Source: Solirubrobacter phytolaccae (GTDB lineage Bacteria > Actinomycetota > Thermoleophilia > Solirubrobacterales > Solirubrobacteraceae). From it: a DNA stretch of 64,000 bases. Position 1 is the stretch's first letter. Each line of letters begins with the position of its first letter. A program made the translations under genes and the position numbers. Shown here one piece after another: positions 1 to 64,000 of this stretch. Location of the stretch: assembly GCF_027587195.1 (NCBI RefSeq), contig NZ_JAPDDP010000004.1, positions 1-64,000 on the forward strand, read 5' to 3'. The notes under the pieces are model-generated. The model made no database searches and was not told where the DNA came from. It saw only the letters and a program-made list of their open reading frames with translations.

Positions 1-390
1 GAGGGCGGGCTGCTCAGTGGGCACTGGACCGGGCACTACCTCAGCGCGCTCGCGCAGGCCGCGGTCGCTGCGGCGCGCGCCGCGGGGCAGGCCGCCGCCG
101 TCGCGCACATGGGCGCGCACGCGTTGGGTGCCGCCGCCTACGCCGCCAAGGCCGCCGGGTTGGCCGCGGCCGACCAGGACGTCGCCGTCGCGCAGGAGGT
201 CCGGTGGCAGCTGGACCGGATGTCCGCGCCCGTCGCGGAGGCGCTGCGAAGGCTGCCGCTCCTCGGTGAGGATCGCGCCGGGCCGCTCGGTCCGGGCCTG
301 CTGGCGTCGGGCCTCCAGGGCGCGATCATCCGCGAGCTGCAGGACGCGCTGGCTCCGCGGCCCACTCCGCCAGCGCGTCCGGCTCGGTGA
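1..390 (+). CDS. Immunity-like Ala-rich protein, 5' end cut by window
   Basis: The reading frame is open from base 1, so the N-terminus lies outside the window; 129 residues remain. It is very rich in alanine and looks all-helical, with AARAAGQAAAVAHMGAHALG near residue 25 and GPLGPGLLASGLQG near residue 95. These match my memory of the actinobacterial 'putative immunity protein' family, but no toxin gene is visible to support the name. The last 65 bp overlap the 3' end of the convergent ROK gene. An ATG at 109 would also give a short ORF, but the similarity begins upstream of it, so I read this as a truncated longer gene. Confidence 0.5.
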   Translation, partial: EGGLLSGHWTGHYLSALAQAAVAAARAAGQAAAVAHMGAHALGAAAYAAKAAGLAAADQDVAVAQEVRWQLDRMSAPVAEALRRLPLLGEDRAGPLGPGLLASGLQGAIIRELQDALAPRPTPPARPAR

Positions 391-1498
391 GGTGCGTGAA
401 GCCGAGGTTGAGCGCACCGCGGGCCGGGCCGCGGTCGCCGTGGACGCTGTCGCGGATCGGTGGTGGCGCGTCGCGGTTGGTGAGCATCAGACCGCGGTCG
501 TAAGCCCGGGCGAAGGCGTCGGGAGCGGCCGCGCGGACGAGCGGTGCGAGCCCGGCGATGGTCACGACGTCGGGGTCGTGCGCGTTGACGAGGCCGGCGA
601 TCCCGGCACCGAGCGCGCCCGCGACGTCCTCCACCGCGGCGCTGCGCTCGCCGGTCCGCAGCGTGGCCCGCGCGTACCCCTCGGGGTCGGTCGGGCGAGG
701 ATGGCCGGCGAGGCGCGCCAAGGCTTCGCCGTCGACCGTCCGGCCCCAGCACCCGTGGGCGCCGCACGGGCACGCGAGGCGCGGATCGCCGAAGGGGAGA
801 TGCCCGAACTCGCCGCCGCGACCGCGCGCGCCGCGCACCGGCTGGCCGTCGACCAACAGCACGCCGCCCAGGCCCTCGGTGACCATGAGGTGCAGGGCCA
901 CCGCGTGCTCCCGGGCGGCGCCGGTCCAGGCCTCGGCGAAGCCACCGAGCGTGGCGTCGTTCCCGGCGAGCACGGTGACCTCAGGCGCCAGCACGCTGAG
1001 CTCGACGTCGGTCCAGCCCCGCACCGTGAACTGGACGAGGCGCGTGCCCGAGACCGTGCCGGCCGCGGCGACCACGACCGCCCGCACACGGCCGGCCGAA
1101 GCGCGGAGCACGTCGTGCACGTGGGTGGCGACCTCGTCCAGCACGCGCGCCGGCGGTTCGTCGCCGATCGCCCCCGACGCCACCGGTGTCGTGTGTCCCG
1201 CCAGGTCCCCGCTGCTCACGGCCCAATCGCGCGCCCGGAGCTCGACGACGACCACCAACGGGCCGCGCGGGTGCGGCTCCAGGATCGTGGTCGGCCGTCC
1301 GGGGCCGGCGGCGGCCGCCCGGGTCTCGGTGAGCAGGCTCGCGTCGCGCAGGCGCCCGACGGTCTCGGCGAGCGTGCCGCTGGACAGCCCCAGCTGCTCA
1401 CCGGCGGTCCGGCGCGTGATGCCGGGCTCGCGGTGCACGAGCCGCAGCAGCTCCGAAGCCGTGGCCCAACGCACCCGGGCTGATCGCGAGACGGACAT
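326..1498 (-). CDS. ROK family transcriptional regulator
   Basis: 390 residues. An N-terminal winged helix-turn-helix (about residues 8-65) is followed by a ROK sugar-kinase-like domain. Visible ROK marks are NDATLGG and the zinc-binding pattern CPCGAHGCWG after GEFGH. ROK repressors usually bind sugars or sugar phosphates. I start at the ATG at 1498, because an upstream in-frame start at 1549 would run through the operator-like palindrome and into the divergent transporter. The gene is divergent from an MFS exporter 29 bp away, so it probably controls that gene and itself. Confidence 0.88.
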   Translation of the reverse strand: MSVSRSARVRWATASELLRLVHREPGITRRTAGEQLGLSSGTLAETVGRLRDASLLTETRAAAAGPGRPTTILEPHPRGPLVVVVELRARDWAVSSGDLAGHTTPVASGAIGDEPPARVLDEVATHVHDVLRASAGRVRAVVVAAAGTVSGTRLVQFTVRGWTDVELSVLAPEVTVLAGNDATLGGFAEAWTGAAREHAVALHLMVTEGLGGVLLVDGQPVRGARGRGGEFGHLPFGDPRLACPCGAHGCWGRTVDGEALARLAGHPRPTDPEGYARATLRTGERSAAVEDVAGALGAGIAGLVNAHDPDVVTIAGLAPLVRAAAPDAFARAYDRGLMLTNRDAPPPIRDSVHGDRGPARGALNLGFTHLTEPDALAEWAAEPARPAARG

Positions 1499-1519
1499 AT
1501 ACTCGGTGGCCGAGTATAT
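1497..1519. promoter_or_regulatory. 23-bp palindromic operator between ROK gene and MFS gene
   Basis: Arms ATATACTCGG and CCGAGTATAT are perfect 10-bp inverted repeats around TGG. The palindrome covers the ROK start codon and a TATATT -10 box at 1515-1520. A CGGACA -35-like box at 1492-1497 lies 17 bp upstream of that -10, and the MFS ATG at 1528 falls at the expected transcription start, which implies a leaderless mRNA. Binding by the ROK protein is inferred from position. Confidence 0.75.
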
Positions 1520-1527
1520 TGGTCTGG

Positions 1528-4685
<3,158 letters not shown>

Positions 4686-5116
4686 GGAAGCGAGGCCGGC
4701 CGCGTGATCCTCGGCGGAGATGCCGGCGGGGACATCCACAGCGCGAATCTCCACGCGCGTGCCGGCGGCGACGGTCGTGACCTCCCAGGTCATGGTCATC
4801 GTGCCGGCGTAGGCGGGGTCGTCGTGGACGAAGTCGACGGCCTGCACGACCCGCACGCCAGGGACGATGTCGACGAAGCGGGCCTCGACGATGTCCGTGT
4901 CCGCCGTGGCCTTGCCCGGTGCGGTCGAGGCGTCCGCGTACGTCAGCACGAGCCGGTATGAGCCGCCGGGGCGGGCATCGAACCGCTCGAACACGCCGCT
5001 CATCCCGTCGGGTGGGAGCCAGGCCGCGAGCGACTCGGGATCGACGAGCGCGGCGTAGACCCGCTCCGGCGGAGTAGAGATCACCCGGGAGGCCGTGTCC
5101 GTCCGTGCCATGCGGT

Positions 5117-5539
5117 TCAGCGGGTGACGCCGACGTCGACGCGTGTCACCCGCTGCGCTCCGCGTGCTCGGCTGACCTTGTAGTGGAGTCCGATGTCCCT
5201 TCCCGCCGCAGCGCCGCTGAGGAAGATCCAGCCCGTGGGCGAGTCGTTCATGGAGACGCGGAGGTCCGCCGGGTCGGCGAGCCGCGAACGACGGTCGGCC
5301 GGGATCGACGGCCTGGTCCGGCACCGGAACGCGTCGAGCTCGGCGCCGCCCACGCTCCGGCACGCGGCGGCGGCATCGTCCCGGCGGATCGCGAGATCGT
5401 AGGCGCGCACGGCGTCGACGGCTGCTCGTTCCGCTGCCGTACGAGGCGGGTGAGCCGTGTCGGACACCGTCACGGTGCCGGTTCCACACCCACCGACCGC
5501 CAGCGCCGACAGCGCGGCGCAGATCCCGAAGGCTCTCAC
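5117..5539 (-). CDS. Small putative lipoprotein
   Basis: 140 residues. A short hydrophobic N-terminus ends in the lipobox LAVGGC, so it should be lipidated and face outward. The rest has two more cysteine-containing segments (AACRSVGG, FRCRTRP) and resembles small secreted actinobacterial proteins of unknown role. The GTG start at 5539 follows a TACCTT -10-like box (5547-5552) by 7 nt, so the mRNA may be leaderless. That promoter lies between the gene and the terminator end of repeat copy A. Upstream partner of the SRPBCC gene. Confidence 0.7.
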   Translation of the reverse strand: MRAFGICAALSALAVGGCGTGTVTVSDTAHPPRTAAERAAVDAVRAYDLAIRRDDAAAACRSVGGAELDAFRCRTRPSIPADRRSRLADPADLRVSMNDSPTGWIFLSGAAAGRDIGLHYKVSRARGAQRVTRVDVGVTR

Positions 5540-5565
5540 GGCGTTGAAGGTAGCCGCATTGAAAC

Positions 5566-5836
5566 GAACTCGGCCCCGCTGGTCAGGCGGGGCCGTTGTT
5601 CGTTCGCATCTTCAGGCCGGCGTCATCCGTGGGAGCGAGCGCGGTCCGGGGGAAAGGACAAGGGCGACTCGCTGGGAGGACTGGAGGAGGGAGAGAGAGG
5701 AGTTCCTGGTGTCTTCGGCTTGGAGAGTGTCTTTCGACACTGGGAACTCTCCCACTCGGCGCGGGTCGATCTTTGGGTGGAGGCTGGCGTCTGGGGGTGT
5801 GGCCAGTCGTGCTTTCGAGGTGGGGAAAACCGCACC
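5566..5836. repeat. 271-bp direct repeat, copy A
   Basis: By eye this aligns without gaps to 7652-7922 at a constant offset of 2086 bp, with about ten differences (roughly 96 % identity). It fills nearly the whole gap between the lipoprotein gene and the 120-residue protein gene. Stems visible in both copies are a GC-rich 9-bp hairpin at 5571-5595, GAGAGT/ACTCTC enclosing GTC-TTTC-GAC near 5724-5750, and CTGGC/GCCAG near 5784-5806. Five of the ten differences fall in the loop of the last stem, as expected for a structured RNA. It starts 10 nt after the stop of the minus-strand gene, so on that strand it would be its 3' UTR. ORFs inside it look spurious. Confidence 0.8.
5571..5595. terminator. 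GC-rich hairpin at the end of repeat copy A
   Basis: CGGCCCCGC and GCGGGGCCG form a perfect 9-bp stem with a 7-nt loop. It is followed by TTGTTCGTT on the plus strand and by GAGTTCGTTT on the minus strand, so it could terminate in either direction. Lying just upstream of the lipoprotein promoter, it probably ends minus-strand transcripts of the 5846-6208 gene. Confidence 0.6.
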
Positions 5837-5845
5837 CCCGTGCGC

Positions 5846-6208
5846 TCACCCGACCCGGTGGTTGGACATCGACGTCGGCGGCGGGAACGCCGACGGCGGC
5901 GGGTCGGCGACGTACCAGGTGAGCTCGAGGTGGCTGAGCCAGCCGTCCTCGACCCAGACCATCACGGCACCGTCGTCGTAGTCGGCGGTTGCGATCGGCT
6001 TCGCGGTGTACTCGACCGGTTCGGCGGCGGTCGGGTCGACGCGGAGGCTGATCGTCGGGCACGGGCACGCGCAGCCACTCAACGCCTCCGCGGCGTCGAC
6101 CTGCGCGAGCAGGACGTCCCGCTCGGGTACTCCGGCGCGCTCGATGAGATCTCGCAGCGCGGCGCGCTCCGGCGGAGACAACGGACGGGGGAACGAGACG
6201 CTGGGCAC
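5846..6208 (-). CDS. Uncharacterised 120-residue protein with CxCPT motif
   Basis: The protein contains SGCACPCPTISLRVD at about residues 44-58, a cysteine pattern seen in small actinobacterial proteins of unknown function, then WVEDGWLSHLELTWY, which suggests a small alpha/beta domain. No signal peptide or membrane span. GTG start at 6208. It is divergent from the gene at 6232, with 23 bp between them, and its stop codon lies 10 nt from repeat copy A. It is one of four genes in the cassette bounded by the two repeats. Function unknown. Confidence 0.65.
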   Translation of the reverse strand: MPSVSFPRPLSPPERAALRDLIERAGVPERDVLLAQVDAAEALSGCACPCPTISLRVDPTAAEPVEYTAKPIATADYDDGAVMVWVEDGWLSHLELTWYVADPPPSAFPPPTSMSNHRVG

Positions 6209-6231
6209 GAGACTTCATTGATAATGGCTCG

Positions 6232-6807
6232 TTGCCCTGGGACGAGGACCAGATACTGCTCGGCGGCTTCCCGGCCTCTCTCCGTGATGACGTGCTGAGC
6301 GTCCTACGCGCACTTCCGCCGCGCACGTACCCCGCCATGGAGCGCCGCGAGGCGGTGCACGTCTCCGGCGAGGAGGTGGCGGTCCCCTACCGCATCCACT
6401 ACCCCGAGCTCGAAGCCGACACGCTCGTGGCGATGAGTGATGGACAGCAGCTCGTCGCCGGCTGCTTGTACTCACGCCACGGCGACGGCCACGTCCGAGA
6501 GCGTGCGATCGCTCGGGTCGTCGACTCGACGGAGCCCTGGGTGATCCCGTACGTGCTCTCCCTGCTGGGCGAGTACGTCTTCCAGATCTGCGCGCTGGTG
6601 CACGAGGAGGCGCCGCTGACCTCGCCCGCATACCAGGACTTCGCGCGTGCCAACCGCCAGTTCCTCGCCCTCACCGAGAACCGCGCCAACAGCTACTGGG
6701 GCGAGTACCACCGCTTCCGCTATCCGCGCCGTCGCGAGTATCCCGCGCTCCTGGCGCTCGATCAGCTGCGAGGTTGCCCAGACGCTGAGGATGCAATGCT
6801 CAAGTAG
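6232..6807 (+). CDS. Uncharacterised 191-residue cytosolic protein
   Basis: I do not recognise the family. The protein is mixed alpha/beta, with no signal or membrane span; ERAIARVVDSTEPWVIPYVLSL near the middle is its most structured-looking part. The start is TTG at 6232: a GATAAT box at 6220-6225 (five of six matches to TATAAT) ends 6 nt before it, which fits a leaderless transcript, and the ATG at 6224 is out of frame. The stop is 2 bp before the next gene, so the two are cotranscribed. The pair lies inside the repeat-bounded cassette. Confidence 0.6.
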   Translation: MPWDEDQILLGGFPASLRDDVLSVLRALPPRTYPAMERREAVHVSGEEVAVPYRIHYPELEADTLVAMSDGQQLVAGCLYSRHGDGHVRERAIARVVDSTEPWVIPYVLSLLGEYVFQICALVHEEAPLTSPAYQDFARANRQFLALTENRANSYWGEYHRFRYPRRREYPALLALDQLRGCPDAEDAMLK

Positions 6808-6809
6808 CG

Positions 6810-7037
6810 ATGATTGAAGAGACCCGAGACGAGTGGACGATTCATCACTTCAGCCAGTCGAACCCGGTCGGGCCGGGGCAGGGCTTCGTGCCCGCGCTGC
6901 TCCGGCGGGTGGCCGACTCGATCGAGGAGCTGGGTGATGTCGACGTGCAGGACATCACGTTCTCGTCGGAGGTCACCGGCGAGGAAGACGACCTGACGAT
7001 GACGGTCTACTACCACCGGCAGCCGCGCCGCGTGTAG
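6810..7037 (+). CDS. Small conserved protein with VPALLRRVADSIEELG motif
   Basis: 75 residues. The centre reads VPALLRRVADSIEELGDVDV then DITFSSEV and ends in MTVYYHR. I have seen this pattern in short uncharacterised actinobacterial proteins. It looks like a helix followed by two strands. No catalytic residues are evident. ATG at 6810, two bases after the preceding stop, so it is almost certainly translated in an operon with the 191-residue protein. Confidence 0.65.
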   Translation: MIEETRDEWTIHHFSQSNPVGPGQGFVPALLRRVADSIEELGDVDVQDITFSSEVTGEEDDLTMTVYYHRQPRRV

Positions 7038-7085
7038 CCGGCCGCTCGCGGGAAGAAAGCGCCACGTCTTTCCGTCAGGTGGTGC

Positions 7086-7643
7086 ATGACGAAGATCGAT
7101 GCATCCGCGCGACGGCGGATCGTGAACCCGGTGCAGGGCGACGCCGTGACGTTCCTCGAGACGAGCGAGGAGTCCGGCGGCGAGCGATCGCTGGGTGAGC
7201 TGGAGGTCGCTCCGGGCGGCAAGGTGACGCCGCACTACCACCTGAGCTACACGGAGCGGTTCGAGGTGATCGAAGGTCGGCTCAGCGTCATGGTCGGCGA
7301 CGAGCGTCTGATCCTCGGGCCGGGCGAGGAAGCGACCGTGCCGATCGGGACGCTGCACGCGTGGTCCAACGAAGGCGACGAGCGGGCGGTCGCACGGGTG
7401 GAGCTGCGGCCGGGGCAGCCGGGCTTCGAGACTTCGCTGCGCGTCGCGTACGGGCTGGCCGCCGACGGGCGCGTGCGCAAGAACGGGATGCCGCGCAACC
7501 CGCTCCACGCCGCGCTGCTGCTCGAGTGGGGCGACGGTCGGCTGCCCGGCGCGTACGCGATCCTCGAGCGCGGCCTGCGGCTGCTCGCGCGAGTCGCCCG
7601 CGCCGCGGGCGTCGACCGACGCCTCGAGCGGCGGTACCCGTAG
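7086..7643 (+). CDS. Cupin-domain protein
   Basis: 185 residues. A single cupin domain occupies about residues 35-110. Motif 1 is GGKVTPHYHLSYTERFEVIEG, with the two metal-binding His and the Glu; motif 2 is GPGEEATVPIGTLHAWSN with the third His. It probably binds a divalent metal and could be an enzyme or a small-molecule sensor. A C-terminal basic helix follows (residues 140-185). Starts 48 bp after the small protein gene and ends 8 bp before repeat copy B, whose first hairpin could be its terminator. Confidence 0.8.
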   Translation: MTKIDASARRRIVNPVQGDAVTFLETSEESGGERSLGELEVAPGGKVTPHYHLSYTERFEVIEGRLSVMVGDERLILGPGEEATVPIGTLHAWSNEGDERAVARVELRPGQPGFETSLRVAYGLAADGRVRKNGMPRNPLHAALLLEWGDGRLPGAYAILERGLRLLARVARAAGVDRRLERRYP

Positions 7644-7651
7644 GCGTTAAA

Positions 7652-7922
7652 GAACTCGGCCCCGCTGGTCAGGCGGGGCCGTTGTTCGTTCGCATCTTCA
7701 GGCCGGCGTCATCCGTGGGAGCGAGCGCGGTCCGGGGGAAAGGACAAGGGCGACTCGCTGGGACGACTGGAGGAGGGAGAGAGAGGAGTTCCTGGTGTCT
7801 TCGGCTTGGAGAGTGTCTTTCGACAATGGGAACTCTCCCACTCCGGGCGGGTCGATCTTTGGGTGGAGGCTGGCGTCTGCAAGTACGGCCAGTCGTGCTT
7901 TCGAGGTGGGGGAAACCGCACC
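7652..7922. repeat. 271-bp direct repeat, copy B
   Basis: Same orientation as copy A, with no gaps and about ten substitutions. It lies between the convergent ends of the cupin gene (plus) and a methyltransferase gene (minus). At its right edge CGAGGTG and CACCTCG (7902-7908 and 7919-7925) make a 7-bp stem that is imperfect in copy A. A 107-residue minus-strand ORF crosses it but has no plausible protein composition. The repeats bound 5837-7651, so recombination between them would delete the four genes in between. Confidence 0.8.
7657..7681. terminator. GC-rich hairpin at the end of repeat copy B
   Basis: Identical 9-bp stem and 7-nt loop to the hairpin in copy A. It follows the cupin stop codon by 13 nt and is followed on the plus strand by TTGTTCGTT; on the minus strand it is followed by GAGTTCTTT. 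It probably serves as a bidirectional terminator for the converging cupin and methyltransferase transcripts. Confidence 0.65.
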
Positions 7923-7953
7923 TCGTGTCCGGGCAACCGGACGCCTCGCGTCG

Positions 7954-8529
7954 TCAGAGTCGCGCTCGCCCTCCGCGCGCGAGACGCTCCGCCGCGAGGA
8001 GCTCGAAGCCGAACTCGGTGTCGCGTTCCCACGCCTGTGCGATCTCGCGCTCACCGTGGCGGTCGATGTCGTCGAGGAGGACCACGGCGTCGGGTGCGAG
8101 CCGGTCCGCGAGCACCGGCAGCGCCGGGTAGCGGCTGAGCCCGGTGCCCGGGTCGAACGCCGGCGGGCCGTCGACCAGGAGCACGTCGATGTGCTGGGGG
8201 AGGGAGCGCAGCGCGTGCTGGGCGTACCAGGGCAGGCCGTCGCGGGCGAGCGGGTGCGGCTCGAGCGGGGCCAGGACGACGCGCGCGGTCTCGGCGAATC
8301 CGGCAGCGGCCAGCGCGTCGCGGACACGCGCGGCCCACGCGGCGTCGTGCTCGAGCGAGACCAGGCGTCCGGCGCGCTCGTGGATGAGCTCGGCCAGACG
8401 CAGCGTGCTGAAGCCCGAGCCGCATTCCACGACCGTCGGGTGCTCGCGCGCGCTGACTTCCGCGCAGACGACGGCGAGCCCGGCGGGCGTCATCGCACCG
8501 GTGGACCACGTCAGCGGCTCCGCGCTCAT
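7954..8529 (-). CDS. Class I SAM-dependent methyltransferase
   Basis: 191 residues of Rossmann type. Motif I is VVECGSGFSTLRLAELI (residues 33-49), an acidic residue in SLEHDAAW follows, and IDVLLVDGPPAF gives the post-II/motif IV strand. It resembles the Methyltransf_24 group, often small-molecule or sugar methylases. Its start overlaps the end of the upstream glycosyltransferase by 4 bp (ATGA), so the two proteins are coexpressed and may act on the same glycan. Its 3' side contains repeat copy B. Confidence 0.82.
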   Translation of the reverse strand: MSAEPLTWSTGAMTPAGLAVVCAEVSAREHPTVVECGSGFSTLRLAELIHERAGRLVSLEHDAAWAARVRDALAAAGFAETARVVLAPLEPHPLARDGLPWYAQHALRSLPQHIDVLLVDGPPAFDPGTGLSRYPALPVLADRLAPDAVVLLDDIDRHGEREIAQAWERDTEFGFELLAAERLARGGRARL

Positions 8530-9596
8530 GCCGGGACCGGCGTTCCGACGGACCCGCGGGAGAGCAGGCCGCGGTAGGTGTGCTCGTAGACGTCCGCGAC
8601 GCGGGCGGGCTCGAACTGGTCGGTGTAGTCGCGCAGCGGGCGCGGGCGGGGCAGCTCGCCGTCCAGCACCACGCGCAGCGCGGCGGCGAGGGCGTCCGGA
8701 TCCTCAGGCGGGACGATGATGCCGCGGTCGTCTCCCAACGTCGTCGGGAAGCCGTCGACGTCGGTGCCGATGACCGGCACGCCGTGGGCCAGGCCGATGA
8801 TCGCCGTCTGCGAGAACGACTCGTCGCGGGACGGGATCGCGAGCGCCGCGGCACCGGCGATGTAGGCGCCGGGGTCCGGTACCCAGCCGAGAAAGCGCAC
8901 GCGCGTCTGCAGGTTCAGCTCGCGCACCTGCTCCTCAAGGACGGGTCGCAGATGGCCGTCGCCGAGGATGAGCGTCACGGGCGGGGCGCGCAAGCGCCCG
9001 AGCGCGGCCAGCAGGAGGTCGGGACCCTTGTCCGCGTGCAGCCGTCCGGCGAAGACGATGCGGGGAGTGGGCAAGCCGGCTCGCGGCTGATCCTGGGTTC
9101 CGACGACCGGCGAGAGGCCTTCACGAAGCCGCTCCGGCGGGAGGCCGTGCGCCAGCACCGTGTCGCGGGCACTCGGCCCGTGGGCGAAAAACACGTCGAC
9201 GCGGTCGAGCCCGGCGCGCAGCTCGTCGGGGTAGGCGCGATCGGGCCAGAGGTACTGGTTGTGCTCACTCGCCACCAACGGGGTGGCCGCGGACGTCGCG
9301 ACCGCGGCCGCCCACCATCCCCCGAACATGTGGGCATGGACCAGATCCGCTCCCTGCAGCTTCGGAGCGAGCCAGCGGGCGAACGCCGGGGCCGGCGTCC
9401 ACTGCACGTTCCCGCCGCCGCCCCAGACCGTCGGCTCGACACCGTGCCGGCGCGCGAGCGCGAGCCCATCCGCGCTCGCCCACCCGCACAGCAGCTCCGA
9501 GGCGATTCCCCGACCGCGCAACTCGGCCATCACGCGCAACATCGACAGCTGCGCCCCACCCGGTTCCAGCTTGGCCATCACGCGCACCGTGTTCAC
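8526..9596 (-). CDS. GT4 family glycosyltransferase
   Basis: 356 residues with a GT-B fold. The N-terminal domain has KLEPGGAQLSMLRVMAEL, the usual glycine-rich acceptor loop. The C-terminal donor domain has RIVFAGRLHADKGPDLLLAA, LGDGHLRP and IPSRDESFSQTAIIGLAHG, where the second Glu of the EX7E motif is replaced by Ile. Probably builds a cell-surface or secreted glycoconjugate with the methyltransferase downstream. ATG at 9596. The change in EX7E is worth noting for activity. Confidence 0.85.
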   Translation of the reverse strand: MNTVRVMAKLEPGGAQLSMLRVMAELRGRGIASELLCGWASADGLALARRHGVEPTVWGGGGNVQWTPAPAFARWLAPKLQGADLVHAHMFGGWWAAAVATSAATPLVASEHNQYLWPDRAYPDELRAGLDRVDVFFAHGPSARDTVLAHGLPPERLREGLSPVVGTQDQPRAGLPTPRIVFAGRLHADKGPDLLLAALGRLRAPPVTLILGDGHLRPVLEEQVRELNLQTRVRFLGWVPDPGAYIAGAAALAIPSRDESFSQTAIIGLAHGVPVIGTDVDGFPTTLGDDRGIIVPPEDPDALAAALRVVLDGELPRPRPLRDYTDQFEPARVADVYEHTYRGLLSRGSVGTPVPA

Positions 9597-9668
9597 AACG
9601 GCGCAGCGATACCACCGCGCGCCGGCAACCGCGTGAACAGACGGGTCACCAGGCCCCTTAAACGCGAA

Positions 9669-9691
9669 CGGCCCCGCTAGTGGCGGGGCCG
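9669..9691 (-). terminator. Hairpin terminator after the cspA operon
   Basis: CGGCCCCGC and GCGGGGCCG pair over 9 bp with the 5-nt loop TAGTG. The stem is the same as in the two 271-bp repeats, but the surrounding sequence is not related. On the minus strand it is followed by TTCGCGTTT. It closes the operon of cspA and two small genes. Apart from it, the stretch 9597-9733 holds nothing I can identify. Confidence 0.6.
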
Positions 9692-9733
9692 GGGAGCGTT
9701 GACCTGTCGCCCCGAGGGCAACAGGCGGGACTA

Positions 9734-9907
9734 CTAGCCGCGAGAAGCCGACGGGCGCGGCTTGCGCTTCGGCGTCGGGTTCGCTTCCGCGACGCGACGG
9801 CGCTCGGCCGCCTCGTCCTTGAGCTTCTGCTGGTGGGCAGCGAACTCTTCGCTGCGCTCGGCCGGGGAGGCCGAACGCGGCCGCGGACCGGGCTTGGGCG
9901 GCGTCAT
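9734..9907 (-). CDS. 57-residue basic small protein in cspA operon
   Basis: Starts MTPPKPGPRPRSASPAERSE, continues with a short charged helix (QQKLKDEAAERRRVAE) and ends in a Lys/Arg/Pro-rich tail. Probably disordered and nucleic-acid binding. ATG at 9907 overlaps the stop of the preceding small gene by 3 bp (ATGA), which indicates translational coupling and supports both as real. Third gene after cspA. The function is unknown; an RNA-related role is only suggested by charge and operon. Confidence 0.6.
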   Translation of the reverse strand: MTPPKPGPRPRSASPAERSEEFAAHQQKLKDEAAERRRVAEANPTPKRKPRPSASRG

Positions 9908-10068
9908 CGGGAGACCGCCGAAGCGAGCCGCTGGGCGGCTTCGCGGGCCTTCACGACGTCACGCTCACGCGCGGCGATCGTCCGCCGCTCGGCAGCGATG
10001 CCGACCGCGGTGGTGACCGACGTGCGGCGGGTCTTGGGAGTGCGGTAGTGCGGTTGGGACTGACTCAT
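9904..10068 (-). CDS. 54-residue basic small protein in cspA operon
   Basis: Begins MSQSQPHYRTPKTRRTSVTT and continues as a charged helix (AAERRTIAARERDVVKAREA). Net positive. It starts 42 bp after the cspA stop on the same strand and is coupled to the next small gene by an ATGA overlap. Not a family I recognise. The composition suggests RNA or ribosome contact, but this is speculative. Confidence 0.6.
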   Translation of the reverse strand: MSQSQPHYRTPKTRRTSVTTAVGIAAERRTIAARERDVVKAREAAQRLASAVSR

Positions 10069-10110
10069 CGAGCCGGCCTCCGATCCAATCGTGTGTGGGT
10101 CGCCGCGCAG

Positions 10111-10314
10111 CTAGACCAGCGAGACCTGCGTCGCGTTCGGACCCTTGGGGCCCGACTCGGCGACGTAGGAGACCTTCGCGCCCTCGGCGAGCGTGCGGAA
10201 GCCGCCGCCGCTGATCTCGCTGTGGTGGACGAAGAGGTCCTTCGAGCCATCGTCCGGGACGATGAAGCCGAAGCCCTTGTCGTCGCTGAACCACTTAACG
10301 GTGCCGGTCGTCAT
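10111..10314 (-). CDS. cspA: Cold-shock protein, CspA family
   Basis: 67 residues, standard length. RNP1 is KGFGFIV and RNP2 is LFVHHSEI; the protein starts [18 protein letters not shown]. It binds single-stranded RNA/DNA as an RNA chaperone. Start ATG at 10314 with a strong GGAGG Shine-Dalgarno 7 nt upstream and an AT-rich leader, unlike the many leaderless genes nearby; cold-shock genes often keep regulatory 5' UTRs. First gene of a three-gene operon with two small basic proteins. Confidence 0.95.
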
Positions 10315-10394
10315 CGCCGGTCCTCCAAAAATATGTGCTGAGCGAGCGGAGGAGTTGCGATAACAACAATCTGCGGCGCCGTGCACGGCGGTGC

Positions 10395-10410
10395 CGGGCG
10401 CAATTGCCCG
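10395..10410. terminator. Short inverted repeat after the larA-like gene
   Basis: CGGGC and GCCCG pair around GCAATT just beyond the end of the larA-like gene. The stem is only 5 bp and no T run follows, so it is a weak terminator candidate. It could also belong to the cspA promoter region. Confidence 0.3.
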
Positions 10411-10441
10411 ACCTGTAGACAGGAGGCTAGCAGTTAATTGG

Positions 10442-11692
10442 TCAGGCGACGTACGCGATGGTCTGCGGACCCTCGGGTAGCACGCAGACGGTCGCGGAGG
10501 AGCCCTCGGCGGCGACGGTCGCGCTGATGTCGCGCGTCTGCTCGATGTGCACGGCGCGCAGCTCCTCGTCGGACAGGTGCCCCGTGTGCATCACGAGCCG
10601 CGCATGATCCTGGATGTTGTATTGGATCTGCACCTGCCACTGGTCAGGCGTGACGTGGTCGGCCTGCTTGAGCGCGTCGAGGAACTCCCGCGGTGACGCG
10701 TGCTCCTCGAGCAGCTCCCGGTAGGACCCGTGACCCGGGAAGCCGTCGCGGCACTCGGCGGCGCACACGATCAGCCCGCCCGGCTTGACCACCTTCGCCG
10801 CGGCCGACATGCCCTTCACGGCCTGGTAGAGGTTCTGGTCGAGCGGATAGCCGGAGTTGCTCGTCACGACGACGTCGAACAGCGCCGGCACGGCCTGCAT
10901 CGCGAAGCGCTGCGCGGCCGCGCACGCGGCGGCGTGCATCGGCCCCAGCTCACCCGCGAACGCTTCGATCACGCGCTGCTCGCGGTTTAGGATCACGTCG
11001 AACGCGAAGTGCGGCGGCGCGGCCGCCGCGGCGGCGCGGATGTCCGCGTGGACCGGGTTGTCGTCGATCTCGCCCCAGGTCGCGCGCGGGTCGCCGATGC
11101 GTGCCGCGTCGTGCAGCACGAGCACCGTGTCCAGCCCGGCCAGCCCGGGCGTGACGAGCTTCGGCCCGCCGCTGAAGCCGGCGAAGAAGTGCGGCTCGAC
11201 GAACCCGGTCGTGATCCGCAGGTCGGCCTCGACCCACTCGGAGTTGATCCACACCGGCACGCCGTTGCCGTGCTCGCCGAGGAACGTGAGCGTGGACTTG
11301 TCGCGCGCGTCGTGGTTGACGACCCGGATGCGCGAGACGACGTCGTCGCCGAGCATCGCCCGGATCTCCTCGTCGGAGTTGCCGCGGTGCGTGCCCGTGG
11401 CGACGAGGATCACGACGTCCTCGTCCGGCACGCCGAGCTCCTCCAGCACCGCCGGGATCATCTTGTCGCGCGGCTGCGCACGCGTGCCGTCGCACATGGA
11501 GATCGCGACCTTCATCCCGGGCTTGACGAGCTCCCGGAGCGGCGGGCCGGCGACCGGCTTGCGCAACGCGTCCCGCAGGACTGCGACCTCGTCCGGCGCA
11601 CCCTCGTGGTACGCGGGTTCCACGACGGTGGTGCGGTCGTCGGGCAGCTCGACCTCGAGCCCTCCGACGCCATAGGCGAGCCGGACCTTCAC
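10442..11692 (-). CDS. larA: LarA family nickel-pincer racemase-like protein
   Basis: 416 residues, normal for LarA (DUF2088). LarA racemises lactate or related 2-hydroxyacids using a covalently bound nickel-pincer nucleotide. Visible motifs are [12 protein letters not shown] (first catalytic His) and [15 protein letters not shown], with the second His and the Lys that binds the cofactor. No larB, larC or larE gene is in the window, so the cofactor must come from elsewhere or the protein may act on another hydroxyacid. GTG start at 11692 lies 7 nt after a TATTCT -10 box, suggesting a leaderless mRNA. The same region carries the MerR operator. Confidence 0.82.
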
Positions 11693-11711
11693 GATCGGCA
11701 GAATATCCCCC

Positions 11712-11742
11712 TTGACTCTCCAGTCGGTGGAGACCTGAGACT
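11712..11742 (+). promoter_or_regulatory. MerR-type promoter with 19-bp spacer
   Basis: A TTGACT -35 box (11712-11717) and a GAGACT -10-like box (11737-11742) are 19 bp apart, the long spacing typical of MerR-controlled promoters. The spacer holds the inverted repeat CTCCA-GTCGG-TGGAG (11718-11732). The regulator ATG at 11749 starts 6 nt after the -10, so the message appears leaderless. The site also lies upstream of the divergent larA-like promoter. Confidence 0.65.
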
Positions 11743-11748
11743 GGCTGC

Positions 11749-12663
11749 ATGACCGCCCTGCTGAGCATCGGAGAGCTTGCGAGTCGCACCGGCCTGCCCG
11801 TGCGGACGATCCGCTTCTACTCGGATGCCGGCGTGGTGCCCGAGACGGAGCGGACGGAGGCCGGATATCGCCTGTACGGCGAGGACGCGCTCGTCCGGCT
11901 CGGGCTGGTGCGGACCCTGCGCGACCTGGGGATCGACCTCGCGACGATCCGCCGGGTGTTGGAGCGTGAGGTCAGCGTGCCGGACGTCGCGGCGGCGCAC
12001 GCCGCGGCGCTCGCCGCGCAGATCCGCGTTCTGCGCGTGCAGAAGGCCGTGCTGGAGGCGGTCGCTCGAAAAGGCAGCGACCCACAGGAGATGCAACGGA
12101 TGCACAAGCTCGCACAGCTGAGCGACGACGAGCGCAAGCGGATCGTCGCCGGGTTCCTCGACGACGCGTTCGACGGGCTGGACATGGAGCCCGGGTTCGC
12201 GGCGCACATGCGTTCGGTCTCGCCGGACCTGCCGGAGGACCCGACGCCCGAGCAGGTCGACGCCTGGATCGAGCTCGCCGAGCTCGTCCAGGAGCCGGAC
12301 TTCAAGGCGTCGATCCGGCGGATGTCCGAGCAGCACGCGACGGCGCGGGAGGCGGGGGAGAGGCTCGCGCCGGACGCCGGCTGGCAGCGCGCCGCGGAGC
12401 TCGTCAGCGAGCACGCGGGCAGCGCCTTGGCGGCGGGGCTGGACCCGGCGAGCGACGAGGCGGCGGCGGTCGTCGACGAGGTCCACCCGGTGTTCCCGGG
12501 CGCGCTGTCACCGGCCGCGCTGGCGGACCGGCTCGAGGTCGGCCTGGACCCGCGCGCCGAGCGCTACTGGCAGCTGCTGGCGATCATCAACGGCTGGCCG
12601 CCGGTGCCGACGACGGTCCCCGCGTGGGCGTGGTTCGTCGCCGCGTTGCGTGAGCGCGGCTAG
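11749..12663 (+). CDS. MerR family transcriptional regulator
   Basis: 304 residues. An N-terminal MerR helix-turn-helix (residues 4-73) reads IGELASRTGLPVRTIRFYSD and GYRLYGEDALVRL. The dimerisation helix follows, and then an unusually long C-terminal region (about 180 residues) that resembles the effector part of actinobacterial TipAL-like regulators without clear homology. It probably activates its own 19-bp-spaced promoter and may also control the divergent larA-like gene. The inducer is unknown. Confidence 0.88.
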   Translation: MTALLSIGELASRTGLPVRTIRFYSDAGVVPETERTEAGYRLYGEDALVRLGLVRTLRDLGIDLATIRRVLEREVSVPDVAAAHAAALAAQIRVLRVQKAVLEAVARKGSDPQEMQRMHKLAQLSDDERKRIVAGFLDDAFDGLDMEPGFAAHMRSVSPDLPEDPTPEQVDAWIELAELVQEPDFKASIRRMSEQHATAREAGERLAPDAGWQRAAELVSEHAGSALAAGLDPASDEAAAVVDEVHPVFPGALSPAALADRLEVGLDPRAERYWQLLAIINGWPPVPTTVPAWAWFVAALRERG

Positions 12664-12672
12664 CGACGCTGA

Positions 12673-15612
12673 TCAGCGGACGGCGGTCTTGCGGTCGGTC
12701 GCGACCTGCGCCGGCGTGAGCGCGCCGGCGTATAGGCGGATGTCGTCGAGCCGGCCGATGATGCCGCTGAAGCGCAGCTCACTCGCGCTGCGGGGCGGCG
12801 CGCCGGCTCGGCGCTTGCTGCTCGCGAGCTTGCCGTCGCGGTAGACGCGGACGGTCGTGCCGTCGTAGGTCAGCGCGACGTGCGTCCAGCGGTTGCGGGG
12901 GAGTGAGGCGGGCGCGGACGTGGTGCCGACACGGCCGCCGCTCGTAGACAGCCGCAGCGCGGACCCGCGCTGCGCGATCGTCCCCGGCCGGGTCGCGTAG
13001 ACCCACGCCTCCAGCGTGAACGTGTCCAGTCGCGGCGGGCGCACGACGAAGCGGTTGCGGCCGTCGAGTCGCAGCGCCCGTCCGTGGCGCCCGGGGGCGC
13101 GCTTGGCACCGGCGGGACGATCGTCGAACGCCCAGGCGCCGAGCAGCGTGGCGCGCGCGGGCGCGGGAAGGACGACGGGCGGCTCGAACGGCGGCGGCAG
13201 CGGCGTGAGCGGCGGGCCGACGTCATCCGGAAGCACGACGGGCGGCGCGGGCGGCTCCGGCGTCTCGGTGGGGACGGGCGTCGCCGTGTCGGTCGGCGTG
13301 GCCGTCGGGGTCGCGGTGGGGGTCGGCGTCGGCGTGCCCGTGGGCGTTGGCGTCGGCGTGCGCGTGGCAGTTGGCGTCGGGGTCGCCGTGGGCGTGGGCG
13401 TCGGCGCCGTGAACCGCGCCGTGTACGTCACGCCGCCCGAGGCGGGCGCGACCACCCAGCCCGCCGACGACGGTCCACCGGTCCAGCCCGAGAACGTGTA
13501 CGGCACGCCGCCGAGCGACTGCGGCGACCGCGCCCCGACCGAGTTCTGCGACTTGGCGAGCACCGTGCGCGTGAACGGCGTCACGAGCGTCTCGCTGCCG
13601 AGTGAGGCCAGCAGCCCGGCGGGCTCGGTGCGCACGGTCAGGTCCGCGGTGCGCGGGTCCAGCCGGACGGTCCGCGTCGTCGTCAGCCCCGCGGCGTCGA
13701 CCGCGGTGAGCGAGAGCTCCAGGTGTGACGGGTACTCGTGGTCGGGCGCGACGAAGCTCCCGGAGCCGACGCCCGCGTAGTCCTGGATGGCGTGCGTGTG
13801 GCAGACGGTCGCGTCCGTGCGCGAGCAGTGGCGCAGCGAGAGCGACCAGGTGAGCCGGGAGGCGGCGAGCGTCGCGCCCGCGCTGTTGCGGGCCGACCCA
13901 ATGAAGGTGATCGTGTCCCCGACCGCCCAGGTGGTGGTCGCGGTCGGCGCGCTGATGGTCACCGTCGGCGGCGCGCCGATCGTGATCGTCTGCGTCGCGG
14001 TGCCGGAGAGCCCGGCGGTGTCCGTCACGCGCAGGCGCGCGGTGACGCTGCCGGGCGAGCGGTACGTGTACGAGGCCCGGGCGGTGGCGGCGTCGTCGTA
14101 GGCGCCGTCGCCGTCCAGATCCCACGCGTACGTGAGCGGCCGGCTCTCGGGATCGGTCGACTTCGTGCCGTCGAAGGTCACGCTGAGCGGCGCGACGCCC
14201 TCGCTCGGCGTGGCCGTGATCCGCGCGGTCGGCGCGTTGTTGTCGGCCGCGATCCGGTGGACCTTGCCGCCCAGCAGGTCGGCGTAGTAGAGGGCGCCGT
14301 CCGGGCCCTGGGTGAGCCACACCGGGCCGTCGGCCTTGGCGGCGAACGTCTCCCGCGTGCTCATGTCCGGCAGACCGTCGGCGCCCTTGTAGACCACCCA
14401 GATGCATGCGCGTGAGTAGTCGCTGAAGAACAGCGCGTCCGTGTACGCGGCCGGGAACGAGCCGCCGGTGTAGAAGTGCAGGCCGGAGATCGAGCTCGAG
14501 CCGGTGGTGCACGTCTCGCCCGGGACCACCTTCTCGTTGTGGTGGTAGGCGAAGTACGGGGCGGTCGCGCCGCCCTCGGTGTAGAGCGACTCGCACGACG
14601 TGGTGTTGAGCGAGTCGTACGCGCCCAGCTTCGGCGTGCCCTCGTAGCACGGCCAGCCGTAGTTGCGGACCTGCGCGAGGTTCTGCGTGCGGTTGATCTC
14701 CTCGTACGTGTTCCAGCCGACGTCGCCCGACCAGATCTCGCCCGTGCCCGGCCGGAACGTGAACCGGAACGGGTTGCGCATGCCGTACGCGACGATCCGC
14801 CGGCGGTTGACGTCGGCGTTCCCGATCGCGGGGTTGTCGGACGACGCGGCGCCCGTGTCGGGGTTCACGCGCAGGATCGAGCCGTTGAGCGCGACGGCCT
14901 GGCCGGCGGGGCGGCGGAACGCCTGCGAGCGCAACGCGCCGCCTTGCGAGCTCGACGCGGACGGCGTCGCACCGGCGGTGCCGGGCGGGTCGCCGCACGG
15001 GTTGACCGGGTTGCCGTCCTGGCCGTAGTCGGCCCAGTTGAAGGAGGCGCCGTCGCCGCTGGAGACGTACAGCTGGCCGTCGGGGCCGAAGTCGAGCGAG
15101 CCGAGGGAGTGGCTCGGGTACTGCTGGCACCAGTCCTCGATCAGCACCGTCTCGGTGCCGTTGGCCGCGAGCCGGCTGAGGCGCCCGCTGATCACGCAGC
15201 CGTCGCCCGTCGGCCCGGGCGGGGTCGGGCAGGTGTCACCCCAGCGGGGCTGCGTCGCGCTGTTCGGCGCCTTGTCGTACGCGTACAGCACGTACACGTA
15301 GGGACGGCCGGTCGTGAAGTTCGGGTCCAGCGCCATGCCCAGCAGCCCGCGGTCCCAGTAGTCGTGGACCTTCGAGCGCAGGTCGACGAACGCCGTCGGC
15401 GTCGTGTCGTCGAGGGAGTCGAAGACGTTGATCACGCCGCTCTTGCCGGCGATGAACACGCGGCCGTCCGGCGCGAAGCGGATCACCGTCGGATTGCCGA
15501 GCCCGCTCCACTGGGTGGTCTGCGTGAACCCGCTCGGCAACACGACCGCGCGCGCCGAACCGGCGCTCACCAGCGTTCCGAGGACGACGAGCATGACGAT
15601 CAGTCTCCGCAC
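12673..15612 (-). CDS. Secreted glucose/sorbosone dehydrogenase-like protein with PKD and LamG domains (copy 1)
   Basis: 979 residues. Signal peptide (about 1-26), then a six-bladed beta-propeller of the PQQ-dependent sugar dehydrogenase/YliI family to about residue 455 (LPSGFTQTTQWSGLGNPTVI, YGMRNPFRFTFRPGTGEIW, GPDGALYYADLLGGKVHRI). A PKD domain (about 465-545), one or two Ig-like modules, a Pro/Thr linker (about 734-790) and a C-terminal LamG/concanavalin-like domain (about 822-979) follow. The order suggests a surface or secreted oxidoreductase held to polysaccharide. GTG start at 15612 is chosen because the tandem paralogue has the same VRRL start. Confidence 0.85.
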   Translation of the reverse strand: MRRLIVMLVVLGTLVSAGSARAVVLPSGFTQTTQWSGLGNPTVIRFAPDGRVFIAGKSGVINVFDSLDDTTPTAFVDLRSKVHDYWDRGLLGMALDPNFTTGRPYVYVLYAYDKAPNSATQPRWGDTCPTPPGPTGDGCVISGRLSRLAANGTETVLIEDWCQQYPSHSLGSLDFGPDGQLYVSSGDGASFNWADYGQDGNPVNPCGDPPGTAGATPSASSSQGGALRSQAFRRPAGQAVALNGSILRVNPDTGAASSDNPAIGNADVNRRRIVAYGMRNPFRFTFRPGTGEIWSGDVGWNTYEEINRTQNLAQVRNYGWPCYEGTPKLGAYDSLNTTSCESLYTEGGATAPYFAYHHNEKVVPGETCTTGSSSISGLHFYTGGSFPAAYTDALFFSDYSRACIWVVYKGADGLPDMSTRETFAAKADGPVWLTQGPDGALYYADLLGGKVHRIAADNNAPTARITATPSEGVAPLSVTFDGTKSTDPESRPLTYAWDLDGDGAYDDAATARASYTYRSPGSVTARLRVTDTAGLSGTATQTITIGAPPTVTISAPTATTTWAVGDTITFIGSARNSAGATLAASRLTWSLSLRHCSRTDATVCHTHAIQDYAGVGSGSFVAPDHEYPSHLELSLTAVDAAGLTTTRTVRLDPRTADLTVRTEPAGLLASLGSETLVTPFTRTVLAKSQNSVGARSPQSLGGVPYTFSGWTGGPSSAGWVVAPASGGVTYTARFTAPTPTPTATPTPTATRTPTPTPTGTPTPTPTATPTATPTDTATPVPTETPEPPAPPVVLPDDVGPPLTPLPPPFEPPVVLPAPARATLLGAWAFDDRPAGAKRAPGRHGRALRLDGRNRFVVRPPRLDTFTLEAWVYATRPGTIAQRGSALRLSTSGGRVGTTSAPASLPRNRWTHVALTYDGTTVRVYRDGKLASSKRRAGAPPRSASELRFSGIIGRLDDIRLYAGALTPAQVATDRKTAVR

Positions 15613-15664
15613 GACACCGAACGTAAAGCGCGCGGCGCGTCCTGGCGCGTGGATATCCGTCCAC

Positions 15665-18388
15665 TCAGCGCACGGCGGCCCGCATGTCGCGGGCGAGCTG
15701 CGGCGCGTCCAGCGCACCGTCGTACAGGCGGACGTCGTCCAGCCGGCCCACGAACGCGCCGAAGCGCAGCGGGCTCGTGCTGCGCGGGAGCGCCCCGCGC
15801 TTGGTGGCGATGAGCTTGCCGTCGCGATACGTGCGCAGGGCCGTGCCGTCGTAGGTCAGCGCGAGGTGCGTCCAGCGCTTGCGCAGCGTGGTCGGCAGGC
15901 GGAAGGCACTCCCGCGCTGCGCGACGGTCCCCGCGCGCGTCGCGTACACCCACGTCTCGACCGTGAACGCGTCGAGCGGCTTGGGGCTAACGGCGAAGCG
16001 GTTGCGGCCGTCCAGGCGCAGCGCCTTGCCGTGGCGGCCGGCCACACGCTGCTTGGTGCCGGTGTTGAAGCCCCACGCGCCGAGCAGCTTCGGGGCCGCG
16101 GGGAGGCCACCGAGGTCGGGCGGCAGGAACGGGATCACCCGAGGCGGATCCTCCGGCGGCGGCGTGGCGGTCGGCGTGGCCGTGGCCGTGGGGGTCGGCG
16201 TCGGCGGTGGCGTGAAGCGCGCGGTGTAGGTGGCGGTGCCCGAAGCCGGCGCCGTGACCGACCCGCCGGGCGTGACCCCGCCACTCCAGCCCGCGAACGT
16301 GTAGGGCACGCCGCCGAGCGTCTGCGACGCCTTCGCGGCGACCGAGTTCTGCGACCGCGCCATGACCGTGCGCGTGAACGGTGCGACCGCGAGCTCGTTG
16401 CCGAGCGTGAGCTCCAGGCCGGGCGGGTCGCTCGCGAGGGTCAGGTCGACCGTGCGCGGATCGATCCGCACGACCTTCGTGGCCAGAAGCCCGGCTCCGT
16501 CGACGGCCGTCAGCGAGAGCTGCAGGTGCGACGGGTACTCGTGGTCGGGTGCGACGACGCTCGCGCCGGCCTTGCCCACCCAGTTCTCGACCGGGTGCGT
16601 GTGGCAGAGCGTCGCGTCCGTGCGCGCGCAGTGCCGGATCGCGAGCGACCAGGTGAGCGCGGACGCCGGCAGCGAGGCGCCCGTGCTGTCCTGCGCGCTG
16701 CCGGAGAAGTCGAGCGTCTCGCCGACGGTGAACCGGTCCGGCGCGGTGATCGCGACCGTCGGGAGCGCGCCGATCGTGATCGTCTGCGCCGCCGTGTGGC
16801 TCTGGCCGCCGACCTCCGTGACGCGCAGGCGGGCGACGACCGTGCCGGGGCTCGTGTACGTGAACGTGGGCTTGGCGGCGGTCGAGTCGTCGTACTCGCC
16901 GTCACCGTCGAGGTCCCACGCGTAGCTCAGCTCACGGCCTTCCGGGGCGGTCGACCCGGTGCCATCGAAGGCCACGTCGAGCGGCGCGAGGCCCTCCGAC
17001 GGCGTGGCGGTCACGTGGGCGGTCGGCCGGTTGCCGCGCCACTCGATCCGGCGGATCGCGCCGGTCAGCAGGTCCGCGTAGTAGAGCGCGCCGTCCGGGC
17101 CCTCGGTCAACGAGACGGGGATGGCCACGTCGGAGGCGAACGTCTCGAGCGTCGACATGTCCGGCAGGCCGCCGGCGCCCGCGTAGGCGACCCACACGCA
17201 CTGGCGCGAGTGGTCGCTGAAGAACAGCGCCTGCTTGAACTTGGCCGGGAAGGCATCGCCCGTGTAGAACGCCAGGCCGGAGATCGACCCCTGCGCGGCC
17301 GGGCACGGATCGCCGGGCACGACCGGCACGCCGTGGCGGTAGGAGAAGTACGCGTCGCTCGTGCCGTTGTGCGCGTACAGCGCGTCGCACGTCTGATTGC
17401 CCATCGTGCCGAACGCCCAGTGCAGCTCCGTGCCCTCGTAGCACGGCCACCCGTAGTTCGGCACGTTCGCGACGTCCTGGAGGCGGTTGATCTCCTCGAT
17501 GAAGTCCGCGCCGACGTCGCCGATCCAGAGCTCGCGCGTCCCGGGCCGGAACGTGAAGCGGAACGGGTTGCGGAAGCCGTACGCGATGATCCGCCGGCGG
17601 TTCTCGTCGGCGTCCGCGATCGCCGGGTTGCCGGCCGACGCGGCGCCCGTGTCCGGGTCCACGCGCAGGATCGCGCCGTTGAGCACGACGGGCTCGCCGG
17701 CCGGTCGGCTGAACGACTGCGACCGCAGCGAGCCGCCCTTGGCCGAGGTCGGGTCCAGCGGATCGACCGGGTCCCCGCACGGGTTGCCGTTCTGGCCGTA
17801 GTCGCCCCAGTTGAACGAGGCGCCGTCACCGGCGGAGACGTACAGCTGCCCGTCGGGGCCGAACTCGAGCCCGCCGACCGAGTGCGACGGGAACTGCTGG
17901 CACCAACCCTCGATCAGCACGGTCTCGGTGCCGTCGGGCGCCAGGCGCGAGAGCCGCCCGGAGATCACGCACCCGTCCTCGGTCGGGCCGGGCGGGGAGG
18001 GGCAGGTGTCGCCCCAGCGCGGCTGCAGCGGGTTGCCCGGCTCCTTGTCGTAGGCGTAGAGCACGTACACGTAGGGTCGGCCGGTCGTGAAGTGCGGGTC
18101 CAGGGTCATGCCGAGCAGGCCGCGGTCCCAGTAGTCGTGCACCTGCTCGCTGAGGTCGACGAACCGCGTCGGGCTCGTGTCCTCGAGGCTGTCGAACACG
18201 TCGACGGACCCGCCCTTGCCCGCGACGAAGACCCGCCCGTCGTCGGCGAACCGGGTCACGACCGGGGCTCGCAGACCCGACCAGACGGTCGTCTCCGTGA
18301 ACCCCTTGGGCAGCACGACGGCCGAGGCCGAGGCGGCTCCCGCAAGCAGCACGAGAACCGCAACCATCAATCCGACAAGCCTCCGCAC
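15665..18388 (-). CDS. Secreted glucose/sorbosone dehydrogenase-like protein with PKD and LamG domains (copy 2)
   Basis: 907 residues and clearly the paralogue of the next gene downstream: the same domains in the same order, with a shorter Pro/Thr linker (about 726-744). Signal peptide about 1-27; propeller to about 450 (LPKGFTETTVWSGLRAPVVT, YGFRNPFRFTFRPGTRELW); PKD about 459-540; LamG from about 764. Both copies keep the Cys-rich segment RWGDTCPxPPGPTxDGCVIS. PQQ and calcium binding are inferred from the family. GTG start at 18388. Only 52 bp separate it from copy 1, so the two may be cotranscribed. Confidence 0.85.
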   Translation of the reverse strand: MRRLVGLMVAVLVLLAGAASASAVVLPKGFTETTVWSGLRAPVVTRFADDGRVFVAGKGGSVDVFDSLEDTSPTRFVDLSEQVHDYWDRGLLGMTLDPHFTTGRPYVYVLYAYDKEPGNPLQPRWGDTCPSPPGPTEDGCVISGRLSRLAPDGTETVLIEGWCQQFPSHSVGGLEFGPDGQLYVSAGDGASFNWGDYGQNGNPCGDPVDPLDPTSAKGGSLRSQSFSRPAGEPVVLNGAILRVDPDTGAASAGNPAIADADENRRRIIAYGFRNPFRFTFRPGTRELWIGDVGADFIEEINRLQDVANVPNYGWPCYEGTELHWAFGTMGNQTCDALYAHNGTSDAYFSYRHGVPVVPGDPCPAAQGSISGLAFYTGDAFPAKFKQALFFSDHSRQCVWVAYAGAGGLPDMSTLETFASDVAIPVSLTEGPDGALYYADLLTGAIRRIEWRGNRPTAHVTATPSEGLAPLDVAFDGTGSTAPEGRELSYAWDLDGDGEYDDSTAAKPTFTYTSPGTVVARLRVTEVGGQSHTAAQTITIGALPTVAITAPDRFTVGETLDFSGSAQDSTGASLPASALTWSLAIRHCARTDATLCHTHPVENWVGKAGASVVAPDHEYPSHLQLSLTAVDGAGLLATKVVRIDPRTVDLTLASDPPGLELTLGNELAVAPFTRTVMARSQNSVAAKASQTLGGVPYTFAGWSGGVTPGGSVTAPASGTATYTARFTPPPTPTPTATATPTATPPPEDPPRVIPFLPPDLGGLPAAPKLLGAWGFNTGTKQRVAGRHGKALRLDGRNRFAVSPKPLDAFTVETWVYATRAGTVAQRGSAFRLPTTLRKRWTHLALTYDGTALRTYRDGKLIATKRGALPRSTSPLRFGAFVGRLDDVRLYDGALDAPQLARDMRAAVR

Positions 18389-18482
18389 TCGTCGGAATCT
18401 AAACCGTCGGGCGCCGGGCGTCGTGAACATTCGTCCACGCCGCGCTTGCGCAGCGAACGTCGTGAACCTAGGGTGACCGCCG

Positions 18483-18929
18483 ATGGAGACGGGCACGGAA
18501 GCTCGCCGGGGGATCGGCCCGGCCTGGGTCGCGGTCGCGCTGGGCGTGGTCGTGGCGCTCGCGCTCGCCGTCACCTCACGCTCCGAGGGCGTGCCCGGCC
18601 AGCCGCTCGAGCTGCAGACCTTCCAGGCGATCGGCAGCCGTGACAGCGCGATCGCCGTCCAGGTCGGCGTTCGCAACACCGGCGAAGTCGACCTCGAAGT
18701 GCTCGACGCGTGGATCCCCGACCTCGACGACGTCCACTTCGGCAGCGGCACCAACGCGCCCACGAGCACGGTGCGCGCCCGCGCGGACGGCACCTTCGCC
18801 CTGCGCATCCCGACGTTGTGCCCGAACCCGCCGGCCCTTGACCGGGTCAACGTCCGCGTGCGCATCAACGGCCATGTGCACGCGCAGTCGCTCCGCTTCC
18901 CCGGCGCCGTCCGCTGGAAGTGCCGATGA
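18483..18929 (+). CDS. Membrane-anchored protein of unknown function
   Basis: 148 residues. One N-terminal hydrophobic span (residues 13-32) is followed by an outward beta-rich domain with VQVGVRNTGEVDLEVLDAWI, much like the conserved NEAT/CARDB-like folds that carry a pair of Cys (LCPNPPAL and a C-terminal WKCR). Overlaps the next gene by 4 bp (ATGA). First gene in a three-gene operon. I do not recognise the family. Confidence 0.65.
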   Translation: METGTEARRGIGPAWVAVALGVVVALALAVTSRSEGVPGQPLELQTFQAIGSRDSAIAVQVGVRNTGEVDLEVLDAWIPDLDDVHFGSGTNAPTSTVRARADGTFALRIPTLCPNPPALDRVNVRVRINGHVHAQSLRFPGAVRWKCR

Positions 18930-19789
18930 CCGCGATCGCCGCTCCGACCACGCTGCGCCCCGGGTGGCTCCGGGCGTTCTGGGTCACCTTGTGGGGCCTG
19001 CTCGCCGCCGGCGTTGCGGTGACCCTGTTGCGGTTCGCGCTCACCGATGTCGTCCAGTGGCCGGACCCGCTGGGCCGCGCGCCCGGGGTGGGCTGGCCCT
19101 GGCGGATCGAAGGGCCGTGGAGCCTGGCCGCCGACATCGGCCCGGCGCTGCTGTTCGGCTGCGCGTTCGCGTGGCCCGCGCTCTCCGTCGTGTCCGCGGA
19201 CACCACGATCTCACCACGCCGCGCGCCGACCGTCGTCGTCGCCACCGGGCTCGCGCTGGTCGTGTGGCACGACGCGTACATCCAGCTCAACCTGCTGGCG
19301 ATCGTCCCCCTGACCCTTGTGGTGCGCCACGAGGCGACGCGCCCGCGGCGCCCGCTTCGCCGCCGCCCGCTGACCATCGGCCTCGTGGCCGTCGCGGCCG
19401 TCGCCCTGGCAACCGCCACCGTCTCCTACGGCCGCGTGAACGCCCTCAGCGCGGAGTGGGGGCCGGTTAGCACGAGCAATCGCGGCCACGAGTACCTCAC
19501 CATCCCGCTGCGCGGCCTCGGCCCTGAGATCGTCAACCTGGAATCCGTGCGCGTGCCTGGCCGGCCCGAGGTCGTGATCCGCGCCTGGAACTGGATCGGC
19601 AACGGGGTCGGCGGGATCGACGGCCTCAGCATCTTCGCGGGAGAGACCCGGACCCTCGCGCTGCGCATGCCGCAAGGGTGCTCCGCCCCGATCCGGGTCG
19701 ATCGGCTCGACGTCCACATGAAAGTCGGCGATCGCGAGCACCACCAGGTCGTGCGGCTCGGTTGGCTGCGGGACGTCCCCTGCGGATGA
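18926..19789 (+). CDS. Multi-span membrane protein with C-terminal outer domain (paralogue 1)
   Basis: 287 residues. About four hydrophobic spans occupy residues 15-165, then a beta-rich soluble domain ends in a DRLDVHMKVG and RDVPCG segment. The loop GWPWRIEGPWSLAADIGPAL has a close counterpart in the next gene, showing the two are paralogues. The C-terminal domain resembles the outer domain of the upstream gene. ATG at 18926 inside an ATGA overlap. Function unknown. Confidence 0.65.
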   Translation: MTAIAAPTTLRPGWLRAFWVTLWGLLAAGVAVTLLRFALTDVVQWPDPLGRAPGVGWPWRIEGPWSLAADIGPALLFGCAFAWPALSVVSADTTISPRRAPTVVVATGLALVVWHDAYIQLNLLAIVPLTLVVRHEATRPRRPLRRRPLTIGLVAVAAVALATATVSYGRVNALSAEWGPVSTSNRGHEYLTIPLRGLGPEIVNLESVRVPGRPEVVIRAWNWIGNGVGGIDGLSIFAGETRTLALRMPQGCSAPIRVDRLDVHMKVGDREHHQVVRLGWLRDVPCG

Positions 19790-20622
19790 CTGCGCTCGCC
19801 GCACAGACGTCCCGCGTGCTCAAGCCGTCGTGGTGGGAGGCGATCTCGGCCGTCGTGGTCGGGGTGATCTTCGCGTTCGGCGCGATGATCGGCCTGGCGT
19901 TCGTGGGGCTGGCTATCGGGATGCCGTCGCCGTCCGACGGGGGCACCAACGGCCTCGTCCCGCCGTGGCGTCTGGAAGGTCCGTGGAGCGCTGTCGCGAA
20001 CATCGGGCCGCTCCTGTGGATGGGCTTCGCCTTCGCCGGGGGCGTGGAGCTGATGCTTCGGGACCGGACGAGCATCGCCAGGTGGCGCGTCCCGCTCGTC
20101 GTCGGCGCCGCGGCGCTCGGGGCCTTGCCGACCGAGGGCGACGGCTGGTCGGTCAGCGGATGGGTCCCGTTCGCCCTGCTGGTGATCCTCGTGCGCGAGC
20201 TCGCGACCCGCGAGCGCACGCCGCTGCGGTGGACGCGGCTGACCGCCGGGCTCGCAGTGATCATGGGTGTCGCGCTGATCGCGGCGACACTCTCCTACGG
20301 ATTCCTACACCCGCTCAGCGCCACGATGGACACCGCCGTCGATCATCGCCCGCGGGACGGCAAGCTGGTCCTCAGCGGCTACCTGCAGAGCCACGGACGT
20401 CCCGAAGTGCGGGTACTCGCCACCACGGCGCCCGGGGCGGAGACCGTGCGTTTCCGGCCCGGAGAGGTGGTCGACTTCGACCGCGGCCGGTTCGAGCTCG
20501 TGGTCCCGTGCGGGGCGATCTTCGACGTCGATCGCCTGAACGTGCGTGTGCGCGTGTTGGGACGGGACGTCGACCAGGTGGTGCGCCTCAACCAGCGCCC
20601 GTCCGCCGGCTGCATGACCTAG
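19786..20622 (+). CDS. Multi-span membrane protein with C-terminal outer domain (paralogue 2)
   Basis: 278 residues with the same layout as its neighbour: several N-terminal membrane spans, the loop VPPWRLEGPWSAVANIGPLL and a C-terminal soluble domain with DRLNVRVRVLGRDVDQVVRL. ATG at 19786 overlaps the preceding stop. Ends 1 bp before the convergent padR-like gene. Tandem duplication within one operon suggests a heteromeric membrane complex, but no biochemical role can be assigned. Confidence 0.65.
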   Translation: MTALAAQTSRVLKPSWWEAISAVVVGVIFAFGAMIGLAFVGLAIGMPSPSDGGTNGLVPPWRLEGPWSAVANIGPLLWMGFAFAGGVELMLRDRTSIARWRVPLVVGAAALGALPTEGDGWSVSGWVPFALLVILVRELATRERTPLRWTRLTAGLAVIMGVALIAATLSYGFLHPLSATMDTAVDHRPRDGKLVLSGYLQSHGRPEVRVLATTAPGAETVRFRPGEVVDFDRGRFELVVPCGAIFDVDRLNVRVRVLGRDVDQVVRLNQRPSAGCMT

Positions 20623-20623
20623 C

Positions 20624-21118
20624 TCAGCGCTGCTCGCGCAGCCAGTCCTGCATCACGCTGGACGTGCGGAGGCCGAGGTCGACCGTCTTGCGGAACGGGT
20701 GCTCGGGGTTGGCCGCGTCGATCTGCTCGGCGATCTGGCGCAGGTTCGCGACGTACTCCTCGGCGTAGGCGAGCTCGCGGTCGACCGCGGCGCGGCGGTC
20801 CTCCGGTTTGAGCAGGCCGAGCAGGAACCAGCGCACGGCGGTCTCGTTGCGCTGGCTGCGGTTCGCGTCAGTCTCGATGAGCCAGGTGCGGATCTCGTCG
20901 TAGCCGGCTTCGGTGACGGCGTAGGTGCGGCTGTTGCGGGCGCCTTCGCCGACGACCTCGACCATGCCCGCGTCGGCAAGCCGCGCCAGCTCGGGATAGA
21001 TCTGGCTGTGGCTCGCGTGCCACGCGGTGCCGAGGGACTTGTCGAACTTCTGCGCCAGCTCGTACCCCGTCGCGGGCTGGGTGGCGAGGAGACCGAGAAG
21101 CGCGTGGCGGAGCGACAC
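20624..21118 (-). CDS. PadR family transcriptional regulator
   Basis: 164 residues. The N-terminal winged helix begins LRHALLGLLATQPATGYELAQKF, and the C-terminal dimerisation helices follow (Vir_act_alpha_C type). GTG at 21118 is 8 nt after a TAGGAT -10-like box (21127-21132). PadR proteins repress drug exporters and here the divergent gene is a DHA2 exporter, with tandem 14-bp repeats in the 81-bp gap. That is the usual arrangement for self- and exporter-repression with release by a phenolic or drug ligand. Confidence 0.9.
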   Translation of the reverse strand: MSLRHALLGLLATQPATGYELAQKFDKSLGTAWHASHSQIYPELARLADAGMVEVVGEGARNSRTYAVTEAGYDEIRTWLIETDANRSQRNETAVRWFLLGLLKPEDRRAAVDRELAYAEEYVANLRQIAEQIDAANPEHPFRKTVDLGLRTSSVMQDWLREQR

Positions 21119-21150
21119 CGCGGCTCATCCTACTCGACCACATGACAGAA

Positions 21151-21206
21151 TTGACATGTCGAACTTGACACGTCGAGCATGACATGTAAATCTCGACATA
21201 TGGAAC
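21151..21206. promoter_or_regulatory. Four tandem 14-bp TTGACATGTCGAAC-like repeats
   Basis: The units are TTGACATGTCGAAC, TTGACACGTCGAGC, ATGACATGTAAATC and TCGACATATGGAAC, exactly in 14-bp phase. The core GACATGTC is palindromic. The second unit supplies a TTGACA -35 box at 21165-21170 and the third a TAAATC -10-like box at 21187-21192 that ends 7 nt before the exporter ATG at 21200. The array therefore covers the promoter and the start codon; it is the likely PadR operator. The 14-bp phase is unusual, as it puts sites on different faces of the helix. Confidence 0.65.
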
Positions 21207-22561
21207 TGACGCCCAAACGCGAACGGCTGCTGCTGGTGGCCGTGATGTCCGGACTGCTGCTCGCGATGCTCGACCAGACGATCGTGGGCACGGCGCTGCC
21301 GACGATCGTCGCGCAACTCGGCGGCAGCGACCTGTACGTGTGGGCCGTCACCGCGTACCTCGTCCCGGCGACGGTCTCGCTGCCGATCTACGCGCGACTG
21401 TCGGACCGCTACGGGCGGCGCGCGCTGCTGCTCACCGGCATGACGATCTTCCTCACCGGCTCGGCGCTCGGCGCCGCCGCGCAGTCGATGGAGCAGCTGA
21501 TCGCGTTCCGGGCGCTGCAGGGCCTCGGCGCCGGCGCGCTGGAAGGGCTGAGCTTCATCCTCGTCGCCGACCTCTTCCAGGGCAAGCGCAGCGCCGCGCT
21601 GCAGGGCGTGATGGCCGCGCTGATGGGCGTGAGCTTCATCATCGGCCCGCTGATCGGCGGCTTCCTCGCCGACACGACCGGCTGGCGCTGGGTGTTCCTC
21701 GTCAACGTGCCGATCGGGCTCGCCGCGCTCGCGGTCGTCGCGACCGTGCTGCCCGCGACCATCGGGCGGGGCGAGGATCGCCGGACGCCGCTCGACCTCG
21801 CGGGGATCGCCTTGCTCACACTTGCGATCGGGCTCGTGCTGGTCGGCCTGAGCGAGCGCGAGGCGGCGTACGTCGTCGCGGGCGTGCTGCCGCTGATCGC
21901 GTTCATCCTGGTCGAGCGCCGCGCGGCCGCGCCGGTGATCCCGCCGTCGCTGTTCCGGGAGCGCAAGACGGCCGGGATCCTGGTCGCGGGAGGGTTCGGC
22001 GCGTTCGGCCTGTTCGCGAGCGTGCTGCTCCTGCCGCTCTACTTCCAGCGCGTGGAGGGCGCGTCCGCGACGCACAGCGGGCTGCTGATCTACCCGCTGC
22101 TCGTCGGCCTGATCGTGTCGGTGAACATCGCCGGCACGGTGATCATGCGCCGCGGCGAGTACCGCACCACGGTCCTCGCCGGGCTCGTCCTGCTGACGCT
22201 CGGCGCGCTCGGCTTCGCCACCTTCGACGCCGGCACGCCGAAGTGGGAGAGCCTGACGTTCATGGCGCTGATCGGGCTCGGCGTCGGGCCGCAGCTGAGC
22301 GGGCTGCAGATCGCGATGACCCGCACGATCGCGCCGCAGATGATCGGCGCGGGACTCGGGACGCTGCTGCTGCTCCGCCAGCTCGGGGCTTCGGTCGCGC
22401 TGGCCGGAGCGGAGACGCTCTACATCCGCGGCGACGACCCGGCGACCGCGACCGGCGGAGCGATCGTCGTGATCGCGCTGATCGGCGTGGTGGTCGCGGG
22501 CGCGGCGCTGCTGAGCGTGCCGCGCCTGGCGACGCGGCTCCCGGTTCTAGTGCGCGGCTGA
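21200..22561 (+). CDS. MFS multidrug exporter, DHA2 (EmrB/QacA) family
   Basis: 453 residues with about 14 hydrophobic spans. Signatures are LDQTIVGTALPTIVAQLGG in span 1, the A-motif ARLSDRYGRR, the B-motif ALQGLGAGA and the C-motif FIIGPLIGGFLADTTGWRW. Proton-driven export of drugs or dyes is expected. ATG at 21200 is favoured over 21179 because the upstream start lies in the operator repeats. The 3' end overlaps the convergent DUF808 gene by 15 bp. Controlled by the divergent PadR protein. Confidence 0.9.
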   Translation: MELTPKRERLLLVAVMSGLLLAMLDQTIVGTALPTIVAQLGGSDLYVWAVTAYLVPATVSLPIYARLSDRYGRRALLLTGMTIFLTGSALGAAAQSMEQLIAFRALQGLGAGALEGLSFILVADLFQGKRSAALQGVMAALMGVSFIIGPLIGGFLADTTGWRWVFLVNVPIGLAALAVVATVLPATIGRGEDRRTPLDLAGIALLTLAIGLVLVGLSEREAAYVVAGVLPLIAFILVERRAAAPVIPPSLFRERKTAGILVAGGFGAFGLFASVLLLPLYFQRVEGASATHSGLLIYPLLVGLIVSVNIAGTVIMRRGEYRTTVLAGLVLLTLGALGFATFDAGTPKWESLTFMALIGLGVGPQLSGLQIAMTRTIAPQMIGAGLGTLLLLRQLGASVALAGAETLYIRGDDPATATGGAIVVIALIGVVVAGAALLSVPRLATRLPVLVRG

Positions 22562-23470
22562 ACGGCGGTGGTGCACGACGTGCATCACCGCCACGACGAT
22601 CGCGCCGACGACGATGCCGAGGATCGCGGACGCGCCCGTGTTCACGAACCAGCCGAGCACGCCGCCGCCCACGTCCTCCTCGAGGTGGTGCACCTCTTCG
22701 TACGGGAAATGCCAGCCGAGCTCGTCGATCCCGACGAGCAGGATGTGCCCGCCGACCCAGAGCATCGCGGCGATGCCGACCTTCGACAGCACGGACAGCA
22801 CGATCGGCATCGCCTTCACGAGCCCGCGCCCGAACGACGCGCCGGCGCCCTCGCGCGTCTTGGCGAGGTTGAGCCCGACGTCGTCCATCTTCACGATCAG
22901 CGCGACCACGCCGTAGACGAGCGCGGTGATCGCGAACGCGACCGCGATGAGGATCAGCGTGCGGGAGAGGAACGGCTCGTCCTCGACCTCGTTGAGCGAG
23001 ATGACCATGATCTCGGCCGAGAGGATGAAGTCGGTCCGGATCGCCGACGAGACCATCTGGTCCTCTTGCTGCTCACCCTGCTCGGAGACCGAGCTCTCCT
23101 GCGCATGGTGCTTCGGGTTGACGAGCTCCCAGAGCTTCTCGGCGCCCTCGAAGCACAGGTACGCGCCGCCGACCATCAGGATCGGCGTCAGCAGCCAGTC
23201 CACGAACTCGCTCAGGATGAGCGCGACCGGCAGGATGAACAGCAGCTTGTTTCGCAGCGAGCCGATCGCGATCCGGCGGATCATCGGGAGCTCGCGCTCG
23301 GGCTTGAAGCCCGTCACGTAGCGCGGTGTGACCGCGGCGTCGTCGACGATCACGCCGGCCGCTTTCACGCTTGCGCGGCTCGCTCCGGCGGCGACGTCGT
23401 CGACCGACGCGGCGGCCGCCCGTGCGAGCACGGCGACGTCATCCAGTAGCGCAGCGAGGCCGGCGCTCAC
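22547..23470 (-). CDS. yedI: DUF808 family membrane protein (YedI-like)
   Basis: 307 residues, matching the DUF808/YedI family, which begins like this one with AGLAALLDDVAVLARAAAASVDDVA. Several membrane spans (about residues 75-105, 165-210, 225-300) and an acidic loop EEVHHLEEDVGGGVLGW near the C-terminus are typical. Family function unknown. Its N-terminal coding region overlaps the 3' end of the upstream MFS gene by 32 bp. Confidence 0.88.
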   Translation of the reverse strand: MSAGLAALLDDVAVLARAAAASVDDVAAGASRASVKAAGVIVDDAAVTPRYVTGFKPERELPMIRRIAIGSLRNKLLFILPVALILSEFVDWLLTPILMVGGAYLCFEGAEKLWELVNPKHHAQESSVSEQGEQQEDQMVSSAIRTDFILSAEIMVISLNEVEDEPFLSRTLILIAVAFAITALVYGVVALIVKMDDVGLNLAKTREGAGASFGRGLVKAMPIVLSVLSKVGIAAMLWVGGHILLVGIDELGWHFPYEEVHHLEEDVGGGVLGWFVNTGASAILGIVVGAIVVAVMHVVHHRRSAAH

Positions 23471-24575
23471 TGCGGACCTCCATGTCCAACCCCTGCCATG
23501 AGACCGCGATGATAAACGCGAGGGCGGCGACAGGGACGAAGCCTGTGGGCAAGAAGACCGCGAGCCCGAGCGCCGTACCCAGTTGCGCGCTCGTCGCGAG
23601 GAGGGCCGAGGCGACGCCCTGGTCGTCCGCGTCGACCGCTTCGGTGCCCTGCGCGGTCGACGCCACGGACGCCACGCCGAGCCCCGCGCCCATCAGCACG
23701 AAGGCCACGAGCATCGTCGGGATCGCGAGGTGGAGCGCGAGCAGCCCGGCGCCCGCGGCGATCGCGAGCAGCCCGCCGGGGATCGCCCCGCGCGTGATCC
23801 GCGGGCCGAGCAGCGAGGCGGCGATCACCGCCACGTTGAAGGGCGGGAACAGCAGGCCGGCCATCACGGGGGAGAGGCCGAGCCGCTGCTGCGCGTGCAG
23901 CGTGCACAGCAGCACCGCCGGCGTCGTGGTCGCGGTGAGCACGGCGGCGACGCCGTTGGGCCCGAGCACGGCGCGCCGCCCGAGCACGCGCCAGCGCAGG
24001 CGGCGCAGCCGCGCGCGGCTCTCCGCCAGCAGGCGAGGGGCGAGCGCGGCGCACACCAGGCAGACCGGCACGTTGACCAGGAACACCCAGCGCCAGTCGA
24101 GCCAGCCGCTCACGACGCCGCCGAGCACCCAGCCGCTCGCGCCGCCGCCCGCGGCCGCGGCGGTCCACCAGCCCAGCGCCCGCCGGCGCTCGTCACCCGA
24201 AGGCCGCGCCGCGGTCACCAGCGCCAGGGCCGCGGGGGAGACGAGCGCCGCGCCGAGGCCCTGCGCCGCGCGCCCCGCCAGCAGCACCGGCCCGGTCGGC
24301 GCGAGCGCGCACGCCAGGGATGCGCCGCCGAACACCAGCAGCCCGATGACGAACGTGCGGCGCCGCCCGACGCGATCGGCCAGCCGGCCCGCGGCGAGCA
24401 GGCAGCACCCGAACACGAGCGGATAGACGGTCACCACCCAGCCGAGCAGCGCGCTCGACAGGCCCAGATCCGACTGCACGACCGGCAGCGCGATGGCCAC
24501 GATCGTCACGTCCAACACGATCACGAACTGGGCGACACACGGCAGCGCGACAACCACAAGTTCAGGGCTGCCCAC
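23439..24575 (-). CDS. MFS transporter, DHA2-like but short
   Basis: About 378 residues. The N-terminal half is canonical DHA2: VLDVTIVAIALPVVQSDLG, AGRLADRVGRRR, GRAAQGLGAALVSPAALALV and DWRWVFLVNVPV. The C-terminal half is shorter than usual for a 14-span exporter, so a few spans are probably missing or the protein is a 12-span form. I use GTG at 24575; an upstream TTG at 24590 is also open. Divergent from a CGNR protein that may regulate it. Confidence 0.82.
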   Translation of the reverse strand: MGSPELVVVALPCVAQFVIVLDVTIVAIALPVVQSDLGLSSALLGWVVTVYPLVFGCCLLAAGRLADRVGRRRTFVIGLLVFGGASLACALAPTGPVLLAGRAAQGLGAALVSPAALALVTAARPSGDERRRALGWWTAAAAGGGASGWVLGGVVSGWLDWRWVFLVNVPVCLVCAALAPRLLAESRARLRRLRWRVLGRRAVLGPNGVAAVLTATTTPAVLLCTLHAQQRLGLSPVMAGLLFPPFNVAVIAASLLGPRITRGAIPGGLLAIAAGAGLLALHLAIPTMLVAFVLMGAGLGVASVASTAQGTEAVDADDQGVASALLATSAQLGTALGLAVFLPTGFVPVAALAFIIAVSWQGLDMEVRSERRPRCATG

Positions 24576-24598
24576 TCGTGTTACCCTCAAACGTGCTT

Positions 24599-25138
24599 AT
24601 GGTGGAAACACCGCCGACCGCCGCGAACATGCGCCTCGACGGCGGACACCCCGCGCTGGACCTCGTCAACACCCTGTACGGCCAGGTCGGCAAGCCGCCC
24701 GAGCACGACGTGCTGCAGACCCGGGAGGACCTGATGACCTTCGCCACCCGCGTGGGCGTCGCCACCCCGACGGCGAGCACCGCCGCGCTGGAGGCCGCGC
24801 GCCGTCTGCGCACGGCGTGCGAGCACGCGTTCCGCGGTCAGGACCACGACGCGCTGGAGACCGCCGTCAAGCGCGCCTACCGGGCGGGCCACCTCCAGGC
24901 CGGCGGCTGGCGCTGGCCCGACGGGGACCCGATGAGCGCCGTGCACCGGCTGGCGCACCAGGCCGCGCTGCTGCTCGCCGACACCGAGGCGCTCGGGCGC
25001 CTGCGCGGCTGCGGCGACTGCTGTTGGCTCTATCTGGACCGCTCGAAGAACCGCTCGCGCAAGTGGTGCTCGATGGAGGACTGCGGCACCAACGCCAAGA
25101 AGCGGCGCTACGTCGAGAAGCGCCGCGCGCTCAGCTGA
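24599..25138 (+). CDS. CGNR zinc-finger / ABATE-domain regulator
   Basis: 179 residues. The N-terminal ABATE-like domain contains LDGGHPALDLVNTLYG. The C-terminal CGNR zinc finger reads CGDCCWLYLDRSKNRSRKWC with CGTNAKKRRY; the usual CGNR tetrad is CGTN here. These are presumed DNA-binding stress regulators. ATG at 24599; a downstream ATG giving MRLDGGHPAL fits the family slightly better, so the N-terminus is uncertain by ten residues. Divergent from an MFS exporter. Confidence 0.88.
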   Translation: MVETPPTAANMRLDGGHPALDLVNTLYGQVGKPPEHDVLQTREDLMTFATRVGVATPTASTAALEAARRLRTACEHAFRGQDHDALETAVKRAYRAGHLQAGGWRWPDGDPMSAVHRLAHQAALLLADTEALGRLRGCGDCCWLYLDRSKNRSRKWCSMEDCGTNAKKRRYVEKRRALS

Positions 25139-26018
25139 CCTTGGGGGCGGGAGCGGCGGGCGCGGGCGCCGCCACGAGCCGCTCCTCGGTCCCCGCGAGC
25201 ACCCCGCGCGCCCAGCGCTCGGAGAAGCCGGCGACGATCGCCAGCGCGATCACGAAGTTCGTGCCCGACGCGCCCTCGGGCACGTCGATCGGGACGATCG
25301 CGGCCTGCAGCAGCACGTAGGCGACGATGCCGGAGAGCCCGCCGAGCAGCGGCCGCAGCGCACCCGCGGCGACCAGCGGGCCCATGCCGGACTCCGCGTT
25401 CGCGAACAGCGTGTGCAGCTTGAGCTTGCCGGAGGTCATCCCGAACAGCACGCTGAGCACCGCGCCCATCCCGCCCGCGATCAGCGAGGCGAGGAACATC
25501 GGCGCCTGGTCGTCGATGTCGGGCAGCGTGTCCAGCCCGATCGAGAGCAGCACGCCGACGGCGGCGACGGCCGTCAGCCCGCCGAGCATCCCACCGAGGT
25601 AGCGCAGCTGGGCGCGGCGCTGCGACGCCCGCGCGAAGTAGGACTCGGTGCGGCTGCACGCCTTCTCGAGGTACCGCATCCGCGTGCAGCTCTCGCGCCC
25701 GGTCACCGCGGAGCGGTCCAGCTCCTTGAAGATCCCGGCGATCACGCCGTAGACCATCTGCAGGCACAGCGCCCGGTCGCGGCCGGACTCGAAGGTCAGG
25801 TGGATCTGGCGCGAGAGCGTGTAGGCGCGGAACAGCAGCTCCTCCACGTCCTGCGCCAGCTCGACTTCCGGCCCGCAGACGAACTCGAGCCGGATCCGTC
25901 GCTGAAGCTGGTGCTCATAGAGCGCGATCGCCACCGGCAGGCGGCTCCCGCAGTAGCTCTCGAGGAGCTCGTGCTGCTCTGGGTCTAGCCCGAGCGCGTC
26001 CTCCACACGGTGCGTCAT
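25131..26018 (-). CDS. Membrane protein of unknown function
   Basis: About 295 residues. The N-terminal 130 residues are soluble, helical and Cys-containing (ESYCGSRLPVAIALYEHQ). Four hydrophobic spans follow: about 140-160, 170-195, 210-235 and 245-265. A Pro/Ala tail ends the protein. I do not recognise it; the soluble part plus C-terminal membrane block recalls actinobacterial stress or sensor proteins. ATG at 26018 is assumed; an AGGAGG 15 nt upstream is too far for a clean Shine-Dalgarno, and an in-frame GTG exists at 26048. Confidence 0.6.
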   Translation of the reverse strand: MTHRVEDALGLDPEQHELLESYCGSRLPVAIALYEHQLQRRIRLEFVCGPEVELAQDVEELLFRAYTLSRQIHLTFESGRDRALCLQMVYGVIAGIFKELDRSAVTGRESCTRMRYLEKACSRTESYFARASQRRAQLRYLGGMLGGLTAVAAVGVLLSIGLDTLPDIDDQAPMFLASLIAGGMGAVLSVLFGMTSGKLKLHTLFANAESGMGPLVAAGALRPLLGGLSGIVAYVLLQAAIVPIDVPEGASGTNFVIALAIVAGFSERWARGVLAGTEERLVAAPAPAAPAPKVS

Positions 26019-26047
26019 CTCACGAGCGAATGTCCTCCTGACGAACA

Positions 26048-26069
26048 CCTTGTGCCATCACTCACAAGG
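26048..26069. promoter_or_regulatory. Inverted repeat upstream of the membrane-protein gene
   Basis: CCTTGTG and CACAAGG are 7-bp inverted arms separated by 8 bp, between the divergent membrane-protein and AbiEi-like genes. The spacing of half-site centres (15 bp) is plausible for a dimeric regulator. No owner can be named. Confidence 0.4.
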
Positions 26070-26110
26070 GCGAACCCGCTCACCCCGGCCGCGGGCTCTA
26101 GGTGCACAGC

Positions 26111-26130
26111 CGGCACACAATCGGCACACA
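26111..26130. promoter_or_regulatory. Direct repeat CGGCACACA x2, 11-bp period
   Basis: CGGCACACA occurs at 26111-26119 and 26122-26130, one helical turn apart, 43 bp upstream of the AbiEi-like start codon. It may be an operator for autoregulation of that gene. Confidence 0.4.
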
Positions 26131-26172
26131 TGCGTCTTGTTCCGTGGCGACCACGCGGGCGATGCTGCGGCC

Positions 26173-27120
26173 ATGCCCACCGACCGCTCGATCTCTCGGC
26201 CCCACGACGAGAAAGGCAGCACTCGCGTCGCGGACGTGGCTGCTCGGCAGTACGGCGTGATCGATCGCCGTCAGCTGCGGGAATGCGGACTGTCGGACAC
26301 CGCGATCGCCACGCGCGTGCGGCGCGGCACGCTCTTCCGGCTCCACGCGGGCGTCTACGCCGTCGGGCACTACAACCTCCCGCTTGGGGGACGCCTACTG
26401 GCGGCGGTGCTCGCCTGCGGACCCGACGCCGCGCTCTCACACTGGTCCGGCGTCGCGTGGTGGGGGATGCGTCCTTGGATCGAGCACGACCCGCACGTGA
26501 CCGCTCCCACGTTCCGAACGCGCCCAGGCATCGTCAGCCATCGCTGCGCGAAGATCGAACGCACGATCCACAACGGCGTTCCGGTCGTGACGCCCGCGCG
26601 CGCGATCGGTGACATCGCTCCCACTGCGTCCTTGAAGGTCCTGCGCGCGGTGGTCAACCAGGCACTCGGCCTGGGTCTGGTCACGCTCGTCGATCTTGTC
26701 GGCTACGGCGGGCGCGGCGCCAAGCGGCTCCGCCGTCTCCTGGCGACCGCGGCACCGACCAGGAGCGAGAACGAGAACCTCGTGCTGGCACTCATCCACC
26801 AGGCCGGGCTCCCGCGGCCGCTCGTGAACCCGTCACTCCCCGGAACGCGGTACGTCCCGGACTTCCTGTGGCCCGACATGCGCCTCATCCTCGAGGCCGA
26901 CAGCCGACGCTTCCACGGGAACATCATCGCTCGAGCCGACGACGCCACTCGCCAGCTCGTTCTGGAGACGATGGGGCTGCAGGTGATCCGCACCACCTGG
27001 CTCGAGGCCACGACACGTCCGGCGGCCGTCCAGCAACGGGTCGCCGAGGCGTTGGCGCACTCGAGTGCTGCCTTTCTGGGCGCTACGACCAAGGATGCAG
27101 CACTCGGAGTGACGGGATGA
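26173..27120 (+). CDS. AbiEi antitoxin-like / DUF559 nuclease-fold protein
   Basis: 315 residues. The N-terminal winged helix (VADVAARQYGVIDRRQLREC, then ATRVRRGTLFRLHAGVYAVG) is that of AbiEi-type antitoxins. The C-terminal part contains YVPDFLWPDMRLILEADSRRFHG, the D...E.D pattern of the DUF559/Vsr-like nuclease fold. Such proteins are common and multicopy in actinobacteria, usually without an AbiEii toxin; none is present here. A role as an antitoxin is therefore doubtful and a DNA-binding or nuclease role is equally possible. ATG at 26173. Confidence 0.78.
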   Translation: MPTDRSISRPHDEKGSTRVADVAARQYGVIDRRQLRECGLSDTAIATRVRRGTLFRLHAGVYAVGHYNLPLGGRLLAAVLACGPDAALSHWSGVAWWGMRPWIEHDPHVTAPTFRTRPGIVSHRCAKIERTIHNGVPVVTPARAIGDIAPTASLKVLRAVVNQALGLGLVTLVDLVGYGGRGAKRLRRLLATAAPTRSENENLVLALIHQAGLPRPLVNPSLPGTRYVPDFLWPDMRLILEADSRRFHGNIIARADDATRQLVLETMGLQVIRTTWLEATTRPAAVQQRVAEALAHSSAAFLGATTKDAALGVTG

Positions 27121-27142
27121 CGGGCGGATAGCCGCACCGGGT

Positions 27143-27180
27143 GGCGTCGGCGCGCCGACGCCGGAAGACGGCGCGCCGTC
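27143..27180. repeat. Two adjacent GC-only palindromes with GGCGCGCC cores
   Basis: GGCGTCGGCGCGCCGACGCC (27143-27162) is a perfect 20-bp palindrome and GACGGCGCGCCGTC (27167-27180) a perfect 14-bp palindrome. They lie just after the AbiEi-like stop, in the 149-bp gap before the next gene. They could form terminators or protein-binding sites. The rest of the gap holds only the next gene's Shine-Dalgarno. Confidence 0.5.
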
Positions 27181-27269
27181 AATGCAGACATGAGCGCGCC
27201 GTACGGAGCGGCGGGGAGCGCGATGGAAGGCTTCGGCCCTCCCCGCACCTCGCCCTTCAAGGAGCTGCA

Positions 27270-29318
27270 TTGAACCTCGCACTGCGTGCGGCGGCCGTGA
27301 CCCTCGCGGCCGTCGCGCTGACCCCTGCCGCCGCCCTCGCCCAGCAGCCGTACACCGTCGACTTCGCCTGGGCGCCCGACCAACCGACCGCGACGCAGAC
27401 GACCACCCTGCGTGCCTCCACGACCGCACCAGACGTGAGCTGGGACTTCGACAGCGATGGCCATGTCGACGCGCACGGTGCGATCGTCGAGCACCGGTTC
27501 GAGACCGCCGGCGACCACAAGGTGACCGTGAAGGCCAGCTGGCCCGCGGCGCTCCCGATCGAGCGCACCGCGACCAAGACGATCACGGTCCAGGGGACGA
27601 ACGCGCCCACGCCCACGCCGACCGCGACGGCCACGCCGACCGCGACGGCCGCGCCGACCGCAACGCCGGCGCCGGTCATCACCCCGGCCGCCACGCCCGC
27701 GCCGTGCCCGACCACGTTCACCGCCGGCAAGCTCGTCGCCACCGCCGCGTGCTTCGACAACGGCCGCGCGAAGACGCCCGTGACCGTCAACGGCATCGTC
27801 ATCACGCCGCTCGTGGGCACGGCGGTCGAGCTGGTGACCACGCGCACGGCGACGTTCGTCAAGGCCGCCAACGCGCGCGTCACCTTCACCGTCAAGGGCA
27901 CGCCGGTGACGCTGTTCACGGGCAAGCTCGAGTACCAGCTCACCGGCGAGAAGCTCACGGGCGTGAAGGCGCTCAACGCGGCGGTCGGCGGGCTGAAGAT
28001 CGCGGGCACGCCGACGGTCACGCTGCTGGCCGGCGCGCAGTCGCAGATCAAGGCGCACTTCGCGCTCCCGACCGGCTTCGGCGGCACCGCGCAGCCCGCC
28101 ACGCTCATCCCGAACACGAACCACGGCGTCGCGTTCACGATCGCGAACCCGTCGCTGCCCGGCCTCGGCCTGAGCAGCCTGACCGTCACCTTCGAGGGCA
28201 ACGGGAGCTGGAGCGTCGAGGCCAAGGGCAAGCACGGCCCGGTCACGCTCAAGCGCCTGCGTTTCGCCGTCGACACGAGCCCCGCGAGCACCAACTGCAA
28301 GGCGCCGGGCGCGAAGGCCGCGATGTGCGGCGAGCTCGCGCTGACCGCCGGCCCGAGCCTGCTCGGCGCGCCCGCCCTGAGCCTCGACGGTGGCTTCGGC
28401 CTGAACCTGTTCGCCGGCAAGCCGAGCGTGCTCAAGGCCCGCGGCCAGGTCAAGCTCGTCGGCATGACGCTCAAGGACGCCGAGTTCGAGATGCGGGACA
28501 CGGGCTACGTCGGCGTCAAGTCCAAGCTGGAGCTCGGCTGGCCGGGCGTCGCCACGATCAAGGGCAGCTCGAGCATCGAGTTCCAAGGCGCGAAGTTCAA
28601 CGGGGAGTCCAAGGACCAGGTCTGCCTGGAGTTCATCGACTACTGCCTCGGCGCGGAGACGCTGCTGTCCACCAAGGGCATCGCGGCCTGCCTGACCGTC
28701 GACACGTTCCTCGGCGACTGGCATCCCGGCTTTGGCGTCGCCTGGGGCAAGTCGGCGAAACTGTACTGGAGCGGCTGCGACCTGGCTCCGTACCGCGAGG
28801 CGTTCGCGAGCGCCGCGGCCGCGAGCACCAAGCGCGTGCACTTCGGCGAAGGCCTCCCCGGCGCCGTGATCGCCGTGCGCGGAGCCAAGGGCGCGCCGCG
28901 GGTCGCGTTCGTCGGCCCGAGCGGTCAACGCATCGAGACGCCCACGAGCGACACGCCCGTCGGCGGCAAGGGCTTCTTCCTGATGAAGGTCCCGGGCGAG
29001 AACCTCACGCAGCTCGCGATCGCCACGCCGCGCGCCGGCACGTGGAAGGTCGTCCCGCTCGACGGCGAGACGAGCACGTCCGTCAAGTCGGCGGAGGGCC
29101 TCGCCAAGCCGAGCGTGAAGGCGAAGCGCAAGCGCGGCCGCCTGCACTACACGGTCAAGCGCATCCCCGGCCAGGTCGTGCGCTTCACCTCCGGTGGCAA
29201 GGACCTGGGCCGGGCGAAGGGCACGCGCGGCTCCTTCCGCGTTCGCACGAAGGCCCCGATCACCGCGCTCGTCGAGCAGAACGGCCGCCTGCGCGACCGC
29301 GTCACCGTCGTGCGCTGA
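27270..29318 (+). CDS. Secreted PKD-like protein with Pro/Thr linker, function unknown
   Basis: 682 residues. Signal peptide (1-27, ending ALAQQ), an N-terminal PKD/Ig-like domain with VSWDFDSDGHVDAHG (about 45-110), a Thr/Pro/Ala linker (about 112-146), then a long repetitive beta-rich region with many GTPVTL and KARGQVKL stretches that may form a solenoid. The C-terminus has a basic RKRGRLHYTVKRIPG segment. TTG start at 27270 is set by AAGGAG 5 nt upstream. Extracellular, possibly adhesive or surface-layer. No enzyme motif seen. Confidence 0.7.
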   Translation: MNLALRAAAVTLAAVALTPAAALAQQPYTVDFAWAPDQPTATQTTTLRASTTAPDVSWDFDSDGHVDAHGAIVEHRFETAGDHKVTVKASWPAALPIERTATKTITVQGTNAPTPTPTATATPTATAAPTATPAPVITPAATPAPCPTTFTAGKLVATAACFDNGRAKTPVTVNGIVITPLVGTAVELVTTRTATFVKAANARVTFTVKGTPVTLFTGKLEYQLTGEKLTGVKALNAAVGGLKIAGTPTVTLLAGAQSQIKAHFALPTGFGGTAQPATLIPNTNHGVAFTIANPSLPGLGLSSLTVTFEGNGSWSVEAKGKHGPVTLKRLRFAVDTSPASTNCKAPGAKAAMCGELALTAGPSLLGAPALSLDGGFGLNLFAGKPSVLKARGQVKLVGMTLKDAEFEMRDTGYVGVKSKLELGWPGVATIKGSSSIEFQGAKFNGESKDQVCLEFIDYCLGAETLLSTKGIAACLTVDTFLGDWHPGFGVAWGKSAKLYWSGCDLAPYREAFASAAAASTKRVHFGEGLPGAVIAVRGAKGAPRVAFVGPSGQRIETPTSDTPVGGKGFFLMKVPGENLTQLAIATPRAGTWKVVPLDGETSTSVKSAEGLAKPSVKAKRKRGRLHYTVKRIPGQVVRFTSGGKDLGRAKGTRGSFRVRTKAPITALVEQNGRLRDRVTVVR

Positions 29319-29344
29319 ACTTAAACGTCCTGGACGTTTAAGTT
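29318..29344. promoter_or_regulatory. AT-rich perfect inverted repeat with 12-bp arms
   Basis: AACTTAAACGTC and GACGTTTAAGTT flank CTG. It begins on the last base of the preceding stop codon and ends 22 bp before the phytase-like start. There is no T run after it. In this GC-rich setting an AT-rich perfect palindrome is more like an operator than a terminator, although a bidirectional terminator is possible. Confidence 0.55.
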
Positions 29345-29366
29345 CGGAACCCTGCGGCGCGTGATC

Positions 29367-31442
29367 ATGTCCATGACTCGCGCCGCGGCAGGGGTGCTCG
29401 CGGTCGCGGCCATCGCGGCCGCGCCTGCACACGCCTCGTCCGACGCCACGCTGCTGAGCGTCAACAGCACGCTCGACAAGACGACGTACGGCGGCCTGTC
29501 CGTCGGCGGCCTCTCCGCGCTCGCCTTCACCAGCTCGAGCCAGGCGCTCGCGCTGACCGACAACCAGGGCGCCACGCCCGCCCGCTTCTTCACCCTCAAG
29601 GTCCGCGGCGAGCGCGTGGAGACCACCAAGGTCACGACGCTCAAGCGCGTCGACGGCACGCCCTTCACGGGCCAGAACCTCGACGGTGAGGGCCTCGTCG
29701 TCGAGCCTGACGGGAACCTCCTGATCAGCAGCGAGACCGAGCCCGTCATCCGCCGCTTCGACCGTGACGGCGACCAGCTCGCGCAGCTCAGCACGCCGCC
29801 GCGCTTCGGCATCGCCCCCAACGGCCAGGCCACCACGAACCAGGCCTTCGAGGGCCTGGCCGGCAGCGAGGACGGCAGGACGCTGTTCGCCGGCATGGAG
29901 GGCGCGCTGAGCGCCGACGGCACCGGCCGCCTGCGCCTCATCCGCTACGACCGCCCCAAGCGCGGCGACTTCGTCCCGACCACGCAGTACGCCTACAAGG
30001 CGGACGAGAACTTCAACCTCGTCGAGCTCGCCGTCGTCGACGAGGAGCGCCTGCTGGTCATGGAGCGCAAGTTCCTGAACAATCAGTGGGGCATCCGCGT
30101 CTACGAGGCCTACCTCGGCGGGGCGCAGGACGTCTCCAGCGTCGCGGCGCTCTCCGACAGCAGCCCGTTCATCTACAAGCGCCTGCTGCTCGACGTCACC
30201 GACCACACGCCGCTGATCGACAACATCGAGGGCCTGGCGCTCGGCGGCAAGCTCGCCGACGGCCGCCGCGAGCTCACGCTCATCAGCGACGACAACTTCT
30301 CCGCGAGCCAGGCGACGCGCGTCTACCGCTTCGCCGTCAAGCTGCATCGCGAACCGGTGCTCGAGGGCCGCGCGCTCTACTCGGCCACGCAGTACCAGCC
30401 AGGCCCGACCTCCGGCAACTCCGGCGTCGGCGCCAACAACGGCGTCGTCCCGCCGTTCCCGGGCCAGCCGATCCCCGGCTTCTCCGGCGCGCTGTACGAG
30501 GGCGGCAACCGCTTCCTCGCGATGCCCGACAACGGCTTCGGCACCAAGGGCAACTCGCGCGACTTCCTGCTGCGCGTGTACAAGATCGAGCCGAACTGGC
30601 TCAGCCACAAGATCGAGGTCAAGGGCTTCCTGAGCCTGCGCGACCCGGACAAGAAGATCCCGTTCGAGATCGTCAACCAGACCACGAAGGACCGCCTGCT
30701 GACGGGCGGCGACTTCGACATCGAGGCGATCGCCCGCGACCGCAGGGGTGACCTGTGGTTCGGCGAGGAGTTCGGCCCGTACCTGCTGCACACCGACGCC
30801 ACCGGCAAGGTGCTCGACGCGCCGATCGCGCTCCCGGGCGCGAAGTCGCCGTCCAGCCCCGACCTGCAGCCGGGCGAGCAGCCGACGATCCAGGGCAGCC
30901 GCGGCTGGGAGGCCGTCGCTTCCAGCCAGGATGGCCGCACGCTGTACCCGATCGTCGAGGGCTACCGCCTGGACGACACGAACCAGCTGCGCCGCTACAT
31001 CTACGAGTTCGACGTCGCGAGCAAGCGCTACACCGGCCGCAAGTGGGCGATGAAGACGGACGCCGCGAACCTGCAGATCGGCGACGCGCAGGCGATCGGC
31101 GACCGCGAGCTGCTGGTGATCGAGCGCGACGACCTCGAGGGCGCCGCCGCGAAGATCAAGAACGTCGTCAAGCTCGACCTCGGCGACGTGGACACGGACG
31201 GCTTCGTGCGCAAGGAGCAGGTGCTCGACCTGCTGCGCGTCCGCGATCCGTTCGGGATCGGCGGCCTCGGCGATCCGTTCCGCTACCCGATCCAGTCGCT
31301 GGAGAGCATCGTGCCGATCGGCAAGGACCGGCTGTTCGTCGTCAACGACAACAACTTCCCGGACTCCAACGGCCGCGTCCCCGGCCAGCCGGACGACGTC
31401 GAGGCGATCATCGTGCGTCTGCCGGACGGCTTTGACGGCTGA
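29367..31442 (+). CDS. Secreted twin phytase-like (esterase-like activity) protein
   Basis: 691 residues with a signal peptide (about 1-25, ending AHA-SSDA). Two phytase-like beta-propeller domains follow, at about residues 30-330 and 335-690. Family marks are GLSALAF and GQNLDGEGLVVEPDG in the first, FLAMPDNGFGTKGNSRDFLL, FDIEAIARDRRGDLWFGEEF and LFVVNDNNFPDS in the second. This family has esterase or phosphatase activity; the substrate is unknown. Start is ATG at 29367 (29373 is equally possible). The 3' end overlaps the convergent tetR-like gene by 35 bp. Confidence 0.85.
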   Translation: MSMTRAAAGVLAVAAIAAAPAHASSDATLLSVNSTLDKTTYGGLSVGGLSALAFTSSSQALALTDNQGATPARFFTLKVRGERVETTKVTTLKRVDGTPFTGQNLDGEGLVVEPDGNLLISSETEPVIRRFDRDGDQLAQLSTPPRFGIAPNGQATTNQAFEGLAGSEDGRTLFAGMEGALSADGTGRLRLIRYDRPKRGDFVPTTQYAYKADENFNLVELAVVDEERLLVMERKFLNNQWGIRVYEAYLGGAQDVSSVAALSDSSPFIYKRLLLDVTDHTPLIDNIEGLALGGKLADGRRELTLISDDNFSASQATRVYRFAVKLHREPVLEGRALYSATQYQPGPTSGNSGVGANNGVVPPFPGQPIPGFSGALYEGGNRFLAMPDNGFGTKGNSRDFLLRVYKIEPNWLSHKIEVKGFLSLRDPDKKIPFEIVNQTTKDRLLTGGDFDIEAIARDRRGDLWFGEEFGPYLLHTDATGKVLDAPIALPGAKSPSSPDLQPGEQPTIQGSRGWEAVASSQDGRTLYPIVEGYRLDDTNQLRRYIYEFDVASKRYTGRKWAMKTDAANLQIGDAQAIGDRELLVIERDDLEGAAAKIKNVVKLDLGDVDTDGFVRKEQVLDLLRVRDPFGIGGLGDPFRYPIQSLESIVPIGKDRLFVVNDNNFPDSNGRVPGQPDDVEAIIVRLPDGFDG

Positions 31443-31995
31443 GTAACGCCTCCATCGCGGCGATGTGGACCTCCATCGCCGCGTCCACCCGCGCACGGTC
31501 GCGGGTGGCGATGAGGTCCAGGAGCAGCCCGCGCGTCACGGCGATGCCGAGACGCGCGGCCGCTTCACCGTCCTCGAGCCCCAGCTGCGTGAGCAGCGTC
31601 GCGGCGGGCTCGAGCCAACTGTCGACGATCCCGTCCAGCAGCGCGACCGTCCCCGGGCGCCCCTGCAGCGCCTGGCCGTAGAGCTCGAAGAAGAGCCGCT
31701 CGTTCGGCCACAGCGACGGGTCGCTGATGTGCCGCCACCAGGCGCGCATCGCGTCGCCGGGGGACGCCTGCGGGTCCGGCATGACGTCGTCGAGTAGCGC
31801 GCGCTGGCGCGCCTCGACCTCGTGCACGACCGCCACGAGCAGGCCTTCGCGCCCACCGAAGTGGTGGTTGAGCATGCGGTGGCTGGAGCCGATCGCGGCC
31901 GCCAGCTCACGCAGCGACAGGTCGCTGACGCCGCGCTCGGCGATGTGGTCGATCGCCGCGTTGAGCAGTCGCTGACGGGGGTTGACGCCGGCCAT
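31408..31995 (-). CDS. TetR family transcriptional regulator
   Basis: 195 residues. The N-terminal TetR helix-turn-helix (residues 6-55) reads LLNAAIDHIAERGVSDLSLRELAAAIGSS with HRMLNHHFGGREGL. The remainder is an all-helical ligand and dimer domain. Divergent from the SRPBCC protein, with a short palindrome at the neighbouring start codon. A likely repressor of itself and that gene; ligand unknown. Confidence 0.9.
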   Translation of the reverse strand: MAGVNPRQRLLNAAIDHIAERGVSDLSLRELAAAIGSSHRMLNHHFGGREGLLVAVVHEVEARQRALLDDVMPDPQASPGDAMRAWWRHISDPSLWPNERLFFELYGQALQGRPGTVALLDGIVDSWLEPAATLLTQLGLEDGEAAARLGIAVTRGLLLDLIATRDRARVDAAMEVHIAAMEALLSRQSRPADAR

Positions 31996-32003
31996 GGCAG
32001 AAG

Positions 32004-32019
32004 TGTACCGTGTGGTACA
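32004..32019. promoter_or_regulatory. TetR operator-like palindrome
   Basis: TGTACC and GGTACA flank GTGT, giving a 16-bp palindrome that ends on the first base of the SRPBCC start codon. It covers a TACCGT -10-like box (32006-32011) and lies 8 bp from the TetR start, so one site could silence both genes. Confidence 0.6.
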
Positions 32020-32480
32020 TGTCCTCCCCAGTCACCGTCTCCGTCGACGTTCCCCAGTCCCGCGCCGACGTCTACGCCTACCTCGACGTGATGGCCAACC
32101 ACGAGGCCTTCACCGACCACATCCTCACCGAGTGGCGGGTCTCCGGCCCGGCCACGGGCGTCGGCGCGAAGGCCGACGTCGTCACCAAGTCCGGCGGCAT
32201 GTCCGACCCCGCGACTATCGAGGTGATCGAGGTCGAGGACGGTCGCATGATCCGCGAGCGCAACTGGGGCGCGAAGGGCAAGCGCGTCGCGACCGGCACG
32301 TACGTGTTGAGCGACCTCCCGGACGGCGGCACCCACATCGAGTTCACGTTCGCGTTCGAGCAGGTCCCGGCGCGCGAGAAGCCGCTCGTCCCGCTCATGC
32401 GCCGGATGATCCGCAAGGGCAACGAGCGCTCGATGGAGCGCCTGGCCGAGCAGCTCGCCGGGGTTCACGCCGCGGCGTAG
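32019..32480 (+). CDS. SRPBCC-domain (polyketide cyclase-like) protein
   Basis: 153 residues with the START fold: VTVSVDVPQSRADVYAYLDV at the N-terminus, then a central GVGAKADVVTKSG strand pair and a long C-terminal helix with RMIRKGNERSMERLAEQL. Such proteins bind hydrophobic ligands. ATG at 32019; 7 nt separate it from a -10-like box, so the mRNA may be leaderless. Probably repressed by the divergent TetR protein. Confidence 0.82.
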   Translation: MSSPVTVSVDVPQSRADVYAYLDVMANHEAFTDHILTEWRVSGPATGVGAKADVVTKSGGMSDPATIEVIEVEDGRMIRERNWGAKGKRVATGTYVLSDLPDGGTHIEFTFAFEQVPAREKPLVPLMRRMIRKGNERSMERLAEQLAGVHAAA

Positions 32481-32499
32481 TGGGCAAGAGGTCTCCACC

Positions 32500-33864
32500 A
32501 TGGGGATCTCACTGTCGGCCTTCGCCCTGTCGTTGACCCTCGCGGCGCCCGCCGAGATCACGTACACCGCCGAGGGCGGGCTCGCGGGCATGAAGGCTGA
32601 CGGGACCGGTGTGGTGCCGGTCGTCGCGCCGCCGAAGGGCGAGATCCTCGACGATCCGGCGTGGTCGCCGGACGGGTCGCGGCTCGTCTACTCGCAGGGC
32701 GGTGAGGACGACGGCCGGCTGATGCTCAAGGACGCGGCCGGCACGCGCGAGCTGACGTCCAAGCGGGCCGGCACGTCCGACGGCTGGCCGGCCTGGTCAC
32801 CCGACGGGGCCACGGTCGCGTTCCTGCGCTTCACGAGCGCCGACGACACGCTCACCACCCAGATCGTCACGCGCGACGTCGCGTCGGGCACCGAGCGCGC
32901 GCTCGTCACCCAGCGCTGGGACAACCGCGGCAGCACGGTCAACACACCCGCGTACTCGGCGGACGGCGGCACGATCGCGTACACGTATAACCGCTACGAC
33001 CGCAGCGCCGACGCCCTGCCCGAGATCCGCACGGTCCCGGCCCAGGGCGGTCCCTCAAGGACGTTGATCAAGCGGGCGCAGGCGCCGAGCTACTCGCCCG
33101 ACGGCACCCGCATCGCCTACGCCTCGATCGCCGACCACAACGGCAAGCAGTGCGGCTCGGACCAGTGCTTCTGGTCGGGGGAGCTGTACGTCGCCAACGC
33201 CGACGGCACGCAGCCCCGGCGGCTCACGAAGGACGAGGGCGACATCAGCATCCCGCGCTGGTCGCCGGACGGCAGCCGGATCCTGTTCTCGTCCGACCGC
33301 AACCTGCCCGACGCCGACTCGGAGGAGCTGTACACGGTCGCCCCCGACGGCAGCTGCCTCACGTGGCTGACCAACGGCACGGTCGCCGCCGGCAACCCGG
33401 CCTGGCGACCGGGCAGCGGCGACTCGTTCATGGCCGACTGCGACCCGAGCAAGCGCCCCGTCGCCTACACGCCGCCGAAGACGACGAAGTTCGTCGGCAA
33501 CCTCTGGCTCGGCCACCGGCATGAGGGGCTGCTGCTCACGCTCGTCTACGGCGGCAGCCTCTACTACCGGGACTGCGAGCGCTTCAGCGGCTGCCCGGAG
33601 AAAGCCGAGGTGGGCGCGGGCAAGAACTGTGGCCGGTTCGCCGGCGGAGGCTACGAGCTGAGCGTCCGCCGCGGCTGGCTGGTGGCCAAGACGTTCGAGA
33701 ACCGCCTGCTCGTGTTCGCCGGCCGGCGCATCACGTTCGTCGAGCCGGGCCTGCTCGACGATCTCAAGGTGCGCAGGCGCGAGACGGCGCGCATCCCGAA
33801 CGAGCTGCTCGCCCGGCTCAGCCCCGCGCAGAAGGCGAAGCTCAAGCCGTACCGGAGTTGTTAG
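32500..33864 (+). CDS. Secreted TolB-like WD40/PD40 beta-propeller protein
   Basis: 454 residues. A short signal-like N-terminus (LSLTLAAPAEITYT), then at least five PD40 blades with the motif W/YSPDGxxxxY: AWSPDGSRLVYSQGG, AWSPDGATVAFLRF, SYSPDGTRIAYASI and RWSPDGSRILFSSDR. A C-terminal Cys-containing region (residues 315-454, several Cys pairs) is less clear. TolB-like propellers bind proteins or peptides at the cell surface. It starts 19 bp after the SRPBCC gene. The 3' end overlaps the convergent coxS by 23 bp. Confidence 0.8.
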   Translation: MGISLSAFALSLTLAAPAEITYTAEGGLAGMKADGTGVVPVVAPPKGEILDDPAWSPDGSRLVYSQGGEDDGRLMLKDAAGTRELTSKRAGTSDGWPAWSPDGATVAFLRFTSADDTLTTQIVTRDVASGTERALVTQRWDNRGSTVNTPAYSADGGTIAYTYNRYDRSADALPEIRTVPAQGGPSRTLIKRAQAPSYSPDGTRIAYASIADHNGKQCGSDQCFWSGELYVANADGTQPRRLTKDEGDISIPRWSPDGSRILFSSDRNLPDADSEELYTVAPDGSCLTWLTNGTVAAGNPAWRPGSGDSFMADCDPSKRPVAYTPPKTTKFVGNLWLGHRHEGLLLTLVYGGSLYYRDCERFSGCPEKAEVGAGKNCGRFAGGGYELSVRRGWLVAKTFENRLLVFAGRRITFVEPGLLDDLKVRRRETARIPNELLARLSPAQKAKLKPYRSC

Positions 33865-34309
33865 CCGCCCAGCGGATCGAGCGCACGATCGTCGCGTAGC
33901 CCGTGCAGCGGCAGATCTGGCCGCTGATCGCGACCCGGATCTCCTCGTCGGTGGGGTCCGGGTTGTGGTCCAGCAACGCTCGCGCGGTGAGCATCATCCC
34001 GGGCGTGCAGAACCCGCACTGCAGGCCGTGCTCCTCGTGGAACCCCTGCTGGACCGGGTCGAGTACGCCGTCGCGCTCGAGGCCTTCGACGGTCGTGATC
34101 TCGTAGCGCTCGGCGGTGGCGGCGAGCATCGTGCACGACTTCACCGGCTCGCCGTCCATGAGCACGACGCACGTGCCGCAGTTGGACGTGTCGCAGCCCC
34201 AGTGCGTGCCGGTCAACCGCAGCACGTCACGCAGGAAGTGCACGAGCAGCAACCGCGGCTCGACGTCGCGGGTGTACTCGACGCCGTTGACCGAGACGGT
34301 GACGTTCAC
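33842..34309 (-). CDS. coxS: CO dehydrogenase small [2Fe-2S] subunit, copy 1
   Basis: 155 residues. The ferredoxin-like cluster ligands are in CDTSNCGTC with a downstream Cys (KSCTML), and the proximal cluster in CGFCTPG and CRCTGY. It passes electrons from the Mo/Cu site to the FAD of CoxM and then to quinone. GTG at 34309 overlaps the LysR stop by 4 bp, so this coxS is transcribed with the regulator, away from the rest of the cluster. Its natural partners are probably the first coxM (35343) and the second coxL (45370). Confidence 0.9.
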   Translation of the reverse strand: MNVTVSVNGVEYTRDVEPRLLLVHFLRDVLRLTGTHWGCDTSNCGTCVVLMDGEPVKSCTMLAATAERYEITTVEGLERDGVLDPVQQGFHEEHGLQCGFCTPGMMLTARALLDHNPDPTDEEIRVAISGQICRCTGYATIVRSIRWAANNSGTA

Positions 34310-35259
34310 GGGCGGGCCACCGACTGCCAGAGCGTGATGTGCGGGGTCCGCCGCGCGCCGCTCACCGCGCCCGCGCGGCCTGACGAAATCGCCTGCGTGG
34401 CCTCCGACGTGGTCGCGAAGCGCTGCAACGCGAGCGCGGCCGGCAGCGCCCGGCCCAGGCCCAAGGTCGACGCGTGCCACAGCTCCAGGCTCGGCGTGCC
34501 GCGCACGTCGAGCCGGACGAGCGCCCGCCGCCGCACCTCGTCCGCGACGGCGTGCGCCAAGGTCAGGATGAGCCCCTCACCGGCCGCGGCCGCCGCCACC
34601 GCCGCGGCCCCCGACGAGAACGTCGACACCGACGGCGAGAGCCCGTGGCGGGCGAAGAACGCGCCGGTGCCCTCGGAGGCGTCGAGCGACGTCGCCAGCC
34701 AGCGCTCCTCGCCCAAAGACGCCGGCGCGATCGAGCGTGCCGTCGCCAGCGGGTGCGACGGCGCCGCGGCGATGATCAGCCGGCAGCGCAGGAACGGTGC
34801 GGCGGCGATCGTCGTCGCGCTCGGCGCCGGCCCGAGCGCGATGTCCGCGCGCCGGTGCTCGAGCGCCTCGCCGAACTGCGCGCCCGGCAGCTCGCTCAGC
34901 GTGATCTCCAGCCCGTCGTCGCGCGCCGAGAACGCCTCGATCAGCGGGCCGACGTGCTCGGCGACCAAGGATGTCGCCGCGATGACCAGCCGGCGCGACT
35001 CGGCGGACTCCGCGACGGAGCGGCGCGCCTGCTCGGCCAGCCCGAGGATCTCGCCCGCCAGCGCCGCGAGCCGTCGCCCGCCGGGGGTCAACGCGATTCC
35101 GCGCCCGCTGCGCACGAACAGCTCGTCGCCCAGCTCCTTGCGCAACGCGGCCACCGCGACCGACACGGCGGGCTCGGTCACCTCGAGCTCGGCGGCCGCG
35201 GCCTTCACCGACCCGTGACGGGCCACGAGGACGAACGACTGGAGCTGGGCCAGGGTCAT
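34306..35259 (-). CDS. LysR family regulator of the cox cluster
   Basis: 317 residues. N-terminal LysR helix-turn-helix (residues 2-61, MTLAQLQSFVLVARHGSVKA, AVSVAVAALRKELG), then a LysR substrate domain. ATG at 35259 sits inside a 14-bp palindrome. It is divergent from the coxM operon and forms an operon with coxS, so control of CO dehydrogenase genes is likely. LysR regulators are known partners of cox genes. The ligand, perhaps linked to CO or carbon starvation, is not visible. Confidence 0.88.
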   Translation of the reverse strand: MTLAQLQSFVLVARHGSVKAAAAELEVTEPAVSVAVAALRKELGDELFVRSGRGIALTPGGRRLAALAGEILGLAEQARRSVAESAESRRLVIAATSLVAEHVGPLIEAFSARDDGLEITLSELPGAQFGEALEHRRADIALGPAPSATTIAAAPFLRCRLIIAAAPSHPLATARSIAPASLGEERWLATSLDASEGTGAFFARHGLSPSVSTFSSGAAAVAAAAAGEGLILTLAHAVADEVRRRALVRLDVRGTPSLELWHASTLGLGRALPAALALQRFATTSEATQAISSGRAGAVSGARRTPHITLWQSVARP

Positions 35260-35272
35260 AAGCGATCGCTTA
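35259..35272. promoter_or_regulatory. 14-bp palindrome at the LysR start
   Basis: TAAGCGATCGCTTA is a perfect palindrome that begins on the A of the LysR start codon (minus strand). It also fits the T-N12-A outline of a LysR box. A TTGACA -35-like box for the coxM direction lies just beyond it at 35280-35285. Likely autoregulatory site for the divergent promoters. Confidence 0.6.
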
Positions 35273-35342
35273 GGTCGAGTTGACAGGCCCACCGTAACAC
35301 CGGCAATCTGCGTGTCAGCAAGACCCAAAGGGGAGGAGAGCC

Positions 35343-36209
35343 CTGCAGGTTCCAGCGCCATTCGCGTACGAGCGCGCCACCTCGGTGGAGCATGCGCTCG
35401 CGCTGCTCGAAGAGCTCGGTCCGGAAGCCCGGCTGCTCGCCGGCGGGCACAGCCTGCTGCCGATGATGAAGCTGCGGCTCGCGCAGCCCGAGCATCTCAT
35501 CGACATCGATCCGCTCGCGGCCGAGCTCGGCTACATCACGCGGGTCGGCGACGAGCTGCGGATCGGCGCGATGACCCGGCACCGCGCGCTGCTCGAGGCG
35601 CCCGAGCTGGCCGAGACGATCTTCGCGGACGCCGAGCGCGTGATCGCCGACCCCGTGGTGCGCAACCGCGGCACGATCGGCGGGGCGCTCTGCCAGGCTG
35701 ACCCGGCCGAGGACCTGAGCGCGGTGTGCGCGGCGGTCGGCGCGCGGCTCGTCATCCGCTCGCGTCGTGACGAGCGCGTCGTCGACATGGCCACGTTCAG
35801 CGTCGGCCCGTACGAGACCGCGGTCGGGGCGGCGGAGATGTTGGTCGAGATCCGCATCCCACGGCGCGACGGGAGCGCGTACGCGAAGGTCGACCGGCGC
35901 GTGGGGGACTGGGCGGTGGCCGCGGTCGGCGCCGCGCTGGACCTCGACAACGGCACGATCACCCGCGCCGGCATCGCGCTCACCGCGGTCGGCGGTGGGA
36001 TCACGGCGCACGAGGCCGAGGAGGCGCTGGTCGGCACCCCGGCCACGCCCGAGAACTTCGCCCGCGCGGGGGCACTCGCCGCGCAGCACTGCGACCCGGT
36101 CAGCGACCAGCGCGGGTCCAAGGAGTACAAGCGACACGTGGTCGGCGTGCTCTGCGAGCGCGTCCTGCAGCGCGCGTACGAGCGCGCCCAATCATCGAGG
36201 GAGGTGTGA
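35343..36209 (+). CDS. coxM: CO dehydrogenase FAD-binding medium subunit, copy 1 (CTG start)
   Basis: 288 residues. FAD contacts are AGGHSLLPMMKLRLA and the second motif NRGTIGGALCQADPAEDLS. The first ATG/GTG/TTG in frame is GTG at 35385, but the family N-terminus, PAPFAYERATSVEHAL, is encoded upstream, in line with MQTPARFDYERATS of copy 2. The only suitable initiation codon is CTG at 35343, with the strong Shine-Dalgarno GGGGAGGAG 4 nt upstream. The frame is closed by TAA at 35295. First gene of the rightward cox operon. Confidence 0.88.
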   Translation: MQVPAPFAYERATSVEHALALLEELGPEARLLAGGHSLLPMMKLRLAQPEHLIDIDPLAAELGYITRVGDELRIGAMTRHRALLEAPELAETIFADAERVIADPVVRNRGTIGGALCQADPAEDLSAVCAAVGARLVIRSRRDERVVDMATFSVGPYETAVGAAEMLVEIRIPRRDGSAYAKVDRRVGDWAVAAVGAALDLDNGTITRAGIALTAVGGGITAHEAEEALVGTPATPENFARAGALAAQHCDPVSDQRGSKEYKRHVVGVLCERVLQRAYERAQSSREV

Positions 36210-36210
36210 C

Positions 36211-36456
36211 ATGTCCACCGGATGGACGCTGGGGTTGATCCTGGGCGTGGTCGTGATCCTGATCGCCGCGGCGATCGTCATCACCATCGTCGTGCTTGCG
36301 CGGCGGATCGCCGAGCAAGCGCGCACGGCGGTCGGCGGGGTGGACGTCGTGCGCCAGCAGACGGACGGCCTTCCCGGCATCAACCAGATCAACGACTCGG
36401 GCGTGCGGATCCTGCGCTCCGCCCGCGCGGTACGCAAGGTGGCGGTGGGCAAGTGA
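36211..36456 (+). CDS. Small single-span membrane protein, cox operon (1 of 5)
   Basis: 81 residues. One strongly hydrophobic span (about 7-30) is followed by a basic, helical cytosolic tail with LPGINQINDSGVRIL. ATG at 36211 one base after coxM and preceded by GGGAGGTG. Its stop overlaps the GTG of the next gene. Not a family I can name. It starts a run of five similar small membrane proteins between two coxM genes. Confidence 0.75.
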   Translation: MSTGWTLGLILGVVVILIAAAIVITIVVLARRIAEQARTAVGGVDVVRQQTDGLPGINQINDSGVRILRSARAVRKVAVGK

Positions 36457-36725
36457 GCAACGACGACGCCTGGGTGCTCGCGCTGGTCATCGGCCTCATC
36501 GCCGCGCTGATCGTCGCGGCGCTGCTGTTCCTCCTGATCAAGGCCTGCCGTGACATCGAGGGCTCCGTGCAGGGCCTGCTCGACGTGGCCGGCAAGGTCG
36601 CCGGCAACACCGCCAACATCCCCGCGCTCGCGGCCACCGCGCCCGTGCTGGGGAAGATCGTCGACGAGGCGATCGTGCAGGACGGCTACATGAACGCGCT
36701 CACCGACGGCTTCGGAGGCAAGTGA
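36453..36725 (+). CDS. Small single-span membrane protein, cox operon (2 of 5)
   Basis: 90 residues. Hydrophobic span at about 8-30 (VLALVIGLIAALIVAALLFL), then a helical tail with AGNTANIPALAATAPVLGKI. GTG at 36453 overlaps the preceding stop (GTGA), showing translational coupling. No catalytic residues. One Cys sits just after the membrane span. The role is unknown; coexpression points to CO dehydrogenase docking or assembly. Confidence 0.75.
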   Translation: MSNDDAWVLALVIGLIAALIVAALLFLLIKACRDIEGSVQGLLDVAGKVAGNTANIPALAATAPVLGKIVDEAIVQDGYMNALTDGFGGK

Positions 36726-36726
36726 G

Positions 36727-36987
36727 ATGGTCGCGCTCTCCATCCTGCTCGCGGTCGTGGTGATCGCCGTGCTCGCCGGCGCGCTGCTCGAGGTCCGCCG
36801 CAGCCTGCACGCCTCCGCGACCGGCCTCGCCACGCTCGCCGGCGCGCTCGAGACCGTCGAGTCCGAGCACCTGCGCACGCTCGAGCCGTCCGTCAAGGCC
36901 ATCAACGCGCAGTTCGACACGATCCTCAGCGCGCTGCCGGGCATCGGCGCGAAGGCCGCCGTCGTCGCCGAGCGGAGGCCACGATGA
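36727..36987 (+). CDS. Small single-span membrane protein, cox operon (3 of 5)
   Basis: 86 residues. The first 22 residues are hydrophobic, followed by a helix with LEVRRSLHASATGLATLAGA and a tail with LSALPGIGAKAAVVAE. The LPGI element recurs from protein 1, so the set may be distantly related. Starts 1 bp after the previous stop and overlaps the next start by 4 bp. Confidence 0.75.
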   Translation: MVALSILLAVVVIAVLAGALLEVRRSLHASATGLATLAGALETVESEHLRTLEPSVKAINAQFDTILSALPGIGAKAAVVAERRPR

Positions 36988-37235
36988 CCTGGGTGCTGTC
37001 TCTGATCGTGCTGCTGGTCGTCCTGCCGGTGGTCGTCGTGCTGCTCAACAACGTCCTCAAGGAGGCGAACGCGATCACCGGCTCGATCGACCGGATCACC
37101 GCGGCCGCACGCGCGGGGTCGAAGGACCTCGACGCCGCGCCGCTGCTGCTCACCACCCAGCAGCAGGTGCGCGACACCGTCGCCAACGTGGCCGCGTACG
37201 GCGGTTCCCTCGACGTGATCGTGGACGACGCATGA
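36984..37235 (+). CDS. Small single-span membrane protein, cox operon (4 of 5)
   Basis: 83 residues. Span at about 4-24 (very Val/Leu-rich), followed by NVLKEANAITGSIDRITAAA, an amphipathic helix that recalls the neck of a coiled coil. ATG at 36984 in an ATGA overlap. Unknown function; same layout as its neighbours. Confidence 0.75.
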   Translation: MTWVLSLIVLLVVLPVVVVLLNNVLKEANAITGSIDRITAAARAGSKDLDAAPLLLTTQQQVRDTVANVAAYGGSLDVIVDDA

Positions 37236-37798
37236 CCGCCGCCGGAGCCGTTCTCTTGGTCGCGGTCGTCCTGATCGTCCTGGCGCTCGTGTACTTCCTC
37301 GTATCCGTGATCTTCGCGCTGCAGAAGATCACGAAGGGCCTCGACGAGACGATCGGCGCGGTGACCGAGATCATCACCAAGTCCGAGCCGGTCAACGCGA
37401 TCGTCGACGACATCAACGCCAACCTCGACGCCGCCGTCGACGCGCTCGAGGGCCTGCTCGTCAAGAAGGCCGGGCTGCCCGAGGCGATGGGCCTGGTCGA
37501 CGGCCTGTACCCGGGCGCGAAGGCCGAGGGCCTGCGTAACTTCCCGGACAGCGCGACGGTCAAGTCGCCGCGGATCGGCGAGGTCTACACACGCGGGACG
37601 CTGACGCTCGCGCGGCTCGGCCGCGAGGCGCCCATCGCGGCCCTGAGCCCGAACGGACCGGCGCTCCGCGACGCCCGCTACGGGAGCGCCACCTCACGCA
37701 CGCTTTATCCGATCGAGCGGCCGGGCCGGAGCCCGATCATCGGCACGAACGCACCCACCCAATACGAGGCTCCCGATGCAGACCCCAGCGCGGTTTGA
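37232..37798 (+). CDS. Single-span membrane protein with longer tail, cox operon (5 of 5)
   Basis: 188 residues. Span at about 5-28, then a long helix with DETIGAVTEIITKSEPVNAI and DDINANLDAAVDALEGLLVK. The C-terminal 90 residues are Pro/Gly-rich and probably extended. It is the largest of the five. Its last 23 bp overlap the second coxM gene, which keeps all of them in one transcript. Could be a membrane scaffold; this is an inference. Confidence 0.75.
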   Translation: MTAAGAVLLVAVVLIVLALVYFLVSVIFALQKITKGLDETIGAVTEIITKSEPVNAIVDDINANLDAAVDALEGLLVKKAGLPEAMGLVDGLYPGAKAEGLRNFPDSATVKSPRIGEVYTRGTLTLARLGREAPIAALSPNGPALRDARYGSATSRTLYPIERPGRSPIIGTNAPTQYEAPDADPSAV

Positions 37799-38635
37799 CT
37801 ACGAGCGGGCGACGAGCCTGCAAGGCGCGATCGCGTCGCTGAAGGAGCATGAGGACAGCCGGATCATCGCCGGCGGGCACTCGCTGCTGCCGATGATGAA
37901 GCTGCGGCTGGCGAGCCCGACGCGGCTGATCGACATCAACGACCTCACGGACCTGCAGTACATCCGCGAGGAGGGCGACGAGATCGCGATCGGCGCGCTC
38001 ACCCGCCACGTCGAGCTGCTCAAGTCCGAGCTGCTGGCCGAGCACTTCCCGCTCTTCAAGGACGCGGAGCTCGTCATCGCCGACCCGGTCGTGCGCAACC
38101 GCGGCACGATCGGCGGCTCGCTGTGCCAGGCCGACGCCGCCGAGGACCTGTCCGCGGTGTGCGCGGCGGTCAAGGCCACCGTCGTGATCACCGGCGCCGA
38201 CGGTACGCGGACCGTGCCGATGGACCAGTTCCACCTCGGCCCGTGGACGACCGCGGTGGGCGAGGGCGAGATCCTCACCGAGGTGCGGATCGCCAAGCGG
38301 CCCGGCGGTGGCAGTGCGCACGAGAAGGTCGAGCGGCGCGCGGGCGACTGGGCGATCGCGGCGGCGTCCGCCGCGGTCTGGATCGACGGTGGCGTGATCA
38401 CCGACGCCGGCATCGCGCTGTCCGCGGTCGGGCTCACCACGATCGACCTCACACGTGCGGAGGAGCTCCTGCGGGGGCAGCCGCCGAGCGAGGAGCTGTT
38501 CGAGCAGGCGGGCGCGATCGCGTCCGAGGACTGCATGCCGATCCCCGACAGCCGCGGCCCTGTCGACTACAAGCGCCACCTCGCTGGCGTCCTCACGAAA
38601 CGCGCACTCCGGAAGGCGACGGCACGGGCACTGTC

Positions 38636-38639
<4 letters not shown>
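37776..38639 (+). CDS. coxM: CO dehydrogenase FAD-binding medium subunit, copy 2
   Basis: 287 residues. FAD motifs are IAGGHSLLPMMKLRLASP and NRGTIGGSLCQADAAEDLS. The C-terminus has the usual DYKRHLAGVLTKRAL. It carries electrons from CoxS to the acceptor. ATG at 37776. It overlaps coxS copy 2 by 4 bp and forms the classic coxM-coxS-coxL order with the next two genes. Confidence 0.95.
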
Positions 38640-41465
<2,826 letters not shown>

Positions 41466-41469
<4 letters not shown>

Positions 41470-42341
41470 CCGACGAGCTGCCACACGATGTCGAGACGCT
41501 CGCGCGGCGACTGTCTGCCGTCGACTACCTCGTCGACGAAGGGCTCGCGACCGCGCTCTTCCTCAGCCTCCGCCTCCCGCAGCCCCTGCTGCTGGAGGGT
41601 GAGGCCGGGGTCGGCAAGACGGAGGCCGCGCGGTCGCTGGCGCGCGCCCTAGACACGCCGCTGATCCGGTTGCAGTGCTACGACGGCATCGACGCCGCCG
41701 AGGCGCTGTACGAGTGGAACTATCCGCGCCAGCTGTTGAGCATCCGGCTCGCCGAGGCGACCGGCGAGAAGCTGGCCGAGGGTGACCTGTTCGGTCGCGA
41801 GCACCTGATCGCGCGCCCGCTGCTGCAGGCGCTCGAGCACCCGGGCCCGCGGCCGGCGGTGCTCCTGATCGACGAGGTCGACCGCGCCGACGACGACTTC
41901 GAGGCGTTCCTGCTCGAGCTGCTGGCGGAGGCCGCGGTGACGATCCCGGAGCTCGGCACGATCCGGGCCGAGCACCCGCCGGTGATCATCCTCACGTCCA
42001 ACCGCACCCGGGACCTGCACGACGCCGTCAAACGCCGCTGCCTGTACCAGTGGCTGGACTACCCGAGCCGGGAGCGCGAGCTGGACATCGTGCGGCGGCG
42101 CGTGCGGGGTGTGAGCGACGGCCTCGCCAACGCGGTCGTCGCGGCGGTCGCCACGCTGCGCGACGCCGACATCCAGAAGCCGCCCGGCATCGCCGAGGCG
42201 ATCGACTGGCTGCGGGCGCTCGAGCTGCTCGGCATCACCGAGCTCGACGAGACGACGATCGACCGCACGCTCGGCTCGGTGCTCAAGTACGCGGAGGACC
42301 AGGACGTGGTCCGCGCCGCCGGCCTCGGGAGCCTGGTTTGA
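41466..42341 (+). CDS. coxD: MoxR-type AAA+ ATPase, CoxD
   Basis: 291 residues. Walker A is LLEGEAGVGKTEAAR, Walker B is AVLLIDEVDRAD and the sensor region has ILTSNRTRDLHDA. CoxD is needed to build the [CuSMoO2] centre, probably as an unfoldase or chaperone. GTG at 41466 overlaps the coxL stop; the 3' end is coupled to coxE through TTGA. Confidence 0.93.
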
Positions 42342-43681
42342 GGCGACGACTCGGCCAGGGGCCTCGCGTCGCGGGGACGACTCGCCCGGAGGGCTCGTCC
42401 TCCCGGGCGCTTCCGATCCCGGAGCTGGCCGCCGCGTTTGGTCGCCGCCTGCACGAGGCGGGCGTGCCGGTCACACCGGAGCGCAGCGCCCGGTTCGCCG
42501 ACGCGCTCTCGCTCACGCAGCCGTACGCGCGCACCCGCCTGTACTGGACGGCGCGCGCCGTGTTCGTCTCCGACCCCGCGCAGGTGCGCGCCTTCGACAC
42601 CGTCTTCTTCGACGTCTTCGGCGGCGTGACGTTCACGTACGACGCGCCGCCGGATGTCGAGCACGAGCTCGCGGTGGCCGACGACCGGCCCGCGAGCGCC
42701 GATGCGAAGGGCGGCGCGCCCGGCGGCGCCTCTCCCACCCCGGGTGACGGTGAGGCGACCAACGACGCGGTGTCGGTCGTGCCCGTGGTCGCCAGCGACG
42801 AGGAGCGCCTGCGCGACAAGCACTTCGATGCCTTGGAGCCGGGCGAGCTCGCGCAGCTGTATCGGCTGATGACGGAGTTCCGGCTCGCCGCGCCCGTGCG
42901 CCGGCGGCGCCGGGCCAAGCGCGACCGCCGCGGCCAGCACATCGACCTGCGCCGGACGCTGCGCGGCGCGCTGCGGACGGCCGGTGACCCGGTGAACCTG
43001 CAGCGCCGCCGGCGCGTGGTCGAGCGGCGGCGGATCGTGCTGCTGTGCGACATCAGCGGCTCGATGGAGCCGTACTCGCGCGCGTTCCTGCAGTTCCTCA
43101 CCTGCGCGGGCAAGGACGCGGAGGCGTTCGTGTTCGCCACGCGCCTGACGCGGATCACGCGCGCGCTCGCCACGCGCTCGCCGGAGCGCGCGATCCAGCG
43201 GGCCGCGGCGGCGGCGCCCGACTGGTCCTCCGGCACCCGGATCGGCGAGGCGCTGAAGACCTTCAACGACCGCCACGGCCGGCGCGGGATGGCGCGCGGC
43301 GCGGTGATCGTGATCCTGTCGGACGGCTGGGAGCGCGGCGACCCGGCGCTGGTCGCGCAGGAGATGGAGCGCCTGTCACGGCTCGCGTACCGGATCGTGT
43401 GGGTGAACCCACGCGTGGCGGCCGCCGGCTTCTCACCGCGGGTCGGTGGGATGGCCGCGGCGCTCCCGTTCGTCGACGCGTTGATCTCCGGTCACAACCT
43501 CGAGGCGATGCACGAGGTGATCGCCGAGATCGGCTCCGAGCGCACGCGCAAGCTGGAGCCGATCGAGCCCGAGGAAGAGGAGTGGGCGAGCGCGACGCCC
43601 GTGGCCGGCAGCAGCGTCGCCATGCCGAGCGGCTACAGCCCGAGCCGAGGAAGGACCACACCCGGATGGGACCTGCACTGA
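42338..43681 (+). CDS. coxE: VWA-domain protein, CoxE
   Basis: 447 residues. The C-terminal von Willebrand A domain has the MIDAS motif CDISGSMEPYSRAFLQFL. The N-terminal half is the CoxE helical domain, with a Gly/Pro-rich insert at about residues 120-145. CoxE works with CoxD in maturation of the CO dehydrogenase active site. TTG at 42338 overlaps the coxD stop. Its end overlaps a 52-residue protein gene by 16 bp. Confidence 0.9.
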   Translation: MRRRLGQGPRVAGTTRPEGSSSRALPIPELAAAFGRRLHEAGVPVTPERSARFADALSLTQPYARTRLYWTARAVFVSDPAQVRAFDTVFFDVFGGVTFTYDAPPDVEHELAVADDRPASADAKGGAPGGASPTPGDGEATNDAVSVVPVVASDEERLRDKHFDALEPGELAQLYRLMTEFRLAAPVRRRRRAKRDRRGQHIDLRRTLRGALRTAGDPVNLQRRRRVVERRRIVLLCDISGSMEPYSRAFLQFLTCAGKDAEAFVFATRLTRITRALATRSPERAIQRAAAAAPDWSSGTRIGEALKTFNDRHGRRGMARGAVIVILSDGWERGDPALVAQEMERLSRLAYRIVWVNPRVAAAGFSPRVGGMAAALPFVDALISGHNLEAMHEVIAEIGSERTRKLEPIEPEEEEWASATPVAGSSVAMPSGYSPSRGRTTPGWDLH

Positions 43682-43824
43682 CTTGCATCTACCCCGGCTG
43701 CGACCGCCCGGTCGTGCCGCCCAACCAGGCCGGCGGCCCGCCGTCGGCGTTCTGCGACCGCGAAGACCACAACGCCCTGACCGCCCATCAGGAGCGCAAA
43801 CGACTGGAGGCACAAGGTGGCTGA
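43666..43824 (+). CDS. 52-residue Cys/His small protein in cox operon
   Basis: Contains CIYPGCDRPVV and FCDREDH, giving Cys7, Cys12, Cys30 and a His at 34, a plausible single zinc site. The rest is a charged helix (AHQERKRLE). The gene overlaps both neighbours (16 bp with coxE, 8 bp with the CoxL-like domain), which supports expression. Perhaps an assembly factor; unknown. Confidence 0.65.
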   Translation: MGPALTCIYPGCDRPVVPPNQAGGPPSAFCDREDHNALTAHQERKRLEAQGG

Positions 43825-44257
43825 CGAGGCCTATCGCGCGGTGTTCCTGCGCGTCCACCCGACGGGGAAGATGGTGCTGAGCCTCACCACCCGCGCCGAC
43901 GGCAACGAGCCCGGCTACGCGCAGCTCGTCGCCGACGAGCTCGGCGTTCCCGCCCTGGACGTGAAGGTCGTGCCCGCCGACGAGGATCGCTTCGGCACCG
44001 GCCACGGCTTCAACGAGAGCCCGTCGTCCGGAACGCCCGCGGCGATCACGGTCGCCACCGGCAAGATCCTCGCCAAGGCCAAGCTGCTCGCCGGCGCCGA
44101 CCTCGGCACGGACGACCTGCAGTGGGACAACGGCGCGTTCGTGAGCGGCGCCGAGGCGCGCACGATCGCCGACGTCGCGCTGTACGCGCACGGCACGGGT
44201 GCGTTGCCGCCCGGCGTCGAAGGCGGCCTCGACGCCCAGACGGTTTACAAGGACTAG
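43817..44257 (+). CDS. Stand-alone CoxL-like domain protein
   Basis: 146 residues. The sequence lines up with residues of about 485-627 of the adjacent CoxL: HPTGKMVLSLTTRADGNEPG against HPSGKAVVSLSAQTQGQGHE, and PGVEGGLDAQTVYKD against EGMEGGLDAQVIYDP. In CoxL this is the start of the second Mo-cofactor-binding domain. Here the QGQGHE cofactor-loop residues are changed and the Cu-Cys and Glu domains are absent, so it cannot be an enzyme alone. It keeps a full start (GTG at 43817) and stop and lies in an overlapping operon, so it is likely a real protein, perhaps a chaperone or insertion scaffold. Confidence 0.75.
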   Translation: MADEAYRAVFLRVHPTGKMVLSLTTRADGNEPGYAQLVADELGVPALDVKVVPADEDRFGTGHGFNESPSSGTPAAITVATGKILAKAKLLAGADLGTDDLQWDNGAFVSGAEARTIADVALYAHGTGALPPGVEGGLDAQTVYKD

Positions 44258-44701
44258 ATGGCCACCTACGGACCCGAAGACGCGACGCTGACCGTCCACA
44301 CCAAGCGCGCGGGCGCGGCGGCGAAGGCCGGCCACGACCTGACGATCCTCGTCGAGCGCTGGAGCGCGACCTACGAGGACGGCACGCTGGACTTCGAAGC
44401 CGACCCGCGCAGCCTGCGCGTGCTCAAGGGCGAGGGCGGCATCGGCACCCTCGGCGACGAGGAGAAGGCGGGGATCAAGGAGACGCTCGAGGACGAGATC
44501 CTCGACGGCTCGCCGATCACCTACCGCGGCGGCGAGCTGACGCTCAACGGCGTCACGCACCCGGTCGCGTTCACGTTCGACGGCACGGAAGGTCGTGCCG
44601 AGGTCAAGCAGACCGACTTCAAGATCAAGCCCTACTCGGCGCTGTTCGGGACCCTCAAGGTCGCCGACGTCGTCGAGGTGAAAGTGAGGACCAATGGTTG
44701 A
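44258..44701 (+). CDS. YceI-like lipocalin-fold protein
   Basis: 147 residues. The start YGPEDATLTVHTKRAGAAAK and GHDLTI match the YceI family, a calycin-like barrel that binds isoprenoids or polyprenyl compounds. No signal peptide is seen, unlike exported YceI proteins. Immediately follows the CoxL-like protein gene and overlaps CoxG by 8 bp. A link to the quinone acceptor of CO dehydrogenase is conceivable but untested. Confidence 0.75.
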   Translation: MATYGPEDATLTVHTKRAGAAAKAGHDLTILVERWSATYEDGTLDFEADPRSLRVLKGEGGIGTLGDEEKAGIKETLEDEILDGSPITYRGGELTLNGVTHPVAFTFDGTEGRAEVKQTDFKIKPYSALFGTLKVADVVEVKVRTNG

Positions 44702-45122
44702 GCTCAACCACCGCTTCGACACCGGCAAGGACGACGCCGACAACTGGCAGGCCGTGCTCGACCTCGACCGGCTCATCCCGTGCGTGGAAGGCGGCAAGGT
44801 CCTCGAACGCGAGTCCGACGAGAAGGCCAAGGCCGAGATCAAGGTCAAGATGGGCGCGATGTCGATGACGTTCCGCGGCACCGTGGAGGTCACGCAGCGC
44901 GACGACGACGCGCGCACCGCCGTGTTCGCGGTGCGTTCGAAGGACACGGGCGGCTCGGGCTACGCGAACGCCGACGTCACCTTCGACCTCTCGGGCGGCG
45001 GCGGCGACATCAACACGAAGGCGACGATCAACGGCAAGGCCGCGTCGATGGGGGAGGGCGTGGTGCAGACCGTCCTCGACGCGATGATCAAGGACTTCAC
45101 CACCAAGCTCGCGAAGATCTGA
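44694..45122 (+). CDS. coxG: CoxG-like SRPBCC subunit
   Basis: 142 residues. The CoxG/SRPBCC fold is shown by LNHRFDTGKDDADNWQAVLD, then LIPCVEGGKVLE and TTKLAKI. CoxG anchors CO dehydrogenase to the inner membrane and takes part in quinone delivery. ATG at 44694, overlapping YceI; its stop overlaps the next start by one base. The usual C-terminal membrane helix of longer CoxG proteins is not seen here, and the five small membrane proteins might supply the membrane contact. Confidence 0.88.
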   Translation: MVELNHRFDTGKDDADNWQAVLDLDRLIPCVEGGKVLERESDEKAKAEIKVKMGAMSMTFRGTVEVTQRDDDARTAVFAVRSKDTGGSGYANADVTFDLSGGGGDINTKATINGKAASMGEGVVQTVLDAMIKDFTTKLAKI

Positions 45123-45373
45123 TGGCCGAGCGGATGACCATGCGGCGGGTGCGCGAGGGCGAGGTGCCGCCGGACGGCGCCACCGCCCTGCAGGACGATC
45201 CCGCCCGCCCGGTCTTCCGCGCCAACGGCCCGTACGACTACGTGTGCGTCGAGTGCGGGAACGTGCTCGCGGCCGCGATGGGGATGGAGCAGATGACCAA
45301 GCGCGTGCGCATCAAGTGCGGTGCGTGCAAGACGGTCAACGTCGCCGTGTTCGACGCGAAGGGCGAGACATGA
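45122..45373 (+). CDS. 83-residue zinc-ribbon protein in cox operon
   Basis: Cys pairs are VCVECGNVLAAAM and IKCGACKTVN, a four-Cys zinc ribbon. The N-terminal half is charged (MAERMTMRRVREGEVPPDG). ATG at 45122 overlaps the CoxG stop by one base; the stop overlaps coxL copy 2 by 4 bp. Such ribbons often act in metal delivery or protein assembly. No exact family recognised. Confidence 0.7.
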   Translation: MAERMTMRRVREGEVPPDGATALQDDPARPVFRANGPYDYVCVECGNVLAAAMGMEQMTKRVRIKCGACKTVNVAVFDAKGET

Positions 45374-47658
45374 CGGCCTTCGGCTCCGTTCGCCGGAAGG
45401 AGGACGCGCGGCTCATCCGTGGGCAGGGCCGGTTCGTGGATGACATGGAGCTGCCCGGGATGCTGCACGGCGCGGTGCTGCGGTCGCCCTACGCGCATGC
45501 GGAGGTGGTGTCGATCGACGCGACGGCCGCGCTGCAGCATCCGAAGGTCCATGCCGTGCTCACCGCTTCCGAGCTCGGCGACATGGCCTGGATGCCGACG
45601 CTCTCGGCCGACACGCAGGCCGTGCTGGCGGGGGACCGCGTGCTCTTCCAGGGTCAGGAGGTCGCGTTCGTCGTCGCCGACGATCGCTACTCCGCGCGCG
45701 ACGCGCTCGAGCTGATCGAGGTCGAGTACGAGCCGCTGCCGGTCGTCACCGACGCCCGCGCCGCGTTGCTCGACGACGCCACACCGGTGCGCGACGCCGG
45801 CAACCACGTCTTCGACTGGGAGGCGGGTGACCCCGACGCGACCGCGCGCGTGTTCGCCAACGCCGAAGTCGTCGTCGAGCAGGACATGGTGTTCCCGCGC
45901 TCGCACCCGGCGCCGATGGAGACGTGCGGCGCGATCGCCTCCTTCGACCGTGTGGAGGGCAAGCTCACGCTGTGGTGCACGACGCAGGCGCCGCACGCGC
46001 ACCGGACGATGTACGCGCTCATCACCGGCCTGCCGGAGCACCGCATCCGCGTGGTCTCGCCCGACGTCGGCGGCGGCTTCGGCAACAAGGTCCCGGTCTA
46101 TCCGGGGTACGTGTGCGCGATCGCCGCGTCGATGCAGCTCGGCGTGCCCGTCAAGTGGGTGGAGGATCGCTCGGAGAACCTGATGTCGACCGGCTTCGCC
46201 CGCGACTACGCGATGCGCGGGCGGATCGCGGCTTCGGCCGACGGTCGCATCCGCGGCATCGCCGTCGACGTGATCGCCGACCACGGCGCGTTCAACGCCA
46301 CCGCCCAGCCGACCCGGTACCCCGCCGGCTTCTTCTCCGTCTTCACCGGCTCCTACGACGTCGAGGCCGCGCACTGCCGCGTGACGGGCGCGTTCACGAA
46401 CAAAGCGCCGGGTGGCGTCGCCTACGCGTGCTCGTTCCGGATCGCCGAGGCCGTCTATCTCGTGGAGCGGCTGGTCGACTGCCTCGCACGCGAGCTGGGC
46501 GTGGACCCCGTCGCGCTGCGGCTGCAGAACCTCATCCGCGCGGACCAGTTCCCGTACGCGAGCAAGACCGGCTGGGTCTACGACTCCGGCGACTACGAGG
46601 CGGCGTTGATCGAGGCGCTGCGGATCGCGGACTACGACGCGCTGCGCGCCGAGCAGGCCGAGAAGCGGGCGCGCGGCGAGCTGATGGGCATCGGCCTGTC
46701 CTTCTTCACCGAGGCGGTCGGGGCCGGGCCGCGCAAGCACATGGACATGCTCGGGCTGGCGATGAACGACGGCGCCGCGATCCGCATGTCGCCCACCGGC
46801 ACGGCACAGGTCGCGATCAGCGTGCAGTCGCAGGGCCAGGGGCACGAGACGACGTTCGCGCAGATCGTCGCGCACGAGCTCGGGCTGGAGGTCGACGACG
46901 TCGAGGTGCTGCACGGCGACACCGACAACACGCCGTACGGGCTCGGCACCTACGGGTCGCGCTCGACGCCGGTGTCCGGAGCCGCGACGGCGATCGCCGC
47001 GCGCAAGGTCCGTGACCGGGCGCGTCTGGTGGCGGCGGCGATGCTCGAGGTCGCGCCCGAAGACCTGGTGTGGCGAGAGGGTCGTTGGTCCGTCGCGGGA
47101 GATCCGAGCGTCGGCGCAACCATCCCCGAGATCGCGCGCGCGGCCCGCGGCACGCTGGACCTCCCGCCGGGTGTGGAGACCGGGCTGGACGCCGAGGCCG
47201 TCTACGACCCGCCCAACCTGACGTTCCCGTTCGGCGCCTACGTCTGCGTCGTCGACATCGACCCGGGCACGGCGGTCGTCAAAGTGCGGCGCTTCATCGC
47301 GGTCGATGATTGCGGCGTGCGCATCAACCCGGCGATCGTCGAGGGCCAGATCCACGGCGGCCTGACGGACGGGATCGGGATGGCGCTGATGGAGACGATC
47401 GCCTTCGACGAGGACGGCAACTGCCTCGCCGGCTCGCTGATGGACTACCTGATCCCGACCGCCGTCGAGGTCCCCGACTGGGAGACCGGGATGACCGTCA
47501 CGCCTTCACCGCACCACCCGATCGGCGCGAAGGGCATCGGCGAGTCCGCGACCGTCGGCTCGCCGCCCGCGATCGTCAACGCCATCTGCGACGCGCTCGG
47601 CGTCGCCCATGTCGACATGCCGTGTACTCCGTCCCGCGTCTGGGAGGCCATGCAGTGA
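45370..47658 (+). CDS. coxL: CO dehydrogenase large molybdenum subunit, form I, copy 2
   Basis: 762 residues. The form I motif is AYACSFR, with Cys at residue 354, and the catalytic Glu is at 725 in KGIGES. GGGFGNKVPVYPGY and QGQGHETTFAQIVAHELG are intact. It differs from copy 1 in many places yet keeps all catalytic residues, so it should be active. The partner subunits are probably coxM copy 1 and the leftward coxS. ATG at 45370. Confidence 0.95.
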   Translation: MTAFGSVRRKEDARLIRGQGRFVDDMELPGMLHGAVLRSPYAHAEVVSIDATAALQHPKVHAVLTASELGDMAWMPTLSADTQAVLAGDRVLFQGQEVAFVVADDRYSARDALELIEVEYEPLPVVTDARAALLDDATPVRDAGNHVFDWEAGDPDATARVFANAEVVVEQDMVFPRSHPAPMETCGAIASFDRVEGKLTLWCTTQAPHAHRTMYALITGLPEHRIRVVSPDVGGGFGNKVPVYPGYVCAIAASMQLGVPVKWVEDRSENLMSTGFARDYAMRGRIAASADGRIRGIAVDVIADHGAFNATAQPTRYPAGFFSVFTGSYDVEAAHCRVTGAFTNKAPGGVAYACSFRIAEAVYLVERLVDCLARELGVDPVALRLQNLIRADQFPYASKTGWVYDSGDYEAALIEALRIADYDALRAEQAEKRARGELMGIGLSFFTEAVGAGPRKHMDMLGLAMNDGAAIRMSPTGTAQVAISVQSQGQGHETTFAQIVAHELGLEVDDVEVLHGDTDNTPYGLGTYGSRSTPVSGAATAIAARKVRDRARLVAAAMLEVAPEDLVWREGRWSVAGDPSVGATIPEIARAARGTLDLPPGVETGLDAEAVYDPPNLTFPFGAYVCVVDIDPGTAVVKVRRFIAVDDCGVRINPAIVEGQIHGGLTDGIGMALMETIAFDEDGNCLAGSLMDYLIPTAVEVPDWETGMTVTPSPHHPIGAKGIGESATVGSPPAIVNAICDALGVAHVDMPCTPSRVWEAMQ

Positions 47659-48488
47659 TCCCCGCCCACCGGATCGAGGAGCTCCGCGCCGCGCGCGAGG
47701 CCTTCGTCGTCGCCACCGTCGTGCGCGCCGCCAAGCCGACGAGCGTCCGTCCCGGCGACTCCGCGCTCGTCTTCTCCGACGGCACGATCGAGGGCTTCGT
47801 CGGCGGCGTCTGCGCGCAGGAGTCCGTACGCCTGCAGGCGGCCCGCGCATTGGAGACCGGCGAGGCCACGCTGCTCCGGCTGCTCCCCGGCCTGGCGATC
47901 TCCGAGCGCGACCCACTCGACGGCGTCGTCGTCTCCCACAACCCCTGCCTGAGCGGAGGCGCCTTGGAGATCTTCCTCGACCCCCAGCCCGTCGCCCCGC
48001 GGATCGCGATCGTCGGCGACACCCCGATCGCCCGCGCCCTCACCGCGATCGCCCGCGCCGCCGAGTACGACGTCGGCATGGTCCCCGAGGCCGGCGACGC
48101 CGCGCTCGTCGTCGCCTCCCACGGCGAGGCCGAGGAGGACGCGCTCGCCGTCGCCCTGCGCCTCAACGTGCCCTACGTCGCGCTCGTCGCGTCACCCAAG
48201 CGCGGCCGCGCGGTCCGCGAGTCCGTCGACGACGAGCTCCGCGCCCGCATCCACACGCCCGCGGGCCTGGACATCGGCGCCCGCACCCCGGCGGACATCG
48301 CGATCTCGATCCTCGCCGAGCTGATCGCCCAGCGCACCGCGCCGCCGGTGGACGCCCCGATCGAGAGCGCGACCGACCCGATCTGCGGCATGGAGGTCCT
48401 GGCCTCCGAGCAGACCGTCCACCTCGACACCGCCGACGGACGCGTGTACTTCTGCTGCGAGGGCTGTCGGTCGGCATACGTTCACTGA
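47655..48488 (+). CDS. coxI: XdhC/CoxI family maturation protein with C-terminal YHS-like domain
   Basis: 277 residues. The N-terminal XdhC/CoxI domain has RAAKPTSVRPGDSALVFSDG and GFVGGVCAQESVRLQAARAL. A central Rossmann part has IAIVGDTPIARALTAIAR. The C-terminus (about 230-277) holds DPICGMEV and YFCCEGCRSAYVH, a YHS-like metal-binding module. XdhC proteins insert sulfurated Mo cofactor; the YHS module could handle copper or another metal. GTG at 47655 is coupled to coxL copy 2. Last gene of the cox operon. Confidence 0.85.
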   Translation: MIPAHRIEELRAAREAFVVATVVRAAKPTSVRPGDSALVFSDGTIEGFVGGVCAQESVRLQAARALETGEATLLRLLPGLAISERDPLDGVVVSHNPCLSGGALEIFLDPQPVAPRIAIVGDTPIARALTAIARAAEYDVGMVPEAGDAALVVASHGEAEEDALAVALRLNVPYVALVASPKRGRAVRESVDDELRARIHTPAGLDIGARTPADIAISILAELIAQRTAPPVDAPIESATDPICGMEVLASEQTVHLDTADGRVYFCCEGCRSAYVH

Positions 48489-48508
48489 TCGCGGGTACTC
48501 GATGCGCC

Positions 48509-48931
48509 ATGTTCAGGCTCATCGCCGCGTTCGCCACGTTCGCTCTCGTCGTGCCCGCCGCCGCCGAAGCCAAGGTGCTCCGGGGCAAGACCAGCCAGGG
48601 GAGAAGCGTCACGGTCGTCCTGCAGAACGGCGTCCCGAAGCGCCTCAAGATCGGCTGGTCCCTGTCATGTAAGAAGAACAAGTCGACAGGGCCGACCTCG
48701 ACGCGCTTCTTCCGCCCGTACGATCAGGCGACCGCCGACGTCATCAACGACGCAGACTCCAGCTCCGCAAGCCTCGGCAAAGGCTGGCGCGTGCGCAACA
48801 GCGCCAAGCTCACCGGCACCCGCGCCGACGCGACCTGGTCCGGCACGTTCTCGGTGAAGCGCAGCTTCTACCGCAAGGGCAAGAAGTTCGACGAGTGCCG
48901 CGCGGACAACGTCACCTGGTCGGTGTCCTAG
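48509..48931 (+). CDS. Small secreted protein
   Basis: 140 residues. Signal peptide about 1-23 (ends AAAEAK), then a beta-rich domain with GKTSQGRSVTVVLQNGVPKR, a Cys in SLSCKK and another near the end (DECRAD), probably a disulfide. Repeated in many actinobacterial genomes as short secreted proteins of unknown role. Starts 20 bp after the XdhC gene, but no cox link is evident. Confidence 0.7.
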   Translation: MFRLIAAFATFALVVPAAAEAKVLRGKTSQGRSVTVVLQNGVPKRLKIGWSLSCKKNKSTGPTSTRFFRPYDQATADVINDADSSSASLGKGWRVRNSAKLTGTRADATWSGTFSVKRSFYRKGKKFDECRADNVTWSVS

Positions 48932-48936
48932 CGCGA

Positions 48937-49356
48937 GTGCTCTCTATCGCGGAGCTCGCCGCGAGACGTGAGTCCAGCGGCATCCGCCTCGGTCTCACGG
49001 CGGCCGAGGTCGAGGCCGTGCTCGGTGAGCCGAGCCGGCGCGAGCGACGGCCGCGCGCGCTGTTCTACGGCTCGCTCGTGCTGTTCTTCACGCAGGCGGT
49101 CGACGAGGTCGAGATGATCGTCTGGTATCCCGGGCAATACGGCGAGCACCCACTGGTCGAAGGCGACTTCCCGCTCGAGCTCGACGCCGTCAAGGAGTGG
49201 TTGGCGGCGCGGAACATCTCGTGGACGACCGACGCGTTCCTGACCGTCGACGAGTACGTGGGGTTCACCACCGAGCAGGACGTGAGCCTGGTCTTCGTGG
49301 ACGGCGCGCTCGAGAAGCTGCACGTCACCCGTCCGCGAAGTGGCGGGCTCGACTGA
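48937..49356 (+). CDS. Uncharacterised 139-residue protein
   Basis: The N-terminal part reads GIRLGLTAAEVEAVLGEPSR, similar to small proteins that contain the GxTxxEVxxxLGxP pattern of bacterial lipoproteins and immunity proteins, but without a signal peptide here. A beta-strand region (ALFYGSLVLFFTQAVDEVEM) follows. GTG at 48937, 5 bp after the previous stop. Function unknown. Confidence 0.65.
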   Translation: MLSIAELAARRESSGIRLGLTAAEVEAVLGEPSRRERRPRALFYGSLVLFFTQAVDEVEMIVWYPGQYGEHPLVEGDFPLELDAVKEWLAARNISWTTDAFLTVDEYVGFTTEQDVSLVFVDGALEKLHVTRPRSGGLD

Positions 49357-49424
49357 TGGTCGAGCCGGTACCGACCGACGGGCGGTAACCGCTCCGGCTT
49401 GTGGCGGATTGGATTGCGCGGGTC

Positions 49425-52313
49425 ATGCGACGATTCTTCGCCTTCGCCGGTACGGCCGCCGTGGCCGCCCTCGCGTTCGCCGGGCAGAGCTCGGCTTTCA
49501 ACTACGTGTCCGACAGCAACGGGACCTGGTGGGGGATCCAGGACTTCGCCCCGCCGCGTGTCGACACGGGCAGCATCCGCGCCACGCAGGTCGGCGCGGG
49601 GCAGAGCCCCGCCTACTCCACCACGATCAACGGGTTCGGCGGCATCAAGGTCCAGGTCCCCGGCAGTCCTCGCCTGAACGGCGAGCTGATGCGCGGCTTC
49701 GGGCTCGAGTTCAACGGCAGCGACGCGTTCAAGACGACGACCGCCGTCGAGCTCGGCGGGGTCGAGATCGCGCGCGCGGTCCAGATCAAGAAGGAGCTGC
49801 CGGTCGGCACGGCCAGCTACGGCCGCTGGCTGGACACCTTCACCAACACCACGAGCGCGCCGGTCACGATCAAGGTCGCGTTCGGCGGCCAGTCGGGCTA
49901 CAGCGCGAGCGGCGCCAACAGCTCGGCGCTCGTCAACACGTCCTCCGGCGACACCGCGATCACCGCATCGGACACGTGGGCGGAGGTCGCGACGCCGCTG
50001 TCGGGCACGACGCTCGTCGGCGGCCCGCAGGCCACGGTCATCGGCACGCCGGCTCCGTTCGGCGGCGCGATGACGTTCACCGGCAACTGGCTCAACGACA
50101 CGTTCAATGAGCCGTTCGCGACCGGCGGCCACGAGGGCAACTTCCAGGCCTACGTGAACACGCTGACGATCCCGGCGGGCGCGACGAAGTCCGTCCTGCA
50201 CTTCATCGTGCTCGGCAGCCGCGTGACCACCGCGACCTCGGACGCCGAGCGGCTGAAGGTCGAGACGACGGCGGCGTCGCTCGTCACGACGCCGGACCTG
50301 ACCGGGCTGAGCGCCGCGCAGGTGTGCTCGATCGACAACTTCGCCGTCACCGCCGACTGCTCCGCCGCGGGCGGCGTCCCGCGCGTGCCGGTGCCGGCGA
50401 AGCCGCGCGCCGTCACGACGTCCGGCTACGACGTGGTGGAGAAGTCGATCGGCCAGATGCGCGCGGACATGGAATCCGGCCTGACGACCTCGGTCGCGAT
50501 CACGCAGGCCTACCTGGACCGCATCAAGGTCTACGACCAGGGCCAGTTCGGCTTCAACGCGTACGAGATCGTCGCCGACGACGCGCTCGAGCAGGCGGCC
50601 AAGGCCGACGCCGCCCGCAAGGCCGGCAAGACATCGCCCGTCCTCGGCATCCCGATCGCGATCAAGAACCTCTACGACACCTACGACATGGCGACCACGA
50701 ACGGCTCGATGACGTTCGCCGGCTTCCGCCCGAAGAAGGACGCCTTCCAGGTCGCCAAGCTGCGCGAGGCAGGCGCCGTGATCATCGGCAAGGCCGCGCT
50801 CGAGGAGTACGCGACGAGCGGCAACTACTCCAACGACGCGTGGGGCCAGACGTGGAACGCGTTCATGCCCTCCAAGTCCGCGCTCGCCTCCTCGGGCGGC
50901 TCGGCGACGGCGCTCGGCGCCAACCTCGCCGCCGGCGCGCTCGGCTCGCAGACGGGTGACTCGCTGTACGCGCCCGCGTCCGGCGCTTCGCTCGTCACCC
51001 TGCGCGGCACGGATGGGCTCGAGTCCGGCAGCGGGATCATGCCGCTGTCCTGGCTGACCGACTTCGGCGGCGTGATGACGCGCTCCGTCCCCGACCTCGC
51101 GGACATGCTCAACGTCGTCACCGGCACCGACCCGGAGGACCCGACGACCGCGCCGGCCGACGCCGAGCGCCCCGCCGACTGGCGCAGCACGCTCGACCCG
51201 GACGCGCTGAAGGGCAAGCGCATCGGCTACATTCCGGCCACGTGGGAGGACCCGTTCGGCACGACGGGCACGATCGAGGCGACCAAGGCCGCGCTGAAGT
51301 ACCTCACGGACGCGGGCGCGACGATCGTCGAGATGGGCACGACCGTGGGCGACACGAACACGCCGCCCGCGCCGGCCGTCAACCCGTCCGGCAACACGAG
51401 CCAGGAAGGCTGGATGCAGTACATCGACGCGCATCCGGAGCTGGCCGAGCAGGGCTTCAACATCAAGAGCGCGGTCGACGTCAGCTGCTCGCAGCGCAAG
51501 GTCGAGTACGTGCGCCAGGACCCGAGCGCGTGCGCCGTCGCACCCGCGGCGCGCATGACCGCGGAGGAGCTGACCGCGCGGCGCAACTACCGCCTGCAGC
51601 ACAAGGCGCTCGCGAAGACGTGGCTGGACACCGCCGGCGCGGACAACCTCGGCGTCGACGCCGTCGTCTACCCGGGCCTGCTGTCCGACATCTCGCTCAA
51701 CGACGGCGGTGGCGGCAAGTCGAGCTTCGGCCGCCGCGACACGCCGGGCGCCGGCCCGGGCATCCCGACCGTCGTGTTCCCGGCGGGCGTCAACGACAAC
51801 GGCCAGCCGATCAACCTCCAGCTGCTCGGCCGCGCGTGGGACGACGACAAGCTCGTCGGCATGGCCTACGCGTTCGAGCGACTGGCGAGCGCGGCCGGCA
51901 AGGGCCACGTCGCGGCGACGACCGCGCCGGCGCTGCCGTTCGTCAAGGACACCACCGGCACCGTCGGTGGCACGGTCCCGGCCACGCTCTCGCTCACGCT
52001 GGGCGCTCCCGCCACGTTCGGCGCGTTCACGCCGGGCGTCGAGAGGGAGTACACGGCCTCCACGGACGCGACGATCGTCTCCACCGCGGGTGACGCGGCG
52101 CTGACGGTCAGCGATCCGGGCCACCTGACGAATGGCCCGTTCTCGCTGCCGCAGCCGCTGCAGGTCGGGATCACGCCGAACGCGTGGGGGACCCCGGTGT
52201 CGAACGTGAAGTCGACGATCGCCTTCAAGCAGCTGATCGGCCGCACCGACGCGCTGCGGACCGGCAGCTACTCGAAGACGTTGACCTTCACGCTCTCGAC
52301 GACGAACCCGTAA
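49425..52313 (+). CDS. Secreted amidase-signature protein with N-terminal domain and unusual active site
   Basis: 962 residues with a signal peptide (1-28, ending SSA). An N-terminal beta-rich domain (about 30-310) comes before an amidase-signature domain (about 345-830), and a C-terminal beta domain (about 845-962) closes it. The catalytic Lys (GIPIAIKNLYDT, residue about 414) and the cis-Ser (ASSGGSATALG) are visible. The nucleophile motif is GSQTGDSLYAPAS instead of GSDTGGSIRxPA. I start at ATG 49425; a GTG at 49401 is possible. Substrate unknown. Confidence 0.83.
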   Translation: MRRFFAFAGTAAVAALAFAGQSSAFNYVSDSNGTWWGIQDFAPPRVDTGSIRATQVGAGQSPAYSTTINGFGGIKVQVPGSPRLNGELMRGFGLEFNGSDAFKTTTAVELGGVEIARAVQIKKELPVGTASYGRWLDTFTNTTSAPVTIKVAFGGQSGYSASGANSSALVNTSSGDTAITASDTWAEVATPLSGTTLVGGPQATVIGTPAPFGGAMTFTGNWLNDTFNEPFATGGHEGNFQAYVNTLTIPAGATKSVLHFIVLGSRVTTATSDAERLKVETTAASLVTTPDLTGLSAAQVCSIDNFAVTADCSAAGGVPRVPVPAKPRAVTTSGYDVVEKSIGQMRADMESGLTTSVAITQAYLDRIKVYDQGQFGFNAYEIVADDALEQAAKADAARKAGKTSPVLGIPIAIKNLYDTYDMATTNGSMTFAGFRPKKDAFQVAKLREAGAVIIGKAALEEYATSGNYSNDAWGQTWNAFMPSKSALASSGGSATALGANLAAGALGSQTGDSLYAPASGASLVTLRGTDGLESGSGIMPLSWLTDFGGVMTRSVPDLADMLNVVTGTDPEDPTTAPADAERPADWRSTLDPDALKGKRIGYIPATWEDPFGTTGTIEATKAALKYLTDAGATIVEMGTTVGDTNTPPAPAVNPSGNTSQEGWMQYIDAHPELAEQGFNIKSAVDVSCSQRKVEYVRQDPSACAVAPAARMTAEELTARRNYRLQHKALAKTWLDTAGADNLGVDAVVYPGLLSDISLNDGGGGKSSFGRRDTPGAGPGIPTVVFPAGVNDNGQPINLQLLGRAWDDDKLVGMAYAFERLASAAGKGHVAATTAPALPFVKDTTGTVGGTVPATLSLTLGAPATFGAFTPGVEREYTASTDATIVSTAGDAALTVSDPGHLTNGPFSLPQPLQVGITPNAWGTPVSNVKSTIAFKQLIGRTDALRTGSYSKTLTFTLSTTNP

Positions 52314-52329
52314 CGGCCGACCGGGGGCG

Positions 52330-53004
52330 TCAGGTGGCCACCACCTGGCGCCCCTCGGACGGCTGCACGAGCACCCAGCCCTGGCCGGACATCCCGAGCT
52401 GGACGCTCTCGCCCGAGCCGAGCCCGATCAGCGACTTGGCCTGCATGTCGGTCTTCAGGTTGGTCGTCACGCCGCCCGACCAGGCGATCGCGGCCTGCGG
52501 ATCGACGAAGGTCGGCGCCTCGGACACGTCAAGCCGCAGCGGCTCGCCGTCCGACAGCAGCGCGACGAGGCCGGAGCCACGCAGCTGGATGTTGAACAGC
52601 CCGCCGGCGATCGCGCCGGTCGCCCCGCCCTTGATGCGCGTGACGTCCCACTCGATCCCCGCCTCGAACGCGAGGATGTTCTTGCCGTTCACGGTCAGCG
52701 AGTCGTTCTGCAGCGACAGCACGTGGACGAGCATCGCGTCGTTGGCCAGGAACAGCTCGCCGGACCCGTTGGCCTGCATCAGCCGCAGCCCTTCGCCGGT
52801 GGCCGCCTTCTTGAGCATCCGGCCGAGCCCGCCGCCCTTGTGCTCGAAGTGCACGTCGCCCTGATAGGCGACCATCGAGCCGTTGCGCGCCATCACCGTG
52901 GTCTCGGACAGCTCGACCTTCAGCAGCCGCGGGTTCTGCAGCGTGAACGCCTCTCCGGTCTCCACCTCCGCGAATCGATCGAGCGGGGCACCCATGTCCG
53001 GCAT
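52330..53004 (-). CDS. AIM24 family protein
   Basis: 224 residues. The AIM24/DUF124 fold is recognisable from GSMVAYQGDVHFEHKGGG and the later GEGLRLMQANGSGELFLAN and GSGLVALLS. Function unclear; homologues are linked to mitochondrial organisation and to TerD-type operons. ATG at 53004 with GGGAGG 9 nt upstream (53014-53019). Only 15 bp after the SutR-like gene, so they are probably cotranscribed. Confidence 0.85.
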   Translation of the reverse strand: MPDMGAPLDRFAEVETGEAFTLQNPRLLKVELSETTVMARNGSMVAYQGDVHFEHKGGGLGRMLKKAATGEGLRLMQANGSGELFLANDAMLVHVLSLQNDSLTVNGKNILAFEAGIEWDVTRIKGGATGAIAGGLFNIQLRGSGLVALLSDGEPLRLDVSEAPTFVDPQAAIAWSGGVTTNLKTDMQAKSLIGLGSGESVQLGMSGQGWVLVQPSEGRQVVAT

Positions 53005-53019
53005 GTTCAGCAACCTCCC

Positions 53020-53565
53020 TTAGTGGTTGCGACCGAGGGTACTTGCGCTCGGCGAGCGGATCACGACCACGGCCTCGACGGGGCCGGCGCCGACCGCGAC
53101 GTAGACGTGCGCGACGTCGCTGTCCCACGTGCTGGTCTCCCCGGCGCCGATCTCTCGCTCCTCGCCGACCGGGCCGACCCGGAGCCGGCCCGCGGTCACC
53201 AGCAGGTGCTCGACGACGCCCGGGCCATGGCCGCCCGAGTGGCGCTCCGCACCGGGCGCGAACGTCATCCGGTAGATCTCGACCGTCCAGTCCGCGTCGG
53301 TGCTCACGTCGAGGAGGCGTCCCTCGATCCCCGGCTCGGAGAGACGCGCACCCACCCGCCCTGAGAGCAGGTGGGCCAGCGGGAGCGCGAGGGCGTTCGC
53401 GAGCGCGTACAGCGTGCTCAGCGTCGGGTTGCGGGCGCCGTGCTCGAGCTCCGACAGCGAGCCCTTGCCGATCCCCGCCGCCTGCGCGAGCGCGGCCACC
53501 GTCAGCCCGCGCTCTTGACGCGCGGTGCGGACGCGCTCCCCCACCAGTGCCGCCAGCTCGTCCAC
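53020..53565 (-). CDS. SutR-like XRE regulator with cupin domain
   Basis: 181 residues. The N-terminal helix-turn-helix (residues 4-65) reads GERVRTARQERGLTVAALAQ and GIGKGSLSELEHGARNPTLS. The C-terminal cupin (about 105-175) has ERHSGGHGPGVVEHLLVTAG. This layout is that of E. coli SutR (YdcN), which is also encoded beside ydcO. GTG at 53565. Divergent from the transporter across a long inverted repeat. Confidence 0.9.
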   Translation of the reverse strand: MDELAALVGERVRTARQERGLTVAALAQAAGIGKGSLSELEHGARNPTLSTLYALANALALPLAHLLSGRVGARLSEPGIEGRLLDVSTDADWTVEIYRMTFAPGAERHSGGHGPGVVEHLLVTAGRLRVGPVGEEREIGAGETSTWDSDVAHVYVAVGAGPVEAVVVIRSPSASTLGRNH

Positions 53566-53586
53566 GCGTTTGACCCTACCAGCGCT

Positions 53587-53629
53587 GTTCCATAAACAGA
53601 ACAGGTTCGCTATGTTCTGTTTATGGAAC
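53587..53629. promoter_or_regulatory. Inverted repeat with 16-bp perfect arms, SutR-like operator
   Basis: GTTCCATAAACAGAAC (53587-53602) and GTTCTGTTTATGGAAC (53614-53629) are perfect inverted arms 11 bp apart. Each arm is itself a GTTC-N8-GAAC site, so there may be two dimer sites. The right arm contains the transporter ATG at 53623, and a TATGTT -10-like box (53611-53616) ends 6 nt before it. This suggests tight repression of a leaderless transcript. Confidence 0.78.
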
Positions 53630-54792
53630 GGACGTCGGACGCCAGCGCGCACACGATCGTCGCCGGGATCATGGCGGCCCTGGTGGGGTTCACCAGCTCG
53701 TTCGCGGTCGTCCTGTCGGGCCTGCGCGCCGCGGGCGCCTCCCCGGCCGAGGCGGCTTCCGGGCTGCTCGCGGTGACCGTGACCATGGCCGTCGCGACGC
53801 TGCTGCTGAGCCGCCACTACCGCATGCCGCTGCTGATCGCGTGGTCGACCCCCGGGGCGGCGCTGCTCGCCAGCACCGGCACCGTGGACGGCGGCTGGCC
53901 CGCGGCGATCGGCGCGTTCCTGATCTGCGGCGGGTTGATCATGGCGACCGGGATCTGGCCCCGGCTGGGCGCGCTCATCACGTCGATCCCGACCCCGATC
54001 GCGCAGGCGATGCTCGCCGGCATCGTGCTCCAGCTGTGCCTCACCCCGGTGCGTGAGCTCGTCGCGCACCCGTGGCAGATCGCGCCGATCCTGCTGGTCT
54101 GGCTCGTGGTGCTCCGGCTCGCTCCGAAGTGGGCCATCCCCGCCGCGTTCGTGGCTGCGCTCGCCGTCATCGGCGTCGACGCGGCGCGTGGGGGAGGCGT
54201 GCACGGCGACCTGCTCCCGCAGCTGCAGTGGACCACGCCGCACCTCACGTGGGCGGGCGTGCTGAGCCTGGCGCTGCCGCTGTACGTCGTGACCATGGCC
54301 GGGCAGAACGTCCCCGGCACCGCGATCCTCGCCAGCTACGGCTATCGCGTGCCTTGGCGTAGCGCGATGGTCGTCACGGGCGCCGGGACCGCTCTCGGGG
54401 CGGGGGCCGGCGGGCACGCGATCAACCTCGCCGCGATCTCCGCCACGCTCGTCATCGCGCCGGAGGTCGATCCCGATCCGCGCCGGCGCTGGACGGCCGC
54501 GATGAGCGCGGGCTGGGCGTACCTGGTGCTCGCGCTGCTCTCCACCGCGCTCGCCACCCTGGTCAGCGCGGCCCCGGCGGACGTCGCCGGCGCCGTCGCC
54601 GGGCTCGCCCTCCTCGGGGCCCTCGGCTCCGCGCTCTCCGGCGCCACGAGCGCCGAGCACGGACGCGACGCCGCCGCCATCACGTTCGTCGTCGCCGCGT
54701 CCGGCGTCAGCTTCTTCGCCATCGGCGCGGCGTTCTGGGCGCTGCTCGCCGGGGTCGGCACGTACCTGGTCACGCGCCGGCCGCAGGCTTGA
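53623..54792 (+). CDS. BenE/YdcO family transporter
   Basis: 389 residues with about 11-12 hydrophobic spans. BenE marks are GFTSSFAVVLSGLRAAGASP, PLLIAWSTPGAALLAS, LALPLYVVTMAGQNVPG and INLAAISATLVIAPE. The family exports or imports benzoate-like or sulfur-containing aromatic compounds; YdcO itself is unassigned. ATG at 53623 inside the operator. Controlled by the divergent SutR-like protein. Confidence 0.88.
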   Translation: MERTSDASAHTIVAGIMAALVGFTSSFAVVLSGLRAAGASPAEAASGLLAVTVTMAVATLLLSRHYRMPLLIAWSTPGAALLASTGTVDGGWPAAIGAFLICGGLIMATGIWPRLGALITSIPTPIAQAMLAGIVLQLCLTPVRELVAHPWQIAPILLVWLVVLRLAPKWAIPAAFVAALAVIGVDAARGGGVHGDLLPQLQWTTPHLTWAGVLSLALPLYVVTMAGQNVPGTAILASYGYRVPWRSAMVVTGAGTALGAGAGGHAINLAAISATLVIAPEVDPDPRRRWTAAMSAGWAYLVLALLSTALATLVSAAPADVAGAVAGLALLGALGSALSGATSAEHGRDAAAITFVVAASGVSFFAIGAAFWALLAGVGTYLVTRRPQA

Positions 54793-54847
54793 GGAGCCTG
54801 GACGGTACGTTCACATGCCGTTCACGGGCGCGCGGTCATGGCCCGCC

Positions 54848-55570
54848 ATGCTGCGGCGGATCATGCGCCACGCCTTGCTCCTGTGCACCGTGCTCGTCCT
54901 CGCCGGCTGCGGCTCCGGTGGGAGCGAGCCCGAGGCGGACCCGGCGCCCACGTCCGCGCCGCGTGAGCTCAGCGCCTCGCAGGTGAAGGCCCCGCCGCCG
55001 GGGTCTTCGGGGGCGCTGGTGGCGCTCCCCGACAGCCTGCAGTCGCGGACGCGGCTGGCCTACGTGGACGAGGCCCGGCTCGACGCGGCCGACCTGGAGC
55101 TCAGCCCGAGCCGCGTGCGTGACCGCGTGCTCGCCGACGGCTTCCAGACCTCGAGCGAGGCGGGGATCGTCGCGATCGGCGTCGACTCCACCGAGCCGGT
55201 GGCCGCCGAGGACGCCGACGCCAACGCGCTCGCCGGCCACCAGATCAGCGCGGTGCAGGCCTGCCTCGGCGACCCGTTCGCCGAGACGATCCTCGGCCCC
55301 GAGACGATGGGGGAAGGGGTGGCGATGGGCGCGGGCCTCGCCAGCAGCCCCGAGGACCCGGCGCTCGTGGAGCTCCGGCTCTGCGGCGTGCCGCCCGTGC
55401 GCGAGCTCCACGCGCTCGAGAAGCGGTTGACGCGGCGCTTCGGCAAGCTCGGCGGTGTGGTCGAGGAGCGCGAGATCCGTGAGCTCGACCTGATCGCGGC
55501 CACGGTCCCGGCACACGCCCTCGAGCCCGATCAGGTGCTCGCGCTGCTCGCCGACCCTAGCCGTCAGTAG
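54848..55570 (+). CDS. Putative lipoprotein
   Basis: About 240 residues. Hydrophobic N-terminus with lipobox LVLAGC, then an acidic, Pro-rich linker (EPEADPAPTSAPRE) and a mixed domain containing VQACLGDP and LRLCGVPP, a probable disulfide. The start could be ATG 54848 or 54863. No family recognised. Overlaps the convergent gene by 7 bp. Confidence 0.65.
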   Translation: MLRRIMRHALLLCTVLVLAGCGSGGSEPEADPAPTSAPRELSASQVKAPPPGSSGALVALPDSLQSRTRLAYVDEARLDAADLELSPSRVRDRVLADGFQTSSEAGIVAIGVDSTEPVAAEDADANALAGHQISAVQACLGDPFAETILGPETMGEGVAMGAGLASSPEDPALVELRLCGVPPVRELHALEKRLTRRFGKLGGVVEEREIRELDLIAATVPAHALEPDQVLALLADPSRQ

Positions 55571-56559
55571 AACAGGAACGGCCACCAGTTCTTCATCGGG
55601 CGGCCGTCGTCGTCAAGCGCGGTGTTGTGCAGGCCGGGCATGTTCTGGCGCCAGTAGACGACCCAGCGGCCCATGCAGTCGGGCGCGAAGTCGCGGTAGC
55701 GCTCGAGCGGCGCCGGCGTCCACGGCACGGCCCGCTCCTCGGCCTGGCGCCAGGTCTCGATCGTCGACAGCACCGGACCCTGGCCTTCGAGGTCGTAGTC
55801 GAAGCGCCCGTTGGGCATGAAGTGCACGTTGCCGCCGGCGGAGACCGAGCGGCGGCGGTGGCGGACGCGCTTGCGCCCGTAGAGGTGGAGCATCGCGTAG
55901 GCGCGGAAGTGGCGCTCGTAGTAGGGGAGCGCGCCGCACGTCGCCATCCGCTCGAGCGAATGGCCGAGGCTCTCCATCGCGCAGCCGACGCCGCGCGCGT
56001 AGTTGACGAACAGGATCCGCAGGCTGCGGCCGATCCACGGCGCGCTGTGCTCGCCCGAGTTGCCGGCGTAGCGCGCGAAGCCGCCCGTGCGGTTGAAGTC
56101 CTCGTCGTACGTCGCCTTGACCTCGACCGTCTCCCACGGCCACGTGTGGTCGGTGTGATCGGCGAGCAGCCACACTTCGTTGACCTCGCCGCGCTCCACC
56201 CGCTCCTGCAGCCCGATCATGTCGTACAGCGCGCCGTAGTCGAGATGGATGCCGTCACGGGGGAAGCGCGCCGAGTTGCGGTCCACGGACCCGGCCGGCT
56301 CGGTGAAGTCGAGGATCTCGCCGACCTCGTAGTCGAGGAAGATCGGCGCGGCCGGGTCGCGGTAGCCCTGCCAGCGCGAGGACTCTGCGAGCACCGCGCT
56401 GAGCGTCTCCAGCTGCTGCCGGGCGTCGACATCGGACAGCCCGTGCACGAAGTTCACGCCGAGCACGCGCGGGCGCATGCGCGTGATCGCGTCGTGGTGC
56501 TCGACGAGCCACGGGTCGCTGTTCGCGCTGCTCTCAGCGTTGGGCCAGAGCAAGCTCAT
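55564..56559 (-). CDS. Conserved protein of unknown function
   Basis: 331 residues, no signal or membrane span. Segments such as RPRVLGVNFVHGLSDVDARQ, SSRWQGYRDPAAPIFLDYEV, VERGEVNEVWLLADHTDHTW and ILFVNYARGVGCAMESLGHS look like a conserved enzyme-like fold; I recall uncharacterised homologues. His residues in NEVWLLADHTDH and ESLGHS could bind metal. Starts inside the end of the glycosyltransferase (26-bp overlap), so it is the third gene of that operon. Confidence 0.65.
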   Translation of the reverse strand: MSLLWPNAESSANSDPWLVEHHDAITRMRPRVLGVNFVHGLSDVDARQQLETLSAVLAESSRWQGYRDPAAPIFLDYEVGEILDFTEPAGSVDRNSARFPRDGIHLDYGALYDMIGLQERVERGEVNEVWLLADHTDHTWPWETVEVKATYDEDFNRTGGFARYAGNSGEHSAPWIGRSLRILFVNYARGVGCAMESLGHSLERMATCGALPYYERHFRAYAMLHLYGRKRVRHRRRSVSAGGNVHFMPNGRFDYDLEGQGPVLSTIETWRQAEERAVPWTPAPLERYRDFAPDCMGRWVVYWRQNMPGLHNTALDDDGRPMKNWWPFLFY

Positions 56560-57688
56560 GCCTCCAATCGTGCCGCGTGGCCTGCCGATACACGTCGAGG
56601 ATCTGTGGCAGCACGGTCGGCACGGTGAATCGTTGCACGTGCTCCTGTTGCCACTCGCACAGCCGCTCGCGAAGCGCCTGGTCCGCGAGCAACGTGTCCA
56701 GGCGAGCCGTCAACGTGCCCGACTCGACCAGCAGATCGGCGTGGTTGTCCAGGACTTCGCTGTAGCCAGGATTGTCGCCGGCCAGCACGACGCAGCCGCC
56801 GGCCGCCATCGCCTCGAGCAGCACGACGCCGAAGCTCTCGCCGTCCGAAGACGGGAAGCACGCGATGTCGGCGGCGGCGAGGAGCTCGAACTTCGCGGCC
56901 TCGGTGACGTGGCCGGCAAACGTGACGCGCGCTTGGATCCCGAGTCGGCGGACACGGCGCTCGAGCGCCGGACGAAGCGGCCCGTCCCCGGCGATGACGA
57001 GCGTGCAGCCCGCATGGGGCCGGGGCAGTGCCGCGAAGGCTTCGATCAGGGTCTCGGCCCCCTTGCGCGGCACGAGACGTCCGACGAAGAGCACGTGCGC
57101 AGCGCGCTCTGGCGTGCCCTGCGCCTGACGTGCCTCGATCATCGCCGGGATCACGCGCGGGGTGACGCCGAACACCTCACGCGCGTACTTCGCGGCGGTC
57201 GTGCTCACGGCGATCGAGGTGTCGATGCGGGCGAGGCTCCGGCGGTTCGCCCGCCGCCAAAGCCGCGTCGCGAGGACGGTCGGCACGCGGCTCGTCGTCA
57301 TGTGGCACGTCGCGACGACGGCGGTGCTCGGCGCGAGCCGGCGGAGCATCGCGCCGGTCAGAACGGGGGAGTGGGGCACGTGGATGTGGAGGACGTCCAG
57401 AGGCGCGTCGCGTATGGCACGTCGGATCGCGGTCGACGACGCGCGCCACGCGACGGACACATGGTTGCCATTGATCGGGACGCGGACCTCGCGCGCGAGC
57501 GAGTACCCACCGGGGAAGTCTGCGCATCCGCCGGGGCGTGGACCAGCGGTCAAGAGTGTCACGTCGTGGTTGGCAGCACGCAGCCCGGCGGCCAGCGTGC
57601 GCACGTAGTGTGCGACGCCCTCGTCCGCGTCGAGGTCGCCTTCATAGACCAGGCCGACGCGCAACGACGCGTCCGTCTGAAGGCTCAC
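56534..57688 (-). CDS. GT4 family glycosyltransferase
   Basis: 384 residues, GT-B fold. The N-terminal domain begins VGLVYEGDLDADEGVAHYVR; the donor domain has ARHVLFVGR-like VLFVGRLVPRKGAETLIEAF, IAGDGPLRPALE and FPSSDGESFGVVLLEAMAAG with the complete EX7E motif. It probably adds a sugar to a lipid or surface glycan. GTG at 57688 overlaps the upstream stop by 4 bp. Second of three overlapping genes. Confidence 0.88.
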   Translation of the reverse strand: MSLQTDASLRVGLVYEGDLDADEGVAHYVRTLAAGLRAANHDVTLLTAGPRPGGCADFPGGYSLAREVRVPINGNHVSVAWRASSTAIRRAIRDAPLDVLHIHVPHSPVLTGAMLRRLAPSTAVVATCHMTTSRVPTVLATRLWRRANRRSLARIDTSIAVSTTAAKYAREVFGVTPRVIPAMIEARQAQGTPERAAHVLFVGRLVPRKGAETLIEAFAALPRPHAGCTLVIAGDGPLRPALERRVRRLGIQARVTFAGHVTEAAKFELLAAADIACFPSSDGESFGVVLLEAMAAGGCVVLAGDNPGYSEVLDNHADLLVESGTLTARLDTLLADQALRERLCEWQQEHVQRFTVPTVLPQILDVYRQATRHDWRHELALAQR

Positions 57689-59385
57689 GGCTGCGGTTCC
57701 TCGAACTCGACGATGGAGGAAGGGACGGCGAACGTCACGACCCAGCGCGTGTCGTCGAACGTCCGCTCCGGCCGCCGCGCCGCTCCGAGCGCCTCCACGA
57801 CCGCGTCCAGATGTGTGGTGCCGAGCCGGGCGGGACTCACCGGACCCTGACGCTCGTTGCCCGCTGTGATCACGAGCTGCTGCTCGCGCCATTGGAGACG
57901 CAGGTCGAATGTGCCGCGTCCGTGGACCGTCGCCTCGGTCGCGAGGATCTCCACCGCCTCGATCAGCAGCTGCGTGTCCCCGTCGCGCGAGTGCCAGCGC
58001 GCGGCCCCGAGCGTCGCGTCGGCGACGATGCCGTCGAACCGGAGCTCGCTGCCGGCGAGCTCCTGCTTGACACGCCGGTCGAGCGTATCCACGACACCGG
58101 CGGTCACCTCTGCGGGCCGTCCGGCCAGGATGCGCTGAATCTGGACCGCGGTGGCGTACGCGCTGCTCGGCGATCCAGAGGGCAGCTGCGCGTCGATCGC
58201 ACGTAGATACGCCGCGGCCTCGATCTCGGCTCGCACGCGGTACGGCTCCAGCTCGGCGCGGACCGCGCGCTGGGAGATCCTCGTCCGCACCGGGATGACG
58301 ATGGCGACGAACACGCTCCCCGGCGCGAAGACCGTGAAGCTCGCCGAGATCAGTGCCGCGAGCGCCAGCCCGCAGACCAGCTCCAGGCCCGCCTCGACAC
58401 CGGCGCCACGGGCGACGAGCGAGGCCGTGAAGACGACCGCGGCACCGACTGCGACCGCCGGCACCTTGAGCGGCCACGAGAAGCCGTCCCCAAGGCGGTT
58501 CGCGCAGTTCCAGATCACCGCCAGCGAGCTGAGGATCACCCAGCTGGGCGTCGCGATGACGGTCGCCGCGAGCAGCACCAGCTCGATGAGCATGACGTCC
58601 ACGATCCAGCGCTCCCTGCGATCCATCGCCACCGACGCGACCATCGGCGCGGCAAGCGCCATCGCCGACGACCACGCGACGAGCACGATCCACGGCACGG
58701 CTGCGCCGCCGTCCGGGATGACGCCGATCGTCAGCTCAGGAGGGAGCGCCGCGGCGCTGGCCACCAGCCCCGCACGCAAGACGAGGGTGGCTGCGAGCGC
58801 CAGCCACTCGATGCCGGCGTTGTGCCACAGGCGGATGACGTCGAGCGGGTTCCCGTAGCGCTCGAACTCGTGCTTCTGCGAGGTCCGGTAGGCGTCGACC
58901 AGGTCGTTGCGCTTCTCCTCGGCGAGCCGCGCGCGAGCCTCCGTGAGGAAGTCGGCGAGCGCCGCCTTCAACGTCGCGTAAGCGGACTCCAATCCTGGCG
59001 GAAGCCGGCGGGCCTGAGCGACCGCGTCGTGGCTGATCGTTGTGAGACGCTGGACGGTCTCGTTGGCCGCGTGCCCGCTCGCCCGGCGGTAGAGGTGCGC
59101 GATCGAGTAGAGGGCGTTGCGCGTGCCGATCGGCCCGATCAGCGTTGCCACCGCCGCCGGCAGCACCAACACGCCGAGCGCCCAGTCGTGGTCGAGCGCG
59201 GCGGCGAAGACGAGTGCCCAACCCGCGGTCGCGGTCGCCCAGAGCGCGGCGATGCCAAACCGCAGATCCGCGACGAGCGGGCGGTCCTGCGTACGAGCGT
59301 CGGCCTCCAGCCTCGGGAGCTTCAGGAACCGACGGTTCAGTTCCGCGCCGGCAAGGAGCGCTAAGGGGAGGCCGAGTTGCCACAC
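57685..59385 (-). CDS. Membrane sensor-like protein with degenerate ATPase domain
   Basis: 566 residues. Several N-terminal membrane spans (about 35-85, 185-210, 225-345), a helical linker with LEPYRVRAEIEAAAYLRAID, and a C-terminal region (about 460-555) that recalls a HATPase_c fold: AVEILATEATVHGRGTFDLR and WVVTFAVPSS, but the ATP-lid residues and the phospho-accepting His motif are not clear. So not a standard histidine kinase. GTG at 59385 lies close after a GATACT box. First gene of the three-gene operon. Confidence 0.62.
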   Translation of the reverse strand: MWQLGLPLALLAGAELNRRFLKLPRLEADARTQDRPLVADLRFGIAALWATATAGWALVFAAALDHDWALGVLVLPAAVATLIGPIGTRNALYSIAHLYRRASGHAANETVQRLTTISHDAVAQARRLPPGLESAYATLKAALADFLTEARARLAEEKRNDLVDAYRTSQKHEFERYGNPLDVIRLWHNAGIEWLALAATLVLRAGLVASAAALPPELTIGVIPDGGAAVPWIVLVAWSSAMALAAPMVASVAMDRRERWIVDVMLIELVLLAATVIATPSWVILSSLAVIWNCANRLGDGFSWPLKVPAVAVGAAVVFTASLVARGAGVEAGLELVCGLALAALISASFTVFAPGSVFVAIVIPVRTRISQRAVRAELEPYRVRAEIEAAAYLRAIDAQLPSGSPSSAYATAVQIQRILAGRPAEVTAGVVDTLDRRVKQELAGSELRFDGIVADATLGAARWHSRDGDTQLLIEAVEILATEATVHGRGTFDLRLQWREQQLVITAGNERQGPVSPARLGTTHLDAVVEALGAARRPERTFDDTRWVVTFAVPSSIVEFEEPQP

Positions 59386-59404
59386 GTAGTCTGAGTATCC
59401 CGGA

Positions 59405-59989
59405 TCAGCCCACCAGTTTCTGCGCGCGAGCGCGCCGAAGCAGGGACGCGTGCCAGAGGCAGCCGATCACGATCAGCGCACGCTGTCTCAGTCCGCCCAC
59501 ACTTGGGCCGACCGCGAGCAGGATGACGTTCACGCTCACGGCAAGCATCGCGAGCCCTAGGCTCCACGCACGCCAGCAAGCGGGCGTGCTGGGGCGTGCG
59601 GCCACGATCAGGACGGCCGCGAGCAACGCGAGCGTGATCAAGCCCGAACCGGCGTCGTGCAGGCGCCCCTCGGCGGTACGCGGGACGCCGGCGGGGAGCA
59701 CCCCCGCGATCGTCTCAGTCGGAAACACCGCCACGAGCAGCGCGCCGACGCACATGCCGGCGAACAGCGTGCCCAGCACCGGGTCGTCACGGCGCAGCAG
59801 CGCCGCGGTCAGCGCGAACGACAGGGCCCACGCCGAGAACCCGCAGACCATCAGCCATCCGAACGGCGCGTTGGCGTACTCGGACACCATGTTCCGCTGC
59901 GGGGCCAGCTCCGGCACGAGCGCGTGTTGGAGGGCCACGACGGCGACGAAGCCGCCGAGCAGCATCTGCGCGGAGGTGGCGAGACGCAT
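59405..59989 (-). CDS. DUF998 family membrane protein
   Basis: 194 residues with about five or six hydrophobic spans. The family sequence PELAPQRNMVSEYANAPFGW at about residues 27-46 and GRLHDAGSGLITLAL near the centre identify DUF998. The role is unknown. Divergent from the SIR2 gene by 59 bp. Confidence 0.82.
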   Translation of the reverse strand: MRLATSAQMLLGGFVAVVALQHALVPELAPQRNMVSEYANAPFGWLMVCGFSAWALSFALTAALLRRDDPVLGTLFAGMCVGALLVAVFPTETIAGVLPAGVPRTAEGRLHDAGSGLITLALLAAVLIVAARPSTPACWRAWSLGLAMLAVSVNVILLAVGPSVGGLRQRALIVIGCLWHASLLRRARAQKLVG

Positions 59990-60048
59990 CGGGCAACGCT
60001 AGCGGTACGGGACTCCGCCTCGCGCCCCGCAGGTAAGCTCGCGCCCGG

Positions 60049-61872
60049 ATGGGCTACGACCCCGCGAAAGCACTGCTCGACGAGCTCGTCGCCGGCAGGG
60101 TCGTGGCCGTCGTCGGCGCCGGCTTCACGATCGCGACCACGAGCCCGGACCGGCCGGCGAGCTGGCCGGCGCTGATCCGCCACGGCGCCGAGTACGCACG
60201 CGCCCACCACCGGCTCACGGAGCAAGAGCTGGACGAGATCGAGACGGCGCTCTCGTCCTCGGACGCGGCGACGCTCGTCGCGGCTGCCGAGCGCGTCGAG
60301 CAGGCGCTCCGCTCTGGAAACGGGACGTGGCGCCGTTGGCTGAAAGAGAGCGTCGCCAGGTTCGACGTCGCCAGTGGCGCCCTGCTGCGCGCCCTGCGCC
60401 ATCTGAACGTGCCCCTCGCCACCACGAACTACGACACGTTGCTCTCCGCCGGACGGGTGCCGGCCATCTCGTGGCGCGCGTTCGGCGAGGTGGAAGCGTT
60501 CTTTCGCGAGAAGGCCGGGGTCCTGCACCTGCACGGAGTGCACACCGACGAGGAGTCGATCGTCTTTGGCCGCGGCTCCTACGAGACCATCCTGGACAAC
60601 CGGCTCGCCCAGTTCGGCCAACAGATCCTGGGGAAGGTGTCGACGCTCTTGTTCGTCGGCTGCGGCCCGGGGCTGCGCGACCCGAACATCGGCGCGTTGT
60701 TCGAGTGGCTCGAGGAGAACGAGCTCAGCCACCCGCACTACCGGCTCGTGATCGAGGGCGAGGCCGCCGAACGGGTGGCTGATTGCGTGACCGACGTCGT
60801 GTTCGGCGCCGACTATCGCGATCTGCCGACCTTCATCGAGGCCCTCGCACTCGATCGCGACGATCGGGTGCTCGGCCGCACCGGGCCGTCGCGGATCGAC
60901 GCGATGCGCGCGGGCAGGGCGGCCGGTCCCTCTCCGACCTATCTGCTCTGCGACGTCGATCCTCAGAGCGTCGGCGAAGTGCCGATCTTCTTGCCCGCAC
61001 GGCCCTGGCAAGGGCCGCCGGAAGGCACTGCCGTGCCGCTGAGGGCATTGCGCTCGTTGGCGCGCACGCTGCAGTCGGATGGCGATCTGCCGACGTTCAT
61101 CCTGATCGACGACGTCTGTCCATGGGCGCCTGGCGAGAAGGAGGGCCACAACGCCGCGAGGACGATGGCGGGGCTGACGAGGCTCTTCGACGCCTACGGC
61201 CTCGATCGCGCGAGCCGCCCGATCTGCGTCCGCTTCAGCTACATCCCGACCTCCCTCCGGGACGAGCTGACGTTCATGGAGTTCGGCGGCGACGGCATCG
61301 TCGACCGCCAGCCCGGGGACGAGGACGAAGTGGAGCGCCTGCGGGACGTGCTCGACCGGATCCGGGATGGCGAGCTTGGCTGGCGACCTCCGCGCCCGCT
61401 TGCCGGCGTGCCAGACGACACCGGGTTCTGGGAGCAGCTGTTCCCGCTGCTGCCGCTGCTCGACGACCACGGGTTCACGTCGGCTCGCGACATCCGGGAG
61501 CTGCTGGACATCGACAGCGACACGCTCGACTCCCGGATCGAGACCTTGGACGGGCGACTGCGAGCGGCGGTCGAGCTGGCACCGGCCGAGGTCCGGCGCG
61601 AAGTGACCCGGTTCCGTGGCGGGGCGGCGGTCCGCACTGCCGCGTTGCACCTCGGCTACGCGTGGATCGCGCAGGAGAAGCTGCGCGACGCCGACGACAT
61701 CGATTGGGACCACGTGCTGCCCGTGGCAGCGCCTGAGGTGCCTCCGCTGCGGTTGCGGAGCAGCGTCGACGAGGCAGTACGCGCCGCGTGGTACCGGCAC
61801 ACGCACGATCCGCGGGGACGTGTCGGTGCCGACTGGCCGCCCTCGCCCTATCTGCGCTCTGCATCGGCGTGA
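60049..61872 (+). CDS. SIR2-domain protein with large C-terminal region
   Basis: 607 residues. The N-terminal SIR2-like fold (about residues 10-270) has the NAD loop VVAVVGAGFTIATT, ATTNYDTLL (residues about 124-132), LHLHGVH with catalytic-type His162, and LLFVGCGPGLRDPNI. Residues 280-607 form another domain with ILIDDVCPWAPGEKEG and ELLDIDSDTLDSRIETLDGR; I cannot name it. Lone SIR2 proteins of this type are often anti-phage NADases. No partner gene is nearby. ATG at 60049. The 3' end overlaps the convergent hydrolase by 25 bp. Confidence 0.82.
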   Translation: MGYDPAKALLDELVAGRVVAVVGAGFTIATTSPDRPASWPALIRHGAEYARAHHRLTEQELDEIETALSSSDAATLVAAAERVEQALRSGNGTWRRWLKESVARFDVASGALLRALRHLNVPLATTNYDTLLSAGRVPAISWRAFGEVEAFFREKAGVLHLHGVHTDEESIVFGRGSYETILDNRLAQFGQQILGKVSTLLFVGCGPGLRDPNIGALFEWLEENELSHPHYRLVIEGEAAERVADCVTDVVFGADYRDLPTFIEALALDRDDRVLGRTGPSRIDAMRAGRAAGPSPTYLLCDVDPQSVGEVPIFLPARPWQGPPEGTAVPLRALRSLARTLQSDGDLPTFILIDDVCPWAPGEKEGHNAARTMAGLTRLFDAYGLDRASRPICVRFSYIPTSLRDELTFMEFGGDGIVDRQPGDEDEVERLRDVLDRIRDGELGWRPPRPLAGVPDDTGFWEQLFPLLPLLDDHGFTSARDIRELLDIDSDTLDSRIETLDGRLRAAVELAPAEVRREVTRFRGGAAVRTAALHLGYAWIAQEKLRDADDIDWDHVLPVAAPEVPPLRLRSSVDEAVRAAWYRHTHDPRGRVGADWPPSPYLRSASA

Positions 61873-62768
61873 TGCCGACGCAGCACCTCGAGCGCGGCGT
61901 CCGGCAGAAAGGCGGTCAGCGCAGCGAGGTCCGCGGTGGCGCTGGGAATGTGCCGGTCCGCGGCGACCACGCTGAACCGCACTTCACGGAAACGGGCTTC
62001 GAGCGTTCGCACGGTGCGCAGGGGATGGACGTAGCGGTCGTTCGCCGACGCGACGTGATGGACCAGGACCGGCAGCGGGCTCGTCGGCGGGCGCCCACGC
62101 CGCAGGATCTCCGCGAGCGTCAGCAGCCTCGTGCGCCAGTCACCTGATCGCCACAACCGCACCTCGGCGGCGAGGCTCACGGCGTCGTGCTCGTGTCGGG
62201 CGAAGTTCCGGCACAGCGCCTCGAGGAGCGGCGACTGCAACAGCCAGCGGGCGGTGAGGCCGGCTACCGGGGCCGTCGCCGCGGCGCGGATAACCATCCG
62301 CGCCGGGGTTCGGAGGCGTCGCGGCAGCCTGAGGTCGGCCCGCTCGGCCAACCCGGCCAGGCTGACGACCGCGCTCACGCGCGGCACGAGGTGTGGATGC
62401 CGTTCGAGGGCACGGATGGCGACGACGAGCCCGAAGCTCACGGCCACGATCGAGAAGCGCTCGCGTTGGTCGCAGCACTGTCCGATCGCCGCCGCCAGCG
62501 CATCGGCCAGGCCGTCGATCGTCGTTACACGGTTCTCGCGCACCGGGGGCATGCCGCCGAACCCCGGAAGGTCGGGACAGGTCACGGTGCCGAGCGCCGA
62601 GAGCGCGACCGCGATCGTCCGCATGCGTTCGAGATCGGCGTGGTGGCCGTAGATCAGCAGGATCGACCCGGGCGGCGCCCCGGGGGTCCTGGCAGAGAGC
62701 ACGCGGCCGCGTGAGCCTCGGTGCTCGAACGGCTCGATCGTCACGTGAGCGGGCGGTGTGGACGACAT
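61848..62768 (-). CDS. Alpha/beta hydrolase
   Basis: 306 residues. The nucleophile elbow is SIVAVSFGLVVAI (A-V-S-F-G, residue about 121), the oxyanion-type loop is LLIYGHHADLERM, and a late Asp/His pair can be seen in VAADRHIPSATADL. Probable esterase, lactonase or lipase; substrate unknown. ATG at 62768. Divergent from a beta-lactamase-fold hydrolase with almost no space between starts. Confidence 0.85.
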   Translation of the reverse strand: MSSTPPAHVTIEPFEHRGSRGRVLSARTPGAPPGSILLIYGHHADLERMRTIAVALSALGTVTCPDLPGFGGMPPVRENRVTTIDGLADALAAAIGQCCDQRERFSIVAVSFGLVVAIRALERHPHLVPRVSAVVSLAGLAERADLRLPRRLRTPARMVIRAAATAPVAGLTARWLLQSPLLEALCRNFARHEHDAVSLAAEVRLWRSGDWRTRLLTLAEILRRGRPPTSPLPVLVHHVASANDRYVHPLRTVRTLEARFREVRFSVVAADRHIPSATADLAALTAFLPDAALEVLRRHHADAERR

Positions 62769-62781
62769 AGACTCGACGGTT

Positions 62782-63786
62782 GTGCGCGACGGAACCGTAC
62801 CGGCAGTCGGGTGGCAGATCGGACCGCGCAACCGGTGGGCGTACGTGCACGTCGGCGAAGTCGTGAAGACCGTGCCGGTGCCGCGCGGCGGAGCGGTCAT
62901 CGAGCTGCCACGCGCGGACACGTCACTCGACCTCGAGCTGCCGCCGTACACGGACGGGCTCGCCGTGGTCCGCGACGGCGTGCTGGTCCACGAGGCCTAC
63001 GGCGGCGAGATGCACGAGACCTCGCTGCACCTCTCGCAGTCGGTTGCCAAGTCCGTGCTGGGCCTGGCCACGCGGCTGGCGGACGTCGACCCCGGCGCGC
63101 TCGTGACCGACTTCGTGCCCGAGGTGGCCGGCAGCGGCTACGACGGCGCGACGGTGCGGCATCTGCTGGACATGACCGCGGCGGTCGACTTCGTCGAGGA
63201 CTACGAGAGCTTCGTCGCGTACGACGCCGCGTGCGGCTGGCATGCGCCGATCGCCGACGCACCCCGTTCGATTCTCACGTTCCTGCCGACGATCGGCCCG
63301 GCCGACTGGCGGCACGGCGAGCGCTTCCACTACGCGTCGCCCAACACGGACCTGCTCGGGCTCGTCGTCGAACGCGCGGCGGGCAAGCCACTCGCGCAGG
63401 TCATCGCCGACCAGCTGTGGACGACGATCGGCGCCGAGCACGACGCCGAGCTCGCCGTCGACCCGGAAGGCACCGCCGTGATCAGCGGCGGCTTCTGCGC
63501 CAGCCTGCGCGACTACGCGCGGCTCGGCCTCTGGGTCGCCGACCACGCCGAAGGCCTCGGCACCACGCCCATCAGCGACCCCACGGTCCCGGTCAGCGCG
63601 CAGGGCTACGCGAACCAGTGGTGGCGCCGCGACGGCGCGACCTGCGCGCGCGGCATCCACGGCCAGCTGATCGCCGTCGACTCGGACACGAGGACCGTGC
63701 TCACGATCCTGTCGTCCTGGCCGACGGCGGTCGACGCCAAGCTCGACGCCGGTCAGCGCGTGCTGGTCCGCAAGCTCACGCGCTAG
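62782..63786 (+). CDS. Beta-lactamase-fold serine hydrolase
   Basis: About 334 residues. The SxxK motif is SQSVAKSVLG, the YxN-like motif is FHYASPNTDLLG, and the third motif is RGIHGQ. The group includes class C beta-lactamase-like esterases and 6-aminohexanoate-dimer hydrolases. I use GTG at 62782, 13 bp from the divergent start; GTG at 62758 would overlap the divergent gene. The 3' end overlaps the permease by 11 bp. Confidence 0.85.
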   Translation: MRDGTVPAVGWQIGPRNRWAYVHVGEVVKTVPVPRGGAVIELPRADTSLDLELPPYTDGLAVVRDGVLVHEAYGGEMHETSLHLSQSVAKSVLGLATRLADVDPGALVTDFVPEVAGSGYDGATVRHLLDMTAAVDFVEDYESFVAYDAACGWHAPIADAPRSILTFLPTIGPADWRHGERFHYASPNTDLLGLVVERAAGKPLAQVIADQLWTTIGAEHDAELAVDPEGTAVISGGFCASLRDYARLGLWVADHAEGLGTTPISDPTVPVSAQGYANQWWRRDGATCARGIHGQLIAVDSDTRTVLTILSSWPTAVDAKLDAGQRVLVRKLTR

Positions 63787-64000
63787 CGACCTCGGACTCC
63801 TCTTCCTCGCCCGTGTACATCGCGGGCGGCGCCTTCCGGAACCCGCGCGTGAGGACGAGCAGGTAGATGAAGCCGACGGCGAGCCAGCTCAGGCCGACCT
63901 CGAACGCGATGCCGGTCAGGTTCGTCCACAGGTAGATCGTGAACGCGAACCCGAGGAAGGGGATCACGCCGAACTTGACGATGGCGGCGCCCGAGCGGTC
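63776..64000 (-). CDS. APC family permease, C-terminal part only
   Basis: The window ends inside this gene; 74 C-terminal residues are seen. They contain two membrane spans (VIPFLGFAFTIYLWTNLTG and GLSWLAVGFIYLLVLTRG) and an acidic tail EEEESEVASA. The arrangement is that of amino-acid permeases of the APC superfamily. Most of the protein lies beyond the window. Confidence 0.75.
   Translation of the reverse strand, partial: DRSGAAIVKFGVIPFLGFAFTIYLWTNLTGIAFEVGLSWLAVGFIYLLVLTRGFRKAPPAMYTGEEEESEVASA

What the first reader, a model, noticed from the sequence alone, without database searches (positions are those of the whole stretch)
5566..5836. The repeat looks like a structured RNA or conserved 3' UTR element
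Several stems are visible: the 9-bp terminator-like hairpin, GAGAGT/ACTCTC enclosing a GTC-TTTC-GAC hairpin, and CTGGC/GCCAG. Half of the differences between copies fall in the loop of the last stem, where a structured RNA tolerates change, while stems are unchanged. In both copies the element follows the stop codon of a minus-strand gene and ends at the hairpin, so it would be transcribed as a 3' UTR or processed RNA. ORFs through it have unlikely composition.
Basis: partly seen in the sequence, partly recalled or inferred. Interest (0 to 1): 0.75.

Follow-up and report, generated by a model that had tools for sequence, protein, structure and literature searches.

The report
Orphan copies of a new leader RNA
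The repeat is a small structured RNA gene whose front part belongs to an apparently undescribed family of messenger-RNA leaders that, across a whole class of bacteria, sit at the start of exporter genes, but here the leader stands alone with no gene to control.

Summary
The repeat is real: window 5563-5836 and 7649-7922, minus strand, 96% identical. It is a structured RNA, but not a 3' UTR element in the sense proposed. Its 5' ~100 nt (hairpin P1 GGUGCGG...CCGCACC, box AGACGCC[UA]G, Shine-Dalgarno-like box) belongs to a leader-RNA family absent from Rfam 15. Covariance models find this leader in all 7 Solirubrobacter genomes and in 93 of 399 genomes of the class Thermoleophilia at E<=0.01 (about 4 expected by chance). 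Of 40 class hits examined, 23 end within -12..+60 nt of a credible same-strand gene start (opposite-strand control: 2); 13 precede MMPL exporters. P1 covaries; helices beyond P1 are weak or unsupported. The window copies, like most close relatives, are orphans: behind the leader lie the relic of a small-peptide region that is intact elsewhere in the genus, and an invariant terminator hairpin. Two homologous copies lie divergent from their upstream gene, against a general 3' UTR origin. Most likely reading: a riboswitch-like or protein-binding leader class, ligand unknown, with ORF-less, terminator-ended copies that are either trans-acting small RNAs or slowly decaying relics.

The parts
5563..5836 (-). 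Element copy 1 (w1): leader domain + peptide-region relic + terminator
   Evidence: repeat D4, covariance model R1 (w1 is one of its training sequences)
7649..7922 (-). Element copy 2 (w2)
   Evidence: repeat D4, R1 (training sequence)
5736..5836 (-). w1 leader domain, member of the class-wide leader family
   Evidence: R2 96.4 bits, R3 89.8 bits, E 3.8e-20; w1 is in R3's training set, but the class hits are not
7822..7922 (-). w2 leader domain
   Evidence: R2 95.1 bits, R3 85.8 bits; in the training sets
5828..5836 (-). P1 5' arm GGTGCGGTT (w2: 7914-7922)
   Evidence: covariation; positions
5796..5804 (-). P1 3' arm GGCCACACC (w2: 7882-7890); w1 has a C.A mismatch at the fifth pair
5782..5792 (-). 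conserved box AGACGCCAGCC (w2: 7868-7878)
   Evidence: alignments A2, A5, A7 and class hits
5747..5753 (-). Shine-Dalgarno-like GGGAGAG (w2: 7833-7839)
   Evidence: sequence and alignment
5612..5740 (-). 42-codon frame from GTG, not conserved across relatives (w2: 7698-7826 from TTG)
5716..5721 (-). P3 5' arm AAGCCG, partner 5614-5619 (w2: 7802-7807 and 7700-7705)
   Evidence: moderate covariation, p=0.023
5683..5701 (-). pyrimidine tract TCCTCTCTCTCCCTCCTCC, derived from the peptide-coding region (w2: 7769-7787)
   Evidence: comparison with L048
5572..5594 (-). terminator hairpin, identical in all 9 aligned copies (w2: 7658-7680)
27167..27238 (+). weak further leader candidate just upstream of a secreted-protein gene
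   Evidence: R3 E=0.016 in the window; the similar gene in G005 has a weak R2 hit in the same place

Best explanation
The element is a minus-strand, terminator-ended RNA unit made of two parts. The 5' ~100 nt is a member of a structured mRNA-leader family of Thermoleophilia that normally lies directly before a start codon, most often that of an MMPL-type exporter, and probably controls translation initiation through the Shine-Dalgarno-like box at its 3' end in response to an unknown ligand or protein (membership shown; regulation inferred). The 3' ~175 nt descends from a small-peptide coding region followed by a terminator; in the window copies the peptide start codons and frame are lost (shown by comparison). 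The window copies are therefore orphan leaders. If transcribed they make a ~270-nt untranslated RNA that could act in trans, most simply as a decoy for whatever binds the leader (inferred).
For: Leader model R3 matches 93/399 class genomes at E<=0.01; 23 of 40 hits end at a same-strand gene start against 2 on the opposite strand; 13 of those 40 precede MMPL genes, as do L131, L136, L159, L166. P1 covariation. Intact leader-ORF1-ORF2 units in the same genus, one of them in the own genome; the intermediate L048 with only ORF2. Terminator 23/23 identical in 9 aligned copies of 4 species where fourfold sites of two neighbouring genes are 60-74% identical. Copies L003 and L010 lie divergent from the upstream gene.
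Against: No transcript data. No helix beyond P1 is firmly supported (P3 p=0.023, P4 p=0.048, P5 fails; SD-sequestering helix not supported). No sigma-70-like promoter was found near either copy. Overall identity between species (about 64-82%) is only moderately above or similar to fourfold sites, so much of the body may drift; L011 has lost the P1 5' arm. w1's lowest-energy P1 fold differs from the family's long P1. The CM E-values are rough and the MMPL share was not tested against a genomic background.
Confidence: 0.55

Rival explanations
1. The leader family is functional elsewhere, but the window copies are decaying duplicates of a leader-plus-peptide unit without function of their own, conserved because they are young or exchange sequence with each other.
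For: ORF starts and frame are lost, one copy is truncated, one lacks the P1 5' arm, one has a degenerate 3' half; body identity is near that of fourfold sites.
Against: The terminator and several boxes are invariant across 4 species, P1 and P3 show compensatory changes among ORF-less copies, and ORF-less copies are kept in at least five of seven genomes.
Confidence: 0.35
2. The conserved palindrome GGTGCGG-N4-CCGCACC is a DNA operator for a transcription factor that controls exporter genes, not an RNA hairpin.
For: In compact forms it is a nearly invariant perfect dyad with almost fixed spacing to the gene; exporter genes are typical repressor targets (general knowledge).
Against: Long forms separate the arms by roughly 23-36 nt and the outer arms still pair in 16 of 21 lowest-energy folds, several with nested hairpins; arms change in a compensatory way there; the conserved boxes run up to the start codon.
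Confidence: 0.15
3. The window copies are still mRNAs for a diverged peptide, started at the GTG/TTG behind GGGAGAG.
For: The start and SD-like box are kept in most copies; w1, w2, L003, L006 and L010 reach the same stop; N-termini are similar.
Against: The frame of the ancestral PVV motif differs between copies, L012 and L007 run on in other frames, and L008/L009 and L011 have TAA directly behind the start position.
Confidence: 0.12
4. The repeat is the end of an insertion sequence or another mobile element.
For: Copies of one sharply bounded unit at different sites.
Against: No inverted repeat of 40 nt or more involves it in the window; no transposase was recognised among the inspected neighbours; copies end at the P1 start and the terminator. 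No IS library was searched and no clean empty site was found.
Confidence: 0.04

Closest known systems
Orphan riboswitch candidates / structured mRNA leaders found by comparative genomics (e.g. PMC7266159, PMC6429828; listed, not read)
   Same: conserved hairpin plus conserved unpaired boxes directly before start codons, many transporter genes
   Different: no Rfam 15 match, no ligand known, only one well-supported helix
SreA and Rli55 of Listeria (PMC8079631)
   Same: riboswitch-derived RNAs that act in trans, one by base pairing, one by protein sequestration
   Different: there the action was tested; here no transcript, target or ligand is known, and the window copies have no downstream gene at all
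HEARO / omega-RNA
   Same: structured RNA of a few hundred nt in several copies
   Different: no Rfam match and no IscB/TnpB gene recognised among the inspected neighbours
Anti-SD, C-rich-loop small RNAs such as 6C (from memory)
   Same: pyrimidine-rich single-stranded tract and C-rich loops
   Different: no Rfam match; the tract corresponds to the codons of the ancestral peptide region

Membership tests
Any Rfam 15 family (HEARO, 6C, cobalamin, SAM and all others) | covariance-model match at or near the gathering score | tested here: not met
   gathering and permissive searches of the window and 32 related loci: no plausible hit
Riboswitch / cis-regulatory leader (as a kind) | position directly upstream of coding starts on the same strand | tested here: met
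   for the family, not for the window copies: 23/40 against 2/40 control; MMPL genes
Riboswitch / cis-regulatory leader (as a kind) | conserved secondary structure with covariation | tested here: inconclusive
   P1 yes (alignments fitted to P1); no further helix established
Riboswitch / cis-regulatory leader (as a kind) | ligand binding that changes expression | not testable with these tools
   needs probing and reporters
3' UTR element | always behind a same-strand stop codon | tested here: not met
   w1 and w2 yes, but L003 and L010 lie divergent from the upstream gene
Trans-acting small RNA | own discrete transcript and targets | not testable with these tools
   terminator present, no promoter match, no RNA data
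HEARO / omega-RNA | Rfam match or an associated IscB/TnpB gene | tested here: not met
   no Rfam match; neighbours inspected only within about 2-3 kb
Insertion sequence end | terminal inverted repeats, transposase, target-site duplication | tested here: inconclusive
   none seen, but no IS library was searched and no exact empty site was available

The most novel reading that the evidence does not exclude
A new riboswitch class of Thermoleophilia that senses a compound or membrane signal handled by MMPL-type exporters, with gene-less, terminator-ended copies in Solirubrobacter that evolved from peptide-coding mRNAs into trans-acting decoy RNAs.
Probability: 0.25. Interest if true: 0.85.

Novelty: new variant of a known kind. 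Interest (0 to 1): 0.68.

Why it matters
If the leader family is regulatory, it would be an RNA control system for exporters in a bacterial class for which the searched library returned no riboswitch paper. The MMPL association gives a concrete starting point for finding its ligand. The gene-less Solirubrobacter copies, with the intermediate L048, offer a traceable case of a small peptide-coding mRNA turning into a non-coding RNA, or dying.

Tried and rejected
(1) Rfam at gathering and permissive thresholds on the window and 32 related loci: only weak chance-type hits. (2) A second helix sequestering the SD box looked convincing by eye (CTCC/GGAG, CTGCC/GGCAG, CTCGC/GCGAG), but own pairings were no better than permuted ones, and a mutual-information analysis of 39 compact leaders gave no second helix. 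(3) Helix P5 failed. (4) An anti-SD small-RNA reading of the pyrimidine tract was set aside because the tract corresponds to codons of the ancestral peptide region; no target search was made. (5) Glycine and cobalamin riboswitch resemblances by eye: no Rfam support. (6) An exact empty site for w1 or w2: the neighbouring genes lie in other surroundings in the other species. (7) Exact pattern scan of viral contigs with a stretch of the element: no hit. (8) Literature for the motif, the PVVRE peptide and Solirubrobacter or Thermoleophilia RNAs: nothing relevant. (9) The terminator as a common genus-wide terminator: rejected, the exact 23-mer has only 4 copies in the own genome, and an exact scan of 84,980 species returned only Solirubrobacter records.

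Full report
1. The observation. The window holds two 274-nt copies, 5563-5836 (w1) and 7649-7922 (w2), with 11 substitutions. The RNA strand is the minus strand: there the unit begins with GGUGCGG and ends with the hairpin GGCCCCGC-CUGACCA-GCGGGGCC (5572-5594; 7658-7680). The terminator scan finds the hairpin on both strands of both copies, 4 sites against 0.8 expected. w1 lies 9 nt and w2 31 nt behind a minus-strand stop codon. The clustered differences at 5794-5800 lie in the 3' arm and linker of P1.

2. Close relatives. Whole-genome searches find the unit only in the window's genus: three copies in the own genome (w1, w2, and one on C133 at 84% identity), three full and one truncated in G002, two plus one degenerate in G004, one each in G001 and G006. 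An exact scan of 84,980 species with the terminator 23-mer returns only Solirubrobacter records; this genus belongs to Solirubrobacteraceae, Thermoleophilia. Covariance model R1 adds diverged relatives in G003 and G005 and nothing in the other 139 family genomes. The terminator is 23/23 identical in the 9 aligned copies from 4 species, while fourfold sites of two neighbouring genes are 60-74% identical between those species. The body as a whole is 64-82% identical between species, so conservation is patchy rather than uniform. Recently duplicated copies share the unit but not the flanks.

3. What the unit is derived from. Three weaker R1 hits (L056, L051, and L058 in the own genome) match chiefly the first ~100 nt, and there an ATG follows directly: a small ORF1 (MNPSLIQ...RRRRPR) and an ORF2 (MTxxATxxRRxxSHAFAxPVVRExP...W). 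ORF2 peptides recur in the genus, also between an EamA-type gene and folP (gene names here from the sequences by eye) and behind an MFS-like gene, and one related frame occurs in another genus. Pfam and NCBIfam have no family for them. The G005 relative L048 keeps ORF2 but has lost the ORF1 start. In w1, w2 and most other copies the ORF2 start is gone and the frame of the PVV motif varies, although an SD-like GGGAGAG and a GTG/TTG open 40-42 codons in several copies. L008/L009 and L011 carry TAA right after that position. The unit thus looks like a leader-plus-peptide mRNA that lost its peptides.

4. The leader is a large family. Model R2, built on 14 leader domains, finds the leader in all genus genomes, including loci it was not built from (folP loci, MMPL loci, further peptide loci), and outside the genus. 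R3, built on 37 leaders, matches 93 of 399 class genomes at E<=0.01, in 51 of 128 genera, where about 4 genomes would be expected; the calibration is short and rough. Independent of E-values, 23 of the 40 class hits examined end within -12..+60 nt of a credible same-strand ORF of at least 100 aa, and 2 of 40 in the opposite-strand control. Pfam assigns MMPL to 13 of these 40 and to L131, L136, L159 and L166 in the genus and family. Others are MFS, ABC ATPases, a Na/H exchanger, LPG_synthase_TM, PPDK_N, DAGK, berberine-type oxidases, cupins and serine hydrolases. MMPL enrichment was not tested against a genomic background, and the 40 hits were the better-scoring ones outside the genus.

5. Structure. 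P1 is the one well-supported helix: permutation p about 0.005 in the element's relatives and in all leaders, 0/500 shuffles in larger alignments (alignments fitted to P1, and shuffles do not correct for relatedness). The arms are 4 nt apart in compact forms and about 23-36 nt apart in long forms, several with nested hairpins; the outer arms pair in the lowest-energy fold of 16 of 21 long forms, but not in w1 itself. P3 (p=0.023) and P4 (p=0.048) are moderate to weak and P5 fails. An SD-sequestering helix is attractive but unproven.

6. Not a 3' UTR in general. L003 and L010 begin just beyond the start of a divergently transcribed gene, so these copies need a promoter of their own if they are transcribed. 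w2 runs towards a convergent cupin gene, so it cannot be a leader of the next gene. No sigma-70-type promoter match was found near w1 or w2, so co-transcription with the upstream gene remains possible for these two.

7. Mechanism. Shown: sequence membership, position and orientation of the family, P1 pairing, loss of ORFs in the window copies, the terminator hairpin. Inferred: the leader regulates translation initiation of the gene behind it, with exporters as main targets; the ligand or protein is unknown. Inferred with less confidence: the orphan copies are transcribed and act in trans, as SreA does by base pairing and Rli55 by protein sequestration (PMC8079631). Decay is almost as likely. 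The DNA-operator rival is kept at 0.15 because the compact palindrome is nearly invariant.

8. Novelty. No Rfam 15 family matches and no paper was found in the held library. The kind (structured mRNA leader) is known; the class and its gene-less copies appear undescribed.

Noticed in passing
window 27167-27238 (+): Weak further leader candidate (R3 E=0.016 in the window) just upstream of a secreted-protein gene; the similar gene in G005 has a weak hit in the same place.
   Followed up: partly
L061, L062, L063, L128, L129, L135, L137, L051: A family of 35-43 aa peptides with the motif PVVRE and a C-terminal W (ORF2), often behind a 25-29 aa ORF1 MNPSL..RRR; no Pfam or NCBIfam family.
   Followed up: partly
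L077, L079, L084, L133: Leader + PVVRE peptide + terminator lie between an EamA-like gene and folP, on the same strand, which could be an attenuator of folP.
   Followed up: no
L160, L164, L224, L229: Leader followed at once by a small frame MQPxxSSYxEGLT... before an LPG_synthase_TM gene in another genus of the family.
   Followed up: no
L142 (G000:C30) and L054 (G003:C8): Leader-like RNA with terminators of different stem but the same loop CTGACC, upstream of a TrpB-like gene (by eye); the loop may be a genus preference.
   Followed up: no
L018 6011-6292 and 7654-7935 (G002): Two copies 96% identical whose differences are nearly all in the P1 5' arm and loop, with no shared flanks.
   Followed up: no
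L051 1501-1765 (G003:C7): Two leaders in tandem, each directly before its own small ORF.
   Followed up: no
window 12673-18868 and 39352-47667: Two sets of diverged tandem gene duplications, 70-92% identical over long stretches.
   Followed up: no
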